This document shows positions 1-64,000 of a stretch of DNA of 64,000 bases, in pieces (the first letter of the stretch is position 1; each line of letters starts with the position of its first letter). Source of the stretch: Halomonas sp. M20 (lineage in GTDB: Bacteria > Pseudomonadota > Gammaproteobacteria > Pseudomonadales > Halomonadaceae); assembly GCF_020622265.1 (NCBI RefSeq), contig NZ_JACNMQ010000001.1, forward strand, positions 434,001 through 498,000. The letters run 5' to 3'. The notes below the pieces were generated by a model. It was not told the origin of the DNA and ran no database searches. It was given only the letters and a program-made list of their open reading frames with translations. The position numbers and the translations under genes are program-made.

Positions 1-433
1 GTACCACGATCCCCATGCCGCCCAGCCACTGCAACTGCTGGCGGTAGTAGCGAATGGAGTCCGGCAATAGGTCGATACCGGTGATCACCGTGGCACCGGT
101 GGTGGTCAGCCCGGAAAAGGACTCGAAAATCGCATCGGTCCAGGAGAGCGCCGGATCACTGGCAAACATCAACGGCAACGAACCGAAGAGCCCCAGTACA
201 CTCCAGAACAGCACCGTGATTAGGAAGCCATCCCGCGTACGCAGCTCCTTGCGGGCACGATGATTGGGCGCATAAAGTACTGCGCCAGTCGCGAAGGTGA
301 TGGCCATGGCAATGACAAACGCGTTCCACACCGTGTCCTTGAACAACAGCGAAATCAGGATGGGCGGAACCAGGGTCAGGCTGAATACCATCAGCAGGAG
401 CCCGAGAATGCGCAGCGTGACGCGTAGACTCAT
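1..433 (-). CDS. trkH: Trk potassium uptake protein TrkH, N-terminal part (cut by window edge)
   Basis: The reverse strand reads an open frame of 144 codons from the ATG at 433 off the left edge of the window. It starts MSLRVTLRILGLLLMVFSL. Two hydrophobic helices come first, then the first pore-loop region with the selectivity-filter-like stretch FSGLTTTGATVITGID, followed by LQWLGGMGIVV. These are typical of the TrkH/KtrB potassium-translocating subunit in the inner membrane. It lies 47 bp downstream of trkA, so the two K+ uptake subunits are probably cotranscribed. Only about the first 30% of the usual ~480 residues is present. Confidence 0.93.
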   Translation of the reverse strand, partial: MSLRVTLRILGLLLMVFSLTLVPPILISLLFKDTVWNAFVIAMAITFATGAVLYAPNHRARKELRTRDGFLITVLFWSVLGLFGSLPLMFASDPALSWTDAIFESFSGLTTTGATVITGIDLLPDSIRYYRQQLQWLGGMGIVV

Positions 434-480
434 GAATCAGCGCTTCTTACGTGATAGGACATTTGTTTGTATTCTGAAAA

Positions 481-1854
481 TTAGAAAAAGGACAGACCAA
501 CCTGGAACAAACGCTCCACATCGCGGATACGGCGCTTGTCGATCACGAACAAGATGACATGATCGCCGGCTTCGATGACCACATCGTCGTGGGCGATCAG
601 CACCTCCTTGCCACGTACCACCGCGCCGATGGTGGTGCCGGCCGGCAGATCGATCTCATCGATGGTACGTCCAATGACCTTCGAGGATCGGGCGTCGCCG
701 TGGGCGATGGCCTCGATCGCCTCTGCCGCGCCGCGTCGCAGGGAGTGAACGTTGACGATATCCCCCCGGCGCACATGGGTCAGCAGGCCGCCGATGGTGG
801 ACTGTTGCGGCGAAATGGCGATATCGATTTCGCCACCCTGAACCAAGTCCACATAAGCGGCATTGTTGATCAGAGTCAGCACCTTCTTGGCCCCTAGGCG
901 TTTGGCCAGCATCGACGACATGATGTTGACCTCGTCGTCGTTGGTAAGCGCGCAGAAGATATCGCAATCCTCGATGTTTTCCTCGATCAGCAAGCGTTTG
1001 CTGGTGGCGCTGCCATGCAGTACCACGGTGCGATCGAGACGCTCGGAAAGAACGCCGCAGCGTTCCAGGTTCCGCTCGATGATCTTGATCTGGTGGCTAT
1101 GCTCGAGTTGCTCCGCCAGGCGCTGGCCAATGTTGCCGCCTCCGGCGATGAGGATGCGGCGAAAATCCCGCTCGATCTTGCGCAGCTCGCTCATGACCGC
1201 GCGAATATCCCGCCGGGCAGCGATGAAGAACACCTCGTCATCCGCCTCGATGACAGTATCGCCGCGAGGAATGATCGGACGATTCTGGCGATAGATGGCG
1301 GCGACCCGGGTGTCGACATTGGGCATGTGGCGGCGCAGGAATCCAAGCTCCTGGCCGACCAGCGGGCCGCCGTAATAGGCCTTGACCGCCACCAGCTGGG
1401 CCTGGCCGCCGGCGAATTCGAGCACCTGCAGCGCGCCCGGATAGACGATCAGGCGGCGGATATGATCGGTGACGACCTGCTCCGGGCTGATCAGTACGTC
1501 TACCGGTACCGCTTCGTTGGAAAACAGTCCCTTGCGGGTCAGGTAGGCAGCGGCGCGTACCCGCGCGATCTTGGTCGGGGTGCGAAACAGCGTATGGGCC
1601 ACCTGACAGGCGATCATGTTGACTTCATCGGAATTGGTCACCGCGATCAGCATGTCCGCATCCTCGCAGCCCGCCTGGCGCAGCACCATCGGGTAGGAGC
1701 CGGAGCCGGTCACGGTGCGAATATCCAGGCGGTTGTGTAGCTCACGCAGGCGAACCGTCTCCGTATCGACGACGGTGATATCGTTTTCTTCGTGCGCCAG
1801 ATGCTCCGCCAGAGTGCCGCCAACTTGACCGGCACCCAGGATGATAATCTTCAT
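481..1854 (-). CDS. trkA: Trk system K+ transporter regulatory subunit TrkA
   Basis: 457 residues, the usual TrkA length. Two tandem RCK_N/RCK_C units are visible. The first Rossmann glycine motif is [15 protein letters not shown] at residues 5-19 with an acidic D30 at the end of beta2. The second is [16 protein letters not shown] near residue 235. TrkA is the cytoplasmic NAD(H)/nucleotide-binding gating subunit of the low-affinity potassium importer TrkAH, important for osmoadaptation in halophiles. trkH lies just downstream. rsmB, fmt and def lie further upstream on the same strand, the order also found in other gammaproteobacteria, but the dodecin gene interrupts here. Confidence 0.97.
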
Positions 1855-1929
1855 CGATGATGGGTCCGCCCGGGGAGAGTCCTTTATGTGGCGCTAGCAT
1901 AAACCAGCAAAGCAGGTGAAAGACAGAGG

Positions 1930-1953
1930 CCGGACCCGGCAATCCGGGCCCGG
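1930..1953 (-). terminator. GC-rich hairpin between the dodecin gene and trkA
   Basis: The arms 1930-1939 and 1944-1953 pair as a 10-bp stem (CCGGGCCCGG with CCGGGTCCGG, one G-U pair) with a 4-nt loop. It lies directly downstream of the dodecin stop codon. The following bases on the minus strand are only moderately T-rich (CCTCTGTCTTTC), so it may be an attenuator or RNA-stabilising hairpin rather than a full terminator. Confidence 0.45.
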
Positions 1954-1964
1954 GAGTGGAAGTT

Positions 1965-2171
1965 TCAGTCCAGGGTGATGCCGACCTTGACGGTCACTTG
2001 CCAATGGGCGATGCGGCCGTGCTCGATATGCCCCCGGGTCTCGGTGACTTCGAACCAGCGCATGTCGTGCAAGGATTCGTTGGCCTTGGCTAGCGCCTGC
2101 TCGACGGCGTCCTCGATTCCCTTGGGCGACGAGCCGGTCAGTTCGATCTTCTTGTAAATGTGGCTGGGCAT
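1965..2171 (-). CDS. Dodecin family flavin-binding protein
   Basis: 68 residues starting [16 protein letters not shown] and ending [10 protein letters not shown]. Dodecins are ~65-75 residue proteins that assemble into a dodecameric shell and store or buffer flavins in the cytoplasm. Visible family features are the N-terminal beta strand IYKKIELTG, the central helix [13 protein letters not shown], the W of MRWFEV that stacks on flavin, and the last strand WQVTVKVGI. The start at 2171 was preferred over an upstream ATG at 2246 because AGGAG lies 8 nt before it and homology begins there. It sits between rsmB and trkA, unrelated in function. Confidence 0.9.
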
Positions 2172-2277
2172 GAAGCGGCTCCTGTGCCGATGTCGATGTA
2201 GAGGTATTGGAATGCAGGGGTAAACATGCAGCGTCTTGTGCACCACTACAATGATAGGCGGTTTCCGTGAACCCGCC

Positions 2278-3594
2278 TTAGGTCATCTTGACTAGGCGCG
2301 CGTAGAAGAAGCCGTCGTGGCCAGCGGTAATTGGCAACAGCTGACGGCCTGCCCCCGCGGCGCGGCCCCAGCTGACCTCGCTGGGTGTCGTTGCCTCGGC
2401 ATCGTCAGTACGTGCAAGAAAGGCATCGATGGCATCCGCGTTCTCCTCCGGTATGACCGAACAGGTGGCATAAACCAGCGTGCCCCCGGGGGCCAAGGTT
2501 TGCCATAGCGTATCCAGCATGCGCCCTTGCAGGCTCGCCAGGTCGCGGATGTCCGAGGGGCGGCGCAGACGCTTGATGTCCGGGTGGCGGCGAATCACGC
2601 CACTGCCGGAGCAGGGAGCGTCGAGCAGGATGGCGTCGAAAGCAGCGCCGTCCCACCAATCCAGGGTGCTGGCGTCCGCGTGCTTGAGTCGGGCCTTGAG
2701 ATCCAGACGCTTGAGGGTTGCATTGACCCGGGCCAGACGTACCGCGTCGTTGTCCAGGGCGGTCAGGTTGATATCGAAGGATTCGAGCAGATGAGCTGTC
2801 TTACCCCCGGGCGCGCAACAGGCATCCAGCACCTTGGCGTCGGGCCGATTCTCGAGCGCGGGAGCCATGAGCTGCGCGGCGAGCTGCGCGGCTTCATCCT
2901 GTACGCTTGCCTCGCCCTCGGCAAACCCGGGCAGTTCGTTGATATCGCAGGGCTCCGCAAGGGTTATGCCGTTCGGTGCGTGCTCACAGCGGGTGGCGCT
3001 CTTGCCGATAGCTTCCAGCCGCATCAGGTAATCGTCGCGACTGCCAAGGCGGCGATTGATACGCAGGGTCATGGGGCCGGGGTGATTGTTGGCCTCGGCG
3101 ATTGCCTGCCAATCCTCGGGCCAGGCCTGACGCAGCGTCTTGAGCAGCCAGGTGGGATGCAACCAGACAGTACTGGGGTCGCGATCTATCTTGGCCTGCA
3201 GCTCGTCCGCTTCGCGTTGCAGCCGGCGCAGGCAACCATTGAGCACGCGAGTCGCCCACTCTTTGTTGAACAGGCGCGCGGCGCCGGCGGTTTCACCCAC
3301 CGCCGCGTGGGGCGGTACGCGCAGATAAAGCAGCTGATAAATACCCAGCAACAACAAGGCCTGGACATCCACGTCCCTGGCCTTGAACGGGCTGCGCAGC
3401 AGTTCTTGTGCCAGCGCCTCGAGCCGGGGGAGGGTTCGACATACCCCATAGCACAAGGCGCGCAGGAAGGCGCGATCCCGGGCCGGGACCGCGCCATCGT
3501 CGAGGCTGGCAAGAGAGCCCTTGCCAGTGAGTACCGGCACCAGGGCGCGAGCGGCAACGGCGCGAACACCTTGTCCGCTGGGGGCATCATTCAT
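2278..3594 (-). CDS. rsmB: 16S rRNA (cytosine(967)-C(5))-methyltransferase RsmB
   Basis: 438 residues, full family length. The N-terminal third is the NusB-like RNA-binding domain. The C-terminal two thirds is the SAM-dependent methyltransferase with motif [12 protein letters not shown], motif [19 protein letters not shown] and motif [15 protein letters not shown]; the two motif cysteines are the catalytic pair of m5C RNA methyltransferases. It methylates C967 of 16S rRNA. The ATG overlaps the fmt stop codon (ATGA), implying translational coupling, and AGGAG lies 8 nt upstream inside the end of fmt. Confidence 0.97.
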
Positions 3595-4586
3595 TCATGA
3601 GTCTCCTGAGGAGCATTGCCAAGGCGCGACCCTGGCGCAAAGCGCTCGGCTTTGGCATTGAGCAGTTCTTGCGCGGTCAGCGCCTTGCCGCCGGGCAGCT
3701 GGGCACGAGTTACCCGCAGCACCTCTGTTCCCTTGGGGCCGCAGGCGATACGCAGCGCATCCGGCGCTGACGTCAATAGCGTGCCGGATTGGCTGGTCTG
3801 GTGCGATGCCGCCGGATTGCCTTCTTCCGGTTCGGCCAACCAGAGCCGCAGCGGTTGATCGTTCAGGGTCGTCCAGGCCACCGGCCAGGGGTTGAACGCC
3901 CGAATACGCCGGGCCAGCGCCTGGGCAGGGCTGGTGAAGTCGAGCTGCGCTTCAGCCTTGGACAGCTTATGAGCGTAGGTCACCCCTTCAGCGGGTTGTG
4001 GCATCGGGGTGAGCTTGCCCGCCGCCAAGTCATCTAGGGCGGTGACGATCGCCTCGCCCCCCAGTTGCGCCAGGCGATCGTGCAACTCGCCGCCGGTGGT
4101 GGCGTCGTCAATCGGCGTGCTGCGGGTCAGGAGCATGGCGCCGGTATCGAGACCCGCGTCCATTTGCATGATGGTGATGCCGGATTCGCTGTCGCTGGCG
4201 TCGATGGCGCGCTGAATGGGAGCGGCCCCTCGCCAGCGGGGCAGAAGAGAGGCATGCACGTTGAGACACCCCAGGCGCGGCGTATCGAGTACCGTCTGAG
4301 GCAGGATCAGGCCGTAGGCTGCCACTACCATGACATCCGCTTCAAGGCCGGCCAACGTTTGCTGGGCCTCTGTCTCTTTCAGGGAAACGGGTTGATACAC
4401 GGGAAGATCGTGTTCGAGGGCCAGCGCCTTGACCGGACTGGGCGTCAGCTTGCGCCCTCGACCGGCGGGACGATCGGGCTGGGTATAAACGGCGACAAGC
4501 TCATGGGCGCTGCCAAGCAGTGCCTGCAGGCTGGCGGCTGCAAAGTCCGGCGTGCCGGCGAATATTACTCGCAAGGAAGGCGACAT
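3591..4586 (-). CDS. fmt: Methionyl-tRNA formyltransferase
   Basis: 331 residues. The N-terminal formyltransferase fold begins with VIFAGTPDFAAASL. It contains the catalytic-site segment NVHASLLPRWRGAAPIQRAI (SLLPxWRG) and the DAGLDTGAM stretch, followed by the C-terminal OB-like tRNA-binding domain. The enzyme formylates Met-tRNAfMet using 10-formyl-THF, the reaction later reversed on nascent proteins by the def product encoded just upstream. It overlaps rsmB by 4 bp downstream. A hairpin lies between def and fmt, so the two may be partly uncoupled. Confidence 0.97.
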   Translation of the reverse strand: MSPSLRVIFAGTPDFAAASLQALLGSAHELVAVYTQPDRPAGRGRKLTPSPVKALALEHDLPVYQPVSLKETEAQQTLAGLEADVMVVAAYGLILPQTVLDTPRLGCLNVHASLLPRWRGAAPIQRAIDASDSESGITIMQMDAGLDTGAMLLTRSTPIDDATTGGELHDRLAQLGGEAIVTALDDLAAGKLTPMPQPAEGVTYAHKLSKAEAQLDFTSPAQALARRIRAFNPWPVAWTTLNDQPLRLWLAEPEEGNPAASHQTSQSGTLLTSAPDALRIACGPKGTEVLRVTRAQLPGGKALTAQELLNAKAERFAPGSRLGNAPQETHE

Positions 4587-4652
4587 CAGAATCGTCCATG
4601 ATGAAGGAGCAGATGCCTAATGATAACGGAGCAGCGAGAGGACTAAAATGAC

Positions 4653-4675
4653 AAAGGCCGGATCGACCGGCCTTT
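4653..4675 (-). terminator. Hairpin between def and fmt (attenuator or terminator candidate)
   Basis: A perfect 9-bp stem AAAGGCCGG/CCGGCCTTT with a 5-nt loop lies between the def stop codon (4688) and the fmt start (4586). On the minus strand the stem ends in CCTTT followed by GTCATTTTAG, a weak T-tract. It could reduce read-through from def into fmt-rsmB. Confidence 0.45.
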
Positions 4676-4687
4676 TAAAACTAAAGA

Positions 4688-5200
4688 TCATGCTTCCTGC
4701 ATTTGCCGGTGGCGCTTCTGCATCTTCTTCATGATGCGTTCGCGCTTAAGCGGCGACAGATAATCCACGAACAGCACGCCTTCGAGATGATCATGCTCAT
4801 GCTGAATGCAGTGGGCAAGCAGGCCGTCGGCTTCCAGCTCGTAGGGCTTGCCATCGCGATCCAGCGCCTTGAGGTGAACCCGCAAGGCACGCGGCACCTC
4901 CGCATAGTACTCGGGAATAGACAGGCACCCTTCCTGCATGGGCTCACGCTCATCGTCCAGCGGAGTGTACTCGGGGTTGATCAACACCAGCGGCTGGGAG
5001 TGGTCTTCGCTGACATCCATGACGATCACGCGCCGATGCACATCCACCTGAGTTGCTGCCAGCCCGATGCCATTGGCGTCGTACATGGTTTCGAGCATGT
5101 CGTCGACCAGGGTCGAAATTTCGTCGTCGACGATATCGACGGGCTTGGCCTTGGTGCGCAGGCGCTCATCGGGAAATTCGAGAATCTCTAATTTGGCCAT
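4688..5200 (-). CDS. def: Peptide deformylase
   Basis: 170 residues. All three deformylase motifs are present: GIGLAATQ (motif 1), EGCLSIP (motif 2, metal-binding Cys) and QHEHDHLEG (motif 3, HExxH with two metal His and the catalytic Glu). It removes the formyl group from nascent N-formyl-Met with Fe2+ or Zn2+. It opens the def-fmt-rsmB group on the minus strand and is divergent from the secreted LysM-family gene at 5432. The C-terminal tail is basic ([15 protein letters not shown]), as in E. coli-type type I enzymes. Confidence 0.97.
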
Positions 5201-5431
5201 GGCGTTGGTAATACCGTTATCCGGTGGTACGAGAATATGCGTTCATTGTAAGACGATTCACTCATCAGCAGAACCATAGAGTCACTCATGAATGCAATAG
5301 TATCAAACTATCGGGAAATCCGGCCGATATGTCTTTACAGACCTTTCGCATTCAATTGAGGGGCTCCTTCATTGGACCAGACAAAACACAAAAGTTCTGA
5401 TCGTTGCAAAACACAAGGCAGGTAGCGGGCT

Positions 5432-6394
5432 ATGCACATGATGAGAGGTATACCAAAAGGTATAACGAAGGCCATAGCGAAGGGCAAAACGAAGGATATA
5501 GCCAAGCGGCATCGGCGACTGGCGTGTTGGTCGCTGGGTGCCATCTGCCTGGCGCTCTTGTCGCCGGCGGTGGCTGCACTGAAAGAGGATATTTCTCGCG
5601 ATGCACTGCAGCGCAACGAGAACGTTCTGCGGCTCTCGCCTCAGGTGCATCGTATTTCGGCCCGGGACGACATTGCGCCATTGCCCTGGGATCTCCTGCG
5701 CAGCTTTCTGGAAAGCAATCGCGTTGTGAGTCCAAACGATATCGACAACGCGGCGTATGTGCTCGGGGGAGATGATCAGCGCATTCTAAGCGGTGCTGGC
5801 GACCGCCTTTATGTGCGCGGTGAATTGCCGGCAGGGCGGCTCTATGGGCTCTATCGCCCCGGGCAGCGCTACGTGGACCCGGATACCGGCGAATTTCTCG
5901 GGCTTGAAATGGAAGCCCTGGGCGAGACGCGTTTCCTGCGTCAGGAAAACGACATCACCTTGCTCGAGGTGACGTCGTCACGTCAGGAGATTCGTCCAGG
6001 CGACAAGGTGCTGCCGCTGGAGAGTTTACCGGCAGCGCCAGAATTTCGGCTCAGTGCCGCCCCCGCCATGAGCGAAGGTCGGATATTGTCCGTGCCCGGC
6101 GGTGTGCGCTACATCGGTCGTCTTGATGTGGTGGCGCTGGATCTGGGGCGTCGCGATGGGCTCGCCCCGGGAAACGTGCTGGCCGTCGAACAGCTCGGCG
6201 AAAAGGTGGTCGACCCGGTTACCGACCAAACGTTGCGTTTGCCTGGAGAGGACGCTGGATTGCTGATGGTGTTTCATGCCTATGAACGCCTCAGCTATGC
6301 CCTGGTCATGCAGGCCAGCCGCAGTCTGGCAGTGGGTGATCGAGTCCACGCACCGGCTGACAATGCGCTGGTTACGCGTTTAGGGCAGCGCTGA
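5432..6394 (+). CDS. Secreted LysM-family-like protein lacking a recognisable LysM domain
   Basis: 320 residues. Its position (divergent from def, upstream of dprA-tsaC) and the core from LRLSPQVHRISARDD onward, including NAAYVLGGDDQRILSGAGD and LYGLYRPGQRYVDPDTGEF, match the conserved secreted LysM protein found at this locus in pseudomonads and relatives. There the LysM repeat is expected between signal peptide and core. Here the signal peptide (hydrophobic segment LACWSLGAICLALLS, cleavage after AVA near residue 48) runs almost directly into the core, so the LysM module appears to be missing. The n-region is unusually long and basic because of five tandem tetrapeptides. Starts at 5438 or 5441 are also possible. 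Confidence 0.75.
   Translation: MHMMRGIPKGITKAIAKGKTKDIAKRHRRLACWSLGAICLALLSPAVAALKEDISRDALQRNENVLRLSPQVHRISARDDIAPLPWDLLRSFLESNRVVSPNDIDNAAYVLGGDDQRILSGAGDRLYVRGELPAGRLYGLYRPGQRYVDPDTGEFLGLEMEALGETRFLRQENDITLLEVTSSRQEIRPGDKVLPLESLPAAPEFRLSAAPAMSEGRILSVPGGVRYIGRLDVVALDLGRRDGLAPGNVLAVEQLGEKVVDPVTDQTLRLPGEDAGLLMVFHAYERLSYALVMQASRSLAVGDRVHAPADNALVTRLGQR
5447..5506 (+). repeat. Five imperfect 12-bp tandem repeats in the signal-peptide n-region
   Basis: Units at 5447, 5459, 5471, 5483 and 5495 follow the pattern G(G/C)(T/C)ATA..GAAG and encode GIPK-GITK-AIAK-GKTK-DIAK. The repeat keeps frame and places a Lys every fourth residue just before the hydrophobic signal-peptide core. Confidence 0.8.
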
Positions 6395-6398
6395 GAAC

Positions 6399-7499
6399 AT
6401 GACGGCTTCCGATTGGCTGGTGCTGTCCCTGCTGCCCGGCATGGGGCCGCGACGCCTGGCGCAGCTGCGTGAACGCCAGCCCCAATGGCCTCAGGGCTGG
6501 CTGGCGCTGTTGCCTGCCGCTCCTCGTGACGCCCTGCGCCTGTGGCTCGACCATCCTGACAGGAGCCCGCTACAGCCCAAGGTAGAGCAAGCATTAGCCT
6601 GGGAGGCAGCACACCCCGCGCATCATTTACTGACACCCGCTCATGCTGCGTGGCCCAGGTTGCTCGATGAGTTGCCGGACCCACCGCCGCTGCTCTGGGC
6701 GAAAGGCAACCTGGCGGTGCTTGCGCCGCCAGGAATCGCAATCGTAGGGACACGCAGACCCACCCGGGAAGGGCAGGGCAACACGGCACGCTTTGCCACG
6801 GAACTGGCAGAGCGTGGCTTTTGCGTGGTCAGCGGAATGGCCCTGGGCGTCGATGGTCGCGCCCATCATGCGGCGCTGCAGGCGGGCGGACACAGCATTG
6901 GCGTGCTCGGTTGTGGCATCGATGTCGTCTATCCCTCTCGGCACGCTGATCTTTATCGGCGCATGCTGGAAGGGGAGGGCTTGCTGCTCAGCGAGCATGC
7001 CCCGACCCTGCGGGCCAATCCTGCGTTCTTTCCTCGGCGCAATCGTATCGTCACCGGGCTGACTCTCGGCGTATTGGTCATCGAAGCGGCGGAAAAGAGC
7101 GGGTCTCTGATCAGTGCGCGTCTGGCCATGGAGCAGAACCGTGAAGTGTTCACGCTGCCGGGATCGATTCACAATCCTCAGGCGCGGGGCTGTCTTGCCT
7201 TGTTGCGCCAGGGCGCGACCCTGGTCACCTGTGTCGAGGATATTCTCGCCGAGCTGGGCCAGTGGGGCATGACGGCGGTTGCCATGCCTGCTTCCATGCC
7301 AGCCGAACCATCTTCCAATACGCTGCCAGCAAACGACGATACGCTGTTGGCGCTGCTCAGTGATTCCCCCACACCGCTGGATACCCTGATCGAACTGTCC
7401 GGACGGGATTTTCCTTACTGCCAGCAGCGCCTGCTGGAGTTGGAGCTCGAAGGCTGGGCGGCCCAGGCGCCGGGGGGATGGGTACGCTTGCCACGCTAG
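6399..7499 (+). CDS. dprA: DNA-processing protein DprA (Smf)
   Basis: 366 residues. An N-terminal SAM-like region is followed by the Rossmann-type DprA core with GIAIVGTRRPTREGQ (near residue 112), SGMALGVDGRAHHAAL and FFPRRNRIVTGL. The C-terminal winged-helix-like segment ends PGGWVRLPR. DprA loads RecA on incoming single-stranded DNA during natural transformation and is widely kept even in species not known to be competent. The ATG is only 4 nt after the stop of the upstream gene, so the two are probably cotranscribed. A terminator-like hairpin follows it. Confidence 0.95.
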   Translation: MTASDWLVLSLLPGMGPRRLAQLRERQPQWPQGWLALLPAAPRDALRLWLDHPDRSPLQPKVEQALAWEAAHPAHHLLTPAHAAWPRLLDELPDPPPLLWAKGNLAVLAPPGIAIVGTRRPTREGQGNTARFATELAERGFCVVSGMALGVDGRAHHAALQAGGHSIGVLGCGIDVVYPSRHADLYRRMLEGEGLLLSEHAPTLRANPAFFPRRNRIVTGLTLGVLVIEAAEKSGSLISARLAMEQNREVFTLPGSIHNPQARGCLALLRQGATLVTCVEDILAELGQWGMTAVAMPASMPAEPSSNTLPANDDTLLALLSDSPTPLDTLIELSGRDFPYCQQRLLELELEGWAAQAPGGWVRLPR

Positions 7500-7524
7500 G
7501 CGCTACCTGAAAAGTGCCTTGACT

Positions 7525-7561
7525 CGGCGTGCCCGTCTGGACTTCACTCGCCGATTTTTTC
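7525..7561 (+). terminator. Probable terminator after dprA
   Basis: CGGCG at 7525-7529 can pair with CGCCG at 7549-7553, with adjacent GTG/CAC pairing inside, followed by ATTTTTTC. The loop is large, so strength is uncertain. Confidence 0.4.
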
Positions 7562-7612
7562 AACCCAAGCCTTATGCTTTGCCGCGTGGCGGCTGCTGGG
7601 TGATAGCCGTCA

Positions 7613-7621
7613 TGGTAGAAT
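7613..7621 (+). promoter_or_regulatory. Candidate extended -10 promoter for tsaC
   Basis: TGGTAGAAT combines an extended TGn element with the -10 hexamer TAGAAT at 7616-7621. It lies 34 bp before the tsaC start and after the dprA terminator candidate. No good -35 hexamer was seen. Confidence 0.4.
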
Positions 7622-7654
7622 CAGCGCCTTGTTCGCCAAGTCGGAGCGTCTGGA

Positions 7655-8209
7655 ATGATCGATCGCGAGGCCCTGGAAACCGCCATCGCCGTATTGCGGG
7701 AGGGCGGTATCATTGCCTATCCCACCGAGGCAGTGTGGGGGCTGGGGTGTGATCCGGATAATGCCGCCGCGCTGCAGGCACTGCTCGATCTCAAGCAGCG
7801 CGATCCGGCTAAAGGACTCATCCTGATTGCAGGGGACATCCATCAGTTCGATCCCTGGCTGAGCGAACTGAACGCGAATGATCGTCAACGCCTGAGTACC
7901 AGCTGGCCGGGTCATGTCACTTGGCTGGTGCCGCACAATGGCCGCTCACACCCGCTGTTGCGCGGTGAGCATGCAAGCGTGGCGTTGCGGGTCAGCGATC
8001 ATCCTCTGGTCACCGCTCTCTGCGCCGCCTTCGGCGGCCCACTTGTTTCCACTTCCGCCAATCCTGCCCGACAGCCACCGGCCCTCGATAGCGCCACTAT
8101 TCGAGACTATTTTGGTCGCGCCGTTCACGTGGTCGAAGGGGCGCTTGGCGGCTATGCTCGACCCAGTACCATTCGTGACTTGCGCAGCGGCGAGATACTG
8201 CGCGATTGA
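7655..8209 (+). CDS. tsaC: L-threonylcarbamoyladenylate synthase TsaC (YrdC)
   Basis: 184 residues, the short single-domain YrdC/TsaC form of gammaproteobacteria. Visible signatures are GGIIAYPTEAVWGLGCDP, the basic LKQRDPAKGLILI segment, WPGHVTWL and the substrate-site PLVSTSANPARQ. It makes threonylcarbamoyl-AMP from threonine, bicarbonate and ATP for the t6A37 modification of ANN-decoding tRNAs. It is followed after 33 bp by hemF, as in many relatives. Confidence 0.95.
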   Translation: MIDREALETAIAVLREGGIIAYPTEAVWGLGCDPDNAAALQALLDLKQRDPAKGLILIAGDIHQFDPWLSELNANDRQRLSTSWPGHVTWLVPHNGRSHPLLRGEHASVALRVSDHPLVTALCAAFGGPLVSTSANPARQPPALDSATIRDYFGRAVHVVEGALGGYARPSTIRDLRSGEILRD

Positions 8210-9175
<966 letters not shown>

Positions 9176-9204
9176 GACATTGAATATTTAAAGCGGAGTT
9201 TTCC

Positions 9205-10014
9205 ATGAGCGATCGTTACTGCGTATTTGGTCATCCCATCAGCCACTCCCTGTCGCCCAGGATTCATGCGGCTTTCGCCGAACAGACCGGCGAAGAAATG
9301 ACCTATGAGGCGATCGAGGCGCCCCTGGAAGATTTTGCCGGCGCCTGGCGGGATTTCGCTGCCGCAGGGGGTCGTGGTGCCAACGTGACCGTGCCTTTCA
9401 AGGAAGACGCCTATCGTTTGAGCGATGTACTCAGCCCTCGCGCACGGCTTGCTGGCGCGGTGAATACCCTGGTGCTGGATCGAAATGGCGAGATTTTTGG
9501 TGATACCACCGATGGCATCGGACTGGTGCGCGATCTTCAGGCGCAGGCCGCCCCGCTGGAGAAAGCGCGTATTCTCGTATTAGGCGCAGGGGGAGCGGTA
9601 CGTGGCATTCTCGAGCCCCTGTTGGCGACACAGCCGGCGACCCTGATGATCGCCAATCGCACCCCGGAGAAGGCGCACCGGCTGGCCAAGGCATTTGCTG
9701 GATTGGGAGAGACCACCAGCGGCGGCTTCGATGAAATAGTGGGAACGTTCGATCTGGTCATCAACGGCACCAGTGCCAGCCTGGGCGGGGAGTGTCCGCC
9801 CCTGCCAGAGGATGTGTTTGCCGATGATGCCCTAGCCTACGACATGATGTACGCAAATGAGCCTACCGCGTTCCTGCGCTGGTCCGCGGAGCACGATGCC
9901 CGCACCGCGGATGGCCTGGGCATGCTCATCGAGCAGGCAGCGGAGTCCTTCTTTCTGTGGCGTGATGTGCGACCCGAGACTGCTGCTCTGCGCAAGCAGC
10001 TTCGCCCGAGCTAG
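9205..10014 (+). CDS. aroE: Shikimate dehydrogenase (NADP+)
   Basis: 269 residues. Substrate-binding motifs are [14 protein letters not shown] and NVTVPFK (catalytic Lys). The cofactor motif is [13 protein letters not shown] with NRTPEKA, the basic residue pattern of NADP preference. It reduces 3-dehydroshikimate to shikimate in the aromatic amino acid pathway. GGAG lies upstream of the ATG. Its stop codon falls inside a 7-bp hairpin (10005-10021). Confidence 0.97.
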
Positions 10015-10021
10015 GCTCGGG
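10005..10021 (+). terminator. Hairpin overlapping the aroE stop codon
   Basis: CCCGAGC, a TAG loop (the aroE stop) and GCTCGGG form a perfect 7-bp stem. No T-tract follows on either strand. It sits between convergent aroE and the small membrane protein gene. Confidence 0.35.
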
Positions 10022-10044
10022 TAGGAAAAGTATAGGTGCATGAT

Positions 10045-10299
10045 CTAGCGCCGGGTATAAAGCCCGACAAAGCACATTACAAGCCCCAACACTGAGAGCA
10101 GCATGCCGCCGTTCACCAGTAGCGAATGTCGCTCGATGAAAGGGTTAAAAGGCTGTGGCTGCTCTCGGCAAGCCGATGCAATGGCGTCCCAGTAACCTCC
10201 CGAGAGCTGGCATTCGCGTATGTCGCCAAGCTCCCAGAAGTAGACGCCCATCAGTATGACAAGCGGCAGAATCAGCAGCAGCGAACCCCATCGCACCAT
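10045..10299 (-). CDS. Small two-helix membrane protein, function unknown
   Basis: 84 residues. Two hydrophobic helices are visible, about residues 5-23 (LLLILPLVILMGVYFW) and 62-81 (VNGGMLLSVLGLVMCFVGLY), joined by a polar loop with two cysteines (ECQLSGG and SACREQ). The loop would face the periplasm if both ends are cytoplasmic. Its ATG shares one base with the TGA of the upstream M48 peptidase gene (TGATG), so translation is very likely coupled. No family was recognised. A role with the peptidase is inference from context only. Confidence 0.7.
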   Translation of the reverse strand: MVRWGSLLLILPLVILMGVYFWELGDIRECQLSGGYWDAIASACREQPQPFNPFIERHSLLVNGGMLLSVLGLVMCFVGLYTRR

Positions 10300-11093
10300 C
10301 AGCCTGGGCTCTGGCAGTTAGGGGTCTTGCCTGCTGCCTGGGCCTGCTGGTAGTAGCTCATGGCGTCGTTCATCTGGGCTTGCAGAAGGTCGATGCGCTG
10401 ACCGTGGCTGGGGTGGGTCGACATCCATACCGGCGGCTGACCGTTGCTGTTGGCGGACATGTTCTGCCACAGGTCGATACTGGCTCGTGGGTCGAATCCG
10501 GCCCGGGCCATCAGATCCAGGCCCAACACATCCGACTCACTCTCCTGCTTGCGGGAGAATGGCATCAGAATGCCATACTGAGCGCCCATGCCGAGCAGCC
10601 CCATCAGCTGCTGACCACCGGCGCTATTGAGCCCAGCCGCCGCCTGAAAGACGGATAGACCGGTTTGAGTCGCCGCCTGCTGAGAGACGCGCTCGTTGGC
10701 ATGGCTTGCCAGAACGTGAGCGATTTCGTGACCGATGACCGCTGCCAGTTGATCCTGGTTCTTCGCCACATTGAGCAGACCGGTATTGACCCCGATGTGG
10801 CCGCCGGGCAGCGCGAAGGCGTTGGCGGAGTCATCCTTGAATACCTTGACCTCCCACTGACCGCCGGACTCAAGCTCTTGGGTGATCGCCCGCGCAACAC
10901 ACTGCACATAGCTATTGGCTTGTCCTTGGACTACGGGAAGTTCTTTCTCGTATTGAGCAAAACTTTGCCCCCCCATTTCGCTAAGCTGTTCATCGGAAAA
11001 CAGCGTCAACTGGGAGCGTCCGGTGGGAGATTGGCTGCAAGCCACGAGGGAGATGAGCAATGCTCCCAATGCGCTACGGTTGATCCATTTCAT
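10299..11093 (-). CDS. M48 family zinc metallopeptidase, outer-membrane-type lipoprotein
   Basis: 264 residues from the ATG at 11093, which has AGGAA 6 nt upstream and begins a lipoprotein signal peptide (MKWINRSALG...) with lipobox LVAC, Cys19. The M48 catalytic motif HEIAH is at residues 122-126 and the downstream zinc ligand region is ESDVLGLDLM. It resembles the LoiP/YggG and BepA class of periplasmic proteases that degrade misfolded envelope proteins, but lacks the C-terminal TPR region of BepA. A start at 11117 would add eight residues before the signal peptide and is less likely. It is coupled to the small membrane protein gene downstream. Confidence 0.9.
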   Translation of the reverse strand: MKWINRSALGALLISLVACSQSPTGRSQLTLFSDEQLSEMGGQSFAQYEKELPVVQGQANSYVQCVARAITQELESGGQWEVKVFKDDSANAFALPGGHIGVNTGLLNVAKNQDQLAAVIGHEIAHVLASHANERVSQQAATQTGLSVFQAAAGLNSAGGQQLMGLLGMGAQYGILMPFSRKQESESDVLGLDLMARAGFDPRASIDLWQNMSANSNGQPPVWMSTHPSHGQRIDLLQAQMNDAMSYYQQAQAAGKTPNCQSPG

Positions 11094-11204
11094 ACGGTTT
11101 TCCTGATTTCTGAACATTATCTATCTGGACCGAAGTGGTGTTGAGCTTCAAGATACCCGGATGACTTCCAGCGTCAACCATTGTCGACAAGGAGCCCTGT
11201 ATTC

Positions 11205-12065
11205 ATGGATGCGGAACTGAGCCAACGCTTGATTCGACTACTCGATCGGGTCGAGGCCTGGCTGCCACCTCAGCCGCCAGAATTGGATTGGACGCGCGAT
11301 GTGGCCGCTCTGTGGCAGCGCCATTCATTGGGTGGCCAACTGTTGCCCATCGCGCCTCGGGATAGCGTGGGGCTGGATGATTTGATCGGTATCGAGCGGC
11401 AAAAAGGTGCGTTATTGACCAATACTCGTGCATTTCTGCAAGGCTTGCCCGCCAACCATGCGCTGCTTTGGGGTGCTCGTGGCAGCGGCAAGTCGTCCTT
11501 GGTGCGAGCATTGCTCAACGGTCTTGCATCAGAGGGGTTACGACTCATTCAGGTGGATCGTCATGACCTGGTGGGGCTGCCGGTTCTGGTGCAACAGCTG
11601 CGCGATACGGCGCATCACTTCATCGTCTATTGCGACGATCTCTCCTTCGAGGGCAGTGACGATGGCTACAAGGCCCTCAAGAGCGTACTCGATGGCACCC
11701 TGACCGGTCCGCCGAAAAATGTGCTGCTGTATGCGACTTCCAACCGCCGCCACCTGCTTCCGGAGTCGATGGAGGACAACGCCCAGACGCGCCTGGTCGG
11801 CAATGAGCTTCATCATGGCGATGCGGTGGAGGAGCGAATCTCGCTGTCGGATCGTTTCGGCCTGTGGCTTTCCTTTCGTGCCTTCGATCAGGACACCTAC
11901 CTGCAGGCGTGCCGACACTGGGTCGCGTATCTTGACCAGAATGTGCAATGGAACGATGAGGCTCGAACGGAAGCATTGCGCTATGCCACCTTGCGTGGCG
12001 TCAGAAGCGGACGCGCGGCCTGGCAGTTTGCCTGCCAGTGGGTGGGTAGTCAGGCAGGCGTCTAA
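11205..12065 (+). CDS. DUF815 AAA+-type ATP-binding protein
   Basis: 286 residues. Walker A is GARGSGKSSL, Walker B is IVYCDDLSFEG and a sensor-1-like segment is LLYATSNRRHL, the typical order of the DUF815 P-loop family. LDDLIGIERQK is the conserved N-terminal segment. The cellular role of DUF815 proteins is not established. The ATG at 11205 lies 10 nt after AAGGAG; a TTG at 11181 would place the RBS inside the gene. Its TAA stop sits exactly at the left boundary of a repeat element. Confidence 0.88.
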   Translation: MDAELSQRLIRLLDRVEAWLPPQPPELDWTRDVAALWQRHSLGGQLLPIAPRDSVGLDDLIGIERQKGALLTNTRAFLQGLPANHALLWGARGSGKSSLVRALLNGLASEGLRLIQVDRHDLVGLPVLVQQLRDTAHHFIVYCDDLSFEGSDDGYKALKSVLDGTLTGPPKNVLLYATSNRRHLLPESMEDNAQTRLVGNELHHGDAVEERISLSDRFGLWLSFRAFDQDTYLQACRHWVAYLDQNVQWNDEARTEALRYATLRGVRSGRAAWQFACQWVGSQAGV

Positions 12066-12208
12066 GGAATTACTGCATAAATGCCTACACGAACGAATTG
12101 CTGCGTTGCGCGGTGCTCGAAAACTCGCCTAACCCCATGTTATGTCTCGTTTTCTGCGCTCCGTGCGCCTTGCACTTCATTTCGCTCGGCGATTTATTCA
12201 GCAATTCC
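12066..12208 (+). mobile_element. MITE-like inverted-repeat element, copy 1 (143 bp)
   Basis: The ends are imperfect inverted repeats: left GGAATTACTGCATAAAT, right (reverse complement) GGAATTGCTGAATAAAT. Internal GAAAAC and GTTTTC arms make the whole unit a long imperfect palindrome. It carries no ORF of its own. It is flanked by CTAA on the left and CTAG on the right, compatible with a 4-bp YTAR target as known for IS5-group transposases (inference). A second copy in the same orientation is at 19824-19979. It fills the whole space between the stop codons of the DUF815 gene and der. Confidence 0.8.
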
Positions 12209-13615
12209 CTAGCGACGACTCTTGCGTGCTGCTTCCTTGGTTCTCGCCAGCTCCCGCTTCTTGGCTTTTTCACGATCGCTTGCGTTGGCATCGCTGTCAA
12301 AGGGATTGTCCCCGGAGCGAAACTCGAAGCGCACCGGCGTACCGCGAATTTTCAGCACCTTGCGGAAGGTGTTGGTCAAATAGCGTCGGTAGGCTTCCGG
12401 CAGGGATTTCGTCTGATTGCCGTGCACGACGATGATCGGCGGATTGCTGCCGCCCTGGTGGGCCATGCGCAGCTTGATACGGCGGCCATGTACCAGCGGG
12501 GGCTGATGCTCGCTCACCGCGTCCTGCAGAATGGTGGTGAGACGGTTGGTGGACCAGTGACCGTTGGCGGCCTTGAAGGCGCGCTCGATGGACGGATACA
12601 GATCGCCGACAGCGGTGCCGTGCAGCGCCGAGATGAAGTGCAGGTCCGCATAGTCGGCAAAGCCCAGGCGCCGTTTGATGTCGGCGCGCATCTTGTCGCG
12701 CTGCTCGCTTTCCAGGCCGTCCCACTTGTTGACCGCCAGCACCAGAGCGCGTCCGGAAGTCAGCACGTAATCGAGTAGATGCAGGTCTTGTTCCACGAGC
12801 CCGCTTCTGGCATCGAGCACCACGATGGCGACATGACACTCCTTGATCGCCTCCAGGGTCTTGATGATGGAGAATTTCTCCGCCACCAGGCTGACATTCT
12901 TGCGCCGCCGGACACCGGCGGTATCCACCAGCACGTAAGGGCGACCACGCCGCTCGAAGGGGATTTCGATGGCATCCCGGGTAGTGCCGGCCTCGTCGAA
13001 CACCACCACCCGCTCCTCGCCCAGAAGCCGATTGACCAGGGTCGACTTGCCCACGTTGGGTCGCCCGATCACGCCGATACGAATGCCTTTATCCGTAGCA
13101 GGGGTCGCATAGCCTTCGCCGCGTTCGGGAAACGGCGCCAGCACTTCGTCGATCAGCGCCGTGACGTTGCGCCCATGGGCTGCGGCAATGGCATGTGGAT
13201 CGCCAATGCCCAAGGTCCAGAAATCCGCCATTGCCGAATGTTCTTCCAGGCCATCGGTCTTGTTGACCACCAGCCAGGTCTTCTTCTGATTGACTCGTAG
13301 ATGGTTGGCAATGGCCTCGTCGGCAACGTTCAGCCCGGCCCGGGCATCCACCATGAACAGCACGATGTCCGCTTCGTCGATGGCCACCAGGGACTGTTCC
13401 GCCATGACCGCATCGATGCCTTCTTCATCGCCACTGATGCCACCGGTATCGATGACCGTATAGGTCTTGCCGCCCAGCTGGCCGTTGCCGTACTTGCGAT
13501 CCCGGGTCAGCCCGGGGAAGTCCGCCACCAGGGCATCCCGGGTACGGGTCAGACGGTTGAAGAGGGTGGACTTGCCTACGTTTGGCCTGCCCACCAGGGC
13601 GATTACGGGGTTCAT
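12209..13615 (-). CDS. der: Ribosome biogenesis GTPase Der (EngA)
   Basis: 468 residues from ATG 13615, giving [20 protein letters not shown]. Two GTPase domains in tandem each carry the P-loop GRPNVGKST, followed by DTGG or DTAG and NKxDG motifs. A C-terminal KH-like domain ends in a very basic tail ([18 protein letters not shown]). Der is an essential GTPase acting in 50S subunit maturation. It ends the bamB-der string, starting 11 nt after the bamB stop. Its TAG stop lies in the CTAG that bounds repeat copy 1. An in-frame TTG at 13630 is a less likely start. Confidence 0.97.
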
Positions 13616-13626
13616 GGTATGCGCGT

Positions 13627-14784
13627 TCAATCCTCGGTCGATTCAATAGCGAAGGCGCTCAGCTCACCGTCGTTGGTCAGCGCGAAAAGTCGGCCATCGC
13701 CGGTGAGCAGCGGTAGACTGATGCCATCACCGCCAATATCACGCCGGCCGACGAACCTGCCGCTATCGAGTGCGAGCAGATGCACGTAGCCTTCGTAGTC
13801 GCCTAGCGCAATATCCCCACCGACAAGGGCCGGTGAGGTCAACCAGCGGCCTTCCAGGGCATCGGATTCCCATAGCAGGCGGCCTGAAAGCGCGTCCAGG
13901 GCTAGCACGTGGCTTGCGTCGTTTACGGTGATCAGCGTATCACCAACCAGCAATGGCGTGAGATAGCTCGATTCTTCCCGAGACCACAGGATTTCGCCAC
14001 TGGTGGCTTCCAGGGCCAGCAGACGACCGTTGTAGCTGGTGACATAGAGGCGCCCATCCCGAGTCAACAGGGGTTGCCCGTCCAGGTCCACCAAACGGCC
14101 GACTTCGCTGCGCCCCTGGGGAACGGCAACCCGCAGATCCCACAGCGGCTGGCCGCTACGGTTGTCGAGGGTCACTAGGCGTCCATTGGCAAAACCGGCG
14201 AAGGTGACCTGTTCGATCACTCGAGGCGTTCCGGTGCCGCGCAGGGTCAACGCCGGCTGATTGGCGGTATAGACCCAGTGCTCGGCACCGGTTTCGCGAT
14301 CGAGTGCCGTTACTGCCCCATCGACGCTCTGAATCACCAGCAGGCGGCGATTGGCTTGAGGCGGGGCGAGCACTTCGCTGGATACCCGAGAGCGCCAGAG
14401 CTCCGTGCCATCCGCCTGGTCGAGAGCGAGCACTTCACCGTTGCGAGTACCAAGATACACGCGGTCGGCAACGGCGGTCAGCCCGCTTGAAATCGGTGTG
14501 TTCAGCTCTTTCTGCCAAAGCGTTTCACCGCTGGCAGCGTCGATGGCCCGCACCAATCCGGATTGATCCGCGGCAAACACGCGGCCATCTTCCAGCGCTG
14601 GGGTGATCGGATAGCCTGCGATACCCAGGCCGTCACCGATGCCTTGATCCCAAAGGCTGTTCAGTTCGACCCGGGTATCAAAAGACTCGAGATCCTTGGG
14701 TGGGTATTTCGGCTCGACCTTGCCGGCACAGCCAGCCAGCAGAGTGACCAGCACGGTAGGTACGAGCAAATGAGTAAGTTTCAT
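13627..14784 (-). CDS. bamB: Outer membrane protein assembly factor BamB
   Basis: 385 residues. The signal peptide has lipobox LAGC ([12 protein letters not shown]). The remainder is an eight-bladed PQQ/quinoprotein-type beta-propeller with repeats such as [32 protein letters not shown] and [16 protein letters not shown]. BamB is the lipoprotein subunit of the BAM complex that inserts beta-barrel proteins in the outer membrane. Its start overlaps the yfgM stop by 4 bp. Confidence 0.97.
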
Positions 14785-15440
14785 AGCGTAATGTCCTTCG
14801 CTCCCAGGTCGTCGAGTTTGAGCTGTATACCATAGACGGGCTGTCCGGCTTCCTGGGATAGTTGCAGCGCCTGCCGATAAGCTTCCCGGGCCTGGTCATC
14901 GCGATCCAGGGCGATGAGAATGTCGCCCCGGGTATCGGCACGTTGCGCCGTCAGGGAGTCGGGTACCCCGGATTCAAGAGTGGCAAGTGCCTGCTCGGCC
15001 TCGTCTTGCGCCAGCTGAAGTCGTGCCAGGCGTAGCCGCGCCAATCCCTTGAGATAATCACGATCGGTAGAGGCGATCAGCGCTTCGAGGGTGGTGCTAC
15101 CCGATTCGTAGTCATCCTTAGAGACTGCCATGCGTGCCCGCAGCAGCGTGGCGAGATCCGCATAAAGCGTGCCGTCATGGTTGTCGATGATCTCACCCAC
15201 CAGCTGCTGGGCTCGGCTTTGGGCGTCATCGGACAACTCCTCCTGGCTCGCAAGAGACAAAAGTTCCTGATAACGCAGCGAAGCGGCTTCGGACTGATTC
15301 GCCTGGTAGTTCTGCCAGGCATTCCAGCCCAGCACGCCGGCGATGGCGATCACGACACCGGCGATCAGCGACGTGCCATTTTCCTTCCACCAGCGCTTGA
15401 GTGCGTCAAGCTGCTCTTCTTCGGTTTGTAGCTCCGCCAC
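14781..15440 (-). CDS. yfgM: YfgM family ancillary SecYEG translocon/TPR protein
   Basis: 219 residues from a GTG start. AGGAG lies 7 nt before GTG 15440 and is inside the frame if the ATG at 15455 is used, so GTG is preferred and gives MAELQTEEEQLDALKRWW, the usual family N-terminus. One transmembrane helix (SLIAGVVIAIAGVLGW, about residues 25-40) anchors a periplasmic TPR-like domain. In E. coli YfgM is found with the chaperone PpiD at the Sec translocon. It lies between hisS and bamB, the standard order. Confidence 0.93.
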   Translation of the reverse strand: MAELQTEEEQLDALKRWWKENGTSLIAGVVIAIAGVLGWNAWQNYQANQSEAASLRYQELLSLASQEELSDDAQSRAQQLVGEIIDNHDGTLYADLATLLRARMAVSKDDYESGSTTLEALIASTDRDYLKGLARLRLARLQLAQDEAEQALATLESGVPDSLTAQRADTRGDILIALDRDDQAREAYRQALQLSQEAGQPVYGIQLKLDDLGAKDITL

Positions 15441-15480
15441 GGGCGGTCTCCTCATCTTTCTGATAATTGGCTGCGTCGGT

Positions 15481-16758
15481 CTAGCGTAACAATTCCTGCA
15501 AGCGTTCGATCATCGTGGCATCGGTCAAGGTTTCCTGATCGCGGTCTTCGCGTAGAAACTTGAGACCCAAAGTGCCTTGATCGAGTTCGTCTTCACCCAG
15601 GATCAGGGCCAGTTGCGCGCCGCTCTTGTCTGCCTTCTTGATCTGGCTCTTGAAGCTGCCGCCGCCGCAGTGCACCTGCAGCGTAAGATGGGGCAGGGCG
15701 TCGCGAAGCCTTTCGCCCAACAGCAGTGCCTCGCGTTCGGCGCGCTCGCCCATGGCCAGCAGATAGGCATCCGGCCCGCGCTGACTTTCCGCGGGAACGA
15801 GATTCAGGGTTTCAAGCAGCAGAATCAGGCGTTCGACGCCCATGGCAAATCCCACCGCCGGGGTCGGCTTGCCCCCAAGCTGTTCCACCAGGCCGTCGTA
15901 ACGTCCGCCGGCGCACACGGTGCCCTGACTGCCAAGCGCCGTGGTGGTCCACTCGAACACGGTACGTGAATAGTAGTCGAGCCCGCGCACCAGCCTAGGG
16001 TTGATGACATAGGCAATGCCTGCTGCATCGAGCAGATCCGTGAGGGCTGCAAAGTGTGCCCGGGATTCATCGTCAAGATACTCGAGCAGCTGCGGCGCCT
16101 GGGCCAGCATCTCCGCCATGGCGGGGTTCTTGGAGTCGAGGATGCGCAGGGGGTTGCTCGACAGGCGCCGGCGCGAATCCTCGTCAAGAAGGTCAAAGTG
16201 AGATTCGAAATAGGCGGTCAGTGTCTCGCGATAAGCACGCCGGGCCTCGAGCGACCCCAGGGAGTTGAGTTCCAGAGTGACGTGCTCAAAGAGGCCTAGC
16301 GCCTCCCACAATCGTGCCGAGAGCAGGATGATCTCCGCATCGATATCCGGACCTTCAATGCCGAAGGTCTCGACACCGACCTGATGAAACTGGCGATAGC
16401 GCCCTTTCTGAGGACGTTCGTGACGAAACATCGGGCCCTGATACCACAGGCGCTGGGTCTGGTTGTGCAGCAGGCCATTTTCCATGGCGGCCCGCACGCA
16501 GCTGGCGGTGCCTTCCGGGCGCAGGGTCAGGCTGTCGCCGTTACGATCCTCGAAGGTGTACATCTCCTTTTCGACGATATCGGTGACCTCGCCGATGGAT
16601 CGGGCGAACAGGGCGGTCTGTTCCAGAATGGGCGTGCGAATCTCGAGATAGCCATAACGGCGCATCAACGACCGGATTTGCGCCTCGAAATACTGCCAGA
16701 GTGGCGATTGTTCCGGCAACAGGTCGTTCATGCCCCGAATGGCCTGGATATTTTTCAA
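15481..16758 (-). CDS. hisS: Histidyl-tRNA synthetase
   Basis: 425 residues, class II synthetase. Motif 2 contains [20 protein letters not shown]. The HisA signatures [15 protein letters not shown] and [15 protein letters not shown] are present, and motif 3 ends [13 protein letters not shown]. The C-terminal anticodon-binding domain follows. It charges tRNA-His. It lies 68 bp downstream of ispG in the conserved ispG-hisS-yfgM-bamB-der series. Confidence 0.98.
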
Positions 16759-16826
16759 GAAAGTGCTCCTGACATACCGATCGACGGGCTATCTTACCCG
16801 CTACGGCGTCGCGCCGAAACGGTACG

Positions 16827-17942
16827 TCAGCTTTGACGCGCGATCACGTCTTCCTGGGCGATCTCTTTTTCGCGTACCTTGTCGCGAATCAAGCGCTCGA
16901 GATCGTCGACCAGATGGTCGTTACGCAGCTTGGAGGCGGGTTTGCCGTCGATATAGACCAGATTGGCCGGATCGCCACCGGTCAGGCCGATGTCGGTCTC
17001 CTTGGCTTCACCCGGGCCGTTGACCACACAGCCAATGACCGAGACGTCAAGCGGCGTCATGACATCTTCAAGTCGCATCTCGAGTTCGTTCATGGTGCCG
17101 ATGACGTCGAAGTTCTGCCGCGAGCAGCTGGGACAGGCGATGAAATTGATGCCCTTGGCGCGCAGCTTGAGGCTCTTGAGCATGTCGAAACCGACCTTGA
17201 TCTCCTCGACCGGGTCTGCGGCAAGAGACACGCGAATGGTATCGCCGATGCCATCCATCAACAGCATCCCCAGGCCGATCGAGGACTTGACGGTACCGGC
17301 GCGCAGGCCACCGGCTTCGGTGATTCCCAGATGCAGCGGTTGCTCGATGCGACTGGCAAGCTCGCGATAGGCGGCCACCGCCATGAACACATCGGAGGCC
17401 TTGACGCTGACCTTGAAGTCGGGGAAATCGAGGCGCTCGAGATGATCGATATGGCGCAGGGCGGATTCGACCAGCGCGGCCGGTGTCGGCTCGCCGTATT
17501 TTTTCTGCAGGTCCTTTTCCAGGGAGCCCGCGTTCACACCGATGCGAATCGGGATGCCGTTGTCTCGGGCGGCGCTGACGACAGCCTGTACCCGATCTTC
17601 GCGACCGATGTTGCCGGGATTGATGCGCAGACAATCTACGCCTAGCTCGGCGACCCGCAGGGCGATCTTGTAATCGAAATGAATATCCGCCACCAAGGGG
17701 ACGTTGACCCGCTGCTTGATACGGCCGAAGGTTTCCGCTGCGTCCATGGTGGGGACCGAGACGCGAACGATATCGGCCCCTGCGGTTTCCAGGCGTTCGA
17801 TCTGGGCCACGGTGGCATCGACATCGAGGGTGTCGGTATTGGTCATGCTTTGTACGGAGATAGGGGCATCACCCCCTACCGCCACGGAGCCAACGTGAAT
17901 CTGGCGCGACTTGCGACGCTTGATCGGAGATTGAGCGTGCAT
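16827..17942 (-). CDS. ispG: 4-hydroxy-3-methylbut-2-en-1-yl diphosphate synthase (GcpE)
   Basis: 371 residues. A TIM-barrel N-terminal domain ([32 protein letters not shown]) is followed by the iron-sulfur domain with cysteines in [11 protein letters not shown] and [16 protein letters not shown]; these three Cys and a Glu ligate the [4Fe-4S] cluster. It performs the penultimate step of the MEP isoprenoid pathway. The rodZ-like gene is 9 bp upstream on the same strand. Confidence 0.98.
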
Positions 17943-17951
17943 AGGACTGGT

Positions 17952-18983
17952 TCATTCTCCCAAAGTGAAACGGGCGACATTGGTACCGGCGGCCCGGGTG
18001 CCGAGATCTATCTCTTCGCCACGATACCGCAATTCGACGTCATCGGCATTGCCTATGGTCAAACGAAAGGGAGGTTCGCCTTCCGCGGTGGCTTCGGTGC
18101 CCGCCGCTTGCAGGCCGACCAGGATACGTTCCCCACTAGCGTCGAAGACCTCGGTCCAGGACTCCTCGTTGAAAACGAAGGCAAGACGTCGGCTATCCGG
18201 CGGAGTCACGGCCGGAGCTGTCTCGTCGGCATCATTGGCGTCGGTGGCCTGCTCTTCAGGCTGCCCGTTCGCAGCATCAGTGCCCGCATCGGACATATCC
18301 GGCGCGGTGGCCGGTTCGATCATGCTGGCGGTGTCATCATTGGTTGCGGAATCACCCACGGCTTCATCGTTCGTGGCACTGTCATCGACCAATCCCAATT
18401 CTTCGTCTTCCGCCGGCAGCGGAGGCAGGTCGGCATCGTTTTCGCCGGAAGCGGCGGGGTTGTCAGTGGCCGCGCCATCCGGATCGTTCTCCGATCCATC
18501 CTCCGAGATTTCCATTTCCGCGGATTCCCCGAGCCCCAATCCGTCGACGATGTCGTTACCATTGCGGCTTTGCCACCACAGTAGCGTCAAGGCGATCAGG
18601 CCCAGGATGACCAGTACCGTCACCAGCTTGAAGACCCAGGGGCCGACCCGGGAAGGTTGCTTGGCGTTGTGTACCGGGGCGACCTTGCGCTCGTGATCGC
18701 TGTGGCCGTGCTGGCTGTTGTAGATGTCCACGACTTCGCGTTCATCGATTCCCATCAGGCGGGCATAGGCACGCAGGTAACCTCGGCGGTAGGCGGTGAT
18801 GGGCACTTCATCGTAGCGGTCCGCCTCCAGCCCCGCGACAACCGCTGGGCGCAGGTTGAGCTGTATGGCCACTTCCTCGAGGCTGAGCCCTTGACGCTCG
18901 CGCTCGCCTTTCAAGAGCTTGCCGGCTGACCCGGGATGCGCTGGCTCGAAACTGGTTTGCTGTCGTTCTTGTATATCGCTCAT
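17952..18983 (-). CDS. rodZ: RodZ-like cell-shape protein (HTH + transmembrane + DUF4115)
   Basis: 343 residues from ATG 18983, with AGGAAGG 7 nt upstream. The N-terminal HTH of Xre type (GERERQGLSLEEVAIQLNL) spans about residues 20-90. One transmembrane helix (VFKLVTVLVILGLIALTLL) lies near residue 120. A long acidic, Asp/Asn/Thr/Ala-rich linker follows, then the C-terminal DUF4115 beta domain (FVFNEESWTEVFDASGERIL). RodZ links MreB filaments to the elongasome across the inner membrane. The strongly acidic periplasmic linker fits a halophile-style proteome. It is located between pilW and ispG as in pseudomonads. Confidence 0.92.
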   Translation of the reverse strand: MSDIQERQQTSFEPAHPGSAGKLLKGERERQGLSLEEVAIQLNLRPAVVAGLEADRYDEVPITAYRRGYLRAYARLMGIDEREVVDIYNSQHGHSDHERKVAPVHNAKQPSRVGPWVFKLVTVLVILGLIALTLLWWQSRNGNDIVDGLGLGESAEMEISEDGSENDPDGAATDNPAASGENDADLPPLPAEDEELGLVDDSATNDEAVGDSATNDDTASMIEPATAPDMSDAGTDAANGQPEEQATDANDADETAPAVTPPDSRRLAFVFNEESWTEVFDASGERILVGLQAAGTEATAEGEPPFRLTIGNADDVELRYRGEEIDLGTRAAGTNVARFTLGE

Positions 18984-19011
18984 GGATGAGCCTTCCTCTT
19001 CGATTCGGGGG

Positions 19012-19761
19012 TCAAGGGTCGTCTCGGGCATCGAGTTGGCGCGAGTAGAAAGCAGCGGAGGCGCTCTCGCCTCGAACTCTAGCGAGCTGTTCTGCCAGTT
19101 TCAGGCTTTCCGGCGTGGTGCCGGCCAGACGAATGAAGGATTGCAGCTGCTCCCAGGCCCGCCGGTCATTGCCCTGGGCGTGGTCGATGCGCGCAAGCAC
19201 CAGGTAGCTGCGGGCACTGCGTGGATTTACCGCCTGGGCGCGCTTCAGACTACTGCGTGCGGCGGCGGCATCCCCAAGCTCCCATTGGCATAGGCCTAGA
19301 TTGGTGAGTAGCTGGGCACGGTTGGTGTACTTGATGTCCTGAGCTGCGCGTTCGAGCTGGGTGCAGGACTCCTCGATACGGCCTTGGGAATACAGGAAAG
19401 CCGCATAGTTGTTGCGACCTTGGGTGAATCCAGATTCGATGGCCAGTGCTCGGCGAAAAAAGCGATCCGCCATGGCGTTTTCGCCCTGGCGTTGATAGAG
19501 CAGTGCCTGGACCTGCAGTGCTCGAGGAGAATCGGGGTCGATTTCAAGGGCCCGGTCGAGTTTGGCCTGAGCCCGGGGCAGGTTGCCCTGTTCCATGTAC
19601 TCGATGGCCATGGTGGTGTTGAGTTCGAGGGCCTGCTTGTCATCCGTTGCCGCATTGTTCAGGCCAGGCCCGGTCTCGACGGCGCAGCCCGACAACCCTG
19701 TGATGGCGAGCAGTACGGCGCATAGCCTGACGAGCATCGGGGAATAGCGAAATAGGCTCAT
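19012..19761 (-). CDS. pilW: Type IV pilus biogenesis/stability lipoprotein PilW (PilF)
   Basis: 249 residues from ATG 19761 with GAGGG just upstream. Signal peptide with lipobox LSGC (AVLLAITGLSGCAVE). About six TPR motifs follow, e.g. AIEYMEQGNLPRAQAKLDRA and ALLYQRQGENAMADRFFRRA. PilW/PilF is the outer-membrane pilotin needed for assembly of the PilQ secretin. The rlmN-pilW-rodZ-ispG order is conserved in many gammaproteobacteria. Here a repeat element separates rlmN from pilW. No other pilus gene is in the window. Confidence 0.93.
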   Translation of the reverse strand: MSLFRYSPMLVRLCAVLLAITGLSGCAVETGPGLNNAATDDKQALELNTTMAIEYMEQGNLPRAQAKLDRALEIDPDSPRALQVQALLYQRQGENAMADRFFRRALAIESGFTQGRNNYAAFLYSQGRIEESCTQLERAAQDIKYTNRAQLLTNLGLCQWELGDAAAARSSLKRAQAVNPRSARSYLVLARIDHAQGNDRRAWEQLQSFIRLAGTTPESLKLAEQLARVRGESASAAFYSRQLDARDDP

Positions 19762-19823
19762 GGGACCCTCTATGAGCAGGCTCTGACAAGGCTGCAGCAA
19801 GCGCCAAAAAATGACTGGGTTAA

Positions 19824-19979
19824 GGAATCATTGCATAAATGCCTACGCGAACGAATCGCTGCGTTGCGCGGTGCTCGAAAACTCGCCTAACATCATGTTA
19901 TGTCTCGTTTTCTGCGCTCCGTGCGTCTTACGACGTGCGACGCCCGCTTATTTCGCTCGGCGATTTATTCAGCAACTCC
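19824..19979 (+). mobile_element. MITE-like inverted-repeat element, copy 2 (156 bp)
   Basis: Same structure and orientation as the element at 12066-12208. It has left end GGAATCATTGCATAAAT and right end (reverse complement) GGAGTTGCTGAATAAAT, and shares long runs with copy 1 such as CTGCGTTGCGCGGTGCTCG. It has a ~13-bp longer, diverged segment near the right end. Flanks are TTAA (left) and CTAG (right). It lies between rlmN and pilW within a co-directional gene string. Confidence 0.8.
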
Positions 19980-20057
19980 CTAGTTAACGTTAGTATTAGA
20001 CAAAACGTACTCATCAAAGCGTTGTCAGCGCTCGAAGTCAAGGTTGGCCTATCATGG

Positions 20058-21206
20058 CTAATCGGCGTCGATCTGTATCGATTGAATATAGCGCTCATGA
20101 CGCCGTGTTTTGTCCTTGACTCGCCCGACCAATTGACCGCAGGCCGCGTCGATGTCATCGCCCCGGGTCATGCGGATCGGTGCCGTATAGCCCAGGTCGT
20201 ACAGCCACTGCTGAAAGCGCATGGCCTGATTGCGGGAAGGCGTCTCGTAGCCGGAATGAGGAAAAGGATTGAAGGGAATCAGATTGATCTTGCAGGGCAG
20301 CTCCTTCAGTAGCGCTGCAAGCTGCTCGGCATGCGCCTGCTGATCGTTGACATCCTTGATCAGGGTATACTCGATGGTTACCACGCGTCGTTCGGCACCT
20401 TTCGCCAGGTAACGCTGGCAGGCATCCAGCAGGGCGCGGATATTGTACTTGCGATTGAGCGGGACCAATTCGTTACGCAATTCGTCATTGGCCGCGTGCA
20501 AGGAAATGGCCAGGCTCACGTCCAGTTCGTCCCCGAGCTTGTCGATCATGGGTACGACGCCAGAAGTCGATAGAGTGACGCGACGCTTGGAGAGCCCGTA
20601 GGCAGTGTCGTCGAGCATCAGCTTCATCGCCGGCACGACGTTATCGTAATTGAGCAGGGGCTCGCCCATGCCCATCATCACCACGTTGGTCACCGGGCGA
20701 CTGATGCCGTCCTTGCGTGGCCCGGCGCTGCGAGAGGCGACCCACACCTGACCGATGATCTCCGCCGCGGTCAGATTGCGTTGAAATCCCTGTTTGCCGG
20801 TGGAGCAGAAGCTGCAGTCCAGGGTGCAGCCAACCTGGGAGGAGACGCACAGCGTACGCCGGCTGCCGTTTTCCGAAGGGATCAGCACCGTTTCCACGTA
20901 GCTGCCTCCTTCGACCTCCAGCACCCATTTGCGCGTGCCGTCCTTTGATGCGCCTTCGTAGACCACGCTTGGTCCTTGTATTTCCGCTACTTCAGCCAAG
21001 CGTGTGCGCAGCGGCTTGGACAGGTTGGTCATGGCGTCGAAGTTGTCGCAGCCTTCGTGATGAATCCATTTCATCATTTGCGTTGCGCGAAACTTCTTTT
21101 CTCCGATGGAGACGAAGAACGCCTCCATCTGATCCCGGGAAAGGCCGAGCAGATTGGTGCGTTTAGCGTTCGAGGCAGGCGATGCGGAAGAGGCGAGTGC
21201 GGTCAT
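20058..21206 (-). CDS. rlmN: 23S rRNA (adenine(2503)-C2)/tRNA A37 methyltransferase RlmN
   Basis: 382 residues from ATG 21206. The radical SAM motif is [15 protein letters not shown] (CxxxCxxC). [12 protein letters not shown] and the late cysteine in [15 protein letters not shown] (intermediate-forming Cys) are present. RlmN methylates C2 of A2503 in 23S rRNA and A37 in a subset of tRNAs, affecting translational fidelity. The start is chosen by comparison with the family; the RBS is weak, and a longer frame to 21281 adds a non-homologous Arg-rich leader. Confidence 0.95.
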
Positions 21207-21277
21207 GGAGATATCGATACGTCGTGGAAAACGTCTTGAAGCAGAGAGCGGGGGCTGTGCGCCCCCGCGGCGTCGGA

Positions 21278-21706
21278 TCAACCGCGCGGGCAGATCTCGT
21301 CATTGCCGAAGAAGTAAGCCACTTCACGTTCGGCGGACTCAGGTGAATCGGAGCCATGAGCGGCATTGGCATCGATGGACTCGGCGAAATCCGCGCGAAT
21401 GGTGCCCGGTGCGGCTTCCTTAGGATTGGTGGCTCCCATCAGGTCGCGGTTCTTGGCGATGGCATCGTCACCTTCGAGCACCTGGATCATTACCGGGCCG
21501 GAGGTCATGAAGCCCACCAGATCGTTGAAGAATCCGCGTTCCTTGTGCTCGGCATAGAAACCTTCCGCCTGCGCCTTGGAAAGATGCTGCATCTTGGCAG
21601 CGACGATCTTGAGGCCGGCCTTCTCGAAACGGCTGTAAATCTCGCCAATCACATTCTTCGCGACGGCATCGGGCTTGATGATGGACAGGGTACGTTGATC
21701 AGCCAT
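21278..21706 (-). CDS. ndk: Nucleoside diphosphate kinase
   Basis: 142 residues, the standard length. It starts [20 protein letters not shown]. The phosphorylated histidine is H117 in [11 protein letters not shown], and the nucleotide site is RFEKAGLKI...FMTSGPV. GGAG lies 9 nt before ATG 21706; the open frame to 21913 is an artefact. It equilibrates nucleoside triphosphate pools. The gene has its own -10 TATAAT at 21818-21823 and a ~100-nt leader. Confidence 0.98.
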
Positions 21707-21817
21707 TTCGTGTAACTCCATAAAGTGAACAGGATGTGGGGCAAAAGCACCGCAAACGCGGCGCGAAAGACATGATTCGATGATTGAACGTAGATTTGTC
21801 ATCGAAAAAATCGCGCC

Positions 21818-21823
21818 ATTATA
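21818..21823 (-). promoter_or_regulatory. Candidate -10 element for ndk
   Basis: A perfect TATAAT on the minus strand in the 176-bp gap between iscA and ndk. The best -35-like sequence is poor (TTGATG at a 20-bp spacing), so use of this site is uncertain. Confidence 0.4.
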
Positions 21824-21882
21824 GCGATTTGCTGCCAATAACGCATCAAGACATCCATGTCTGCAGCTGTATGCTGGCAGCC

Positions 21883-22209
21883 TTAAACGGTAAAGCTCTC
21901 GCCGCAGCCGCATTGATCCTTGACGTTGGGGTTGTTGAAGCGAAAGAAGCGATTGAGCCCCTCCGAAACATAGTCGACTTCACTGCCGTCAAGCATGGTC
22001 AACGCTTCTGGCGCGACGAATACCTTGGCGCCGTGTTCTTCAAACGCGACATCGTTGCTCGCTTTCTGGTCAGCAAAGTCGAGCACATAGCTGTAGCCGG
22101 AGCAGCCGCTGGGCTTGACGCTGACTCGTAGGCCGAGGCCGTGACCGCGCTCATCGAGCACTCGATGGATCTGCTCAGCGGCGGCGGGTGTAATCGAAAA
22201 CTGTGTCAT
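21883..22209 (-). CDS. iscA: A-type iron-sulfur carrier IscA
   Basis: 108 residues. The three A-type cluster-binding cysteines are C36 ([10 protein letters not shown]), C100 and C102 (DQCGCGESF). It carries and inserts Fe-S clusters into target apoproteins. A textbook AAGGAGG lies 5 nt before the ATG. It is 10 bp downstream of iscS with no iscU between them, unlike the canonical iscRSUA order. It could equally be called ErpA-like; the isc context favours IscA. Confidence 0.93.
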
Positions 22210-22219
22210 GAGAACCTCC

Positions 22220-23377
22220 TTAATGATGGGGCAGTGCGCTCAGCGCGTGCCGCAGCTCTACCAGCGCGGCATCGAGATCGGCGTCGGTGGTGAAACGCCC
22301 GAAGCTAAAACGGAGCGATGTCAGTGCCCGCGTTCGCGGTATACCGATGCCTTTCAATACATAGGACGGCTCGACGCTTGCAGAGTTGCAGGCCGAGCCG
22401 GTGGAAACGGCAATGCCTCTTAATGCCATCAACAGCGACTCCCCATCGATGCCCTCAAACGCAAGGTTGACGATGTTGGGTACCGAGACATCGACATGGG
22501 TGTTGCGATGGACGTTGTCAAGGTCTTCAAGCCCGTCGAGAAAGCGGGCGGCAAGACCGGCGATACGCGCCTGATCCGCTTCTCCTTCGCTCTTGGCCAA
22601 GGCAAAGGCCTCACCCATGCCGGCAATCTGGTGGGTCGGCAAGGTGCCGGAGCGCATGCCGCGCTCGTGACCGCCGCCATGGATCAACGCTTCGACACGA
22701 ATATCTGGGCTGCGGCGCACATAGAGCGCACCGATGCCCTTGGGGCCATAGGCCTTGTGACCCGACAGTGACATCAGATCGATGCCCTGGCGCTCTACAT
22801 CCAGTTCGATGCGTCCCGTTGCCTGGGCCGCGTCCACGTGGAAGGCGGCGCCGCGAGCGTGGACGACCTCAGACAGGGCCGCCAGGTCGTTGATGGCGCC
22901 GAGTTCGTTGTTGACCGCCATCAGCGACACCAGCACGGTATCGTCCCGCATCGCCTGGGCGAGCTTCCCAGGCGAGATGCGCCCATCAGGTTCCGGGGAC
23001 AGCCAGGTGACGTCGAACCCTTCCGCTTCCAGGGCGCTTGCGGTGTCGACGACGGCCTTGTGCTCGATACTCGAGGTGACAAGATGACGTCCTCGGCCAC
23101 GGTTGGCACGCATGAAGCCGGTCAGTGCCAGGTTATCCGCCTCGGTGGCGCCGGAGGTCCAGACAATTTCCCGAGGATCGGCATTGATCAGATCCGCCAC
23201 CTGACGACGAGCACCCTCCACGGTCTGCTCTGCCTGCCAGCCAAGCATGTGGCTACGAGAAGCCGGGTTGGCGAAGATGCCGTCCAGGGTCAAATGACGC
23301 GCCATGATGTCGGCGACCCGAGGATCGACCGGTGTCGTGGCGGCATAATCGAGATAGATGGAGGCAGTCGTGGCCAT
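22220..23377 (-). CDS. iscS: Cysteine desulfurase IscS, short C-terminus
   Basis: 385 residues from ATG 23377 (MATTASIYLDYAATTPVDP). The PLP lysine is K208 in LSGHKAYGPKGIGALY and the persulfide Cys is C330 in STGSACNSASVEPSYVL. It mobilises sulfur from cysteine for Fe-S clusters and thio-modifications. E. coli IscS has ~404 residues with a C-terminal extension used to dock IscU. Here the protein stops at ALSALPHH, about 20 residues earlier, and no iscU gene follows. The RBS is weak. Confidence 0.95.
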   Translation of the reverse strand: MATTASIYLDYAATTPVDPRVADIMARHLTLDGIFANPASRSHMLGWQAEQTVEGARRQVADLINADPREIVWTSGATEADNLALTGFMRANRGRGRHLVTSSIEHKAVVDTASALEAEGFDVTWLSPEPDGRISPGKLAQAMRDDTVLVSLMAVNNELGAINDLAALSEVVHARGAAFHVDAAQATGRIELDVERQGIDLMSLSGHKAYGPKGIGALYVRRSPDIRVEALIHGGGHERGMRSGTLPTHQIAGMGEAFALAKSEGEADQARIAGLAARFLDGLEDLDNVHRNTHVDVSVPNIVNLAFEGIDGESLLMALRGIAVSTGSACNSASVEPSYVLKGIGIPRTRALTSLRFSFGRFTTDADLDAALVELRHALSALPHH

Positions 23378-23402
23378 GAGCGTATTTGTCGTCCTGGAAC
23401 AA

Positions 23403-23867
23403 TTAGAGTGTATCGATGACGATCGTATCAGTCGTGAGCCGTTGCCGAGCGGCAATGCTACGCACTTCATGGCGATCGATCAGGTCCGCCAGAGACACGC
23501 CATCGAGAAAGCCATGAATCTCGTCGGAGAGTTCGCTCCATAGATGGTGGGTCAGGCAGGTATGGCCTGCTTGGCAATCCGCCATTCCCTGACAGCGAGT
23601 CACATCCACGGATTCATCCACGGCATCGATGACTCGGGCGACGGAGACCTGCCCCGGTGCCACGGCCAGTCGATAACCGCCGCCAGGACCGCGCACGCTG
23701 GTCACCAGCATGGCGCGACGCAGCCGAGCGAACAGCTGCTCGAGATAGGACAGCGAAATATCCTGACGCCGGGAAATATCCGCCAGGCTGACCGGGCGTT
23801 GACTGGCGTGCAGAGCCAGATCGAGCATGGCGGTGACGGCGTAGCGTCCTTTCGTGGTCAAGCGCAT
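23403..23867 (-). CDS. iscR: Rrf2-type Fe-S cluster regulator IscR
   Basis: 154 residues. The N-terminal winged helix starts [20 protein letters not shown]. The [2Fe-2S] ligands are C92, C98, C104 with H107 ([20 protein letters not shown]), exactly the IscR spacing. IscR senses cluster status and usually represses its own isc operon in the holo form. iscS starts 25 bp downstream. A good sigma-70 promoter is present upstream at 23972-24000; no convincing IscR operator could be assigned by eye. Confidence 0.95.
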
Positions 23868-23971
23868 AGAGTGTCAGACGCGAAAATCAATCAGATGAGT
23901 GACGATAAACAGCCAAAAGACCGGGCCCAGTCAGCGGTATTTCATGTGCCACTCGACCTTGGATAGCGTTC

Positions 23972-24000
23972 ATTATGAGAAAACCCAGTAGAATGGTCAA
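23972..24000 (-). promoter_or_regulatory. Sigma-70 promoter of iscR-iscS-iscA
   Basis: Minus strand TTGACC (23995-24000), a 17-bp spacer and CATAAT (23972-23977). The predicted transcription start is about 100 nt upstream of the iscR ATG. Confidence 0.65.
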
Positions 24001-24060
24001 CAATTGCCGCTGCACTGCTCAGTGGCTACTTGCGGTTTGATGCGAAATGGCTGATGGCGG

Positions 24061-24945
24061 TCAAGAGGTCGCCGAAGGGTCCTGGGAGTCTGAAAAATCA
24101 TTCTCATCGGCAGACCCTGTTCGTTGCTTCGACGAGGTTTTCTGAATGGGCGGACAAGCGCTGTCGACCTCCTCGAGAACGCCGGCGAAATCCTCGTTTC
24201 GCAGTTCCGGGAGCTGCCCCGAACGATAGCTTGCATCGAGCTTGCGCAAGGTGGCGCACATGATCTCGATACGCTGGTCCACCGCATGCATGTGATCGAG
24301 CATGGCCTGCATCGAGTGAGCCACCGGGTCGGGCATGTCCTGACTCACGCCATAAGCGTCGAAGCCGAATTTCTGGCGCATCGCCTCGCGGCGTTCCGGG
24401 TCGAAGGCAGGTTCTTCCTCCACATCCGGCTCGGCGCGCTTGACGATCTTGCCCGGTATGCCGACCACCGTGGCGCCGGCAGGCACCGCCTTGGTGACCA
24501 CCGCGTTGGAGCCTATCTTGGCGCCGGCGCCAACGGTGAAAGGGCCGAGAATTTTGGCCCCGGCGCCCACGATCACGCCATCTTCAAGCGTGGGGTGGCG
24601 CTTGCCTTTGTTCCAACTGGTGCCGCCAAGGGTGACCCCTTGATAAAGAGTGACATCGTCGCCGACCTCGGCGGTTTCGCCGATGACCACCCCCAGGCCA
24701 TGATCGATGAAAAAGCGACGACCAATCGTTGCGCCAGGGTGAATCTCGATGCCGGTCAGCCAGCGAAACAGTGTCGACAAGGTGCGCGCCAGCCACTTGA
24801 GATTCTTGTGCCATAGCCAGTGGCTCAAGCGATGAGCGAGCAGCGCATGTAGCCCCGGATAGTTGGTCAGCACTTCGAACACATTGCGGGCTGCCGGGTC
24901 ACGCGCGAATACGCTATTGATATCTTCTCGCAGGCGGCTGAGCAT
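24061..24945 (-). CDS. cysE: Serine O-acetyltransferase CysE
   Basis: 294 residues. The left-handed beta-helix (hexapeptide repeats) includes [36 protein letters not shown] and [18 protein letters not shown]; the His of FIDHG is catalytic. It makes O-acetylserine, the cysteine precursor, from serine and acetyl-CoA. The cysE-iscR-iscS neighbourhood, also seen in Azotobacter-type isc loci, links cysteine supply to sulfur mobilisation. The C-terminal ~100 residues are a charged extension beyond the catalytic core. Confidence 0.95.
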
Positions 24946-25059
24946 GAAGCAATCCTTGTATGGGGCTGGTCGGCATTCGGCTGCCGCAGCACGTCAATTC
25001 TTCATTATTGGGATGCGATGGCAGCCCTGCAAGGGTCAGTTGGCATCGGTGTGAGGCTG

Positions 25060-25857
25060 TCAGCGAAGGTTGTTTGCCTTTTTCTCCATGGCGGTCAGGA
25101 TGCCGCGCAGGATGCTGATTTCCATTTGATCCGGCCGGGCGCGCAGGTACAGACGGCGCAAGCGGGCCATCAGTTGGCGGGGTTTTGCAGGGTCATGAAA
25201 CTCGACGGCGATCAAGGCGCGCTCCAAGTGCTCGAAGAAACGCTCCAGGTCTGCGTGGCTGGCCAAAGGGCTGTCCCATTCGAGCCCGAAGTGAGCAGGC
25301 TCCTTGTCGATTCCAGGTTCTTCATTCGGCCCCAGCGGAGCGTCTTGCAGCCAGGCCTGGCGGCACTCATAGGCCAGTACCTGCACCGCTGCCGCCAGGT
25401 TCAGCGAGCTGAAGTCCGGGTTGGCAGGAATGTTCACGTGACGATGACAGCGCTGCAACTCCTCGTTGGTCAGGCCGCTGTCTTCACGGCCAAACACTAG
25501 CGCCACCCGAGCTTCCTGGGATGACAGTTCACTGGCAAGAGTGTTGCTCAACTGGCGCGGTGTGAACATTGGCCAGGGCAGGGTGCGCGAACGTGCGCTG
25601 GCGCCCACGACCAGGGTGGCATCCGCTACCGCGTCGTCGAGAGAGGCATGCACGGGCGCGACGGCGACCAGCGCATCCGCACCCGAGGCGCGGGAAATGG
25701 CCTCGCTGGTACGCACTTCGCAACGGGGTGCGACCAAGGCCAGATCCGTGAGCCCCATATTCTTCATCGCCCGGGCGACACCGCCGATGTTGCCAGGATG
25801 GCTAGTGCCGATGAGAACGATGCGTAGTTGGTCGAGAGAGAAGGGGTGATCGTGCAT
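25060..25857 (-). CDS. trmJ: tRNA (cytidine/uridine(32)-2'-O)-methyltransferase TrmJ
   Basis: About 265 residues. The SPOUT methyltransferase core includes LRIVLIGTSHPGNIGGVARAM, LVFGREDSGLTNEELQRCH and NIPANPDFSSLNLAAAVQVL, the trefoil-knot SAM site. It methylates the 2'-OH of nucleotide 32 in several tRNAs. The start is uncertain: ATG at 25857 (MHDHPFSLDQ) or 25869, neither with a good RBS. It is divergent from suhB, and in relatives sits beside it and cysE. Confidence 0.92.
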   Translation of the reverse strand: MHDHPFSLDQLRIVLIGTSHPGNIGGVARAMKNMGLTDLALVAPRCEVRTSEAISRASGADALVAVAPVHASLDDAVADATLVVGASARSRTLPWPMFTPRQLSNTLASELSSQEARVALVFGREDSGLTNEELQRCHRHVNIPANPDFSSLNLAAAVQVLAYECRQAWLQDAPLGPNEEPGIDKEPAHFGLEWDSPLASHADLERFFEHLERALIAVEFHDPAKPRQLMARLRRLYLRARPDQMEISILRGILTAMEKKANNLR

Positions 25858-26009
25858 GTCAGGGGCCATTGGGATGTCGAAGCGAATTCCGCGCAGTCTA
25901 TCACGGCGGCGCTCGGTGACGATGCCGACGGATTCTCGTGGCCTGAAATACGACTTTTTGCTAGGATACAGGCGTTCTTTAACAGTCATCGACTCCTCAA
26001 GGCCCGATC

Positions 26010-26804
26010 ATGCATCCGATGGTCCAATTTGCGCTGCGTGCAGCACGCAGCGCCGCCGAACAATTCCTACGTGTTCGTGAGCGAATAGAAAGCGCGCATG
26101 AAGATTACGATATTCAAGGTTTGCTCGAAGATACCGGGCGCAATGCCGAAACATTGATCGTCCGTCAGCTGGCCCGTGGCTACCCGCAACATGGCGTCGT
26201 GGGCCGCTTCACTCCCCATCGCGATGGCAAGGATGAAGGCCGCGATATTCTCTGGAAGATCGAGCCCTTTCACGGTTATTCCAATCTCGGCGTGGCCGGC
26301 GAGGCCTTCGCCTTGTCTCTGGTCTGCCTAGTTAAGGGTCGGCCTGAACATGCGATCGTCATCTGTCCTTTCAACGACGATGAATATCTGGCCAGCCGAG
26401 GCCGGGGTGCTCAGCACAACGGCAAGCGTATTCGCGTGAGCAAGGCAAACCAGGTGAGCAATATCCGTGTTGCCATGGGCCTGCCGGAAAGCGAGCTGCG
26501 CCCACGTCATCTACCCACCTACCTGCATCTGGTGCAGCGTCTTGGCCCTCAGATTGATACGCTGACTGCCACGGGCTGCCCGCTGTTGGACATCGCCGAG
26601 ATGGCTGCCGGACGCGCCGACGCTGTCGTAGTGCTTGGGCTCGAAGAGCAGGACAGCCAGGTGGGAACGCTGCTGCTTAAGGAAGCAGGCGCCTTGATGG
26701 GCGGTCCGGACGGTACACCCAGCGTGAGCGTCGAAGGCAACTTGATGGCTGCCGGGCCACGGTTGTACAAGTCGATGGTGCAGCTGTTAAAAGCCTCAGC
26801 CTGA
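26010..26804 (+). CDS. suhB: SuhB / inositol monophosphatase homologue with degenerate active site
   Basis: 264 residues, alignable throughout with SuhB: MHPMVQFALRAARSAAEQF at the start, then RGYPQHGVV, SRGRGAQHNGKRIRVS and LDIAEMAAGRADA. The catalytic metal motifs are changed. The usual EES(G/A) at ~67 reads GRFTPHRD, DPLDGTTNF reads EPFHGYSN (residues 85-92), and WDFAAG reads QDSQVG. At least two Mg2+ ligands are lost, so phosphatase activity is unlikely. E. coli SuhB also acts non-catalytically in rRNA transcription antitermination with Nus factors, and this copy may keep only that role (inference). It is followed by a strong terminator. Confidence 0.88.
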   Translation: MHPMVQFALRAARSAAEQFLRVRERIESAHEDYDIQGLLEDTGRNAETLIVRQLARGYPQHGVVGRFTPHRDGKDEGRDILWKIEPFHGYSNLGVAGEAFALSLVCLVKGRPEHAIVICPFNDDEYLASRGRGAQHNGKRIRVSKANQVSNIRVAMGLPESELRPRHLPTYLHLVQRLGPQIDTLTATGCPLLDIAEMAAGRADAVVVLGLEEQDSQVGTLLLKEAGALMGGPDGTPSVSVEGNLMAAGPRLYKSMVQLLKASA

Positions 26805-26831
26805 AAACGCTCTGAAACGGACGTATCCAAT

Positions 26832-26861
26832 AAAATCCCCGCTTGATAAGCGGGGATTTTT
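26832..26861. terminator. Strong bidirectional terminator after suhB
   Basis: A perfect 11-bp stem AAAATCCCCGC/GCGGGGATTTT (26832-26842 and 26850-26860) with a 7-nt loop and T-run. The flanking A/T runs let it work on both strands, for suhB and for the convergent MBL gene. Confidence 0.85.
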
Positions 26862-26906
26862 GCGTTCAAGACTTTATGACGTTAGTGCTAGCTATTACCC
26901 GGCATC

Positions 26907-27635
26907 TCAACGTTCATGGGTGCGCAGCCAGTCATCGATCATGGCGTGCAAGTGTGTTCCCGAGAAGCTGGGAAAATGTCCGCCGTGTATGGTGCGAGCC
27001 GGTAATGCCCGCAAGCGCCGCATGCTGGCAGCATAGTCGCTCAAGTTGCTGTGCCAGGTATCTTCGATCAATGGCCCGTCGTAGATCAGATCCCCCGAAA
27101 TCAAGGTAGCGGTCGCGGCTTCCCATAGGGCGATGCCGCCCGGGGAGTGGCCCGGGGTATGAATGACTTCGAAGCGTCGGTCGCCAAGATCGAAGACATC
27201 GCCATCCTCGAGCAGCTCGATTCGGCGCGGTGGCTCGATCTTGTAGTGATGATATTCAAAAGGCGCAGGGGGCAGCGCCTCGAACATCTCGTCACCGAGA
27301 AAGTCTTCTGCCAGGGTGCGCTTTCGATCCGGCGAGGCGAGTATGTCTGCTTCATGTGCATGCACATGGCAGCGATCGAACTCGCTGACGGCGCCGATAT
27401 GATCGAAATGGGTATGACTGGCGACGGCGAGCAGGTCTCGCTCGCTGAGTAGCGGCACCTGGCGGCGCAAGGGTACCGCTCCCAGACCGAAATCGACCAG
27501 CAGATCGCGATCACGACCCCGTACATGCCAAAGGTTGCAGCGAAAGAAAGGCCGAATCCAGGGCTCGTCGATCAGCGTGATGCCATCGGCCAAGGCCTGG
27601 GTGCGATACCATTTATCGGCGGCGATGCGGATCAT
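26907..27635 (-). CDS. Metallo-beta-lactamase-fold hydrolase
   Basis: 242 residues. Zinc ligands of the MBL fold are HTHFDH (residues 74-79), the His of TPGHSPGG (H163), D182 in SGDLIYDG and a late His in IHGGHFPS. The substrate cannot be named; glyoxalase II-like or lactonase-like activities use the same fold. It is 33 bp downstream of the carbon-nitrogen hydrolase gene, so it is probably the last gene of the sigma-54 driven nitrogen-scavenging operon. Confidence 0.85.
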   Translation of the reverse strand: MIRIAADKWYRTQALADGITLIDEPWIRPFFRCNLWHVRGRDRDLLVDFGLGAVPLRRQVPLLSERDLLAVASHTHFDHIGAVSEFDRCHVHAHEADILASPDRKRTLAEDFLGDEMFEALPPAPFEYHHYKIEPPRRIELLEDGDVFDLGDRRFEVIHTPGHSPGGIALWEAATATLISGDLIYDGPLIEDTWHSNLSDYAASMRRLRALPARTIHGGHFPSFSGTHLHAMIDDWLRTHER

Positions 27636-27668
27636 GATCAGCTCTTCCTCTTTTGCGGACAGGTGTTC

Positions 27669-28433
27669 TCAAGAACGCAGGTCCTTCAAGTAATCCTGGG
27701 CCTGTCGGCTCGTATCGATAGCGGAAAAGTCCAGCTCGGCGATTAGTGTGCCTGAAGCTTCGCCAAGCTGACCGAGCACCTCGCCGTCAGGGCCGGCAAT
27801 GATACTGTTGCCGCAATAATGCAGCGCGTCCTCTTGGCCGGCGCGGTTCGCGCAGGCGACGAAGCACTGGTTGTCCATGGCTCTGGCACGAATCTGTAGC
27901 CGCTGACGAGAGGCGTTCGGATGCATGTTGGCCGTCGGTGAGACGATCAGCTGCGCGCCCTGACCTGTAAGCGTCCGTGAGATTTCCGGGAACTCGTTGT
28001 CGTAGCAGATCATCAGGCCTATGCGCCCAAGTCGGGTATCGAGCACGCAGTACTCATCGCCCGGGCGAAAGTGTTCATGTTCGCGATCCCATAGCTGGCG
28101 CTTGCGATAGGCGCCAAGTTGGGTGCCTCTGTCGTCTAGCATCACCGCCGTATTGTACAGGGTGCCTTGGGAGTCGCGTTCTGCCATGCCAAAGGCGATG
28201 TATATGCCGAAGCGCCGAGCGAAATCGGCAACTGCCTGACACAAGGGGCCGTCGAGTGGCTCCGCGAACGTCGCGAGCCGGTCAAAAATGTTGTAACCGG
28301 TCAGGGCCAGTTCCGGCAAAACCAATAGCTCGACCTTGCTGGCGATGGCCTGCCGACACAGCATCTCGAGCGTTGCCAAGTTTGCTTTTACATCGAAACG
28401 CGCCGGCGCCGTTTGAGCGAGCATCATTTTCAT
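27669..28433 (-). CDS. Carbon-nitrogen hydrolase (nitrilase superfamily amidase)
   Basis: 254 residues from ATG 28433 (MKMMLAQTAPARFDVKANL), with AGAGG 7 nt upstream and an ATGA overlap with the permease stop codon. The catalytic triad is Glu41 (LPELALTGYN), Lys111 (YRKRQLW) and Cys143 (LMICYDNEFPE). Family members hydrolyse omega-amides, N-carbamoyl amines or small amides. Its place behind a ureohydrolase and permease suggests it acts on the same or a downstream amide/amine nitrogen compound; the substrate is unknown. The frame stays open far upstream, but that stretch is antisense-like noise inside the permease gene. Confidence 0.9.
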   Translation of the reverse strand: MKMMLAQTAPARFDVKANLATLEMLCRQAIASKVELLVLPELALTGYNIFDRLATFAEPLDGPLCQAVADFARRFGIYIAFGMAERDSQGTLYNTAVMLDDRGTQLGAYRKRQLWDREHEHFRPGDEYCVLDTRLGRIGLMICYDNEFPEISRTLTGQGAQLIVSPTANMHPNASRQRLQIRARAMDNQCFVACANRAGQEDALHYCGNSIIAGPDGEVLGQLGEASGTLIAELDFSAIDTSRQAQDYLKDLRS

Positions 28434-29764
28434 CGCGTGGCCTCTAGAGCGTTGTTCCGGCGCTTGCGCACGAAGAGCCTTACCCCGATCCAGTAAAGCG
28501 CGCCGGTGATCAGGAACACCGGTAGGGAGGCACCAAAAGCCAGTGGCGCCACCAGGGACCAGTAAGCAGCTAGCGCGGCTCCGATGAGATAGGCACCGAT
28601 GGCGAATGGCGCCGTGGCGAGACCGACCTGGGTTCTTGCCTCGAGTAGCGCTGCGTTGTAACCCTGGCGGCTGACGAGGTAGTAGTCGACGATCATCACC
28701 GAGAAGGCAGGAATGAACAGCGCCCCGATTAGTAGCAGGAAGTTCTGGAACTGATCGAGGATGCCGGGAATGAGTGCACCGAAGACGGTGACGACGCCGA
28801 TCACCAGCGCCGGCTTCCAGAAGCGCATCCCGGGTTTCACGTTCATGCAGGAAAGCGTCGCGCTGTAGACCGCCATCACGTTGGTGGTCATCACGGAGAG
28901 AAAGATCACCAGCGCCGCCGGCAGTCCGAAACCGAAGCCGCTTAGCAGTTTGGTGGGGTCGTAGGTCTGCTCCATGTCGTTGAGCACGGAGATGCCGGAT
29001 ACCGCCGCTCCAAGACCCATGGCGATCAGCGCCGCCAGCACATAGCCGATATAGGTGCCCCAGATCGCGACGCTGCCATTCTTGCAGTTGCGATTGTAGT
29101 CCGCGGAAGAAGAGATCCAGGAGAAGGCCGTGGCGATCACGATATCGAAGGCGATACCCAGGGTGATGCCGTTGCGGGCCTCCGGCGTCATGGTGAGCAG
29201 ATTGCCGATATCGTAATGGCGGTTGAGTTGATAAAGCACCGCCGCGGCGAGTATCACCATGAGGCTGGCCGCCCAGCGCTCCACCCGCTCGATGCCCAGA
29301 TGGCCACGCAGTACGATCAGCACCACCACCGCCTCGCAGATCACCGTCATCAGCGCCAGGTTGCTGTAGCCGGTGGTACTTTCGATCGCATAGTCGAGGC
29401 TCATGCCCGCCAGCAGTGCCTGAATCCAACTCCAGGCAATCAGCACGCTCATGTTGACGAAGGAGATCAGCCGGCTACCCAGCGGCCCGTAGGCGCGCCG
29501 GGTGAGCACCATTGAGGGTAGGCCGGTGTGCTGGCCCATCAGGCCCACGAGCAGCAAGGGCACTGCACCGATGAGCGAGCCGATCAATACGGTCGTCATA
29601 GCGGTGGTGAATGGCAGATCCGGCACCAGCAACATGCCGGTGAGAATGGTGGTGACCACCACGTTGGCGCCCAGCCACAGGGCCAGGGTGCCGAAGAAGC
29701 TCAGGCTGCGCGTCTGGTGTTCGCCCAGGGTGTCCTGGCCTAAAAATTTATTGAAAGAGATCAT
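28430..29764 (-). CDS. NCS1-family (cytosine/purine-type) permease
   Basis: 444 residues with about 12 hydrophobic helices. Features of NCS1 transporters are the N-terminal NKFLGQDTLGEHQTRSLSFF, the glycine-rich second helix ATTVLIGSLIGAVPLLLVG-like stretch, and GIAFDIVIATAFSWISS in the middle. NCS1 permeases import nucleobases, hydantoins, allantoin or related nitrogenous compounds with Na+ or H+. It overlaps the amidase gene by 4 bp and lies ~100 bp after the ureohydrolase gene, so it likely imports the substrate used by these enzymes. Confidence 0.88.
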   Translation of the reverse strand: MISFNKFLGQDTLGEHQTRSLSFFGTLALWLGANVVVTTILTGMLLVPDLPFTTAMTTVLIGSLIGAVPLLLVGLMGQHTGLPSMVLTRRAYGPLGSRLISFVNMSVLIAWSWIQALLAGMSLDYAIESTTGYSNLALMTVICEAVVVLIVLRGHLGIERVERWAASLMVILAAAVLYQLNRHYDIGNLLTMTPEARNGITLGIAFDIVIATAFSWISSSADYNRNCKNGSVAIWGTYIGYVLAALIAMGLGAAVSGISVLNDMEQTYDPTKLLSGFGFGLPAALVIFLSVMTTNVMAVYSATLSCMNVKPGMRFWKPALVIGVVTVFGALIPGILDQFQNFLLLIGALFIPAFSVMIVDYYLVSRQGYNAALLEARTQVGLATAPFAIGAYLIGAALAAYWSLVAPLAFGASLPVFLITGALYWIGVRLFVRKRRNNALEATR

Positions 29765-29863
29765 GATACTTGGTTCCGTATTGATATTGTTGTTTGGTGC
29801 TTGCTGAGATTTGGCCGTCGCTCATAGCTATCCTGAACATATTCTTGGGGATGTCAGGATTGT

Positions 29864-30820
29864 TTAACGACGCTGAACACCGGGCAGCACACAGAGCATT
29901 TCATAGAGCAGGGTCGCGCCCATCAGTGCGGTGTTGCCGCTCTGGTCGTAGGGTGGGGAAACCTCCACCAGATCGCCGCCGACCACATTCAGACCCCAGG
30001 CGCCCCGTACGATCTCGAGCCCCTGCTGTGCGGTAAGGCCGCCCATCTCGACGGTGCCGGTGCCCGGCGCCACGGAAGGGTCCAGGCCGTCGATATCAAA
30101 GGAGATATACACCGGATCATCGCCCATCTGCTCGCGTACCTCCTCCATCAAGGGCGCCAGGGACTTGTACCAGCACTCTTCGGCCTGCACTACGCGAAAG
30201 CCCTGTTCTCGGCACCAGTCGAAATCGTCCGCGGCATAGCCAGTGCCGCGCAAGCCGATCTGCACTACCCGCTGGCTATCCAGCAGGCCTTCTTCCTGAG
30301 CGCGTCGAAAAGGGCAGCCGTGGGCGATTTTCTCGCCGAACATGTGCTCGTTGACATCCGCGTGGGCGTCGACGTGAATCAGCCCCACCGGCCCGTGTTT
30401 CTTGGCGATGGCCCGCAGCAGCGGCCAGGTCAGGGTGTGATCGCCTCCCAAGGTCAGCGGCACGCAGTCCTGAGCGAGTACGTCGTTGTAGAAATCGGTG
30501 ATGATGTCGAGATTCTTGGGCAGGTTGAAGGTATTGATCGGCACATCGCCGATATCCGCCACCTGCAGGCTGTCAAAGGGCGCGGCCTTGGTCGCCATAT
30601 TGTAGGGCCGCAGCATGCGGGACTCGTCGCGAATCTGGCGTGGCCCCAGGCGGGTGCCGGGACGATTGGAGGTGCCGATGTCCATGGGGATGCCGATAAA
30701 CGCCGCGTCCAGGCCGGCGGCGCCTTCCTGAGTCGGCAGACGCATCATGGTGGCCGGGCCGCCGAAGCGGGGCATCTCGTTGCCGCCAAGGGGCTGATTG
30801 AAAGTCGGCTTGTCGCTCAT
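29864..30820 (-). CDS. Ureohydrolase of the agmatinase/guanidinobutyrase type
   Basis: 318 residues. The six binuclear Mn ligands are all present: H128 (LGGDHTL), D151, H153, D155 (VDAHADVNE), and D242, D244 (SFDIDGLDPSVAPGTGT). The enzyme cleaves a guanidino compound to an amine and urea. The loop reads GTGTVEMGG where many agmatinases have GTGTPE. The substrate (agmatine, guanidinobutyrate, guanidinopropionate or other) cannot be decided from sequence. It is the first gene after the sigma-54 promoter at 30883-30899 and is divergent from the activator gene. Confidence 0.88.
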   Translation of the reverse strand: MSDKPTFNQPLGGNEMPRFGGPATMMRLPTQEGAAGLDAAFIGIPMDIGTSNRPGTRLGPRQIRDESRMLRPYNMATKAAPFDSLQVADIGDVPINTFNLPKNLDIITDFYNDVLAQDCVPLTLGGDHTLTWPLLRAIAKKHGPVGLIHVDAHADVNEHMFGEKIAHGCPFRRAQEEGLLDSQRVVQIGLRGTGYAADDFDWCREQGFRVVQAEECWYKSLAPLMEEVREQMGDDPVYISFDIDGLDPSVAPGTGTVEMGGLTAQQGLEIVRGAWGLNVVGGDLVEVSPPYDQSGNTALMGATLLYEMLCVLPGVQRR

Positions 30821-30882
30821 GTCGAACGTCTCCTTTGCGATGGGCTCGCCACCGCCGTTATCGATGTACTTTCTATTTGCAA

Positions 30883-30899
30883 TGCAGAGAACGTGCCAA
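30883..30899 (-). promoter_or_regulatory. Sigma-54 (-24/-12) promoter of the ureohydrolase operon
   Basis: On the minus strand TTGGCACGTTCTCTGCA contains the GG (-24) and GC (-12) pairs at the canonical 10-bp spacing and matches TGGCACG-N4-TTGC at all but one position. It lies ~63 bp upstream of the ureohydrolase ATG. Confidence 0.85.
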
Positions 30900-30976
30900 C
30901 TTTTAAGTTGCTGTTTTTAAAGGCTGCTAATCTTTTTTTGATTCATTTTTGCATCGCTAGAGGTAATGAATGATTT

Positions 30977-31003
30977 ATTTATGTATCGTCATGATTCATA
31001 AAT
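30977..31003. promoter_or_regulatory. Candidate enhancer (UAS) dyad for the divergent activator
   Basis: A 27-bp imperfect palindrome, ATTTATGTATCGT-C-ATGATTCATAAAT, with 11 of 13 positions symmetric. Its centre (30990) is ~90 bp upstream of the -24 box and 45 bp before the activator ATG, a typical position for an enhancer-binding protein site that could also autoregulate the activator. Confidence 0.6.
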
Positions 31004-31034
31004 GCATTGCGCGAAAGCAGATAGGAAATAACTC

Positions 31035-32459
31035 ATGACCGATATCGACAGTGCGGTGATCAAGACCATCATCGACACCGCCCACGACCATTTCTTCATC
31101 GTCGAAGCCAGCGGTCGGATTCTCGATGTCAGCCCGGGTAGCGCAGCGGTCTATGGTCTGAGTCGTGAGGCGCTATGTGCCAGCACCGTGCAGGAATTGG
31201 CCGAACGCGGTGTGCTTTCCCCTTCGGTGAGCATGGAGGTAATACGTACCGGTCAGCCGGCGCAGGTTCTGCAGCACACCGGCACCGGGCGGCGGGTGAT
31301 CGCCGAAGCGCATCCGGTCTTCGCCGATGGCAAACTCGTACGTATCGTTTCCCGCTCGATGGATCTTACGGATCTGCAGTTGCTTCAGGACGAGTACAAG
31401 CTGCTTCAGCGCCGTTTCAGCGAGCATCTCAAGCACAGTGGCAGGGTCGCTCTAGAGAATGACCTGGAACTCGATAACCTGACGATTCGCAGTAGCGTCA
31501 TGCGCGAGGTGGCGCTGCTGATCAAGCGGGTTGCACCCACGGATGCCACGGTGCTGATGCTGGGTGAAACCGGGGTGGGCAAGACCGCCTTCGCACGTCA
31601 ATTGCACCGCTGGAGTGCGCGTCATACCGGGCCCTTCATTGATGTCAACTGCGCTGCTGTTCCTGAGACGCTGTTCGAGTCGGAGATGTTCGGCTATCAG
31701 CCGGGCGCTTTCAGCGGCGCGGCCCGCCAGGGCAAGGCAGGCATATTGGAAATGGCCGATGGCGGCACGCTGTTCCTCGATGAGATCGGTGAGCTGCCGC
31801 TTCCCATGCAGAGCAAGCTGCTCAAGGTAATCCAGGACGGTGAGATCACTCGGCTCGGGGATACCCAGCCGCGGCGGGTCAATTTCCGCCTGGTCGTCGC
31901 CTCTAACCAGGATATTGCGGCTCGGGTCGAGAGCGGCGCCTTTCGGCTCGATCTTTACTATCGGCTCAATGTCATCCCGCTGACGCTGCCGCCATTACGG
32001 GAACGCCGAGAGGACGTGCCCGGATTGGTGGAAGCGCAATTGGCGCGTCTCAATCAGCGTTACGCTCGCACCAAGGTGCTGCACCCTGGCGTGTGGTCCG
32101 AGCTCATGGGGCGGGATTGGCCGGGCAATGTGCGAGAGCTGGAAAACTGGATGGAGCGCGCTTGGCTCGCAGCGCCGGATGAGGTGATCAACGTTCCCGG
32201 TGATAGCGCTTTATCGCCACGCCGAGACCTGCAGTCGCCCCTCGTTGAATCCGAATGCGCCAGGCCGTCTGTGCCGGCAGAGGAGCAAACCCTCAAGCAG
32301 GCGCTGGATGCCTACGAGTGCGAAATTCTGAGTACGCTTTGTCCTCAAGTGACCAGCACCTACGCCCTGGCCAAGCGACTCGGCATCAGCCAGCCTAGTG
32401 CTGTGCGCAAGCTGCGCAAACATGGCCTGCGAATCGGCCCGGGTAAGCCGAGTGCCTGA
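31035..32459 (+). CDS. PAS-domain sigma-54 dependent transcriptional activator
   Basis: 474 residues. An N-terminal PAS-like sensor (about 1-115) and coiled linker are followed by the AAA+ domain with Walker A GETGVGKT (177-184), the sigma-54 contact loop GAFSGA (224-229, Ser instead of the common Thr) and Walker B GGTLFLDEIGELP. The C-terminal Fis-type HTH is near 435-470 (TYALAKRLGISQPSAVRKL). There is no receiver domain, so it probably senses a ligand. AGGAAA precedes the ATG. It is divergent from the ureohydrolase operon, with a sigma-54 promoter and a dyad between, so it is very likely that operon's activator. Confidence 0.92.
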   Translation: MTDIDSAVIKTIIDTAHDHFFIVEASGRILDVSPGSAAVYGLSREALCASTVQELAERGVLSPSVSMEVIRTGQPAQVLQHTGTGRRVIAEAHPVFADGKLVRIVSRSMDLTDLQLLQDEYKLLQRRFSEHLKHSGRVALENDLELDNLTIRSSVMREVALLIKRVAPTDATVLMLGETGVGKTAFARQLHRWSARHTGPFIDVNCAAVPETLFESEMFGYQPGAFSGAARQGKAGILEMADGGTLFLDEIGELPLPMQSKLLKVIQDGEITRLGDTQPRRVNFRLVVASNQDIAARVESGAFRLDLYYRLNVIPLTLPPLRERREDVPGLVEAQLARLNQRYARTKVLHPGVWSELMGRDWPGNVRELENWMERAWLAAPDEVINVPGDSALSPRRDLQSPLVESECARPSVPAEEQTLKQALDAYECEILSTLCPQVTSTYALAKRLGISQPSAVRKLRKHGLRIGPGKPSA

Positions 32460-32469
32460 GCATGAACGA

Positions 32470-32495
32470 CGACACCCTGCCGGGGCAGGGTGTCG
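32470..32495 (+). terminator. Hairpin between the activator gene and secF
   Basis: A perfect 11-bp stem CGACACCCTGC/GCAGGGTGTCG with a 4-nt loop, 10 bp after the activator stop. No T-run on either strand, but position between convergent genes supports a terminator or blocking role. Confidence 0.5.
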
Positions 32496-32549
32496 GATCT
32501 TACAGAACATGATGGGCCTTTCGATAAAAAGCCTCGATGAAAAGCCGAA

Positions 32550-33458
32550 TCAAGGCAGCTCTTCTTCCTCGGCGTTCTCCTTCTTGGCCGGAATCAGGTC
32601 CTCGCGCTCCAGCTTGATGGCAAGCAGCAGCGCCGAGGCGACATAAATCGACGAGTAGGTACCGATACCCACGCCGATGATCAAGGCCAGGGCGAAGTTG
32701 TGGATCATGTCGCCACCCAGTATCAGCAGCGCCAATAGCACCAGGAGCGTGGTGCCGGAGGTCGCCAGGGTACGGGCCAGGGTCTGATTGATCGACTCGT
32801 TGAAGATCACCGCCATGTCGTCGATGCGTGATTTGCGAATGTTCTCGCGAATACGGTCGTAGACGATGATGGTGTCGTTGAGCGAATAGCCAATGACTGC
32901 CAGTACCGCCGCGAGCACCGTCAGGTCGAACTCGATCTGGAACAGTGAAAACACGCCGAGCACGATAATGACGTCATGGATCAGTGCCACCAGGGCGCCA
33001 AGGGCGAATTTGTACTGAAAACGAAATGCTACGTAGAGCATTACCACGCCGAGGGCCACCAGCATGCCAAGGCCGCTTTGATCGCGTAGCTGGCCGCCGA
33101 CCTGAGCGCCAACGAACTCGGCCCGCACCAGATTCACGCTTTCACCGCTCTGGCGCAGGATGTCCGTGACCCGGTTGCCGACATCCGGATCGAAGGCCTG
33201 CTGCAGGCGTACCAATATTTCATTGGCGGCGCCGAAGGTCTGCACCGAGACATCTCGAAATCCCGCGTCTTCCAGCAGTTGGCGGATCGTGTCCAGGGCG
33301 GGGGCGCTGGCGTAGCGCACCTCGACGAGAGTACCGCCGGTGAAATCCAGGCCCAGATTGAGCTGTTGGAACAGCAGGGTCAGTATCGAGACCAGCAACA
33401 AGACCCCGGAAACGATGAAGGCATAGCGGCGCTTGCCCATAAAATCTAGCTGTCGCAT
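32550..33458 (-). CDS. secF: Protein translocase subunit SecF
   Basis: 302 residues. It begins MRQLDFMGKRRYAFIVSG (TM1), then LDFTGGTLVEVRY in the periplasmic domain. The five C-terminal helices include VIGYSLNDTIIVYDRIREN, the conserved SecF signature. SecF with SecD uses the proton-motive force (sodium-motive in some marine bacteria) to drive release of exported proteins. It starts 12 bp after secD. Confidence 0.97.
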   Translation of the reverse strand: MRQLDFMGKRRYAFIVSGVLLLVSILTLLFQQLNLGLDFTGGTLVEVRYASAPALDTIRQLLEDAGFRDVSVQTFGAANEILVRLQQAFDPDVGNRVTDILRQSGESVNLVRAEFVGAQVGGQLRDQSGLGMLVALGVVMLYVAFRFQYKFALGALVALIHDVIIVLGVFSLFQIEFDLTVLAAVLAVIGYSLNDTIIVYDRIRENIRKSRIDDMAVIFNESINQTLARTLATSGTTLLVLLALLILGGDMIHNFALALIIGVGIGTYSSIYVASALLLAIKLEREDLIPAKKENAEEEELP

Positions 33459-33470
33459 CGCGTTAGCCCC

Positions 33471-35321
33471 TTAGATCCAGAGTTTCTTGACGGATTTGCC
33501 GCCAAGGGTCAGGTTGACGATCGCCCTCGAGACCATGATGCCGGTAAACATCGAGGTCAGAATGCCCAGGGACAAGGTCACGGCAAAGCCCTTGACCGGC
33601 CCGGTACCGATCGAGAACAGGATCACCGCCACCAGCAGGGTGGTCAGGTTGCCGTCGATGATCGAGGTGAAGGCGCGTTCGTAGCCGGCATGAATGGCCT
33701 GCTGAATCGGCATCTTCGCCCGCAGCTCTTCGCGTATGCGCTCGAAGATCAAGACGTTGGCATCCACCGCCATCCCCAGGGTCAATACGATACCGGCAAT
33801 GCCCGGTAGGGTCAGGGTGGCGCCCAGCATCGACAGCGCCGCCATCAGCAGTATCAAATTGATGGTCAGGGCGATGTTGGCGACCACGCCGAAGGCCTTG
33901 TAGCGGATCAGCATGAATGCCACCACCAGCAGCAGGCCGATCTGGACGGACAGAATGCCCTGCTCGATATTGGCCTTGCCCAGGCTCGGGCCGATGGTGC
34001 GTTCGGCGACGAAGTAGATCGGTGCAGCGAGAGAGCCCGAGCGCAGCAGCAAGGCCAGCTCCTCGGCTTCAGTGGGGGAGTCCAGCCCGGTAATGCGGAA
34101 ACTGTTGCCCAATGCGCTCTGAATGGTGGCCAGGCTGATGATGCCGCGTTCGGTGAAGGGAATGCGCTCTTCGACCTGCTCGCCGTCCTTCATCACCGTG
34201 CGGGTGCGGGTCTGGTTGTCGATATAAATGACCGCCATGGCGCGCCCGATGTTGGAGCGGGTATTGCGATTCATCAGAGTGCCGCCGGTGCCGTCCAGAT
34301 TGATGTTGACCTGGGGGCGACCGTTCTCGTCGAAGCTGCGGCTGGCGCTGGAGACGCTGTCGCCGGTGATGATGACATCGCGCATCAGCTCGGCGGTGCG
34401 GTTTTCGTTGTTGCGAAACGGGAGGGTCTCGGTTTCGTTCTCCGGCGTGTCCGGGCGTGCCTCGAGGCGAAATTCCAGGTTGGCGGTGGCGCCGACGATA
34501 CGCTTGGCGGCGGCGGTATCCTGCACGCCGGGTAGCTCCACGACGATACGGCTGGGGCCCTGGCGCTGTACCAGCGGCTCCGCCACGCCCAGTTCGTTGA
34601 CACGATTGCGCAACGTGGTGAGGTTCTGGTTGATGGCGTAGTCCTGGATCTCGGTGACCTGCTGATCCGTCAACGTCATGGCCAGCATCGCACCACGGCC
34701 TGCCTCGCGATCCTCGTACTGGAAGTTGGGAAACTCACGGCTGATGATACGACGCGCTTGGCTACGATCATCCTCATTGGCAAACGTCAGCTGCAGCGTG
34801 CGCCCTTCGATCTGAGTATCCCGGTAGCGAATGCGCTCGTCTCGCAGGCTCTCGCGGATGGCACTGGCATTGACTTCCAGGCGCTGAGTGAGGGCGGCTT
34901 CCATGTCCACCTCGAGCGCGAAGTGCACGCCGCCGCGCAGATCGAGCCCCAGGTTCATGGGGGCGGCGCCCAGGCTCTCGAGCCAGGCCGGTGTCGATTC
35001 CGCTAGATTGAGTGCCACGGTGAAATCGTCGCCGAGGGTTTCGTTGACGATATTGCGCGCCTCGAGTTGGTCGTCCGCGTCCGCCAGGCGGATCAGCGCG
35101 CCATTGGCTTCATCGTCGATGCGCTTGACGGTGATGCCGGCTTCATCGAGGGCGCTGCGTACGCGCTCGAGTTGACGTTCGTCGAGAGAAATGGTGGCGC
35201 GAGAGCTGCTGATCTGAACCGCTGGGTCCTCGGGATAGAGGTTGGGCAAGGCATAAATCAGACCCACGATGAGCACGACAAGTATCAGCAGATACTTCCA
35301 TAGAGGATAGCGATTGAGCAT
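33471..35321 (-). CDS. secD: Protein translocase subunit SecD
   Basis: 616 residues. After TM1 (YPLWKYLLILVVLIVGLIY) comes the large periplasmic P1 region with the signature NLGLDLRGGVHFALEVD. The RND-type helices include LGMAVDANVLIFERIREEL and DGNLTTLLVAVILF. It works with SecF at the periplasmic side of SecYEG. It lies 70 bp downstream of yajC in the usual tgt-yajC-secD-secF order. Confidence 0.97.
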   Translation of the reverse strand: MLNRYPLWKYLLILVVLIVGLIYALPNLYPEDPAVQISSSRATISLDERQLERVRSALDEAGITVKRIDDEANGALIRLADADDQLEARNIVNETLGDDFTVALNLAESTPAWLESLGAAPMNLGLDLRGGVHFALEVDMEAALTQRLEVNASAIRESLRDERIRYRDTQIEGRTLQLTFANEDDRSQARRIISREFPNFQYEDREAGRGAMLAMTLTDQQVTEIQDYAINQNLTTLRNRVNELGVAEPLVQRQGPSRIVVELPGVQDTAAAKRIVGATANLEFRLEARPDTPENETETLPFRNNENRTAELMRDVIITGDSVSSASRSFDENGRPQVNINLDGTGGTLMNRNTRSNIGRAMAVIYIDNQTRTRTVMKDGEQVEERIPFTERGIISLATIQSALGNSFRITGLDSPTEAEELALLLRSGSLAAPIYFVAERTIGPSLGKANIEQGILSVQIGLLLVVAFMLIRYKAFGVVANIALTINLILLMAALSMLGATLTLPGIAGIVLTLGMAVDANVLIFERIREELRAKMPIQQAIHAGYERAFTSIIDGNLTTLLVAVILFSIGTGPVKGFAVTLSLGILTSMFTGIMVSRAIVNLTLGGKSVKKLWI

Positions 35322-35391
35322 GGAAGCCCGGTCCTTGTTGCTGACGCAGTGAAGACGCTGCCGATAGAGTATCGGCAGCGAAAGGGTGAAG

Positions 35392-35721
35392 TCAGATGGA
35401 TTTCAGGGTGCCTTTGGGCAGCACGGCCGCAACGGCATTCTTCTGCACGCTGACCTCGGTGCCTTCGGCGATCTCCATGGCGAGGAAATCATCGGTGACG
35501 CGTGTGATGCGGCCAATCAGACCACCGCCGATCACGATCTCGTCACCCTTGGAGAGATTGCTGATGAGCTGCTTGTGCTGCTTGGCGCGTTTTGATTGCG
35601 GACGCCACAGCAGGAAGTAGAAGATCAGCACGAAGCCGACCAGCATCACGATCTGGGCGATACCGCCGCCGGCTGCCGCGCCGCCTTCGGCATGAGCCTG
35701 TGAGATGAAGAAGTCCAGCAT
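35392..35721 (-). CDS. yajC: Preprotein translocase subunit YajC
   Basis: 109 residues. One transmembrane helix (IAQIVMLVGFVLIFYFLLW, about 22-40) is followed by the conserved RPQSKRAKQHKQLISNLSKGDEI-like start of the cytoplasmic domain and the GRITRVTDDFLAMEIAEG beta segment. YajC copurifies with SecDF. A candidate promoter lies just upstream at 35806-35835 within the end of tgt. Confidence 0.95.
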   Translation of the reverse strand: MLDFFISQAHAEGGAAAGGGIAQIVMLVGFVLIFYFLLWRPQSKRAKQHKQLISNLSKGDEIVIGGGLIGRITRVTDDFLAMEIAEGTEVSVQKNAVAAVLPKGTLKSI

Positions 35722-35805
35722 GGGTTAGCGTTCCTCGGTCGGTTGAAAAGTGGCAATGGCCAGGCTGAATATGAGGTATCCAGCCGAAATTGGGTCGTTC
35801 CAGCG

Positions 35806-35835
35806 GTTATAGTAGTCTTGCGCGAGTGCCATCAA
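35806..35835 (-). promoter_or_regulatory. Candidate sigma-70 promoter for yajC-secDF
   Basis: Minus strand TTGATG (35830-35835), 18-bp spacer, TATAAC (35806-35811), located immediately after the tgt stop codon and ~85 bp upstream of yajC. Confidence 0.5.
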
Positions 35836-35839
35836 TCGC

Positions 35840-38030
<2,191 letters not shown>

Positions 38031-38187
38031 ACAGATGAGACTGCCAGAAATGGGTGAAATAGTGATGAATGCCCAACGTCCATGAGGGTAAGGCCGCTTG
38101 GCAGGGCGCATATGATAGCCGAGTGTGGCGTTCAAGTCAGTTGGAAGGTTCAGTCAATCGAGTCAGGCTGGAAAATTCAGGTCGGCA

Positions 38188-38215
38188 TTGACGCGGCGTC
38201 GAAGGGCCGTATAAT
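38188..38215 (+). promoter_or_regulatory. Strong sigma-70 promoter of tRNA-Leu
   Basis: TTGACG (38188-38193), 16-bp spacer, TATAAT (38210-38215), ending 11 bp before the tRNA 5' end. The sequence around the predicted start, GCGTTCCCG, is fairly GC-rich as expected for stable RNA promoters. Confidence 0.8.
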
Positions 38216-38226
38216 GCGTTCCCGTT

Positions 38227-38310
38227 GCCGGTGTGGCGGAATTGGTAGACGCAGCGGATTCAAAATCCGCCGCTGGAAACAGTGTGTCGGTTCGAGTCCG
38301 ACCACCGGCA
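38227..38310 (+). tRNA. tRNA-Leu, anticodon CAA
   Basis: Acceptor arms GCCGGTG and CACCGGC pair perfectly. The D-arm holds GCGGAATTGGTAGACGC. The anticodon arm is GCGGA-TTCAAAA-TCCGC with anticodon CAA (reads UUG). A long class II variable arm follows, and the T-arm is GTCGG-TTCGAGT-CCGAC. The discriminator base is A. The genomic bases after it are CTA, so CCA is not encoded and must be added. Confidence 0.96.
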
Positions 38311-38475
38311 CTACTTTGAAGCAGTAGCGTATTCCTCTTTCTTTCCCTCTCTTTTCTAGCTTTTTGAGTGTCTGGTTGCAGACGAAGCTGATAACGTAAT
38401 GGCGCACCCATCATGGTTCAGGAGATTGCCGGGTCAGTTGGATGCGCAATCGATGATGATTCTATTAGCGTTTAT

Positions 38476-38583
38476 TCAAGCTGTTTCTAGTAATTCTTCC
38501 AGCGCCTGGACCAGTGCAGCTTGTGTAGAGGCTTGCTCACCCCATACCCGATAAATCTCGATGCTGTCGCTCAGTTCGTTCAT
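38476..38583 (-). CDS. Candidate 35-residue small protein
   Basis: The minus strand has AAGGGG 6 nt before an ATG opening a 35-codon frame: MNELSDSIEIYRVWGEQAST, then a helical, acidic tail ending LEELLETA. The RBS and the amphipathic composition support translation. No family was recognised and no neighbour suggests a function. It is too short to judge by codon use. Confidence 0.45.
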   Translation of the reverse strand: MNELSDSIEIYRVWGEQASTQAALVQALEELLETA

Positions 38584-38963
38584 GTCGAACCCCTTCTATA
38601 GTGATAGATGATGAAGGCTTCGGTTGCGAAAAGTTGCCCGTATTTTTTGGCAACCCTTTGCAGCACTTACTTTGATTTTATCGGCGAGGGTGCAAGATAG
38701 CTTTAGTCTTTTGAGGAAAAAAAGTTTAAATTTTTTTAACTTCATGTCTCATCAAGAGCGGCAATCAATTTAAATTAGCTTTTCATGTCTTTTCAATGAA
38801 TTGCATGAAAGAGGCTGTTCTACACTGCGCAGGCACTAGCGTTTGTATTAGCCGGGTGCCTGCTGGGCGCCTGGTATTTTTACAGATACATGTGTTGAAC
38901 CTTGGAAGTAGTGCCGTGTACTACCCCTCATGGCTTGGCATAAATCGTAACGCTTGATCTGCC

Positions 38964-38993
38964 TTTACGTTCTTTCGACAGTGATCATATATT
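38964..38993 (+). promoter_or_regulatory. Possible promoter in the AT-rich region
   Basis: TTTACG (38964-38969), 18-bp spacer, TATATT (38988-38993). With the terminator at 39251-39286 it would bound a ~290-nt transcript. In AT-rich DNA such matches arise easily. Confidence 0.25.
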
Positions 38994-39250
38994 GCCGCGG
39001 CATGCTTGCATCATTCGGTGAAGAGGCTCGACATTCGTGACAAGAATGGTTTTGAGTGGTTTTTGGCTTTTCCGCGGCTGTATCTTGGGGTTATCCTCAT
39101 CTTCAATATAGTAATCCTTCAAACGGCTGCGGTGAGCCGATGCTCATGGTATATGAGAGTAAAAACCATTAGAAATTTATTTAGTATACTTTAGTCTTAT
39201 TTTTTTGGAGTTACCTCCAAGACAAGAAGCGCTTATGATCAATGCATACA

Positions 39251-39286
39251 ACAGTCCTTCGCTTTCCTGGCGAGGACTGTTTTTTC
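39251..39286 (+). terminator. Strong rho-independent terminator upstream of rnk
   Basis: ACAGTCCT(T)CGC at 39251-39262 pairs with GCGAGGACTGT at 39270-39280 (one bulge, 7-nt loop), followed by TTTTTT. It ends a plus-strand transcript arising in the gap after tRNA-Leu. Confidence 0.8.
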
Positions 39287-39326
39287 TTGCTGTTATTTTT
39301 ATGATTCAAGACAGAAGGAGTTGCCG

Positions 39327-39737
39327 ATGTCACGCCCCGTAATCGTTGTGAACCGCTTGGACGCCGAACGTTTGCAGCGCTTGATCGATACCACCTCGCA
39401 CAAGGATGCTGCCGTGGCCGAAGCGTTGGAAGTGGAACTCGAACGCGCCGAGGTTGTGGATCCGACTGAAATACCTGCGGACGTGGTCAGTATGAATAGT
39501 CAGGTCCGCTTTACCGAGCTAAGCCGAAATGCGCAGCTGACCCGCACCCTGGTTTACCCGCATGCCTTGGCGGATACGCCGGAAGGCTTGTCGGTCATGG
39601 CGCCGGTAGGGGCGGCTTTACTCGGTTTGAAAACTGGCGAGACGATCGACTGGAACCTGCCGGATGGGCGGCGCATCCAGCTGCGCGTGGACGAGATCCT
39701 GTGGCAGCCTGAAGCGGCCAAGCAGTATCACCGCTAA
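39327..39737 (+). CDS. rnk: Rnk-type nucleoside diphosphate kinase regulator (GreA/GreB C-terminal fold)
   Basis: 136 residues from ATG 39327, with AAGGAG 6 nt upstream. An N-terminal helical segment (RPVIVVNRLDAERLQRLID) is followed by the GreA/B-like C-terminal domain (VVSMNSQVRFTELSRNAQLT, VMAPVGAALLGLKTGETIDW). Rnk proteins bind RNA polymerase in the secondary channel and were named for an effect on Ndk and alginate regulation. Assignment is to the family; the exact role here is not shown. Confidence 0.85.
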   Translation: MSRPVIVVNRLDAERLQRLIDTTSHKDAAVAEALEVELERAEVVDPTEIPADVVSMNSQVRFTELSRNAQLTRTLVYPHALADTPEGLSVMAPVGAALLGLKTGETIDWNLPDGRRIQLRVDEILWQPEAAKQYHR

Positions 39738-39755
39738 TCAAGCAAGCGGGTGCCC

Positions 39756-40364
39756 ATGTCCGTGACGCTGTGGTTGTCCCTGGCTGCAATCTGCGCCTTG
39801 GGTGCCATGTCGCCTGGGCCGAGTCTTGCTATGGTATTACGCCATACCTTGGGAGGCGGACGTTCTCCCGGTGTGATCGCGGCGCTTAGCCATGCGCTGG
39901 GGGTAGGGTTCTATGCGCTGCTGACCGTCTGGGGGCTGGGTGCTGTTATCGTGCACCAGCCGCTGCTGTTCACGCTGATTACCTGGGGCGGAGCCGCTTA
40001 TCTGGCCTGGTTGGGAGTCAAGGCGCTGCAGGCAGGGCGACAGAGCGTATTGATTACAGGCGCCATGGCGACCAGTCCGTCGTTAGCGGCTCGGGAAGGA
40101 GTACTGGTGGCGCTGGCCAATCCCAAGCTGATCCTGTTTTTCGTCGCCTTGCTCAGCCAGTTCGTCAGTGCGGACATGGGCGCCTGGGCAAAGTCATTGA
40201 TCGTCGCCACCGCAGCCTCCATCGACGCCGCCTGGTACGTACTGGTCGCGATCGCACTGTCTCATTCACGGCTGCTGCCCTGGCTGCAGAAACGAGCTCA
40301 TTGGGTCAATCGCATCACCGGCGTACTGCTGATTGCCCTGGCGGTGCGGGTCTTGCTGGGGTAG
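39756..40364 (+). CDS. LysE/RhtB-family amino acid exporter
   Basis: About 202 residues with five or six transmembrane helices. The N-terminal signature is ICALGAMSPGPSLAMVLRH (SPGP motif) and a later conserved stretch is VALANPKLILFFVALLSQF. Members export homoserine, threonine, lysine or related compounds. GTG 39750 is an alternative start; neither has a clear RBS. It is convergent with the acyl-CoA dehydrogenase gene, with 3 bp between. Confidence 0.9.
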   Translation: MSVTLWLSLAAICALGAMSPGPSLAMVLRHTLGGGRSPGVIAALSHALGVGFYALLTVWGLGAVIVHQPLLFTLITWGGAAYLAWLGVKALQAGRQSVLITGAMATSPSLAAREGVLVALANPKLILFFVALLSQFVSADMGAWAKSLIVATAASIDAAWYVLVAIALSHSRLLPWLQKRAHWVNRITGVLLIALAVRVLLG

Positions 40365-40367
40365 CCC

Positions 40368-42017
40368 TCAGCCAGCAATGCGCTCAAGAATAGCCTCCAA
40401 GGGCGTATCCGTGGGCAGAACGCCGTATATTGGGCTGGTACCGCTTGATCCCAGCCGGCTACGGCAGAATGTTTCGGCGACTTCCCGGGGAGCGTGGCGC
40501 AGAAGAAGCGCTGCCTGCAGGCATTGCGCCATGCGCTGGGTCAACCATCGGGCATTGGCCTCGAGACTTTCCACGGGTTGCCGTAACGCGGCATCCAGTT
40601 CTTTCACGGAATCATCGAAGGCTTTGGAGCTTCCCTTTACCTTGGCGAGTTCGCCGCGCAAGGCTTCAATACTTTCCGGATGACGCGCCATTACCCGTAA
40701 TACGTCCAGGCAGATGACATTGCCGGAACCTTCCCAGATCGAATTGACCGGTGCTTCCCGATACAGTCGCGCCAGCGGTGTTTCTTCCACATAACCAATG
40801 CCGCCAAGACACTCCATGGCCTCCGCCATAAAACCGGGGCCACGCTTGTTGTGCCAGTATTTACCAAGGGCGGGCAGCAGCCGTGCCAAGGCTCGTTCGT
40901 GGTTGTCGTCGGGAGTGTCGAAGGTCCGAGCCGTGCGCATCGAAAGTGCCAGGCTGGCTTCGGTCTCCAGAGCTAGATCCGCAATGACTCGTTGCATCAC
41001 GGGTTGTTCCGCCAAGAGTTTGCCGAAAGCGTGGCGCTCGCGAACATGGCTCCAGGCCTCAAGTAGCGCCTGTCGCATCATACCCGCTGGGGCGGTTGCC
41101 GCGTCGAGCCGGGTCTGCTGCACCATTTCGAGAATGGTGACAATACCGCGGCCCGGCTCGCCGATCGCCTGTGCCCAGGCACCGCGATACTCGATTTCCG
41201 CCGAGGCGTTGGCGCGATTGCCGCATTTGTCTTTCAGGCGCTGCAGTTCGATGGGGTTGCGCTCGCCGTCCGGAGTGAAGCGAGACACCAGGAAGCAGCT
41301 TAGTCCCGCATCAGTTTGAGCCAGGGTCAGAAAGGCATCCGACATGGGGGCGCTACAGAACCATTTATGGCCGGTCAGCCGATAATCATCGCCATCCTTC
41401 ACCGCCTGGGTGGTATTGGCGCGAACGTCGCTGCCGCCTTGTTTCTCGGTCATTGCCATGCCCAGGGTCACGGCCGATTTTTCTGCGATCGGAACTGCTC
41501 TGGGGTCGTAATCCCAGGCCAGCAGACGCGAGCGCCACTGTTCCAGGATGCGAGGTTCGCGACGCAGTGCTGGCAGGGCGGCATGAGTCATGGTGATCGG
41601 GCAGCAAATACCCGGCTCTGCCTGGGTAAGTAGATAAAGGGCGGCGATATGAGCTTGGTGGCCACCTTGGTGCTCTTTCTCCCAGGCCACCGCATGCCAC
41701 CCTTGATCGCAGGCAAGATGCATCAGCTCATGATAGGCGGGATGATAGCTCACCTCATCCAGTCTACGGCCGTGGCGATCGAACAAGCGTAGCGTCGGTG
41801 GATGCTGGTTGGCCTCCGTTCCCAATATCTGCACATGATCGCTGCCCACTGCTCGAGCCAGAGGCGCAATACGCTGGTTGACCCAGTCTGGGGCCTCTCT
41901 GGCCAGGGCTTCGCGTAAAGGTTTATCCAGCGCTAGAAGATCCCGGTTCAGGAGGGGTATAGGCTGATTGTCGACATCATGAGTGGTCAAGTAACGGCGG
42001 GGGGCATGATCGGCCAT
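40368..42017 (-). CDS. AidB-like acyl-CoA dehydrogenase
   Basis: 549 residues, the length of AidB and longer than ordinary acyl-CoA dehydrogenases. Signatures are LGMAMTEKQGGSDVRANTT, LTGHKWFCSAPMSDAF and GGIGYVEETPLARLYREAP; the last is the C-terminal FAD/catalytic region. E. coli AidB is a flavoprotein of the adaptive response to alkylation that binds DNA. Whether this copy is DNA-protective or metabolic is open. AGGAG lies ~8 nt before the ATG. No ada or alkB gene is near. The 256 bp to the next gene show no feature. Confidence 0.9.
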   Translation of the reverse strand: MADHAPRRYLTTHDVDNQPIPLLNRDLLALDKPLREALAREAPDWVNQRIAPLARAVGSDHVQILGTEANQHPPTLRLFDRHGRRLDEVSYHPAYHELMHLACDQGWHAVAWEKEHQGGHQAHIAALYLLTQAEPGICCPITMTHAALPALRREPRILEQWRSRLLAWDYDPRAVPIAEKSAVTLGMAMTEKQGGSDVRANTTQAVKDGDDYRLTGHKWFCSAPMSDAFLTLAQTDAGLSCFLVSRFTPDGERNPIELQRLKDKCGNRANASAEIEYRGAWAQAIGEPGRGIVTILEMVQQTRLDAATAPAGMMRQALLEAWSHVRERHAFGKLLAEQPVMQRVIADLALETEASLALSMRTARTFDTPDDNHERALARLLPALGKYWHNKRGPGFMAEAMECLGGIGYVEETPLARLYREAPVNSIWEGSGNVICLDVLRVMARHPESIEALRGELAKVKGSSKAFDDSVKELDAALRQPVESLEANARWLTQRMAQCLQAALLLRHAPREVAETFCRSRLGSSGTSPIYGVLPTDTPLEAILERIAG

Positions 42018-42273
42018 GGCGATGCTCCTGGTTAATCGATCATAAGTTCTTGAGCATGGTGCCGGCCTGCCTCGTGGTCAAACGATTGAGAACCCGAAAA
42101 GAGAAATTACGTCAGGTGAAGAATAAAGAGCCTGCAATGAGTGGGCGGGCATGGAGGGATCGGCGAGAAGTCGTCGGATAATGGAGCACGAACGTTGCTC
42201 AGATGCTTACGACTTGCGCGAAGAGCTCATGAGACGGATCATAAGGGATATGCTTAGGCGCCAGTAATAGGTT

Positions 42274-42768
42274 ATGCATATCTATACACAAGAATGCCGC
42301 ACTTATAGCGGCGAAGCATTCAATCTGCGTGCTCTGCGAGGCCAGGTGCTGCTGGTGACCAATGTTGCCAGCCGTTGCGGCTATACGCCTCAGCTGGCCG
42401 AACTCGAAGGGCTTTATCGCCGTTATCGCGATCAGGGGTTTACCGTGCTGGCCTTTCCCTGCAACCAGTTTGCCCGTCAGTCGCCTGAGTCGGCCCAGGA
42501 GTTTGCCGACTTTTGCGAACGTCGCTATAGCGTCACCTTTCCGGTCATGGAAAAAGTACGTGTCAACGGGCATCAGGCACATCCATTATTTCTGATGCTG
42601 CGCCGTCAAGCCCCGGGGCTGCTGGCGAGCACATCGATCAAATGGAATTTCACCAAGTTTCTGATTGGTCGTGATGGGCAGGTCATTTGTCGTTTCGGGC
42701 CCCAGGCAGCTAGCCAGGCCATCAAGCCGCGTCTTGAAACCGCTTTGGATACGCCCTTTTCCGCCTAA
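42274..42768 (+). CDS. Glutathione peroxidase family thiol peroxidase
   Basis: 164 residues. The peroxidatic Cys35 in VASRCGYTPQ replaces the selenocysteine of animal enzymes. FPCNQF and KWNFTKFLI carry the conserved Gln and Trp of the catalytic tetrad. The typical GGQEP after FPCNQF is altered to ARQSP. Most bacterial members use thioredoxin rather than glutathione to reduce peroxides. The RBS is weak. Confidence 0.92.
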   Translation: MHIYTQECRTYSGEAFNLRALRGQVLLVTNVASRCGYTPQLAELEGLYRRYRDQGFTVLAFPCNQFARQSPESAQEFADFCERRYSVTFPVMEKVRVNGHQAHPLFLMLRRQAPGLLASTSIKWNFTKFLIGRDGQVICRFGPQAASQAIKPRLETALDTPFSA

Positions 42769-42794
42769 GTATATGCTTGAGGTTTAAATTAAAG

Positions 42795-43190
42795 TCAGGA
42801 AGCAAGTTCGCGTGCTTTCATCAAGTGCGTCATCAATTCGTTCCAGCGGTGGCGGGTCACCATGGTGGTGAGTCCGGAAAACAATGTCCAGAAGCTTTTG
42901 CGCCAACCTTTTAGCCGGCGTTTATGCACCACCAGTTGCGCCAGCAGGCGATTTTCGTCGAAAGTGCGCCACTCACCGGCGATCGATAGCTGATGGCGAG
43001 AGAGCACCGGCGCCAACTCGAGGCGAAATATCCATTCCAACTGATCGAGGCTCAAGTCATGGCGCTCGATGACCTTGATCATATGCGCATAATCGCTCGC
43101 CCTCGGCTCTCGCTCGAGCCACAGTGGCGCAAGCGTCAGCCATAGCTCGCCGCGTTCATCGATCAGCGCTTCGATCTCTTTCTCACTCAT
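42795..43190 (-). CDS. Conserved hypothetical cytoplasmic protein
   Basis: 131 residues from ATG 43190 (MSEKEIEALIDERGELWLTL), preceded by AAGG 8-9 nt upstream. It is rich in Trp, Arg and Leu and predicted mostly helical, without signal peptide or membrane segment. Upstream in-frame ATGs at 43205 and 43220 exist with poorer RBS. No domain was recognised. It is convergent with the peroxidase gene. Confidence 0.65.
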   Translation of the reverse strand: MSEKEIEALIDERGELWLTLAPLWLEREPRASDYAHMIKVIERHDLSLDQLEWIFRLELAPVLSRHQLSIAGEWRTFDENRLLAQLVVHKRRLKGWRKSFWTLFSGLTTMVTRHRWNELMTHLMKARELAS

Positions 43191-43352
43191 GCCTATCACC
43201 TTCATCGTCTCGGCAGGCATCTTCGGGCAACGCAGGCTGAGGTACAAGAGCGGACAGTGTCACGATGAATCGCTAGAATAGCCGCAACACAGCGTCCACG
43301 ACGCTGATATCATTCGTCAATAAGTTTAAAGCCAGTAACGCAGAGGTCTGTC

Positions 43353-44555
43353 GTGATCATCAAACCCAAGGTTCGTGGTTTTATCTGTACCACCACCCAT
43401 CCCATCGGTTGTGCCAGCAACGTGCATGACCAGATTCAGGCAACCCGTGCTGCCATTGGCAGCGCCACGGAGCCGGGACCCAAGCGAGTACTGGTCATCG
43501 GCGCTTCCAGTGGCTATGGTCTGGCGGCACGTATTACCGCGGCCTTCGGCTATGGTGCCAGTACGCTTGGCATATTTTTCGAAAAGCCGGGGACGGAGAA
43601 AAAGCCAGGCACCGCGGGCTGGTACAACTCGGCCGCCTTCGATCGCTATGCCAAGGAAGAAGGGCTCTACAGCAAGGCGATCAATGGCGATGCCTTCGCC
43701 CATGAAACCCGGGAAAAGGCCATCGAGCTGATCAAGCAGGATCTGGGCGAGATCGATCTGGTGATCTATTCGCTAGCCTCGCCGGTGCGCAAGTTGCCGG
43801 ATAGCGGTGAACTCAAGCGTTCGGTGCTCAAGCCCATCGGCGAAACCTACCGCGCTACCGCCATCGACACCAACAAGGACACCATCATCGAGACCGAAGT
43901 CGAGCCCGCTACCCAGCAGGAGATCGACGATACCATCCAGGTCATGGGTGGCGAGGATTGGGAGCTCTGGATCGATGCGCTGGATAAGGCCGGCGTGTTG
44001 GCGCCTGGCGCCAAGTCCGTAGCCTTCAGCTATATCGGCACCGAGATCACTTGGCCGATCTACTGGCATGGGGCGCTGGGCAAGGCCAAGGAGGATCTGG
44101 ATCGCGCCGCCGGGGAAATCGACAAGCGCCTGGCGGAGAGCGGAGGCGGTGCCAACGTTGCGGTGCTCAAGTCCGTGGTGACTCAGGCAAGTGCTGCCAT
44201 TCCTGTCATGCCGCTGTACATCGCCATGGTGTACAAGGTGATGAAGGAGCAAGGGCTGCACGAAGGCACCATCGATCAGCTGAATCGGCTATTCCGGGAT
44301 CGTCTGTATGGCAACGAGACGCCGGAAACCGATGAAGAGAATCGCCTGCGCCTCGACGACTGGGAGCTGCGCGACGACGTTCAGCAGGCCTGCAAGGATC
44401 TGTGGCCCCAAGTGACCAGCGACAATCTGTTCGATATCACCGACTACGCCGGCTACAAGCATGAGTTTCTCAAGCTGTTCGGCTTCGAGCGAGACGATGT
44501 GGATTACGATGCGGACGTTGATCCGGTGGCGAGCTTCGATGTCGTTCAGCTGTGA
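43353..44555 (+). CDS. fabV: Trans-2-enoyl-ACP/CoA reductase FabV (NADH)
   Basis: 400 residues from a GTG start with AGAGGT 5 nt upstream. It begins [20 protein letters not shown]. The nucleotide-binding loop is [13 protein letters not shown], and the FabV-type Y-x8-K catalytic pair is in [12 protein letters not shown]. FabV does the last reduction of fatty acid elongation and is naturally insensitive to triclosan, unlike FabI. GTGA at the stop overlaps an alternative start of the next gene. Confidence 0.96.
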
Positions 44556-44587
44556 GTAAAAACAAGGACGATGCTGGAGTACAGCGG

Positions 44588-45274
44588 ATGAATCGAATGG
44601 CGATTAACGAGAGAAAATCCGGGCGCTTCTTGTGGGTGCTGGCACTGCTTGCCTTGTTGGCCCTGTCAGGCTGCCAGAGTGCCTATTACAACGCGCTGGA
44701 GAAAGTGGGTATTCAAAAGCGCGAAGTGCTGGTGGATCGCGTAGAGGATGGGCGAGACGCGCAGCAGGCCGCGGAAGAGCAGTTTTCCTCGGCGCTGGAA
44801 CAGTTTCGAGCGGTGGTGCGGGTGCCGGAGAGCGAGCTGTCCAGGACCTACGATCGGTTGAACGACGAGTACGAGCAGAGCGAAATCGCCGCCGACCGGG
44901 TCGAAGGGCGTATAGACGCCATCGAAGATGTTGCCGAGGCGCTATTCGACGAATGGGAGGATGAGCTGTCGCTGTACCAGAGCGCTCAATATCGTCGGCT
45001 ATCGGAGCGACAGCTGCAGGCGACCCGGGTTCGCTACGATGAGATGTTGACGGCCATGCAGGAGGCGGCGGACAGCATGCAGCCAGTGCTGTTGGCGCTG
45101 CGGGACAACGTATTGTTTTTGAAGCACAATCTCAACGCGCGAGCAATCGGTGCGCTACGCGGCGAGGTCGATGGCCTCGAGCGCGATGTGACGGCGCTGC
45201 GCCAGCGCATGCAGGCGGCCATTGCGCGTTCCGATGCCTTCATCGACGAGCTCAACCGTCAAGATGCTCCATGA
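44588..45274 (+). CDS. DUF2959 family lipoprotein
   Basis: 228 residues from ATG 44588, 8 nt after GGAG. The signal peptide ends in lipobox LSGC (LLALLALSGCQSAYYN). The mature part, starting QSAYYNALEKVGIQKRE, is almost wholly helical with long coiled-coil-like stretches. The YYxALEKxGxxKR start is typical of DUF2959. Function is unknown. A GTG at 44552 overlapping fabV is a less likely start. Confidence 0.85.
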   Translation: MNRMAINERKSGRFLWVLALLALLALSGCQSAYYNALEKVGIQKREVLVDRVEDGRDAQQAAEEQFSSALEQFRAVVRVPESELSRTYDRLNDEYEQSEIAADRVEGRIDAIEDVAEALFDEWEDELSLYQSAQYRRLSERQLQATRVRYDEMLTAMQEAADSMQPVLLALRDNVLFLKHNLNARAIGALRGEVDGLERDVTALRQRMQAAIARSDAFIDELNRQDAP

Positions 45275-46241
45275 AGCACCGGATTTAGAGCAGGGTTCTG
45301 AAATCACCCGGCAGGTGGGTTTTGTCCTTCTGCCGGATTTTTCGCTACTGGCTCAAGCCTGCGCCCTGGAGCCGTTGCAGATTGCCAACCAACTCAGTGG
45401 GCAGCGCCTTTATGCGCCTGTGATCTTCGGCCTGGACGGTTCTGAGATCAGTATAGCGGGCGGAATGGCACTGACGGCACAACGCTGCGTTGGTAGTGCG
45501 GCGCAGGATCTCGATATGCTGCTTGTATGTGCTTCCAATGCCAGCCACGGCGATTGTGCGGCACTTCTCGAATGGTTGATGCATTTGGCGGAGCGTAGTG
45601 TCGTACTAGGAGGGATCGGCGGCGGCACTCAAATGCTGGCAAAGGCCGGCGTCCTTGATGGGTATCGTGCAACCCTGGCCTGGCAAGGTCCTGATGCCTC
45701 GGCTCGTATCTATCCTCGGATACGAAGCAGTCGCCAGGTGTTCGAGATCGATCGTGACCGCATGACCTGCGGTGGCGGCACTGCGGCCTTGGATATGATG
45801 ATGAGTCTAATCGCGCGTCAGCATGGGCAACGTTTGGCCGAGCGAGTTTCTGAGTATTTTGTCCATGAGCGTGTGCACACGGGGAATGAGCCCCGGCCCG
45901 CATCGTTCGGTGCACGGTTGGGGCATGCGCCGCTAAGTCTGACGGATGCGGTGGCATTGATGGAGTCGAATATCGAAGAGCCCCTGTCCACCCACGAGCT
46001 TGCTGCGCATCTGGGTATTTCCCGTCGTCAACTGGAGAGGTTGTTCAAGAAGTACCTTCAAGCCGTGCCTAGTCGCTATTATCTCAATCTGCGTTTACAG
46101 CAGGCGCGTAGACTGTTGCGTGAATCGGACAGCGCAATAGGCGACATAGCACTCGAGACCGGGTTTTCTTCTGCGGCTCATTTCTCGACCGCCTATCGTA
46201 ACCATTTCGGCATGACGCCTAGGGAAGAGCGGCTTGTCTGA
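45264..46241 (+). CDS. GlxA-type AraC-family regulator (DJ-1/PfpI + HTH)
   Basis: About 325 residues. The N-terminal DJ-1/PfpI-like sensor (VGFVLLPDFSLLAQACALEP, residues ~18-190) lacks an obvious nucleophile Cys and is followed by a C-terminal AraC double HTH (LSTHELAAHLGISRRQLERL, IALETGFSSAAHFSTAYR). Similar regulators (GbdR, CdhR, ArgR types) control choline, carnitine or arginine catabolism. The target here is unknown because no catabolic operon adjoins it. The start overlaps the end of the DUF2959 gene; the RBS is weak. Confidence 0.87.
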   Translation: MLHEAPDLEQGSEITRQVGFVLLPDFSLLAQACALEPLQIANQLSGQRLYAPVIFGLDGSEISIAGGMALTAQRCVGSAAQDLDMLLVCASNASHGDCAALLEWLMHLAERSVVLGGIGGGTQMLAKAGVLDGYRATLAWQGPDASARIYPRIRSSRQVFEIDRDRMTCGGGTAALDMMMSLIARQHGQRLAERVSEYFVHERVHTGNEPRPASFGARLGHAPLSLTDAVALMESNIEEPLSTHELAAHLGISRRQLERLFKKYLQAVPSRYYLNLRLQQARRLLRESDSAIGDIALETGFSSAAHFSTAYRNHFGMTPREERLV

Positions 46242-46567
46242 AATATAGTGATGCTGCTCCATTTTTCCATTATTGTAATTTTGAAGTAGTTTTTATTTTA
46301 AATTTAAACTTTTTAGTAAGGTCGTGTGTGTTATCTGGTCTCGATGTAGAGTTTATTTAGCCGGTTTTTTCAGATCAAATGCCCATTCATGGAGCATGAT
46401 TGCAAGCTAGTAGTAATTAATTGCTTGTTTTTAAAAGAACAAAAAAATAGCGCACTTGAAGGTTATATTTAATTCTTGAAAATTTTTCGTAACAGTAATC
46501 GATAAGTTCTGTATTTAATAAATATTGCGGTTTTGCCTAATCGCCAATGAATGGCTAATCTCAAACT
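46242..46567. other. AT-rich intergenic stretch after the GlxA-type regulator
   Basis: About 325 bp of low GC with many A/T runs. I see no ORF with an RBS, no strong hairpin and no clear operator in it. The weak promoter TTGCCT-17-TAATCT (46533-46561) at its right end may drive the candidate sRNA. Confidence 0.6.
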
Positions 46568-46737
46568 TAGCAGTAAGCAGTGACCACAGAGGGCGAAGAA
46601 TATGGTGAGGCAAGCGCTCAGGGAAGAGCTGGTTGCTGGCAGGATGCCAGACAGCCAAGGAAACTGATTGCACGCCCCTTCAATGACCCCTCTTTTTTCT
46701 CCAAGGCTCCAGTTCATCGTGAACGGAGCCTCTTTTT
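46568..46737 (+). ncRNA. Candidate Csr/Rsm-type regulatory sRNA (GGA-loop hairpins)
   Basis: Between a weak promoter (46533-46561) and a strong terminator (46705-46737) the plus strand holds three GGA motifs. Hairpin one is GCTC-AGGGAA-GAGC (46616-46629). Hairpin two is a 10-bp stem GGTTGCTGGC/GCCAGACAGCC with one bulge that presents AGGAT in the loop (46631-46656). A third, AAGGA, is largely single-stranded (46657-46661). GGA in hairpin loops is the CsrA/RsmA-binding signature of RsmX/Y/Z and CsrB/C RNAs. The 5' end is uncertain. A 21-codon ORF inside it is an alternative reading. Confidence 0.45.
46705..46737 (+). terminator. Strong terminator of the candidate sRNA
   Basis: GGCTCC (A bulge) GTTCA, loop TCG, TGAAC GGAGCC forms an 11-bp stem followed by TCTTTTT. 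On the minus strand there is no T-run, so it serves a plus-strand transcript rather than the sulfatase gene that ends at 46754. Confidence 0.85.
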
Positions 46738-46753
46738 CATTTAAATCTTTCGA

Positions 46754-48319
46754 TCAGTGCCCAAAGAGTCGGTGTAGCAGAGGGCGAAAATCCGCCATGG
46801 CGCGTTTCGATGATTGCTCCCGTGGTATCAGTCCGGAAGTGAAACCTGCATCGATAAAGGGCGTGACTACATTCTTGTCGCGGCTCAGTACGTGAACGGG
46901 AACTTCCCGGCTTGCATTCTTTCCAGTGATAAGCGGTGCAGGTTGATGATCGCCCAGGAGAACGAGAAGTGCGTCGTCTTCAAGGTAGCGCTCGGCATAG
47001 CCCAAGGCCGCTGCCAGCGCATAGTCGAGGGCCCGGGCATAATGTACGCGCACTCTGTCTAGGTCCTGCCAGAGCTCTTCTGGTGTTTCTGCCTCCTTTT
47101 TCAAGGCCGTCCATTGCTCAAGCACGCTGCTGTGTTCCAGGCTTTCCCAATCCACGATAGGGAGAATGGGTGTCCAGGGAGCGTGACTACTGATCAACGC
47201 GAGTTCGGCGAATAGAGGCGGTTCATACGTTTGTCGCTGCGACTCGAAAAAACGCCAAGTGTACTGATCCGGCATGGTGACCCAGTTCAACGATGGCCCC
47301 GAATAAGGAATGTTTCGGGCAGTAAAAACATGGTCGTAGCCTAGCTGTCGCCCCTGGGGCCAGGGTTGGGTAAGCCCGGGCATAATGGCCAGATTACGAT
47401 GTCCAGTCTTACGAAAATCATCATTCAGGGTGGATTGTCGTTGACTGAGCATCAATTCATAGTGGCGTTGCGTCGTGATGCTCAGCCCGCTGAGTAGCGT
47501 GGCATGAGCAAGCCAGGATTGACCGCCCTGCACCGGCGATATCAGTTTGGCGCTAGCCATGTGTATACCCGAACGTTTCAGGCGCTGCTCGAACTCGGCA
47601 AGGCGCGGCTTGATGGTCGGGGCGTAGCGTTGATCGAAGAGAGCGGTTACGCCGTAGGACTCGATAAAGCCGAGAATGACATCGCGGCCTGCAAGGGCGG
47701 GTAACGGGCGAACTTTCAATGGGTGCTCATCTGTCACGGCGCGCTTGAAATCGGCATAGGCACGATGAGTCTCTTGCATTTGGCGCCAATGTGTCGTGAT
47801 CAGGTTCAGCCCAGGGGTCGAAAAATAGGGCAGCAGCTTCGGGCCAGCTAAACTAGTGGCTAGTAGCCCGCACAATAACAGACCCAGTGCCAGGCGTTTT
47901 TGTCTTGTCAGCACCGGCAGGCGTAGTGCGGCAAAACAGCGAGCGACGAGCCAGATACCTAGAAACAAGATGGCAGCGGTGAACGCGAGGACGATCAGGG
48001 TAACGAAAATTCCCATATTCTGAGTGAGCTGATGAAAAGCAGAGTCTGCCAAGCCGAAATCGAGCAGAAAGTTGAAGCGCCTGCCGAAGGAAAGTCGGGT
48101 AAGTACGTCGAGGCTGGCAAGTAAGAAAAGCAGGGCCAGGCCTGAGACGATGAGCTTGATAAGCCAGGGCCGCCCGCGCTCCGGCAGGATTAGCAGCAGG
48201 GCCGTTAACCAGACGGCTTCCCAGGCAAGAAATACGGCTTCAAGACGCCCTTCCATGAGGTAACGCAGCCCTAGTAGTAGGATGTTAAGGGCGAAAAGGA
48301 TCGCAATAATATGATACAA
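46754..48319 (-). CDS. Membrane-anchored sulfatase/phosphoglycerol transferase-like protein
   Basis: About 521 residues. Four to five N-terminal transmembrane helices are followed by an alkaline-phosphatase/sulfatase-fold periplasmic domain with VILGFIESYGVTALFD (metal/nucleophile region), SSHAPW and LLVLLGDHQPAP. The topology resembles OpgB and LtaS enzymes that transfer phosphoglycerol. Its divergent position next to opgG-opgH suggests it decorates periplasmic glucans (inference). The start is likely TTG 48319, 6 nt after GGAG; a TTG at 48361 would add 14 residues. Confidence 0.75.
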   Translation of the reverse strand: MYHIIAILFALNILLLGLRYLMEGRLEAVFLAWEAVWLTALLLILPERGRPWLIKLIVSGLALLFLLASLDVLTRLSFGRRFNFLLDFGLADSAFHQLTQNMGIFVTLIVLAFTAAILFLGIWLVARCFAALRLPVLTRQKRLALGLLLCGLLATSLAGPKLLPYFSTPGLNLITTHWRQMQETHRAYADFKRAVTDEHPLKVRPLPALAGRDVILGFIESYGVTALFDQRYAPTIKPRLAEFEQRLKRSGIHMASAKLISPVQGGQSWLAHATLLSGLSITTQRHYELMLSQRQSTLNDDFRKTGHRNLAIMPGLTQPWPQGRQLGYDHVFTARNIPYSGPSLNWVTMPDQYTWRFFESQRQTYEPPLFAELALISSHAPWTPILPIVDWESLEHSSVLEQWTALKKEAETPEELWQDLDRVRVHYARALDYALAAALGYAERYLEDDALLVLLGDHQPAPLITGKNASREVPVHVLSRDKNVVTPFIDAGFTSGLIPREQSSKRAMADFRPLLHRLFGH

Positions 48320-48474
48320 GGGGCGCTCCGTAGACAAGCCGACAACAGAACAGTTGAGCAAACGTCAGATTACGCTACCACGTATTGACCCGTTGCTTGG
48401 CGCATCACAACAATGGAGTCATCGTCTCGGACAGGGAAAGGGTCGAACCGTGAACAAGGAGATGAGGAAATTAC

Positions 48475-50139
48475 ATGAATGCGTGGCAATGTCTGTCGAT
48501 AACCGCCTTGGTATGCGCACTTGGAATGGCACAGTCCCACGCCCAGGAAACTTCACCACAGGCTACTACTCAGGCAACGAATGAGGACAGCGCGCGATCC
48601 GCGGTGGTTGCTGTTGCCGATATCCGGCTCGAAGCCTCGCCTCGCGTATCGCCGGAAGCGTTATTCGAGAAAGTGACCGAACTTGCCCAGGAAAAAGCCA
48701 GCAGCGAATACCAGCAGCCTCAATCACCGTTACCCGAATCTCTGGCTAATCTCGATTACAGCACCTATCAAGATATTCACTTTCGCAAGGATTCGGCCCT
48801 GTGGAGCAATGAAGGGCTATTCGAGGTGCAGTTCTTTCACCTCGGCTTTCTTTACGATACCCCTGTCGATATTCGTGTGCTCGAAAATGGTCGGATCGAG
48901 GATGTGAACTTCGAGATGGGCATGTTCGATTACGGAAAGAAAGCGGCACGGGTGCGCGATGAGCTTGCCAATATGGATCAGCGTAAGCTTGGGTTTGCGG
49001 GGCTTCGGTTGCACTACCCATTGAACACACCTCATCGCAAGGATGAGTTTCTGGTGTATCTGGGCGCTTCTTATTTCCGCGTTGCCGGACGTGGCCAAGG
49101 CTATGGAATTTCCGCACGAGGTCTGGCGGTAAACACCGCGACCCAAGGGGGCGAAGAGTTTCCTGCCTTTCGCTCTTTCTGGCTGGTCGAGCCCGAGTCA
49201 GAAAGCGCAACGGTTACTCTATTAGCGTTACTGGACAGTCCTTCGGTAGCGGGTGCTTATCGCTTCGACATCGATGTTGCCAATAACATCGTCATCAACG
49301 TGGATTCCCATCTTTTCGCTCGTAACGATGTCCCCAAGCTCGGGGTCGCCCCGTTGACCAGCATGTTCCTGCATGGTGAAAACAGCTTCAACCGTCATGA
49401 CGATTTTCGACCGGAAGTGCATGACTCCGACGGTCTGTTGATGCTTACTTCGGGAAATCAATGGATCTGGCGTCCGCTTTCCAACCCACAGACCCTCAAC
49501 GTGACTCAGCTGCGTGATACCTCGCCGCTTGGATTTGGGCTGATGCAGCGGGATCGCGAATTTGATAGTTACCTTGATATGTCAGCGAATTTCCAACGCC
49601 GCCCCAGTCTATGGGTCGAACCCCGGGAAGGCGACTGGAAAGAGGGGGGGGTCGAGCTGGTCGAAATTCCCGTCGACTCCAGCGTCAACGACAATATCGT
49701 TGCCTACTGGGTGCCGGATGAGGAGTTTCGCGCTGGTGACGAGCGTCGCTATCAATATCGTCTGTCCACTTACGGCAAACACTTGCCCGAGCAAGAGCTT
49801 GGACGAGTGATACGCACGCGCCAAGGCTGGAGCGCCAATGCGAAAGACGCCGAACCAGCGCCTCGCACTTTGCGCCGTTTTGTCGTCGATTTCCGTGGTG
49901 GTAATGAACTCGCCAGCCTGAACGGTTCTCAGCCAGTAGAAGCCGAACTGACCGTGGCTCGCGGTAAAGTCAGTGATCTCGAAGTTACGCAGCTGCCGGA
50001 CGGCAGGACCTGGCGCGCCAGTTTCAAGCTGGCACCTCAGAACAAGGCGTCTTCCGACATGCAACTCAAGCTGAAACTGCGGGGTAGGACGTTGACCGAA
50101 ACCTGGAGCTACATATGGAATCCCAATGTCGTGCAATGA
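48475..50139 (+). CDS. opgG: Periplasmic glucan biosynthesis protein OpgG (MdoG)
   Basis: 554 residues. Signal peptide with cleavage after SHA (SITALVCALGMAQSHAQE). The two-domain OpgG fold has SLANLDYSTYQDIHFRKD and GEEFPAFRSFWLVEPE as recognisable family stretches. OpgG acts in the periplasm on the nascent beta-glucan made by OpgH. GAGG lies 7 nt before the ATG. It is the first gene of the opgGH operon and overlaps the longest opgH frame by 14 bp. Confidence 0.95.
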   Translation: MNAWQCLSITALVCALGMAQSHAQETSPQATTQATNEDSARSAVVAVADIRLEASPRVSPEALFEKVTELAQEKASSEYQQPQSPLPESLANLDYSTYQDIHFRKDSALWSNEGLFEVQFFHLGFLYDTPVDIRVLENGRIEDVNFEMGMFDYGKKAARVRDELANMDQRKLGFAGLRLHYPLNTPHRKDEFLVYLGASYFRVAGRGQGYGISARGLAVNTATQGGEEFPAFRSFWLVEPESESATVTLLALLDSPSVAGAYRFDIDVANNIVINVDSHLFARNDVPKLGVAPLTSMFLHGENSFNRHDDFRPEVHDSDGLLMLTSGNQWIWRPLSNPQTLNVTQLRDTSPLGFGLMQRDREFDSYLDMSANFQRRPSLWVEPREGDWKEGGVELVEIPVDSSVNDNIVAYWVPDEEFRAGDERRYQYRLSTYGKHLPEQELGRVIRTRQGWSANAKDAEPAPRTLRRFVVDFRGGNELASLNGSQPVEAELTVARGKVSDLEVTQLPDGRTWRASFKLAPQNKASSDMQLKLKLRGRTLTETWSYIWNPNVVQ

Positions 50140-52132
50140 TTCGCCGGATCCGCGTCGTGACTGCGAGTCGGATGAAAAGGTAGTCGATATGGAGCAAGGC
50201 ATATCCACCCCCCAAGCCAGGGAAAGTACCCCGGTGCGTCGTCATCGTATCCCTTTTTTGGCATTGCGCCGCTTTGTGTTCTTTGCTCTGGCGATACTGA
50301 CCGCCGTTCTGGGTAGCCACATGATGCTGGATATCCTGCGCGCCAATGGCTTGACGCTGCTCGAACTGACTATCTGGATATTGTTCGTGGTCATGTTCAT
50401 CTGGTTGTCGATCTCGTTCTGGATGGGCATCGCAGGGTTCCTGGTTGTGGCGTTCAAGCGCGATCCGGTAACCCTCGGACCTGCTCGCCCCCTTGACCAG
50501 ACCCTCGACCCTTCGCGGCGTATCGCGCTGGTCATGCCGATCTACAACGAAGACGTGGAGCGGGTCATGGCAGGGCTGGAAGCCACCTGCCACTCATTGA
50601 TCGAGACCGGGCAGGCAACTGCTTTCGATGTCTATCTGCTCAGTGACAGCACCGACGATGCCGTGGCTGCCAAAGAGAAGCGCGCTGCCACCTTGTTGCG
50701 TCACCGCCTGGCACCGGACCTAACGCTCTACTATCGGCGCCGGGACGACAACACTGGACGTAAGGTGGGCAATCTGGCGGAATTCTGCTGCCGTTGGGGG
50801 CATTTCTACGAAAGCATGCTCATCATCGACGCCGATAGCGTCATGGGGGGGCGTACCATGGTAGGAATGGCCGCCACCATGCAAGCCAACCCACGACTGG
50901 GACTGTTGCAGACCGTACCCTTACCGGTGCGCGCCGACACGCTATTCGGTCGTTTTCTGCAATTCGCTTCAACGCTGCACAGCCCCATGCTGGCCGCGGG
51001 GCAGAGTGTCTGGCAGGGGGATAGCGCCAATTACTGGGGGCACAATGCCATCCTTCGTATTTCAGCGTTTATCGAAAGCTGCGGCTTGCCGGCATTACCA
51101 GGCGAACCACCGTTAGGGGGTGAGATACTCAGTCACGATTTTGTCGAAGCAGCGCTGCTGCGGCGTGCTGGCTGGGAGGTTCGTCTACATGCCGGCGTGG
51201 AAGAGAGCTTCGAGGAATTGCCCAGCAATATCATCGATTATGCCAAACGCGATCGGCGCTGGTGCCAAGGCAACATGCAGCATCTGCGCTTGTTGTTTGC
51301 GCGAAAATTGCATTGGATCAATCGGCTGCACTTCCTGTTTGGGGCCCTGGCGTTCATGGCGTCCTTGATCTGGATCGTCATGCTGCTTTTGAGTACTGCG
51401 GATGCGGTGCTGCTTGCGGTCTCCAAGGTTCAGTTTTTCACTCAGAATTATCAGCTTTTCCCCCAGTGGCCTGAATCCCGGGTAACGCTGATTGCGTCAC
51501 TGCTGGTCATTACGGTCATCATGCTGGTATTGCCCAAGCTGCTGGGGTTGTTGGTAGCGCTGATGCAGCGTCGCAAGGAGTACGGGGGCGGCATCAAGCT
51601 CACCGTCAGCGCCCTGCTGGAAATCGTCTATTCGATTCTGCTCGCCCCGCTGATGATGGCATTTCATGCCTGGTTCGTGCTCAGTATCCTGTTGGGACGT
51701 ACCGTCTCCTGGAGTTCACAATCCCGGGGTGGGCGTTTGATTCCTTGGCGCGAGGCATGGCGCCGCACCTGGTCGACCACGACACTGGGAATAATCTGGG
51801 GAGCGATCAGCTATTACTATTCGCCCTTGTTCTTCTGGTGGCTGTCTCCGGTATTGCTTGGCATGGTGACCTCCATCCTGCTCATACGTTTTACCAGTAG
51901 CATTCAGGCAGGCAAGTGGCTGAAGCGCCATGGTCTGCTATGCATACCCGCCGAAGTGCATAAGCCTGGCGTATTGAAGTGTCTGGAGAGAATCGAAGAG
52001 GAAGATGAGGCAGGCGTTTCTCCCCTGGAGGACGCCCAGCTGCTTCCCGCACAGGAGTATCACCAACAGATGCCAATTCAGTCGTTACGGGCGCATCTGG
52101 GAATAGGGGGGGGCAAGACCACCCAATCCTAG
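50126..52132 (+). CDS. opgH: Glucan biosynthesis glucosyltransferase OpgH (MdoH)
   Basis: 668 residues. Family 2 glycosyltransferase motifs: IALVMPIYNEDVERVMAGLE, the DxD in LIIDADSVMGG and the RRWCQGN (QxxRW type) acceptor motif. Two N-terminal and about six C-terminal transmembrane helices are present. It makes the beta-1,2 glucan backbone from UDP-glucose in the inner membrane. E. coli OpgH is ~847 residues with a long N-terminal cytoplasmic segment used to inhibit FtsZ; here only ~45 residues precede the first helix. A start at 50189 has a better RBS (AAAAGG) and would shorten it further. Confidence 0.95.
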   Translation: MSCNDSPDPRRDCESDEKVVDMEQGISTPQARESTPVRRHRIPFLALRRFVFFALAILTAVLGSHMMLDILRANGLTLLELTIWILFVVMFIWLSISFWMGIAGFLVVAFKRDPVTLGPARPLDQTLDPSRRIALVMPIYNEDVERVMAGLEATCHSLIETGQATAFDVYLLSDSTDDAVAAKEKRAATLLRHRLAPDLTLYYRRRDDNTGRKVGNLAEFCCRWGHFYESMLIIDADSVMGGRTMVGMAATMQANPRLGLLQTVPLPVRADTLFGRFLQFASTLHSPMLAAGQSVWQGDSANYWGHNAILRISAFIESCGLPALPGEPPLGGEILSHDFVEAALLRRAGWEVRLHAGVEESFEELPSNIIDYAKRDRRWCQGNMQHLRLLFARKLHWINRLHFLFGALAFMASLIWIVMLLLSTADAVLLAVSKVQFFTQNYQLFPQWPESRVTLIASLLVITVIMLVLPKLLGLLVALMQRRKEYGGGIKLTVSALLEIVYSILLAPLMMAFHAWFVLSILLGRTVSWSSQSRGGRLIPWREAWRRTWSTTTLGIIWGAISYYYSPLFFWWLSPVLLGMVTSILLIRFTSSIQAGKWLKRHGLLCIPAEVHKPGVLKCLERIEEEDEAGVSPLEDAQLLPAQEYHQQMPIQSLRAHLGIGGGKTTQS

Positions 52133-52220
52133 TATCCGATCCTGGAGCAGGCTCGTGAGGCATTAACGCGCCGAGAGTGGTGGAGTAGACTACCGAGTCT
52201 TGCTCAAAAGGATCTCATTC

Positions 52221-52886
52221 ATGGTTGCTACTTCTCCGTTGGTTATCGAGCCTTCCAATGACCGCCCAGCCGAGGCGGTCGTCATCATACTGCACGGCCT
52301 GGGGGCCGACGGTCACGACTTTTCGCCACTGGTGCCGGTGTTGACGCTGCCATCGGAACTGGCGGTGCGCTTCGTGTTGCCCCATGCGCCTTCGCGCCCG
52401 GTGACGATCAACGGTGGTGTGAGCATGCCGGCCTGGTATGACATCCTGGATATGAATCTTGGTCGGCGTATCGATGAAGCTCAGCTCATCGCTTCGGCGA
52501 AGGAAGTCCAGGCATTGATCGACGATCAGCGTCGTGGCGGGATCGATAGTCGGCGCATCGTTCTGGCAGGCTTTTCCCAAGGGGGCGCGGTTGCCTATCA
52601 CGCGGCACTGACTTACCCCGAGCCCTTGGCGGGATTGCTCGCCTTATCTACCTATTTCGCCACCGCGGGCAGCCTGGAGATAAGCGAAGCCAATCGTCAG
52701 CTGGTGACCGAAGTGCATCACGGTACTTTCGATCCCGTAGTACCCGAGTCACTCGGCCGTCAAGGCTATGAACAGGCCAAAGCCTTGGGCTTGCCAGCGC
52801 GCTATCGCACTTACGAGATGGCTCATGCGCTGTGTCCTGAGCAGATCGCGGATATTGGAAAATGGCTGTCTCAGCGTCTGGCCTGA
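52221..52886 (+). CDS. Carboxylesterase/phospholipase (alpha/beta hydrolase)
   Basis: 221 residues from ATG 52221, ~8 nt after AAGGA. Nucleophile elbow GFSQGG, oxyanion segment VIILHGLGADGHDFSPLV, acid in HGTFDPVVP and His in YEMAHALCPEQ. These match the small bacterial carboxylesterase II / acyl-protein thioesterase-like family. The substrate is unknown. It is convergent with the aldo/keto reductase gene, 5 bp apart. Confidence 0.92.
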   Translation: MVATSPLVIEPSNDRPAEAVVIILHGLGADGHDFSPLVPVLTLPSELAVRFVLPHAPSRPVTINGGVSMPAWYDILDMNLGRRIDEAQLIASAKEVQALIDDQRRGGIDSRRIVLAGFSQGGAVAYHAALTYPEPLAGLLALSTYFATAGSLEISEANRQLVTEVHHGTFDPVVPESLGRQGYEQAKALGLPARYRTYEMAHALCPEQIADIGKWLSQRLA

Positions 52887-52891
52887 GTACG

Positions 52892-53770
52892 CTAAGCCAC
52901 TCTTTGGCTCCGGGCTTCCTCGAGTAGCGCAAACCAGGTGGCACGATCGATATCCAGCTGTCCTTCCTGGGCCAGGGCGCGCAGGCGTTTGTCCTTGAGA
53001 GTGCCGATGATCGGTACGGGGTTGCCGGGAATACGGCGTAGCCAAGCCAGGGCGAGACCGGCACGACTGACGCCGAACTCCTGGGCCAGCTTTGTCAGTG
53101 CCGAGCCCAGAATGTCCTCGAAAACCGAGCCGCCGCCCAAGGGCGACCAGGCCATGGGCTTCTGGCCGTCGTTCATCAGTGCGTCGAACAGCCCATCGAA
53201 CAGGGGGGCGGGGCGCGCTAGCGACAGCTGCAGCTGATGAAGTTCGAGACGATGGTTCATGGCTCGTTGCAGGCGCCGCCACTGTTCGGGAAGAAAGTTG
53301 GAGACCCCCGCAGCACCGATCTTGCCCGCTTCGATGGCATCGTCCAGGGCCCTGGCAGTGGCCTCGGCGTCCATCAAGGGGTCCGGGCGATGCAGTAGAA
53401 AATACTCCAGTCGTTCTACCCCCAGCCGGGACAGCGAGGCGTCGATGGCGGATTCGAGGTATTCGGCGGACGTATCGTAATGCTTTACCCCGAAACGTGA
53501 GGTATCCAATGCCGGCAATACAACGTCTGCCTTGGTGATGACATTGATGCGGGACTTCAGGGCCGGGCGCTGTTTGAGGGCTTGGCCAAAGAGGGTCTCA
53601 CTGCTACGTTTGCCGTGAATGTCGGCGTGGTCGAACCAGTTGAGTCCTTCGTCGATGCGGGCTTCGAGCCAGTCCGCCAGCCGTGCAGGATCGCTCAGCT
53701 CATAGGATTCGCTCAAATGCATCATGCCCAGCACGAATGGCACATCGAAGGTCAGCGAATCGTCGGTCAT
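52892..53770 (-). CDS. Aldo/keto reductase (YdhF-like)
   Basis: 292 residues from ATG 53770, 6 nt after GGGGA. The TIM barrel includes LNWFDHADIHGKRSSETLFG (catalytic Asp; His replaces the usual Tyr region in part), the Lys in NVITKADVVLP and the His of EYFLLHRPDPLMD. The C-terminal NADP site is PVPIIGTLKDKRL. The substrate is unknown. Its ATG overlaps the stop of the hexose mutarotase gene by 4 bp, so it is the last gene of the edd-glk operon. Confidence 0.9.
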   Translation of the reverse strand: MTDDSLTFDVPFVLGMMHLSESYELSDPARLADWLEARIDEGLNWFDHADIHGKRSSETLFGQALKQRPALKSRINVITKADVVLPALDTSRFGVKHYDTSAEYLESAIDASLSRLGVERLEYFLLHRPDPLMDAEATARALDDAIEAGKIGAAGVSNFLPEQWRRLQRAMNHRLELHQLQLSLARPAPLFDGLFDALMNDGQKPMAWSPLGGGSVFEDILGSALTKLAQEFGVSRAGLALAWLRRIPGNPVPIIGTLKDKRLRALAQEGQLDIDRATWFALLEEARSQRVA

Positions 53771-54672
53771 GGAGTATCCCCGCGGCTGATGGTGGTGGCC
53801 AGCAAGTGCTGGGCGTCGGGTACCAGCCAGACCGGGTCGAGTCGGGTGCAGGCCGCTTCGACACAAAGGAACTGGTGTCCTGCCTCGGCCGGGGTATCCG
53901 GCGGAAGCGCCTGGTCCGGGTGCCAAACGACTGTCGAATCGCTACCTTGCTTGGCAATACGAAGGCGGCGTTCGCCATCGTCGAGCACCACTTCATGGTT
54001 GGACTGATAGATACGGTCGATGGCACCGCGAATACCGGGTTCGCCCTGCTGTACGCCTTCTGCGAAACCCTTGAGCTTGTCGAGATAGCGGGCCCCGGCC
54101 AGCCCTTCGAGGTTGCAGTGATGCACATGGGACACCTGTAGATATGTATGCAGAGCACCGGTGAACTTGACCGGCGTAGTGCCGCGATGCTCGGTAATCA
54201 GTTCCACGTGCAGACGCTGTGCGTTGGCCTGGATCACCGCTCGAGGAATAAGCTGCTCGTGCAAACGGGTCTCGGGAGAGAGGTGGAGTTCGATGCCGTC
54301 CTCGTGCTCGTCCGTTGCCTCCAAGCGCCACTGCGCCTTGCGTGCGGGGCCATGCATCTCTCCTTGGCCATCTGGCGACTCATTGGCAAACCAGGGCCAG
54401 CACAGCGGAATACCGCCACGAATCGCTCCGGGTAATGGTTGCGGGGTGGGCGTCATCCATAGCCAGCCCTGTGGTGCCACCGACGCGGCTTCGGGAGTGG
54501 GTAATCGCTCGGCTTCGGGAGCGGGTAGAAAGTGCAGCACCTGCGCCCCTTGCAAGGATACGACAAGCTCTCCCCAAGGCTCCCGAGCCAGCCATACTTG
54601 TCTGCCCTCCCAGATTTCAAGACGTTGGCCTTGAGTGGCATCGAGTAGCTGGCGCAGGGATGTCGGAATCAT
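53767..54672 (-). CDS. D-hexose-6-phosphate mutarotase (YeaD-type aldose 1-epimerase)
   Basis: 301 residues. Galactose-mutarotase-like beta-sandwich: IRGGIPLCWPWFANESPDGQ, GEMHGPARKAQWRL and TGALHTYLQVSHVHHCNLEG carry the conserved Arg and His residues. It would interconvert alpha and beta glucose-6-phosphate, the product of glk encoded just upstream, feeding G6P dehydrogenase. It overlaps glk by 4 bp and the aldo/keto reductase by 4 bp. A short internal repeat encodes LPAPEAERLPTPEA. Confidence 0.92.
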   Translation of the reverse strand: MIPTSLRQLLDATQGQRLEIWEGRQVWLAREPWGELVVSLQGAQVLHFLPAPEAERLPTPEAASVAPQGWLWMTPTPQPLPGAIRGGIPLCWPWFANESPDGQGEMHGPARKAQWRLEATDEHEDGIELHLSPETRLHEQLIPRAVIQANAQRLHVELITEHRGTTPVKFTGALHTYLQVSHVHHCNLEGLAGARYLDKLKGFAEGVQQGEPGIRGAIDRIYQSNHEVVLDDGERRLRIAKQGSDSTVVWHPDQALPPDTPAEAGHQFLCVEAACTRLDPVWLVPDAQHLLATTISRGDTP

Positions 54673-55685
54673 TCAACCTCCTTGTTGTGAAGCGCCTCCA
54701 CGGCGCCAAGCAAGCCAGTCCAGGGTGCGTTGACCACCCAGACCGGAATGCGCGCATTGTAATCGCTCATGCGCCCTTTGTGGGTGAATGCTTCACAAAA
54801 ACGGCTGCGTTGAAGCCAATCGACGAGCCGAGGAAGGATCCCGCCGCATAAATAGATACCGCCCTGGGCGCCAATCATAAGTGCCGCATCGCCGCAGGCA
54901 TCCCCAAGAATCTTCAGAAAGCGCAGGAGTACCTCTTCGGCCAGGGCATCGCCAGCCCGGGCCGCGCCGGTAACATCAGCAGCAGAGTTGTAGAGTGGCG
55001 CCTTTCCGGCAAGGGCCGCATGAGCGCGATACAGATCGAGCAACCCCTGGCCACACAATAAACGCTCCATGGAAACGCGGCCGTACTTCTCTTGAAAGTA
55101 CCCCAGCAATTCACGCTCACGATCATCCGTGGGGGCGAAGGTGGCATGTCCGCCTTCGGTGGGTAGCGGAATCCAGTTGTTCTGACCTGGAAAAAGCCCT
55201 GCAACCCCAAGCCCGGTACCTGGACCGATGATCAAGCGGGCGCGATGCGGCTCGCTTGTGCCGGTCTTCAAGGGGATCAACTCATCCGCCAGAAGATGAG
55301 GCACACCCAGCGCCTGAGCGGTGAAGTCGTTGATTACCTTGAACAGCGAAAAGCCCAGCGTCTCTTTTACCCGGCGCTTGGAAAAACACCAGGCATTATT
55401 GGTCATGCACACTTCGTCGGCATGCACCGGGCAAGCGAAGCCCAGGCATGCTTCTCGCGGCGTACGTTCGCCAGTAGCGCCGACCCGGTCCAGGTAGTCG
55501 CGAATGGCATCTTCCAGCCGGGGGTAATCGGCACAGCGAAGAATCAGAATATCTTTCAGCTCGAAGGAGCCCCGCTTAACCAGAGCGAAACGCGCATTGG
55601 TACCACCAATATCCCCGATCAGTGCCATTTCCTGCATATCCGAACTCATCTCTGAACTCGTGCTTGAACTCATGCTCGAACTCAT
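54669..55685 (-). CDS. glk: Glucokinase
   Basis: 338 residues from the first ATG. The phosphate-1 motif is [16 protein letters not shown], the adenosine region is [16 protein letters not shown] and [20 protein letters not shown] is the glucokinase signature. It phosphorylates glucose to G6P. The N-terminus is odd: four 12-bp repeats encode [16 protein letters not shown] before MQEMALIGD, giving several in-frame ATGs; the real start may be any of them. The first ATG overlaps the edd stop (ATGA). Confidence 0.95.
55638..55685 (-). repeat. Four 12-bp tandem repeats at the glk start
   Basis: On the minus strand the units ATGAGTTCGAGC, ATGAGTTCAAGC, ACGAGTTCAGAG and ATGAGTTCGGAT follow one another directly. 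Three of four begin with ATG in the glk frame. Copy-number change would alter the N-terminus without shifting frame. Confidence 0.85.
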
Positions 55686-57538
55686 GCCTGATCGATGCCT
55701 CTTGCCAGATCCTGGGCCTCGAAGCCGTCAAAAACCGAAGCCCCTTCTTCCGCGCCATTGACCAGCTGGCGAAACCCCGCAAACAGCTCACGGCCCATGC
55801 CATAGCGGTAGTGTTCCAGATCCAGGGTGGTAGCGTCCCTGGCCTGCCATTCAGCGTCGTCCACTATTGCGCTCAGCTCGCCCTTGTCTGCGTCCAGGCG
55901 GACGACATCGCCCTCGCAAAGCTTGGCCAGGGGGCCGCCGTCGATGGCTTCCGGGGTCATGTGAATGGCAGCAGGTACCTTGCCGGACGCTCCGGACATG
56001 CGGCCATCCGTGACCAGAGCCACCTGATAGCCGCGATCCTGAAGCACCCCCAGGTACGGGGTGAGCTTGTGCAGCTCTGGCATGCCGTTGGCTTGTGGGC
56101 CCTGGAAGCGCACCACCACGATGACATCCCGGTCGAGCTCGCCGGCATCGAAGGCCGCCTTGACTTCGTTCTGATCGCTGAACAGGCGCACTGGTGCTTC
56201 CACCAGGCGATGCTCGGGTTTGACCGCGGATACCTTGATGACGCCACGGCCCAGGTTGCCGGTAAGCACGGTCAGGCCACCGGTGGGCGAGAATGGCTCG
56301 GCGACCGGGCGCAGAACATCCAGGTCCAGACTCTGAGACGGGCCATCGCGCCATATCAGCCGGCCCTCCTCAAGAAAGGGCTCTTGGGTATAATCGGATA
56401 GATCGCCGCCGAACACGCAGGGGATGTCGCCATGCATCAGACCGGCATCAAGCAGCTCGCGGATGAGGAAGCTCATGCCGCCGGCAGCCTGGAAGTGATT
56501 CACGTCCGCTTGCCCATTGGGGTAGATGCGGGTCAGGCTCGGCGTTACCGCGGAAAGCTCGGTAAAGTCGTCCCAGGTGAGCGTGAGGCCAACCGCGCCA
56601 GCCATAGCCACTAGATGCAGCGTGTGGTTGGTGGAGCCGCCGGATGCGAGCAGACCGACGACGGCATTGACGATGGCCTTTTCGTCGATCTGTTGCCAGA
56701 ACGGACGATAGTTGCCGCCGGGTTCGCTATTGCGAATCGCCTGCTCCGTGGCATAGCGAGTCAGCGCTTCGCGCAACGGCGTATTGGGGTTGATGAAGGA
56801 TGCGCCGGGTAGGTGCAGCCCCATCATCTCCATCATCAACTGATTGGAATTGGCTGTACCGTAGAACGTGCAGGTGCCTGGACTGTGATAGGACTCGGAT
56901 TCGGCTTCGAGTAGCTCGTCGCGGCCGACCTTGCCTTCGGCGTAGAGCTGGCGTACCCGCGCCTTCTCGCTGTTGGGAAGCCCGCTGGGCATAGGACCCC
57001 CGGGAACGAAAATCGCGGGTAAATGACCGAAACGTGCTGCGCCTATGAACAGACCTGGCACGATCTTGTCACAAATACCCAGGAACAATGCCGCGTCGAA
57101 CATATTATGGGATAGCGCCACTGCTGTGGCCATGGCGATGGTATCCCGGGAAAAAAGTGACAGCTCCATCCCCGGCTGGCCTTGGGTCACACCGTCGCAC
57201 ATGGCCGGCACACCGCCTGCGAACTGTGCGGTCGACCCCATTTGTCGCGCCGCTTCCTTGATCGTTTCGGGAAACGCCCCCAAGGGTTGGTGAGCGGAAA
57301 GCATGTCGTTATATGACGAAACTATTCCCAAATTGGCGCTGTTGGTCAGTTTCAACCGATCTTTGTCTTCGCTACCGCAGGCGGCGAAACCATGGGCGAG
57401 ATTACCGCAGGAAAGCTCACCACGATGTACGCCCTGGCGGTGCTGATCCTGCATATGGCGCTCATAGCTTGCCCGCCGCTCTTGGGAGCGTTCGCGGATA
57501 CGGCGAGTGACTTGGGCAACGGTAGGGTGGATGTTCAT
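55682..57538 (-). CDS. edd: 6-phosphogluconate dehydratase
   Basis: 618 residues, standard length of the IlvD/Edd family. It has [29 protein letters not shown] and [20 protein letters not shown] with the Fe-S ligand cysteines, plus [19 protein letters not shown] near the C-terminus. It converts 6-phosphogluconate to KDPG, the committing step of the Entner-Doudoroff pathway. AGAGG lies 6 nt before the ATG. It heads an operon with glk, mutarotase and aldo/keto reductase, all joined by 4-bp overlaps, and is divergent from gap. eda is not in the window. Confidence 0.97.
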
Positions 57539-57568
57539 AAAAGGCCTCTGTCGGTAATTGAGTCGCTA

Positions 57569-57586
57569 TGTACGTAAATTTAACAA
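57569..57586. promoter_or_regulatory. Possible HexR-like operator in the edd-gap intergenic region
   Basis: TGTACGTAAATTTAACAA is a partial palindrome resembling the HexR pattern TGTAATTAAATTACA, which controls edd and gap in many gammaproteobacteria. The match is incomplete. A TATAAT on the minus strand at 57621-57626 could be the edd -10, which would put the site just inside the transcript. Confidence 0.3.
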
Positions 57587-57733
57587 AAAACGAGTTGAAC
57601 GTCCTTGAGTTATGAACCAAATTATAAGTAAATCTCATGAGTGTTTTACCAAGGTCGCTCGTCGTTCACGAATTGCGAGATGGTTAGCTGACCTTGCCAT
57701 CAATTCATTTTAGCTTGCTGCAGGAGACCCTTC

Positions 57734-58735
57734 ATGACTTTACGCGTAGCGATCAATGGTTTCGGGCGTATTGGCCGCAATGTAGTGCGTGCGCTCTACG
57801 AAAATGCCTATCGTGACCAGGTTCAAGTCGTCGCCATCAACGATCTGAGCGATCCGGAAACGAGCGCCCGCCTTCTCAGGCATGATAGCGTTCACGGTCA
57901 GTTCGGTTATACGATCGATCATGACGAGGACTCTCTCAATGTCGCCGGTGACCGCATCAATATCTATGCCGAACGCGACCCTTCCAAGCTGCCTTGGGCA
58001 GAGCTTGAGGTCGATCTGGTGATGGAGTGCACCGGGCTTTTCAAGAAGCGTGAGGAGGCCGCAAAACATCTAGATGCCGGCGCGCAATCCGTGCTGATTT
58101 CGGCACCGAGCCCGGATGCGGATGCCATGATCGTCTACGGCGTCAACGAGTATGTGCTCACCGCGGAGCATAGGGTCGTCTCCAATGCCTCCTGTACCAC
58201 CAACTGCCTGGCGCCGGTCGCCAAGGCGCTGCACGAAGGAGTCGGTATCGAAAGCGGATTGATGACCACTGTTCATGCCTACACCAACGATCAGAATCTA
58301 TCCGATGCCTATCATAAGGATCCCTTCAGGGCACGCAGCGCCACCCAGTCGATGATTCCTACCAAGACTGGCGCGGCTGCAGCGGTAGGGCGGGTATTGC
58401 CGGATCTTGAAGGCAAGTTCGACGGCCTGGCGGTGCGGGTTCCGGTAGTCAATGTATCCTTGGTCGATCTGGTGTTCACCGCCAGCCGGGAGACCACCAA
58501 GGAGGAGGTCAACGCGATCATGGAGGCCGCTGCCGAGCAATCGCCGATACTCGCGGTCAACGCGCAGCCACTGGTTTCAATCGACTTCAATCACGATGCC
58601 CATTCTTCCATCTTCGATGCCAATCACACTCGGGTAGCTGGGCGGCTGGTCAAGGTCATGGCCTGGTATGACAATGAATGGGGGTTTTCCAATCGCATGC
58701 TGGACACGGCATTGGCCATGCAGACAGCCAGATGA
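57734..58735 (+). CDS. gap: Glyceraldehyde-3-phosphate dehydrogenase, type I
   Basis: 333 residues. It begins [21 protein letters not shown]37 in VVAINDLSD favours NAD+. The active site is C154 in [13 protein letters not shown] with H181 in [14 protein letters not shown] lies ~8 nt before the ATG. It is divergent from the edd operon, as in pseudomonads, where this isoform works with the Entner-Doudoroff pathway in lower glycolysis. Confidence 0.97.
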
Positions 58736-59116
58736 GTTGGCTACGGGCAGAAGCGTTTCAGGAAATTTCGGGCATTCTTTCTTGGTCGTCATGCCCTATA
58801 GATTTTAGCGTTGAAATTCAATAACATTCGGAGAAGTGTTTACGGTCGATCTAACATTATGTTTGTTCTCTAGCCTAGCTCTATTCTTATGTATGGGGCT
58901 CTGTCACTATGTCTTTGCTAATTATGGTTAGCTTCTAACCTGATTATCAATGATGTCGTATCCGATGGTGATGCCAACAATTCGTATCACATGGATAATA
59001 TGCGAACGCCTTAATTGCCCGTTATCATCGGTTTACGTTTTCAGCGTGGGTATCTCGACAACATCATTGACCACATGCGTGAACGTGACGTCTGTGAACC
59101 AACGTTCAGGGATCAT
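58736..59116. other. AT-rich intergenic region between gap and the diguanylate cyclase gene
   Basis: A 6-bp inverted repeat GGGCAT/ATGCCC (58770-58775 and 58791-58796) followed by TATAGATTTT may terminate gap. The remaining ~320 bp are lower in GC than the flanks and show no ORF with an RBS and no clear operator. It presumably carries the promoter of the downstream gene; none could be assigned with confidence. Confidence 0.5.
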
Positions 59117-60796
59117 ATGAGTATGTCACCCTCTTTGCTGAAGCACTCGATGGCGACTCTCGATAAATTGTTGCAAGCGGCCCCGGTAGTGATTTATGCC
59201 ACGAACGTCGATTGGTGGCAGGGGCAGCTCCATTATGCGTGTCAAAGTATCGAGCCTCTAGCCGGGCTCGATCGCGATGTTCTTCAAGCCGAGCCCGAGC
59301 GCTGGCTGGCGTTACTGACCGAAGAAACACGGTATGGGGCACTTACACGATTGCAACACGCCATCGATACGGGTAGCGAGCGCGTTTCCCTTAACTACAC
59401 CCTGCAAACCTCTCAAGGTGAATGGCGCCATATTCAAGACGACATCAACCTTCACCGCGATGAGAGTGGTAAGGTCACGGAGTTGGTCGGCTCATTGATC
59501 GACGTTACCAAACGTCAGTCATTGCTTGGGCGCTTCAAGGAGTTGAGCGACCAGCTGCCTGGCGCCTTGTACCAATGCCGTTTGAGCACGAAAGGACGCT
59601 TGACCTTCCCTCTGGTGAGTTCCGGTGCAAAGCGGCTATTCGGCATGTCTCCCGCGACGCTTGTCGAGAGTGCTGAAGAAGCCATTGGTCGCGTGCACCC
59701 TGAAGATATCGAGACGTTATGGCGCAACATTCAGCGCAGTGCGCTGCGTTTGAGTGTCTGGCGCTGCGAGTTTCGCTATCGTCATCCTCATGGTCATCAG
59801 CTCTGGGTGTCCGGTCATGCAACGCCACAGCAGGAAGCGGGTGGGAGCGTGCTGTGGCATGGCTTCTGTGAAGACATCACCCTTCATAAACAAGCCCAGC
59901 TTGCCCTCATCGAAAGCGAGCGGCGATACAGGTTCATCATCGAACAGGTAAGTGATTTGATCATGCTGTTCGATTCCGATGGTGTCTGTCGTTTTGCATC
60001 GCCGTCTGTAGAAGCCATGCTTGGCTATACCGCAGAAGATCTTTACGGTCGAGCGCTGATCGAGCTGCTGCCCCCGGACGATGCGCCACGGGTGCAAAGA
60101 CGGCTGCACGAAGCCTCATGCCAGGGCAAGGCTCTGCAGCTTGAACTGCGTGCACGTCATAGCCAAGGCCACTACGTATGGCTGGAAATCAGCTGCTCGC
60201 CTTATGTCAGCCCACAGACCAATCGTTACGAGTGGATTCTGGGAGTGGTCCGTGACGTGACCGCCCGCAAGTTGCGAGAATTGAAGCTGCATGAAATGTC
60301 CACGACGGATAGCTTGACCGGCGCGCTCAACCGTCGCGCCTTCATGGACTGTATCGAGGCGGAGATTGGTGCAGCCGATGCCATGCCTTCGCGTTTGTCC
60401 CTGGTGATTTTCGATATCGATAACTTCAAGGCGATCAACGACACCTATGGTCACGCTGCGGGTGATCTGGTGCTGGCAAGCCTGGGGGATATCTGTCGCA
60501 GAACCCTGCGCTCCCATGATATTTTCGGACGCATCGGCGGGGAGGAGTTTGCGTTGATGTTGAGCGGCCATGCCCTTCATGAAGCTGCTAAGCTGGCGGA
60601 GCGGTTACGCCTGGAATTCGAGGAGACCCAGGTCGAGTTCTACGGCCAGTGGCTGAATTTCACTGTCAGTTTCGGTATTGCCGAACGACACGACACAGAA
60701 ACACTCGAAGCGTTGATGCACCGGGCGGATATGGGGCTCTACGCAGCCAAGCGTGGGGGTCGTAACCGCGTTCACCAGGCCCTGAGCGATAGATAG
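59117..60796 (+). CDS. Diguanylate cyclase with three PAS domains
   Basis: 559 residues from ATG 59117, with AGGGA just upstream; the open frame to a TTG at 59015 is probably untranslated. Three PAS/PAC units span about residues 10-130, 145-260 and 265-390, the last with LIMLFDSDGVCRFASPSVEA. The GGDEF domain has GGEEF at residues 474-478 and the inhibitory I-site RSHD five residues before it, so product inhibition by c-di-GMP is expected. No transmembrane segment is seen; it is likely a cytoplasmic sensor enzyme. The signal is unknown. Confidence 0.93.
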   Translation: MSMSPSLLKHSMATLDKLLQAAPVVIYATNVDWWQGQLHYACQSIEPLAGLDRDVLQAEPERWLALLTEETRYGALTRLQHAIDTGSERVSLNYTLQTSQGEWRHIQDDINLHRDESGKVTELVGSLIDVTKRQSLLGRFKELSDQLPGALYQCRLSTKGRLTFPLVSSGAKRLFGMSPATLVESAEEAIGRVHPEDIETLWRNIQRSALRLSVWRCEFRYRHPHGHQLWVSGHATPQQEAGGSVLWHGFCEDITLHKQAQLALIESERRYRFIIEQVSDLIMLFDSDGVCRFASPSVEAMLGYTAEDLYGRALIELLPPDDAPRVQRRLHEASCQGKALQLELRARHSQGHYVWLEISCSPYVSPQTNRYEWILGVVRDVTARKLRELKLHEMSTTDSLTGALNRRAFMDCIEAEIGAADAMPSRLSLVIFDIDNFKAINDTYGHAAGDLVLASLGDICRRTLRSHDIFGRIGGEEFALMLSGHALHEAAKLAERLRLEFEETQVEFYGQWLNFTVSFGIAERHDTETLEALMHRADMGLYAAKRGGRNRVHQALSDR

Positions 60797-60908
60797 ATAA
60801 AGCATGCGGTATAGGCTGAGAGGGCGTTGACGAATTACTGCGCTCGCCCATGAGCGCCACGGCAAGCCATGCTATGGTAAAAACAAGGACAAAAAAGGAG
60901 GCTCTGTC

Positions 60909-61763
60909 ATGCGCATACTTTTCTTGCTGTTCTGGCTGCTAGGGGGCGCAATGACGAACGCCGCCATCGCCCAGACTCAAACATCGCCCACGGACATGGA
61001 GCTCGAGGTAAACATCAAGATGGGCCCGCAGGTTAAAGGTGAGCGCTTCACCTACTCGACAGGCGGCGAGACCTATGAGGGTTATCTGGCACGCAATGTC
61101 AATGACGACCAGCCTCGCCCCGCGGTAATCGTGGTGCACGAGTGGTGGGGTCTAAACGACTATACCCGGGCCCGAGCCGACCAGCTGGCAGCCCTGGGCT
61201 TCGTGGCATTGGCCGTGGACATGTATGGAGATGGCCAGGTAGCCACGCATCCTGACGACGCCGGCATGTTCTCGAGCCAGGTCATGAAGGATTGGCCCTC
61301 GGCCCGGGCGCGCCTCGAAGCCGCCATGGCCAGTTTGCGCGAGAGCCCCTGGGTGGATGAGAGCAAGGGCATGGCGGCTATTGGTTACTGTTTCGGTGGT
61401 GGGGTGGTCATGAACATGGCCCTCTCGGGTATGCCCATCAAAGCAGCGATCAGCTTTCATGGTACCCCTGCCCAGGCGGCTTCCAATCCCCAGGCTTTCG
61501 ATGGTGCGGTAAAGATTTACAACGGCGCCCAGGATCCGCTGGTCAAACGCGAGGATCTAATCGCGATGGCCCAGGCACTCAAAGCGCAGGGCGCTCGGGT
61601 CGAGGTCGTCAACTATCCAACGGCCACCCATGGTTTCACCAACCCGGCAGCAGATGAAGCGGCAGCGCAGTTCGACCTGCCTCTGGCTTATGATGCCGCC
61701 GCAGACGCGGCTTCCTGGCAAGCTGCATTGCTGACCCTGGACAAAGTCCTTAACGGCAACTGA
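60909..61763 (+). CDS. Dienelactone hydrolase family protein, exported
   Basis: 284 residues. An N-terminal signal peptide (ILFLLFWLLGGAMTNAAIAQ, cleavage after AIA) is followed by the DLH alpha/beta-hydrolase domain: VIVVHEWWGLNDYTRARAD, nucleophile Cys in IGYCFGGGVV, Asp in GAQDPLVK and His in ATHGFTNP. AGGAGG lies 7 nt before the ATG. Export to the periplasm and lack of aromatic-degradation neighbours argue against a role in chlorocatechol breakdown. The substrate is unknown. Confidence 0.92.
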   Translation: MRILFLLFWLLGGAMTNAAIAQTQTSPTDMELEVNIKMGPQVKGERFTYSTGGETYEGYLARNVNDDQPRPAVIVVHEWWGLNDYTRARADQLAALGFVALAVDMYGDGQVATHPDDAGMFSSQVMKDWPSARARLEAAMASLRESPWVDESKGMAAIGYCFGGGVVMNMALSGMPIKAAISFHGTPAQAASNPQAFDGAVKIYNGAQDPLVKREDLIAMAQALKAQGARVEVVNYPTATHGFTNPAADEAAAQFDLPLAYDAAADAASWQAALLTLDKVLNGN

Positions 61764-61786
61764 TAGGCGCTGCGCAAGGAGAAAAG

Positions 61787-62950
61787 ATGCGCTTAGAGGT
61801 ACGCACTATTGCCTCCATGGAGGCTGTACCCGCACGGCAATGGAATGCTCTGATCGATGCCGACCAACCTTTTTTGCGACATGAATTCCTGCATGCCCTG
61901 GAGGCCTCCGGCGCGGTAACATCCGCTACCGGCTGGACGCCGGCGCATTTGCTGGTCTGGCAGGAAGATATTCTCGTGGCAGCAGTGCCGCGCTATTACA
62001 AGAGTCATTCCCGGGGCGAGTATGTGTTCGATTGGTCCTGGGCGGACGCTTGGGAGCGAGCCGGCGGCGACTACTACCCAAAGGCTCTGACGGCGATACC
62101 TTATACACCGGCCCCGGGCACGCGGGCCTCCATCAGTGCACGGATCGAAAAGCCAGCCGCCGTGTTTGCGGCGCTGGCAGAACATTGTTGCGATGAGCGC
62201 CTTTCGAGCTGGCATCTGTTGTTCGCCGAAGACGCGGAAGTCGATGCCTGGAAAGTCGCGGCGCCCGAGCTGCTCGAGCGCCGGGGCGTTCAATTCCAGT
62301 GGCATGACGCGGGGTACGGTGATTTTGATGGGTTTCTGGCGGCGATGAGCTCGAAACGGCGCAAGGAAATTCGTCGTGAACGGCGGCGTGTAGCGGAACA
62401 GGGGATTACACTGTCACGTCTGACCGGTGAGAAAATCGGCTCAGCGGCACTTGCGCATTTCTACCGCTGTTATCAGATGACCTATCTGGAGCGCGGCCAG
62501 CGTCCTTATCTGCCCTTCGACTTCTTTCAGCGGTTGCAACGCACCTTGCCCGAGGCGTTGGTGCTTGTTCAGGCGCAGGTAGAAGAGCAGCCAATCGCGG
62601 CAGCACTTTGCCTGCAGGGTAACAAGACCTTGTATGGCCGTTACTGGGGGAGTGAAGTGGAGGCGGACTGTCTGCATTTCGAAACCTGTTATTACCAGGG
62701 TATTGAGCACTGCCTGGAAAACGGATTGACCCGATTCGATCCGGGCACACAAGGCGAGCACAAGTTGATGCGGGGATTTGCACCGCGGCAGCTGCGTTCC
62801 CTGCACTATATCGCCGAGCCAGATTTTCGTCGTGCCGTCGCACATTTTTGCGCCCAGGAGCGCGCGCATATCGAGTTGTACTATCGTCAGGCCCAAGAGC
62901 GATTGCCTTTCCGGCATAACGTCACCATTTCCCAACGAGAATCATCATGA
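61787..62950 (+). CDS. FemAB-like (DUF482/PF04339-type) acyltransferase
   Basis: 387 residues. Recognisable family stretches are ADQPFLRHEFLHALEASGAV, the AAVPRYYKSHSRGEYVFDWS and KRRKEIRRERRRV segments, and FDPGTQGEHKLMRGFAP near the C-terminus. The fold is a double GNAT domain; family members are annotated as peptidoglycan-related or N-acyltransferases, but the function is not established. The stop overlaps the ATG of the antiporter gene (ATGA), implying coupled translation. Confidence 0.88.
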   Translation: MRLEVRTIASMEAVPARQWNALIDADQPFLRHEFLHALEASGAVTSATGWTPAHLLVWQEDILVAAVPRYYKSHSRGEYVFDWSWADAWERAGGDYYPKALTAIPYTPAPGTRASISARIEKPAAVFAALAEHCCDERLSSWHLLFAEDAEVDAWKVAAPELLERRGVQFQWHDAGYGDFDGFLAAMSSKRRKEIRRERRRVAEQGITLSRLTGEKIGSAALAHFYRCYQMTYLERGQRPYLPFDFFQRLQRTLPEALVLVQAQVEEQPIAAALCLQGNKTLYGRYWGSEVEADCLHFETCYYQGIEHCLENGLTRFDPGTQGEHKLMRGFAPRQLRSLHYIAEPDFRRAVAHFCAQERAHIELYYRQAQERLPFRHNVTISQRESS

Positions 62951-64000
62951 GCTTTTTGCTTGAAGCGGCAGTACTCCTGGGGGCTGCGATCGTCGCTGTT
63001 CCCCTATTTCAGCGGCTAGGGCTGGGCTCCATTCTCGGCTATTTGAGTGTTGGGCTATTGCTGGGCCCTTCGGTGACTGGCTTCATTGCCGAGCCCGAGT
63101 CTGTGCTGCATTTCGCCGAATTCGGCGTGGTCATGCTGTTGTTCATCATCGGTCTTTCCCTCGAGCCGTCTCGGCTATGGACCATGCGCAAGCGTCTTTT
63201 TGGCCTGGGGAGCCTGCAACTGCTGGCAAGCGGCGCGCTACTGACACCCATCGGCCTGATGCTGGATCTGACGCTTGAGGTGTCGATCCTGCTGGGGCTG
63301 ACCCTCGCGTTGTCCTCCACGGCCTTTGCATTGCAGGTACTCAACGCGCGCCAGCAGCTGACCTCCCCACATGGTCAGACGGCCTTTACGATTCTGCTTT
63401 TTCAGGATCTGGCAGTCATCCCATTGTTGGCGGCCTTGCCATTGGTCGCTGGCGGCACGACTCTTTCCTTCGGAGAGTCTCTGCTTCTCGTGCTGCGTGC
63501 CGCAGCGACCGTGGGAGCCGCCATCGTGTTCGGCAGGCTGGTTTTCCCCCGGGTACTGGCATTGGTAGCACGTAGTGAAGTGAATGAAATCTTTACCGCG
63601 GCGGCATTGTTCCTGGTGTTGGGAATGGCCCTGGTAATGGAGTGGGCAGGGCTTTCCATGGCGCTGGGCGCCTTTCTGGGCGGCGTGCTGCTGGCAGATA
63701 CCATTTATCGCCATGAGCTTGAAGCCAATATCGAACCGTTCAAGGGCCTATTGCTTGGCCTGTTCTTCATTGCCGTGGGCATGTCGGTGAACCTGGCCCT
63801 GGTTTTCGAGAATATTGGATGGGTGCTCGCCATCACATTGCTGACCCTGATAGGAAAGCTCGTCGTCATCGCTGTCGTCGGTTTGATCGCGCGACTGCCG
63901 CGTCCGGAAATTCCCCGCTTGGCGACGGTCATCTCCCAGGGCGGCGAGTTCGATTTCGTGTTGCTAACCGCGGGAGTCAGCATAGGAATATTCGAGCAGC
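62947..64000 (+). CDS. Kef-type monovalent cation:proton antiporter, N-terminal part (cut by window edge)
   Basis: 351 codons are present before the edge. CPA2-type membrane domain with about 11 helices: LGLGSILGYLSVGLLLGPSV, FGVVMLLFIIGLSLEPSRLW, LSSTAFALQVL, LLFQDLAVIPLLAALPL (the QD pair typical of KefB/KefC) and FFIAVGMSVNLALV. It should exchange K+ or Na+ for H+. The C-terminal TrkA-N domain expected for KefB/C would lie outside the window, so the exact subtype is open. Confidence 0.92.
   Translation, partial: MSFLLEAAVLLGAAIVAVPLFQRLGLGSILGYLSVGLLLGPSVTGFIAEPESVLHFAEFGVVMLLFIIGLSLEPSRLWTMRKRLFGLGSLQLLASGALLTPIGLMLDLTLEVSILLGLTLALSSTAFALQVLNARQQLTSPHGQTAFTILLFQDLAVIPLLAALPLVAGGTTLSFGESLLLVLRAAATVGAAIVFGRLVFPRVLALVARSEVNEIFTAAALFLVLGMALVMEWAGLSMALGAFLGGVLLADTIYRHELEANIEPFKGLLLGLFFIAVGMSVNLALVFENIGWVLAITLLTLIGKLVVIAVVGLIARLPRPEIPRLATVISQGGEFDFVLLTAGVSIGIFEQ

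Follow-up and report, generated by a model that had tools for sequence, protein, structure and literature searches.

A predicted small RNA of the Csr/Rsm type beside a sulfatase-like gene in Halomonas sp. M20, an apparently reduced member of a multi-copy family

The gap between a GlxA-type regulator gene and a sulfatase-like gene of Halomonas sp. M20 very probably holds, judging from comparison of related loci, a small RNA gene related to a multi-copy RNA family that seems to be built to titrate CsrA. The gap belongs to a stretch of 64,000 nucleotides, called here the window, in which the element occupies positions 46568..46737 of the + strand. Within its family the window copy appears to be a shrunken and faster-changing member, and its RNA is probably a reduced, Gac-independent Csr/Rsm sponge that is perhaps decaying. 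The preferred reading, in which somewhat better than even confidence is placed, is that of an sRNA with its own promoter, which is a diverged paralog of a Modicisalibacter family of Csr/Rsm type and a weak predicted CsrA sponge, likely without direct Gac control. Transcription of the small RNA would start from this promoter at about 46569 and stop at the terminator near 46737. The RNA would present three GGA sites, two in hairpin loops and one in a mostly single-stranded AAGGA, which would suffice for roughly one CsrA dimer. When made, such an RNA would titrate CsrA weakly and relieve CsrA control of mRNAs.

The preliminary description of this gap had reported GGA-in-loop hairpins, a further AAGGA and a terminator, and all of these elements were found where it had placed them (Table 1). 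In the folding ensemble the GGAs at 46622 and 46642 are unpaired (1.0 at all three bases) and that at 46659 is mostly unpaired (0.33, 0.99, 1.0), while the terminator conceals a further one at 46725; two of the three accessible GGAs lie in hairpin loops. Hairpin 4 consists of a 10-bp stem with one bulged A, where 46631-46640 pairs with 46646-46650 and 46652-46656 around the loop AGGAT (46641-46645). The equivalence of the preceding hairpin to family hairpin 3 was read through the row of the G005 ortholog (L011, aligned there by the structured model R2 described below) and through alignment A4, R2's own window row being shifted at this place. The start near A46569 was predicted from the distance to the -10 element and from the 5' end GCRGYAAGCAG, which is common to the window-type copies and lies near the 5' end of the paralogs. 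A consensus scan listed neither the window terminator nor a + strand promoter here.

Table 1. Position of the predicted RNA and its parts in the window
Feature	Position	Strand	Basis
Sigma-70-like promoter, TTGCCT-17-TAATCT	46533..46561 (-35 46533-46538, -10 46556-46561)	+	seen by comparison
Window-type Csr/Rsm-like sRNA, predicted transcript of about 169 nt	46569..46737	+	homology
Stretch aligned end to end by structured model R2	46570..46672	+	15.3 bits, E 0.0084 in 64 kb
Hairpin GCTC-AGGGAA-GAGC (family hairpin 3), GGA in loop	46616..46629 (GCTC 46616-46619, GAGC 46626-46629)	+	via G005 ortholog
Bulged hairpin with loop AGGAT (family hairpin 4)	46631..46656	+	GGCAGGATGCC common to window and family
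AAGGA, mostly unpaired (family's 3' AAGGA)	46657..46661	+	R2 alignment, folding ensemble
Intrinsic terminator	46704..46737 (stem-loop 46704-46731, then CTTTTT)	+	fold; present in six copies

The display of GGAs by itself is not above chance. In 5000 dinucleotide shuffles the two hairpin-displayed GGAs compare with a mean of 0.98 (p = 0.26) and the total of 4 GGAs with 3.65 expected, and neighbouring pairs of displayed GGAs occur in the window 57 times on the + strand (the element itself counted) and 41 times on the - strand. The fold energy of the element is ordinary as well, with z-scores of only -1.2 and -1.5. A covariance-model search with the known Rsm and CsrB models had been suggested earlier; when it was run with Rfam 15 over the 64 kb it gave no RsmY, rsmX, RsmZ, CsrB or CsrC match at the gathering score and, below threshold, only implausible weak matches around the element, and the sole match of the window at threshold was a tRNA gene (38227-38310, + strand). 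The same was found for 19 related loci, none of which matched Rfam RsmX/Y/Z or CsrB/C at threshold and two of which had sub-threshold matches: the paralog L094, with rsmX over the RNA (25.7 bits against a cut-off of 56, E 0.58), and L083, with RsmY.

The evidence for the family comes from comparison. The query 46500-46745 was searched by blastn against 14 genomes of the genus (apparently Modicisalibacter), the own genome (G000) among them, and besides the own copy it found copies in G010, G005, G009 and G002, all adjoining the same sulfatase-like gene (5 of 14 genomes). A sixth copy, in G004, was located by synteny, so that orthologs stand beside this gene in 5 of the 13 other genomes; a blastn match in G004:C18 (L006) was discarded as a chance match of 24 bases. 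The gene called sulfatase-like (46754-48361, - strand) gave no Pfam match at E 0.001; relatives of it occur in Halomonadaceae, Marinobacter, Ectothiorhodospiraceae and other groups. By eye, all six copies possess a promoter of the form TTGCNT-17-TAANNT (TTGCAT-17-TAAAGT in G004), the 5' end GCRGYAAGCAGT and a terminator hairpin with a T run, of which the stem sequence differs in G004; a similar -35/17/-10 spacing was also seen by eye upstream of several paralogs.

Inside the RNA the orthologs vary considerably. By eye, none of the six window-type copies has kept the GGAs of family hairpins 1 and 2, and hairpin 1 is without GGA also in the C10-type paralog introduced below. The earlier expectation that the GGA loops would be conserved between species holds in part, since by eye the hairpin 3 GGA is kept in five of the six copies (G010 has AGGCAA), that of hairpin 4 in four and the 3' GGA in four, and one ortholog, G009, has lost most of the hairpins, the hairpin 3 stem included. 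This stem is GGTC/GACC in G004 and GATC/GAAC, with one mismatch, in G002. Relative to G005 and G010 the window copy lacks about 21 nt of hairpin 4 between two GGCAGG-like repeats (alignment A4), and before the terminator stem four GGAs are present in the G005 copy and at least four in the G004 copy.

A sequence-only model made from the six window-type copies (R1) was run over 250 genomes of the taxonomic family and found, besides the six, 13 further loci with E <= 6.1e-5, all in the genus, the next match having E 0.011. Six of these paralogs belong to G003, two to G012 and one each to the own genome, G007, G010, G009 and G004. The own-genome paralog, here the C10 type, was matched at G000:C10:231694-231834 (E 1e-5) and is a GGA-rich RNA at L082 355-535 (G000:C10:231654-231834, - strand). 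The 13 paralog cores carry 6-8 GGAs each, 86 in total; the consensus structure leaves 70 of them unpaired and places 49 in apical hairpin loops. A GGA is found in hairpins 2, 3 and 4 of all 13 paralogs and in hairpin 1 of 10. The family fold combines a closing stem with hairpins 1-3 and with a nested arm at whose end hairpin 4 is found, with CGGTC-AGGAT-GACCG and GGC-AGGAT-GCC as typical hairpins, and single-sequence folds vary (L086 folds otherwise). On the 13 paralogs the consensus structure has 34 pairs, 9 of them with changes on both sides, and none of 500 shuffles attained its covariation score, while 20 attained its number of pair types. With 30 members both sides have changed in 28 of the 34 pairs, and none of the five measures is attained in any shuffle, in an alignment that had been fitted to the structure. 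The Csr/Rsm reading of the preliminary description thus gains its support through comparison: the window element is a diverged paralog of RNAs whose covarying fold leaves most of their 6-8 GGAs unpaired, and some of these RNAs have a near-perfect GacA box.

A structured model (R2) was then made from the 13 paralogs without window-type sequences; it is not a fully independent test, because these paralogs had been picked by R1, a window-type model, and their likeness to the window type is partly selected. R2 matched four of the other window-type orthologs with 72.0 (G004), 46.7 (G005), 44.2 (G002) and 43.1 bits (G010; E 3.5e-20 to 1.7e-11), and G009 was unmatched. In the 64 kb the window copy was the best of four matches, its E-value being rough and the next match having E 0.44, and in genome-scale searches it was not reported at E <= 1e-3. 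Since the window copy stays below this threshold, its family membership rests largely on its orthologs. On L083, which holds two other GGA-rich RNA candidates, R2 reached only 8.2 bits, so that GGA richness alone is insufficient for a match. At E 0.001 it found 21 of the 250 genomes, 12 of them among the 14 of the genus and the other 9, with weaker matches, outside it, and in an order-level draw 2 of 194, the own genome and one at E 8e-4; in searches of this size weak matches are lost to the filters. A tree of 29 rows groups its four window-type rows in a single clade (support 96/87), although the program warned of long branches meeting within this clade and the bootstraps were unsettled.

The number of R2 matches was also compared with the number of csrA genes. 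G003, G007 and G012 possess two or three csrA genes and two to seven R2 matches, G003 having three csrA genes and seven matches, while genomes with a single csrA have none to two. The correlation over the 14 genomes, with relatedness ignored, is 0.70 (Spearman, permutation p 0.002), and it becomes 0.65 (p 0.005, relatedness again ignored) once the count includes three window-type copies that R2 had missed.

The degree of constraint was estimated by comparing identities to the window in four segments with the third positions of matching codons in the neighbour gene (Table 2). The promoter and the 3' end have changed less than third codon positions against G009 and G010, and all four segments have done so against G005 and G002; against G010 only, the 5' part and the hairpins are about as diverged as these positions. 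The C10-type RNA has identities of 96% (G009), 89% (G010), 88% (G005) and 82% (G002), or 94% and 89% for the first two in another alignment, and in each of the four pairs its conservation is higher than that of the window-type GGA hairpins. According to these comparisons there is some constraint on the window type, and less on its GGA hairpins than on the C10-type paralog; against G010 these hairpins have diverged about as far as third codon positions, and in G009 they are mostly missing.

Table 2. Identity of window-type orthologs to the window copy by segment
Genome	Promoter (46532-46568)	5' part	GGA hairpins	3' part	Third codon positions
G009	35/37	43/47	9/12 (37 of 49 bases absent)	65/72	79%
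G010	34/37	34/47	36/49	62/73	74%
G005	31/37	36/47	41/49	66/73	74% (110 codons only)
G002	26/37	35/46	35/49	51/69	52%
G004	10/22 (row trimmed)	29/47	26/47	35/73	46%

The components of a Csr system are present throughout the genus: csrA (PF02599 over cut-off) was found in 14 of 14 genomes, the own copy at G000:C8:510762-510917, and a uvrY/gacA homolog likewise in all 14, with 50-53% identity to E. coli UvrY (49% in a partial match of G005). The GacA box has the consensus TGTAAGN6CTTACA. Upstream of C10-type RNAs a match of 11-12 of 12 positions to this consensus was found at -276 to -282 in five of five genomes. In the own genome the box reads TGTAAGAAATAACCTACA and precedes the RNA by about 279 nt. 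No GacA box stands before any of the six window-type copies, where the best match in 420 nt upstream is 7-8 of 12 (shuffle p at least 0.5). Lacking the box and having a conserved promoter of its own, the window type is probably outside direct Gac control. Ten multi-copy-type RNAs examined reach 7-9 of 12; among the other R2 matches those in G008 (11), G011 (10) and G087 (12) are box-like and the rest have 7-9. In the multi-copy subtype without GacA box (L085, L087, L092-L095) an upstream stretch like CTTTTCTAAACAT before the -35 element is common by eye, which may represent a site for another activator.

Over the whole genome the box pattern with up to two mismatches occurs at 43 places against 49 for the reversed control, so there is no overall excess of it; three places have one mismatch, and two of these are upstream of GGA-rich RNAs. 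Two further GGA-rich RNA candidates face each other on contig C8. The + strand one (L209 about 900-1140, G000:C8:522800-523040) has 12 GGAs, a GC-rich terminator at its end and a sub-threshold RsmY match (25.2 bits against a cut-off of 57, E 0.026). The - strand one (L083 about 280-450) has 10 GGAs in 175 nt, a GacA box with one mismatch at 523407-523424 and extended blastn matches in three other genera, along with many shorter ones only on its terminator. The matches of the C8 query in 32 of 61 genomes were not counted as orthologs, many of them being short and on the terminator hairpin.

The main rival to the weak-sponge reading is decay, according to which a former Csr sponge is losing its GGA sites by drift and retains no role or only trace CsrA binding; it is judged improbable, at roughly one chance in five. 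It would agree with the two GGA sites absent from every copy, with the loss of most hairpins in G009 and of the hairpin 3 GGA in G010, with a body near the third-codon rate against G010 and with the lower conservation of the GGA hairpins relative to the C10-type RNA in four pairs, and the other GGA-rich RNAs of the genome could suffice. However, against G005 and G002 all four segments exceed third codon positions (hairpins 41/49 versus 74% and 35/49 versus 52%, respectively), the promoter and the 3' end do so against G009 and G010, and the locus is kept in six species, with the G005 and G004 copies still carrying their four and at least four GGAs. A change of function is considerably less probable still: the RNA would now act on mRNAs by base pairing through its conserved 5' segment GTAAGCAGTGACCACAGAGGG, with the GGA hairpins as remnants. 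This would account for the G009 copy, which despite hairpin loss keeps the RNA start, promoter and terminator (43/47 identical at 46569-46615), and for the presence of GTAAGCAGT in five of six copies and GCAAGCAGT in G004, but the G010 copy differs at 13 of 47 positions of the 5' segment, and in the sponge family this segment makes up the closing stem, so that its conservation may be inherited structure.

That the gap holds no sRNA gene at all, merely chance hairpins, a small ORF or an untranslated region, is very improbable, even though the GGA hairpins and the fold energy are within chance and an ATG frame of 21 codons exists. This frame (46602-46667), which the preliminary description had named as a possible conserved element, does not keep its start across the six copies, the position being ATG here, GTG in G009 and no start codon in the other four (by eye). 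Six genomes have orthologous copies of promoter, RNA body and terminator at this locus, and the element is homologous to structured paralogs elsewhere; both findings speak against such an origin, which is unlikely given the R1 paralogs, the covariation and the R2 matches to orthologs. A broader proposal is offered tentatively, at about one chance in four: in this genus the CsrA-sponge family would grow and shrink with csrA dosage, and the window-type clade would have left Gac control and acquired its own promoter, so as to couple CsrA activity to a different signal through a low-capacity sponge.

RsmX/RsmY/RsmZ and CsrB/CsrC are molecular-mimic sRNAs, that is, CsrA sponges controlled by Gac/Bar systems. 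The family described here is like them in having GGAs in hairpin loops, a terminator, csrA and uvrY/gacA homologs in the same genomes and, in the C10-type paralog, a near-perfect GacA box; it differs in a fold of its own with no Rfam match at threshold, and the window copy differs further in having three accessible GGAs and no GacA box. The RNAs would represent a new Modicisalibacter Csr-like family, and no description of it was found among the matches listed in the literature on sRNAs, CsrA and RsmZ of Halomonas, Halomonadaceae and Modicisalibacter, on CsrB of Oceanospirillales, and on RsmV and RsmW. In a review, the proteins of the CsrA family are described as binding short hairpins with GGA in the loop and being titrated by mimic sRNAs, and its table gives the sponge RNAs of the Halomonas anticariensis Gac/CsrA system as "Unknown" (PMC7366521). 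The present data offer, in a genus related to H. anticariensis, concrete candidate sponge genes, some of which are preceded by a GacA box, together with a model by which they can be found; the copies are at different stages of GGA-site loss, and their number goes with that of the csrA genes. If confirmed, these data would open to study the number of GGA sites that a sponge requires and the way in which sponge dosage tracks the dosage of csrA.

Further parallels are found in other genera. In Pseudomonas aeruginosa RsmV and RsmW are Gac-independent sponges adding to the Gac-controlled ones (PMC7366521, PMC9308961), they are probably of independent origin (PMC7366521), and RsmV uses four CANGGAYG sequences in stem-loops (PMC9308961). 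The window RNA resembles RsmV in that its GGCAGGATGCC may be set beside CANGGAYG and in being a predicted sponge outside direct Gac control; unlike RsmV and RsmW it is a paralog of the sponge family itself, and its Gac independence is predicted from the missing box only. Azotobacter vinelandii is listed with multi-copy Rsm RNAs, RsmZ1-7 and RsmY1-2 (table in PMC7366521), a situation similar to that of the present genus with up to seven family members per genome (G003), although the RNA family is a different one here, with no Rfam RsmZ or RsmY match at threshold.
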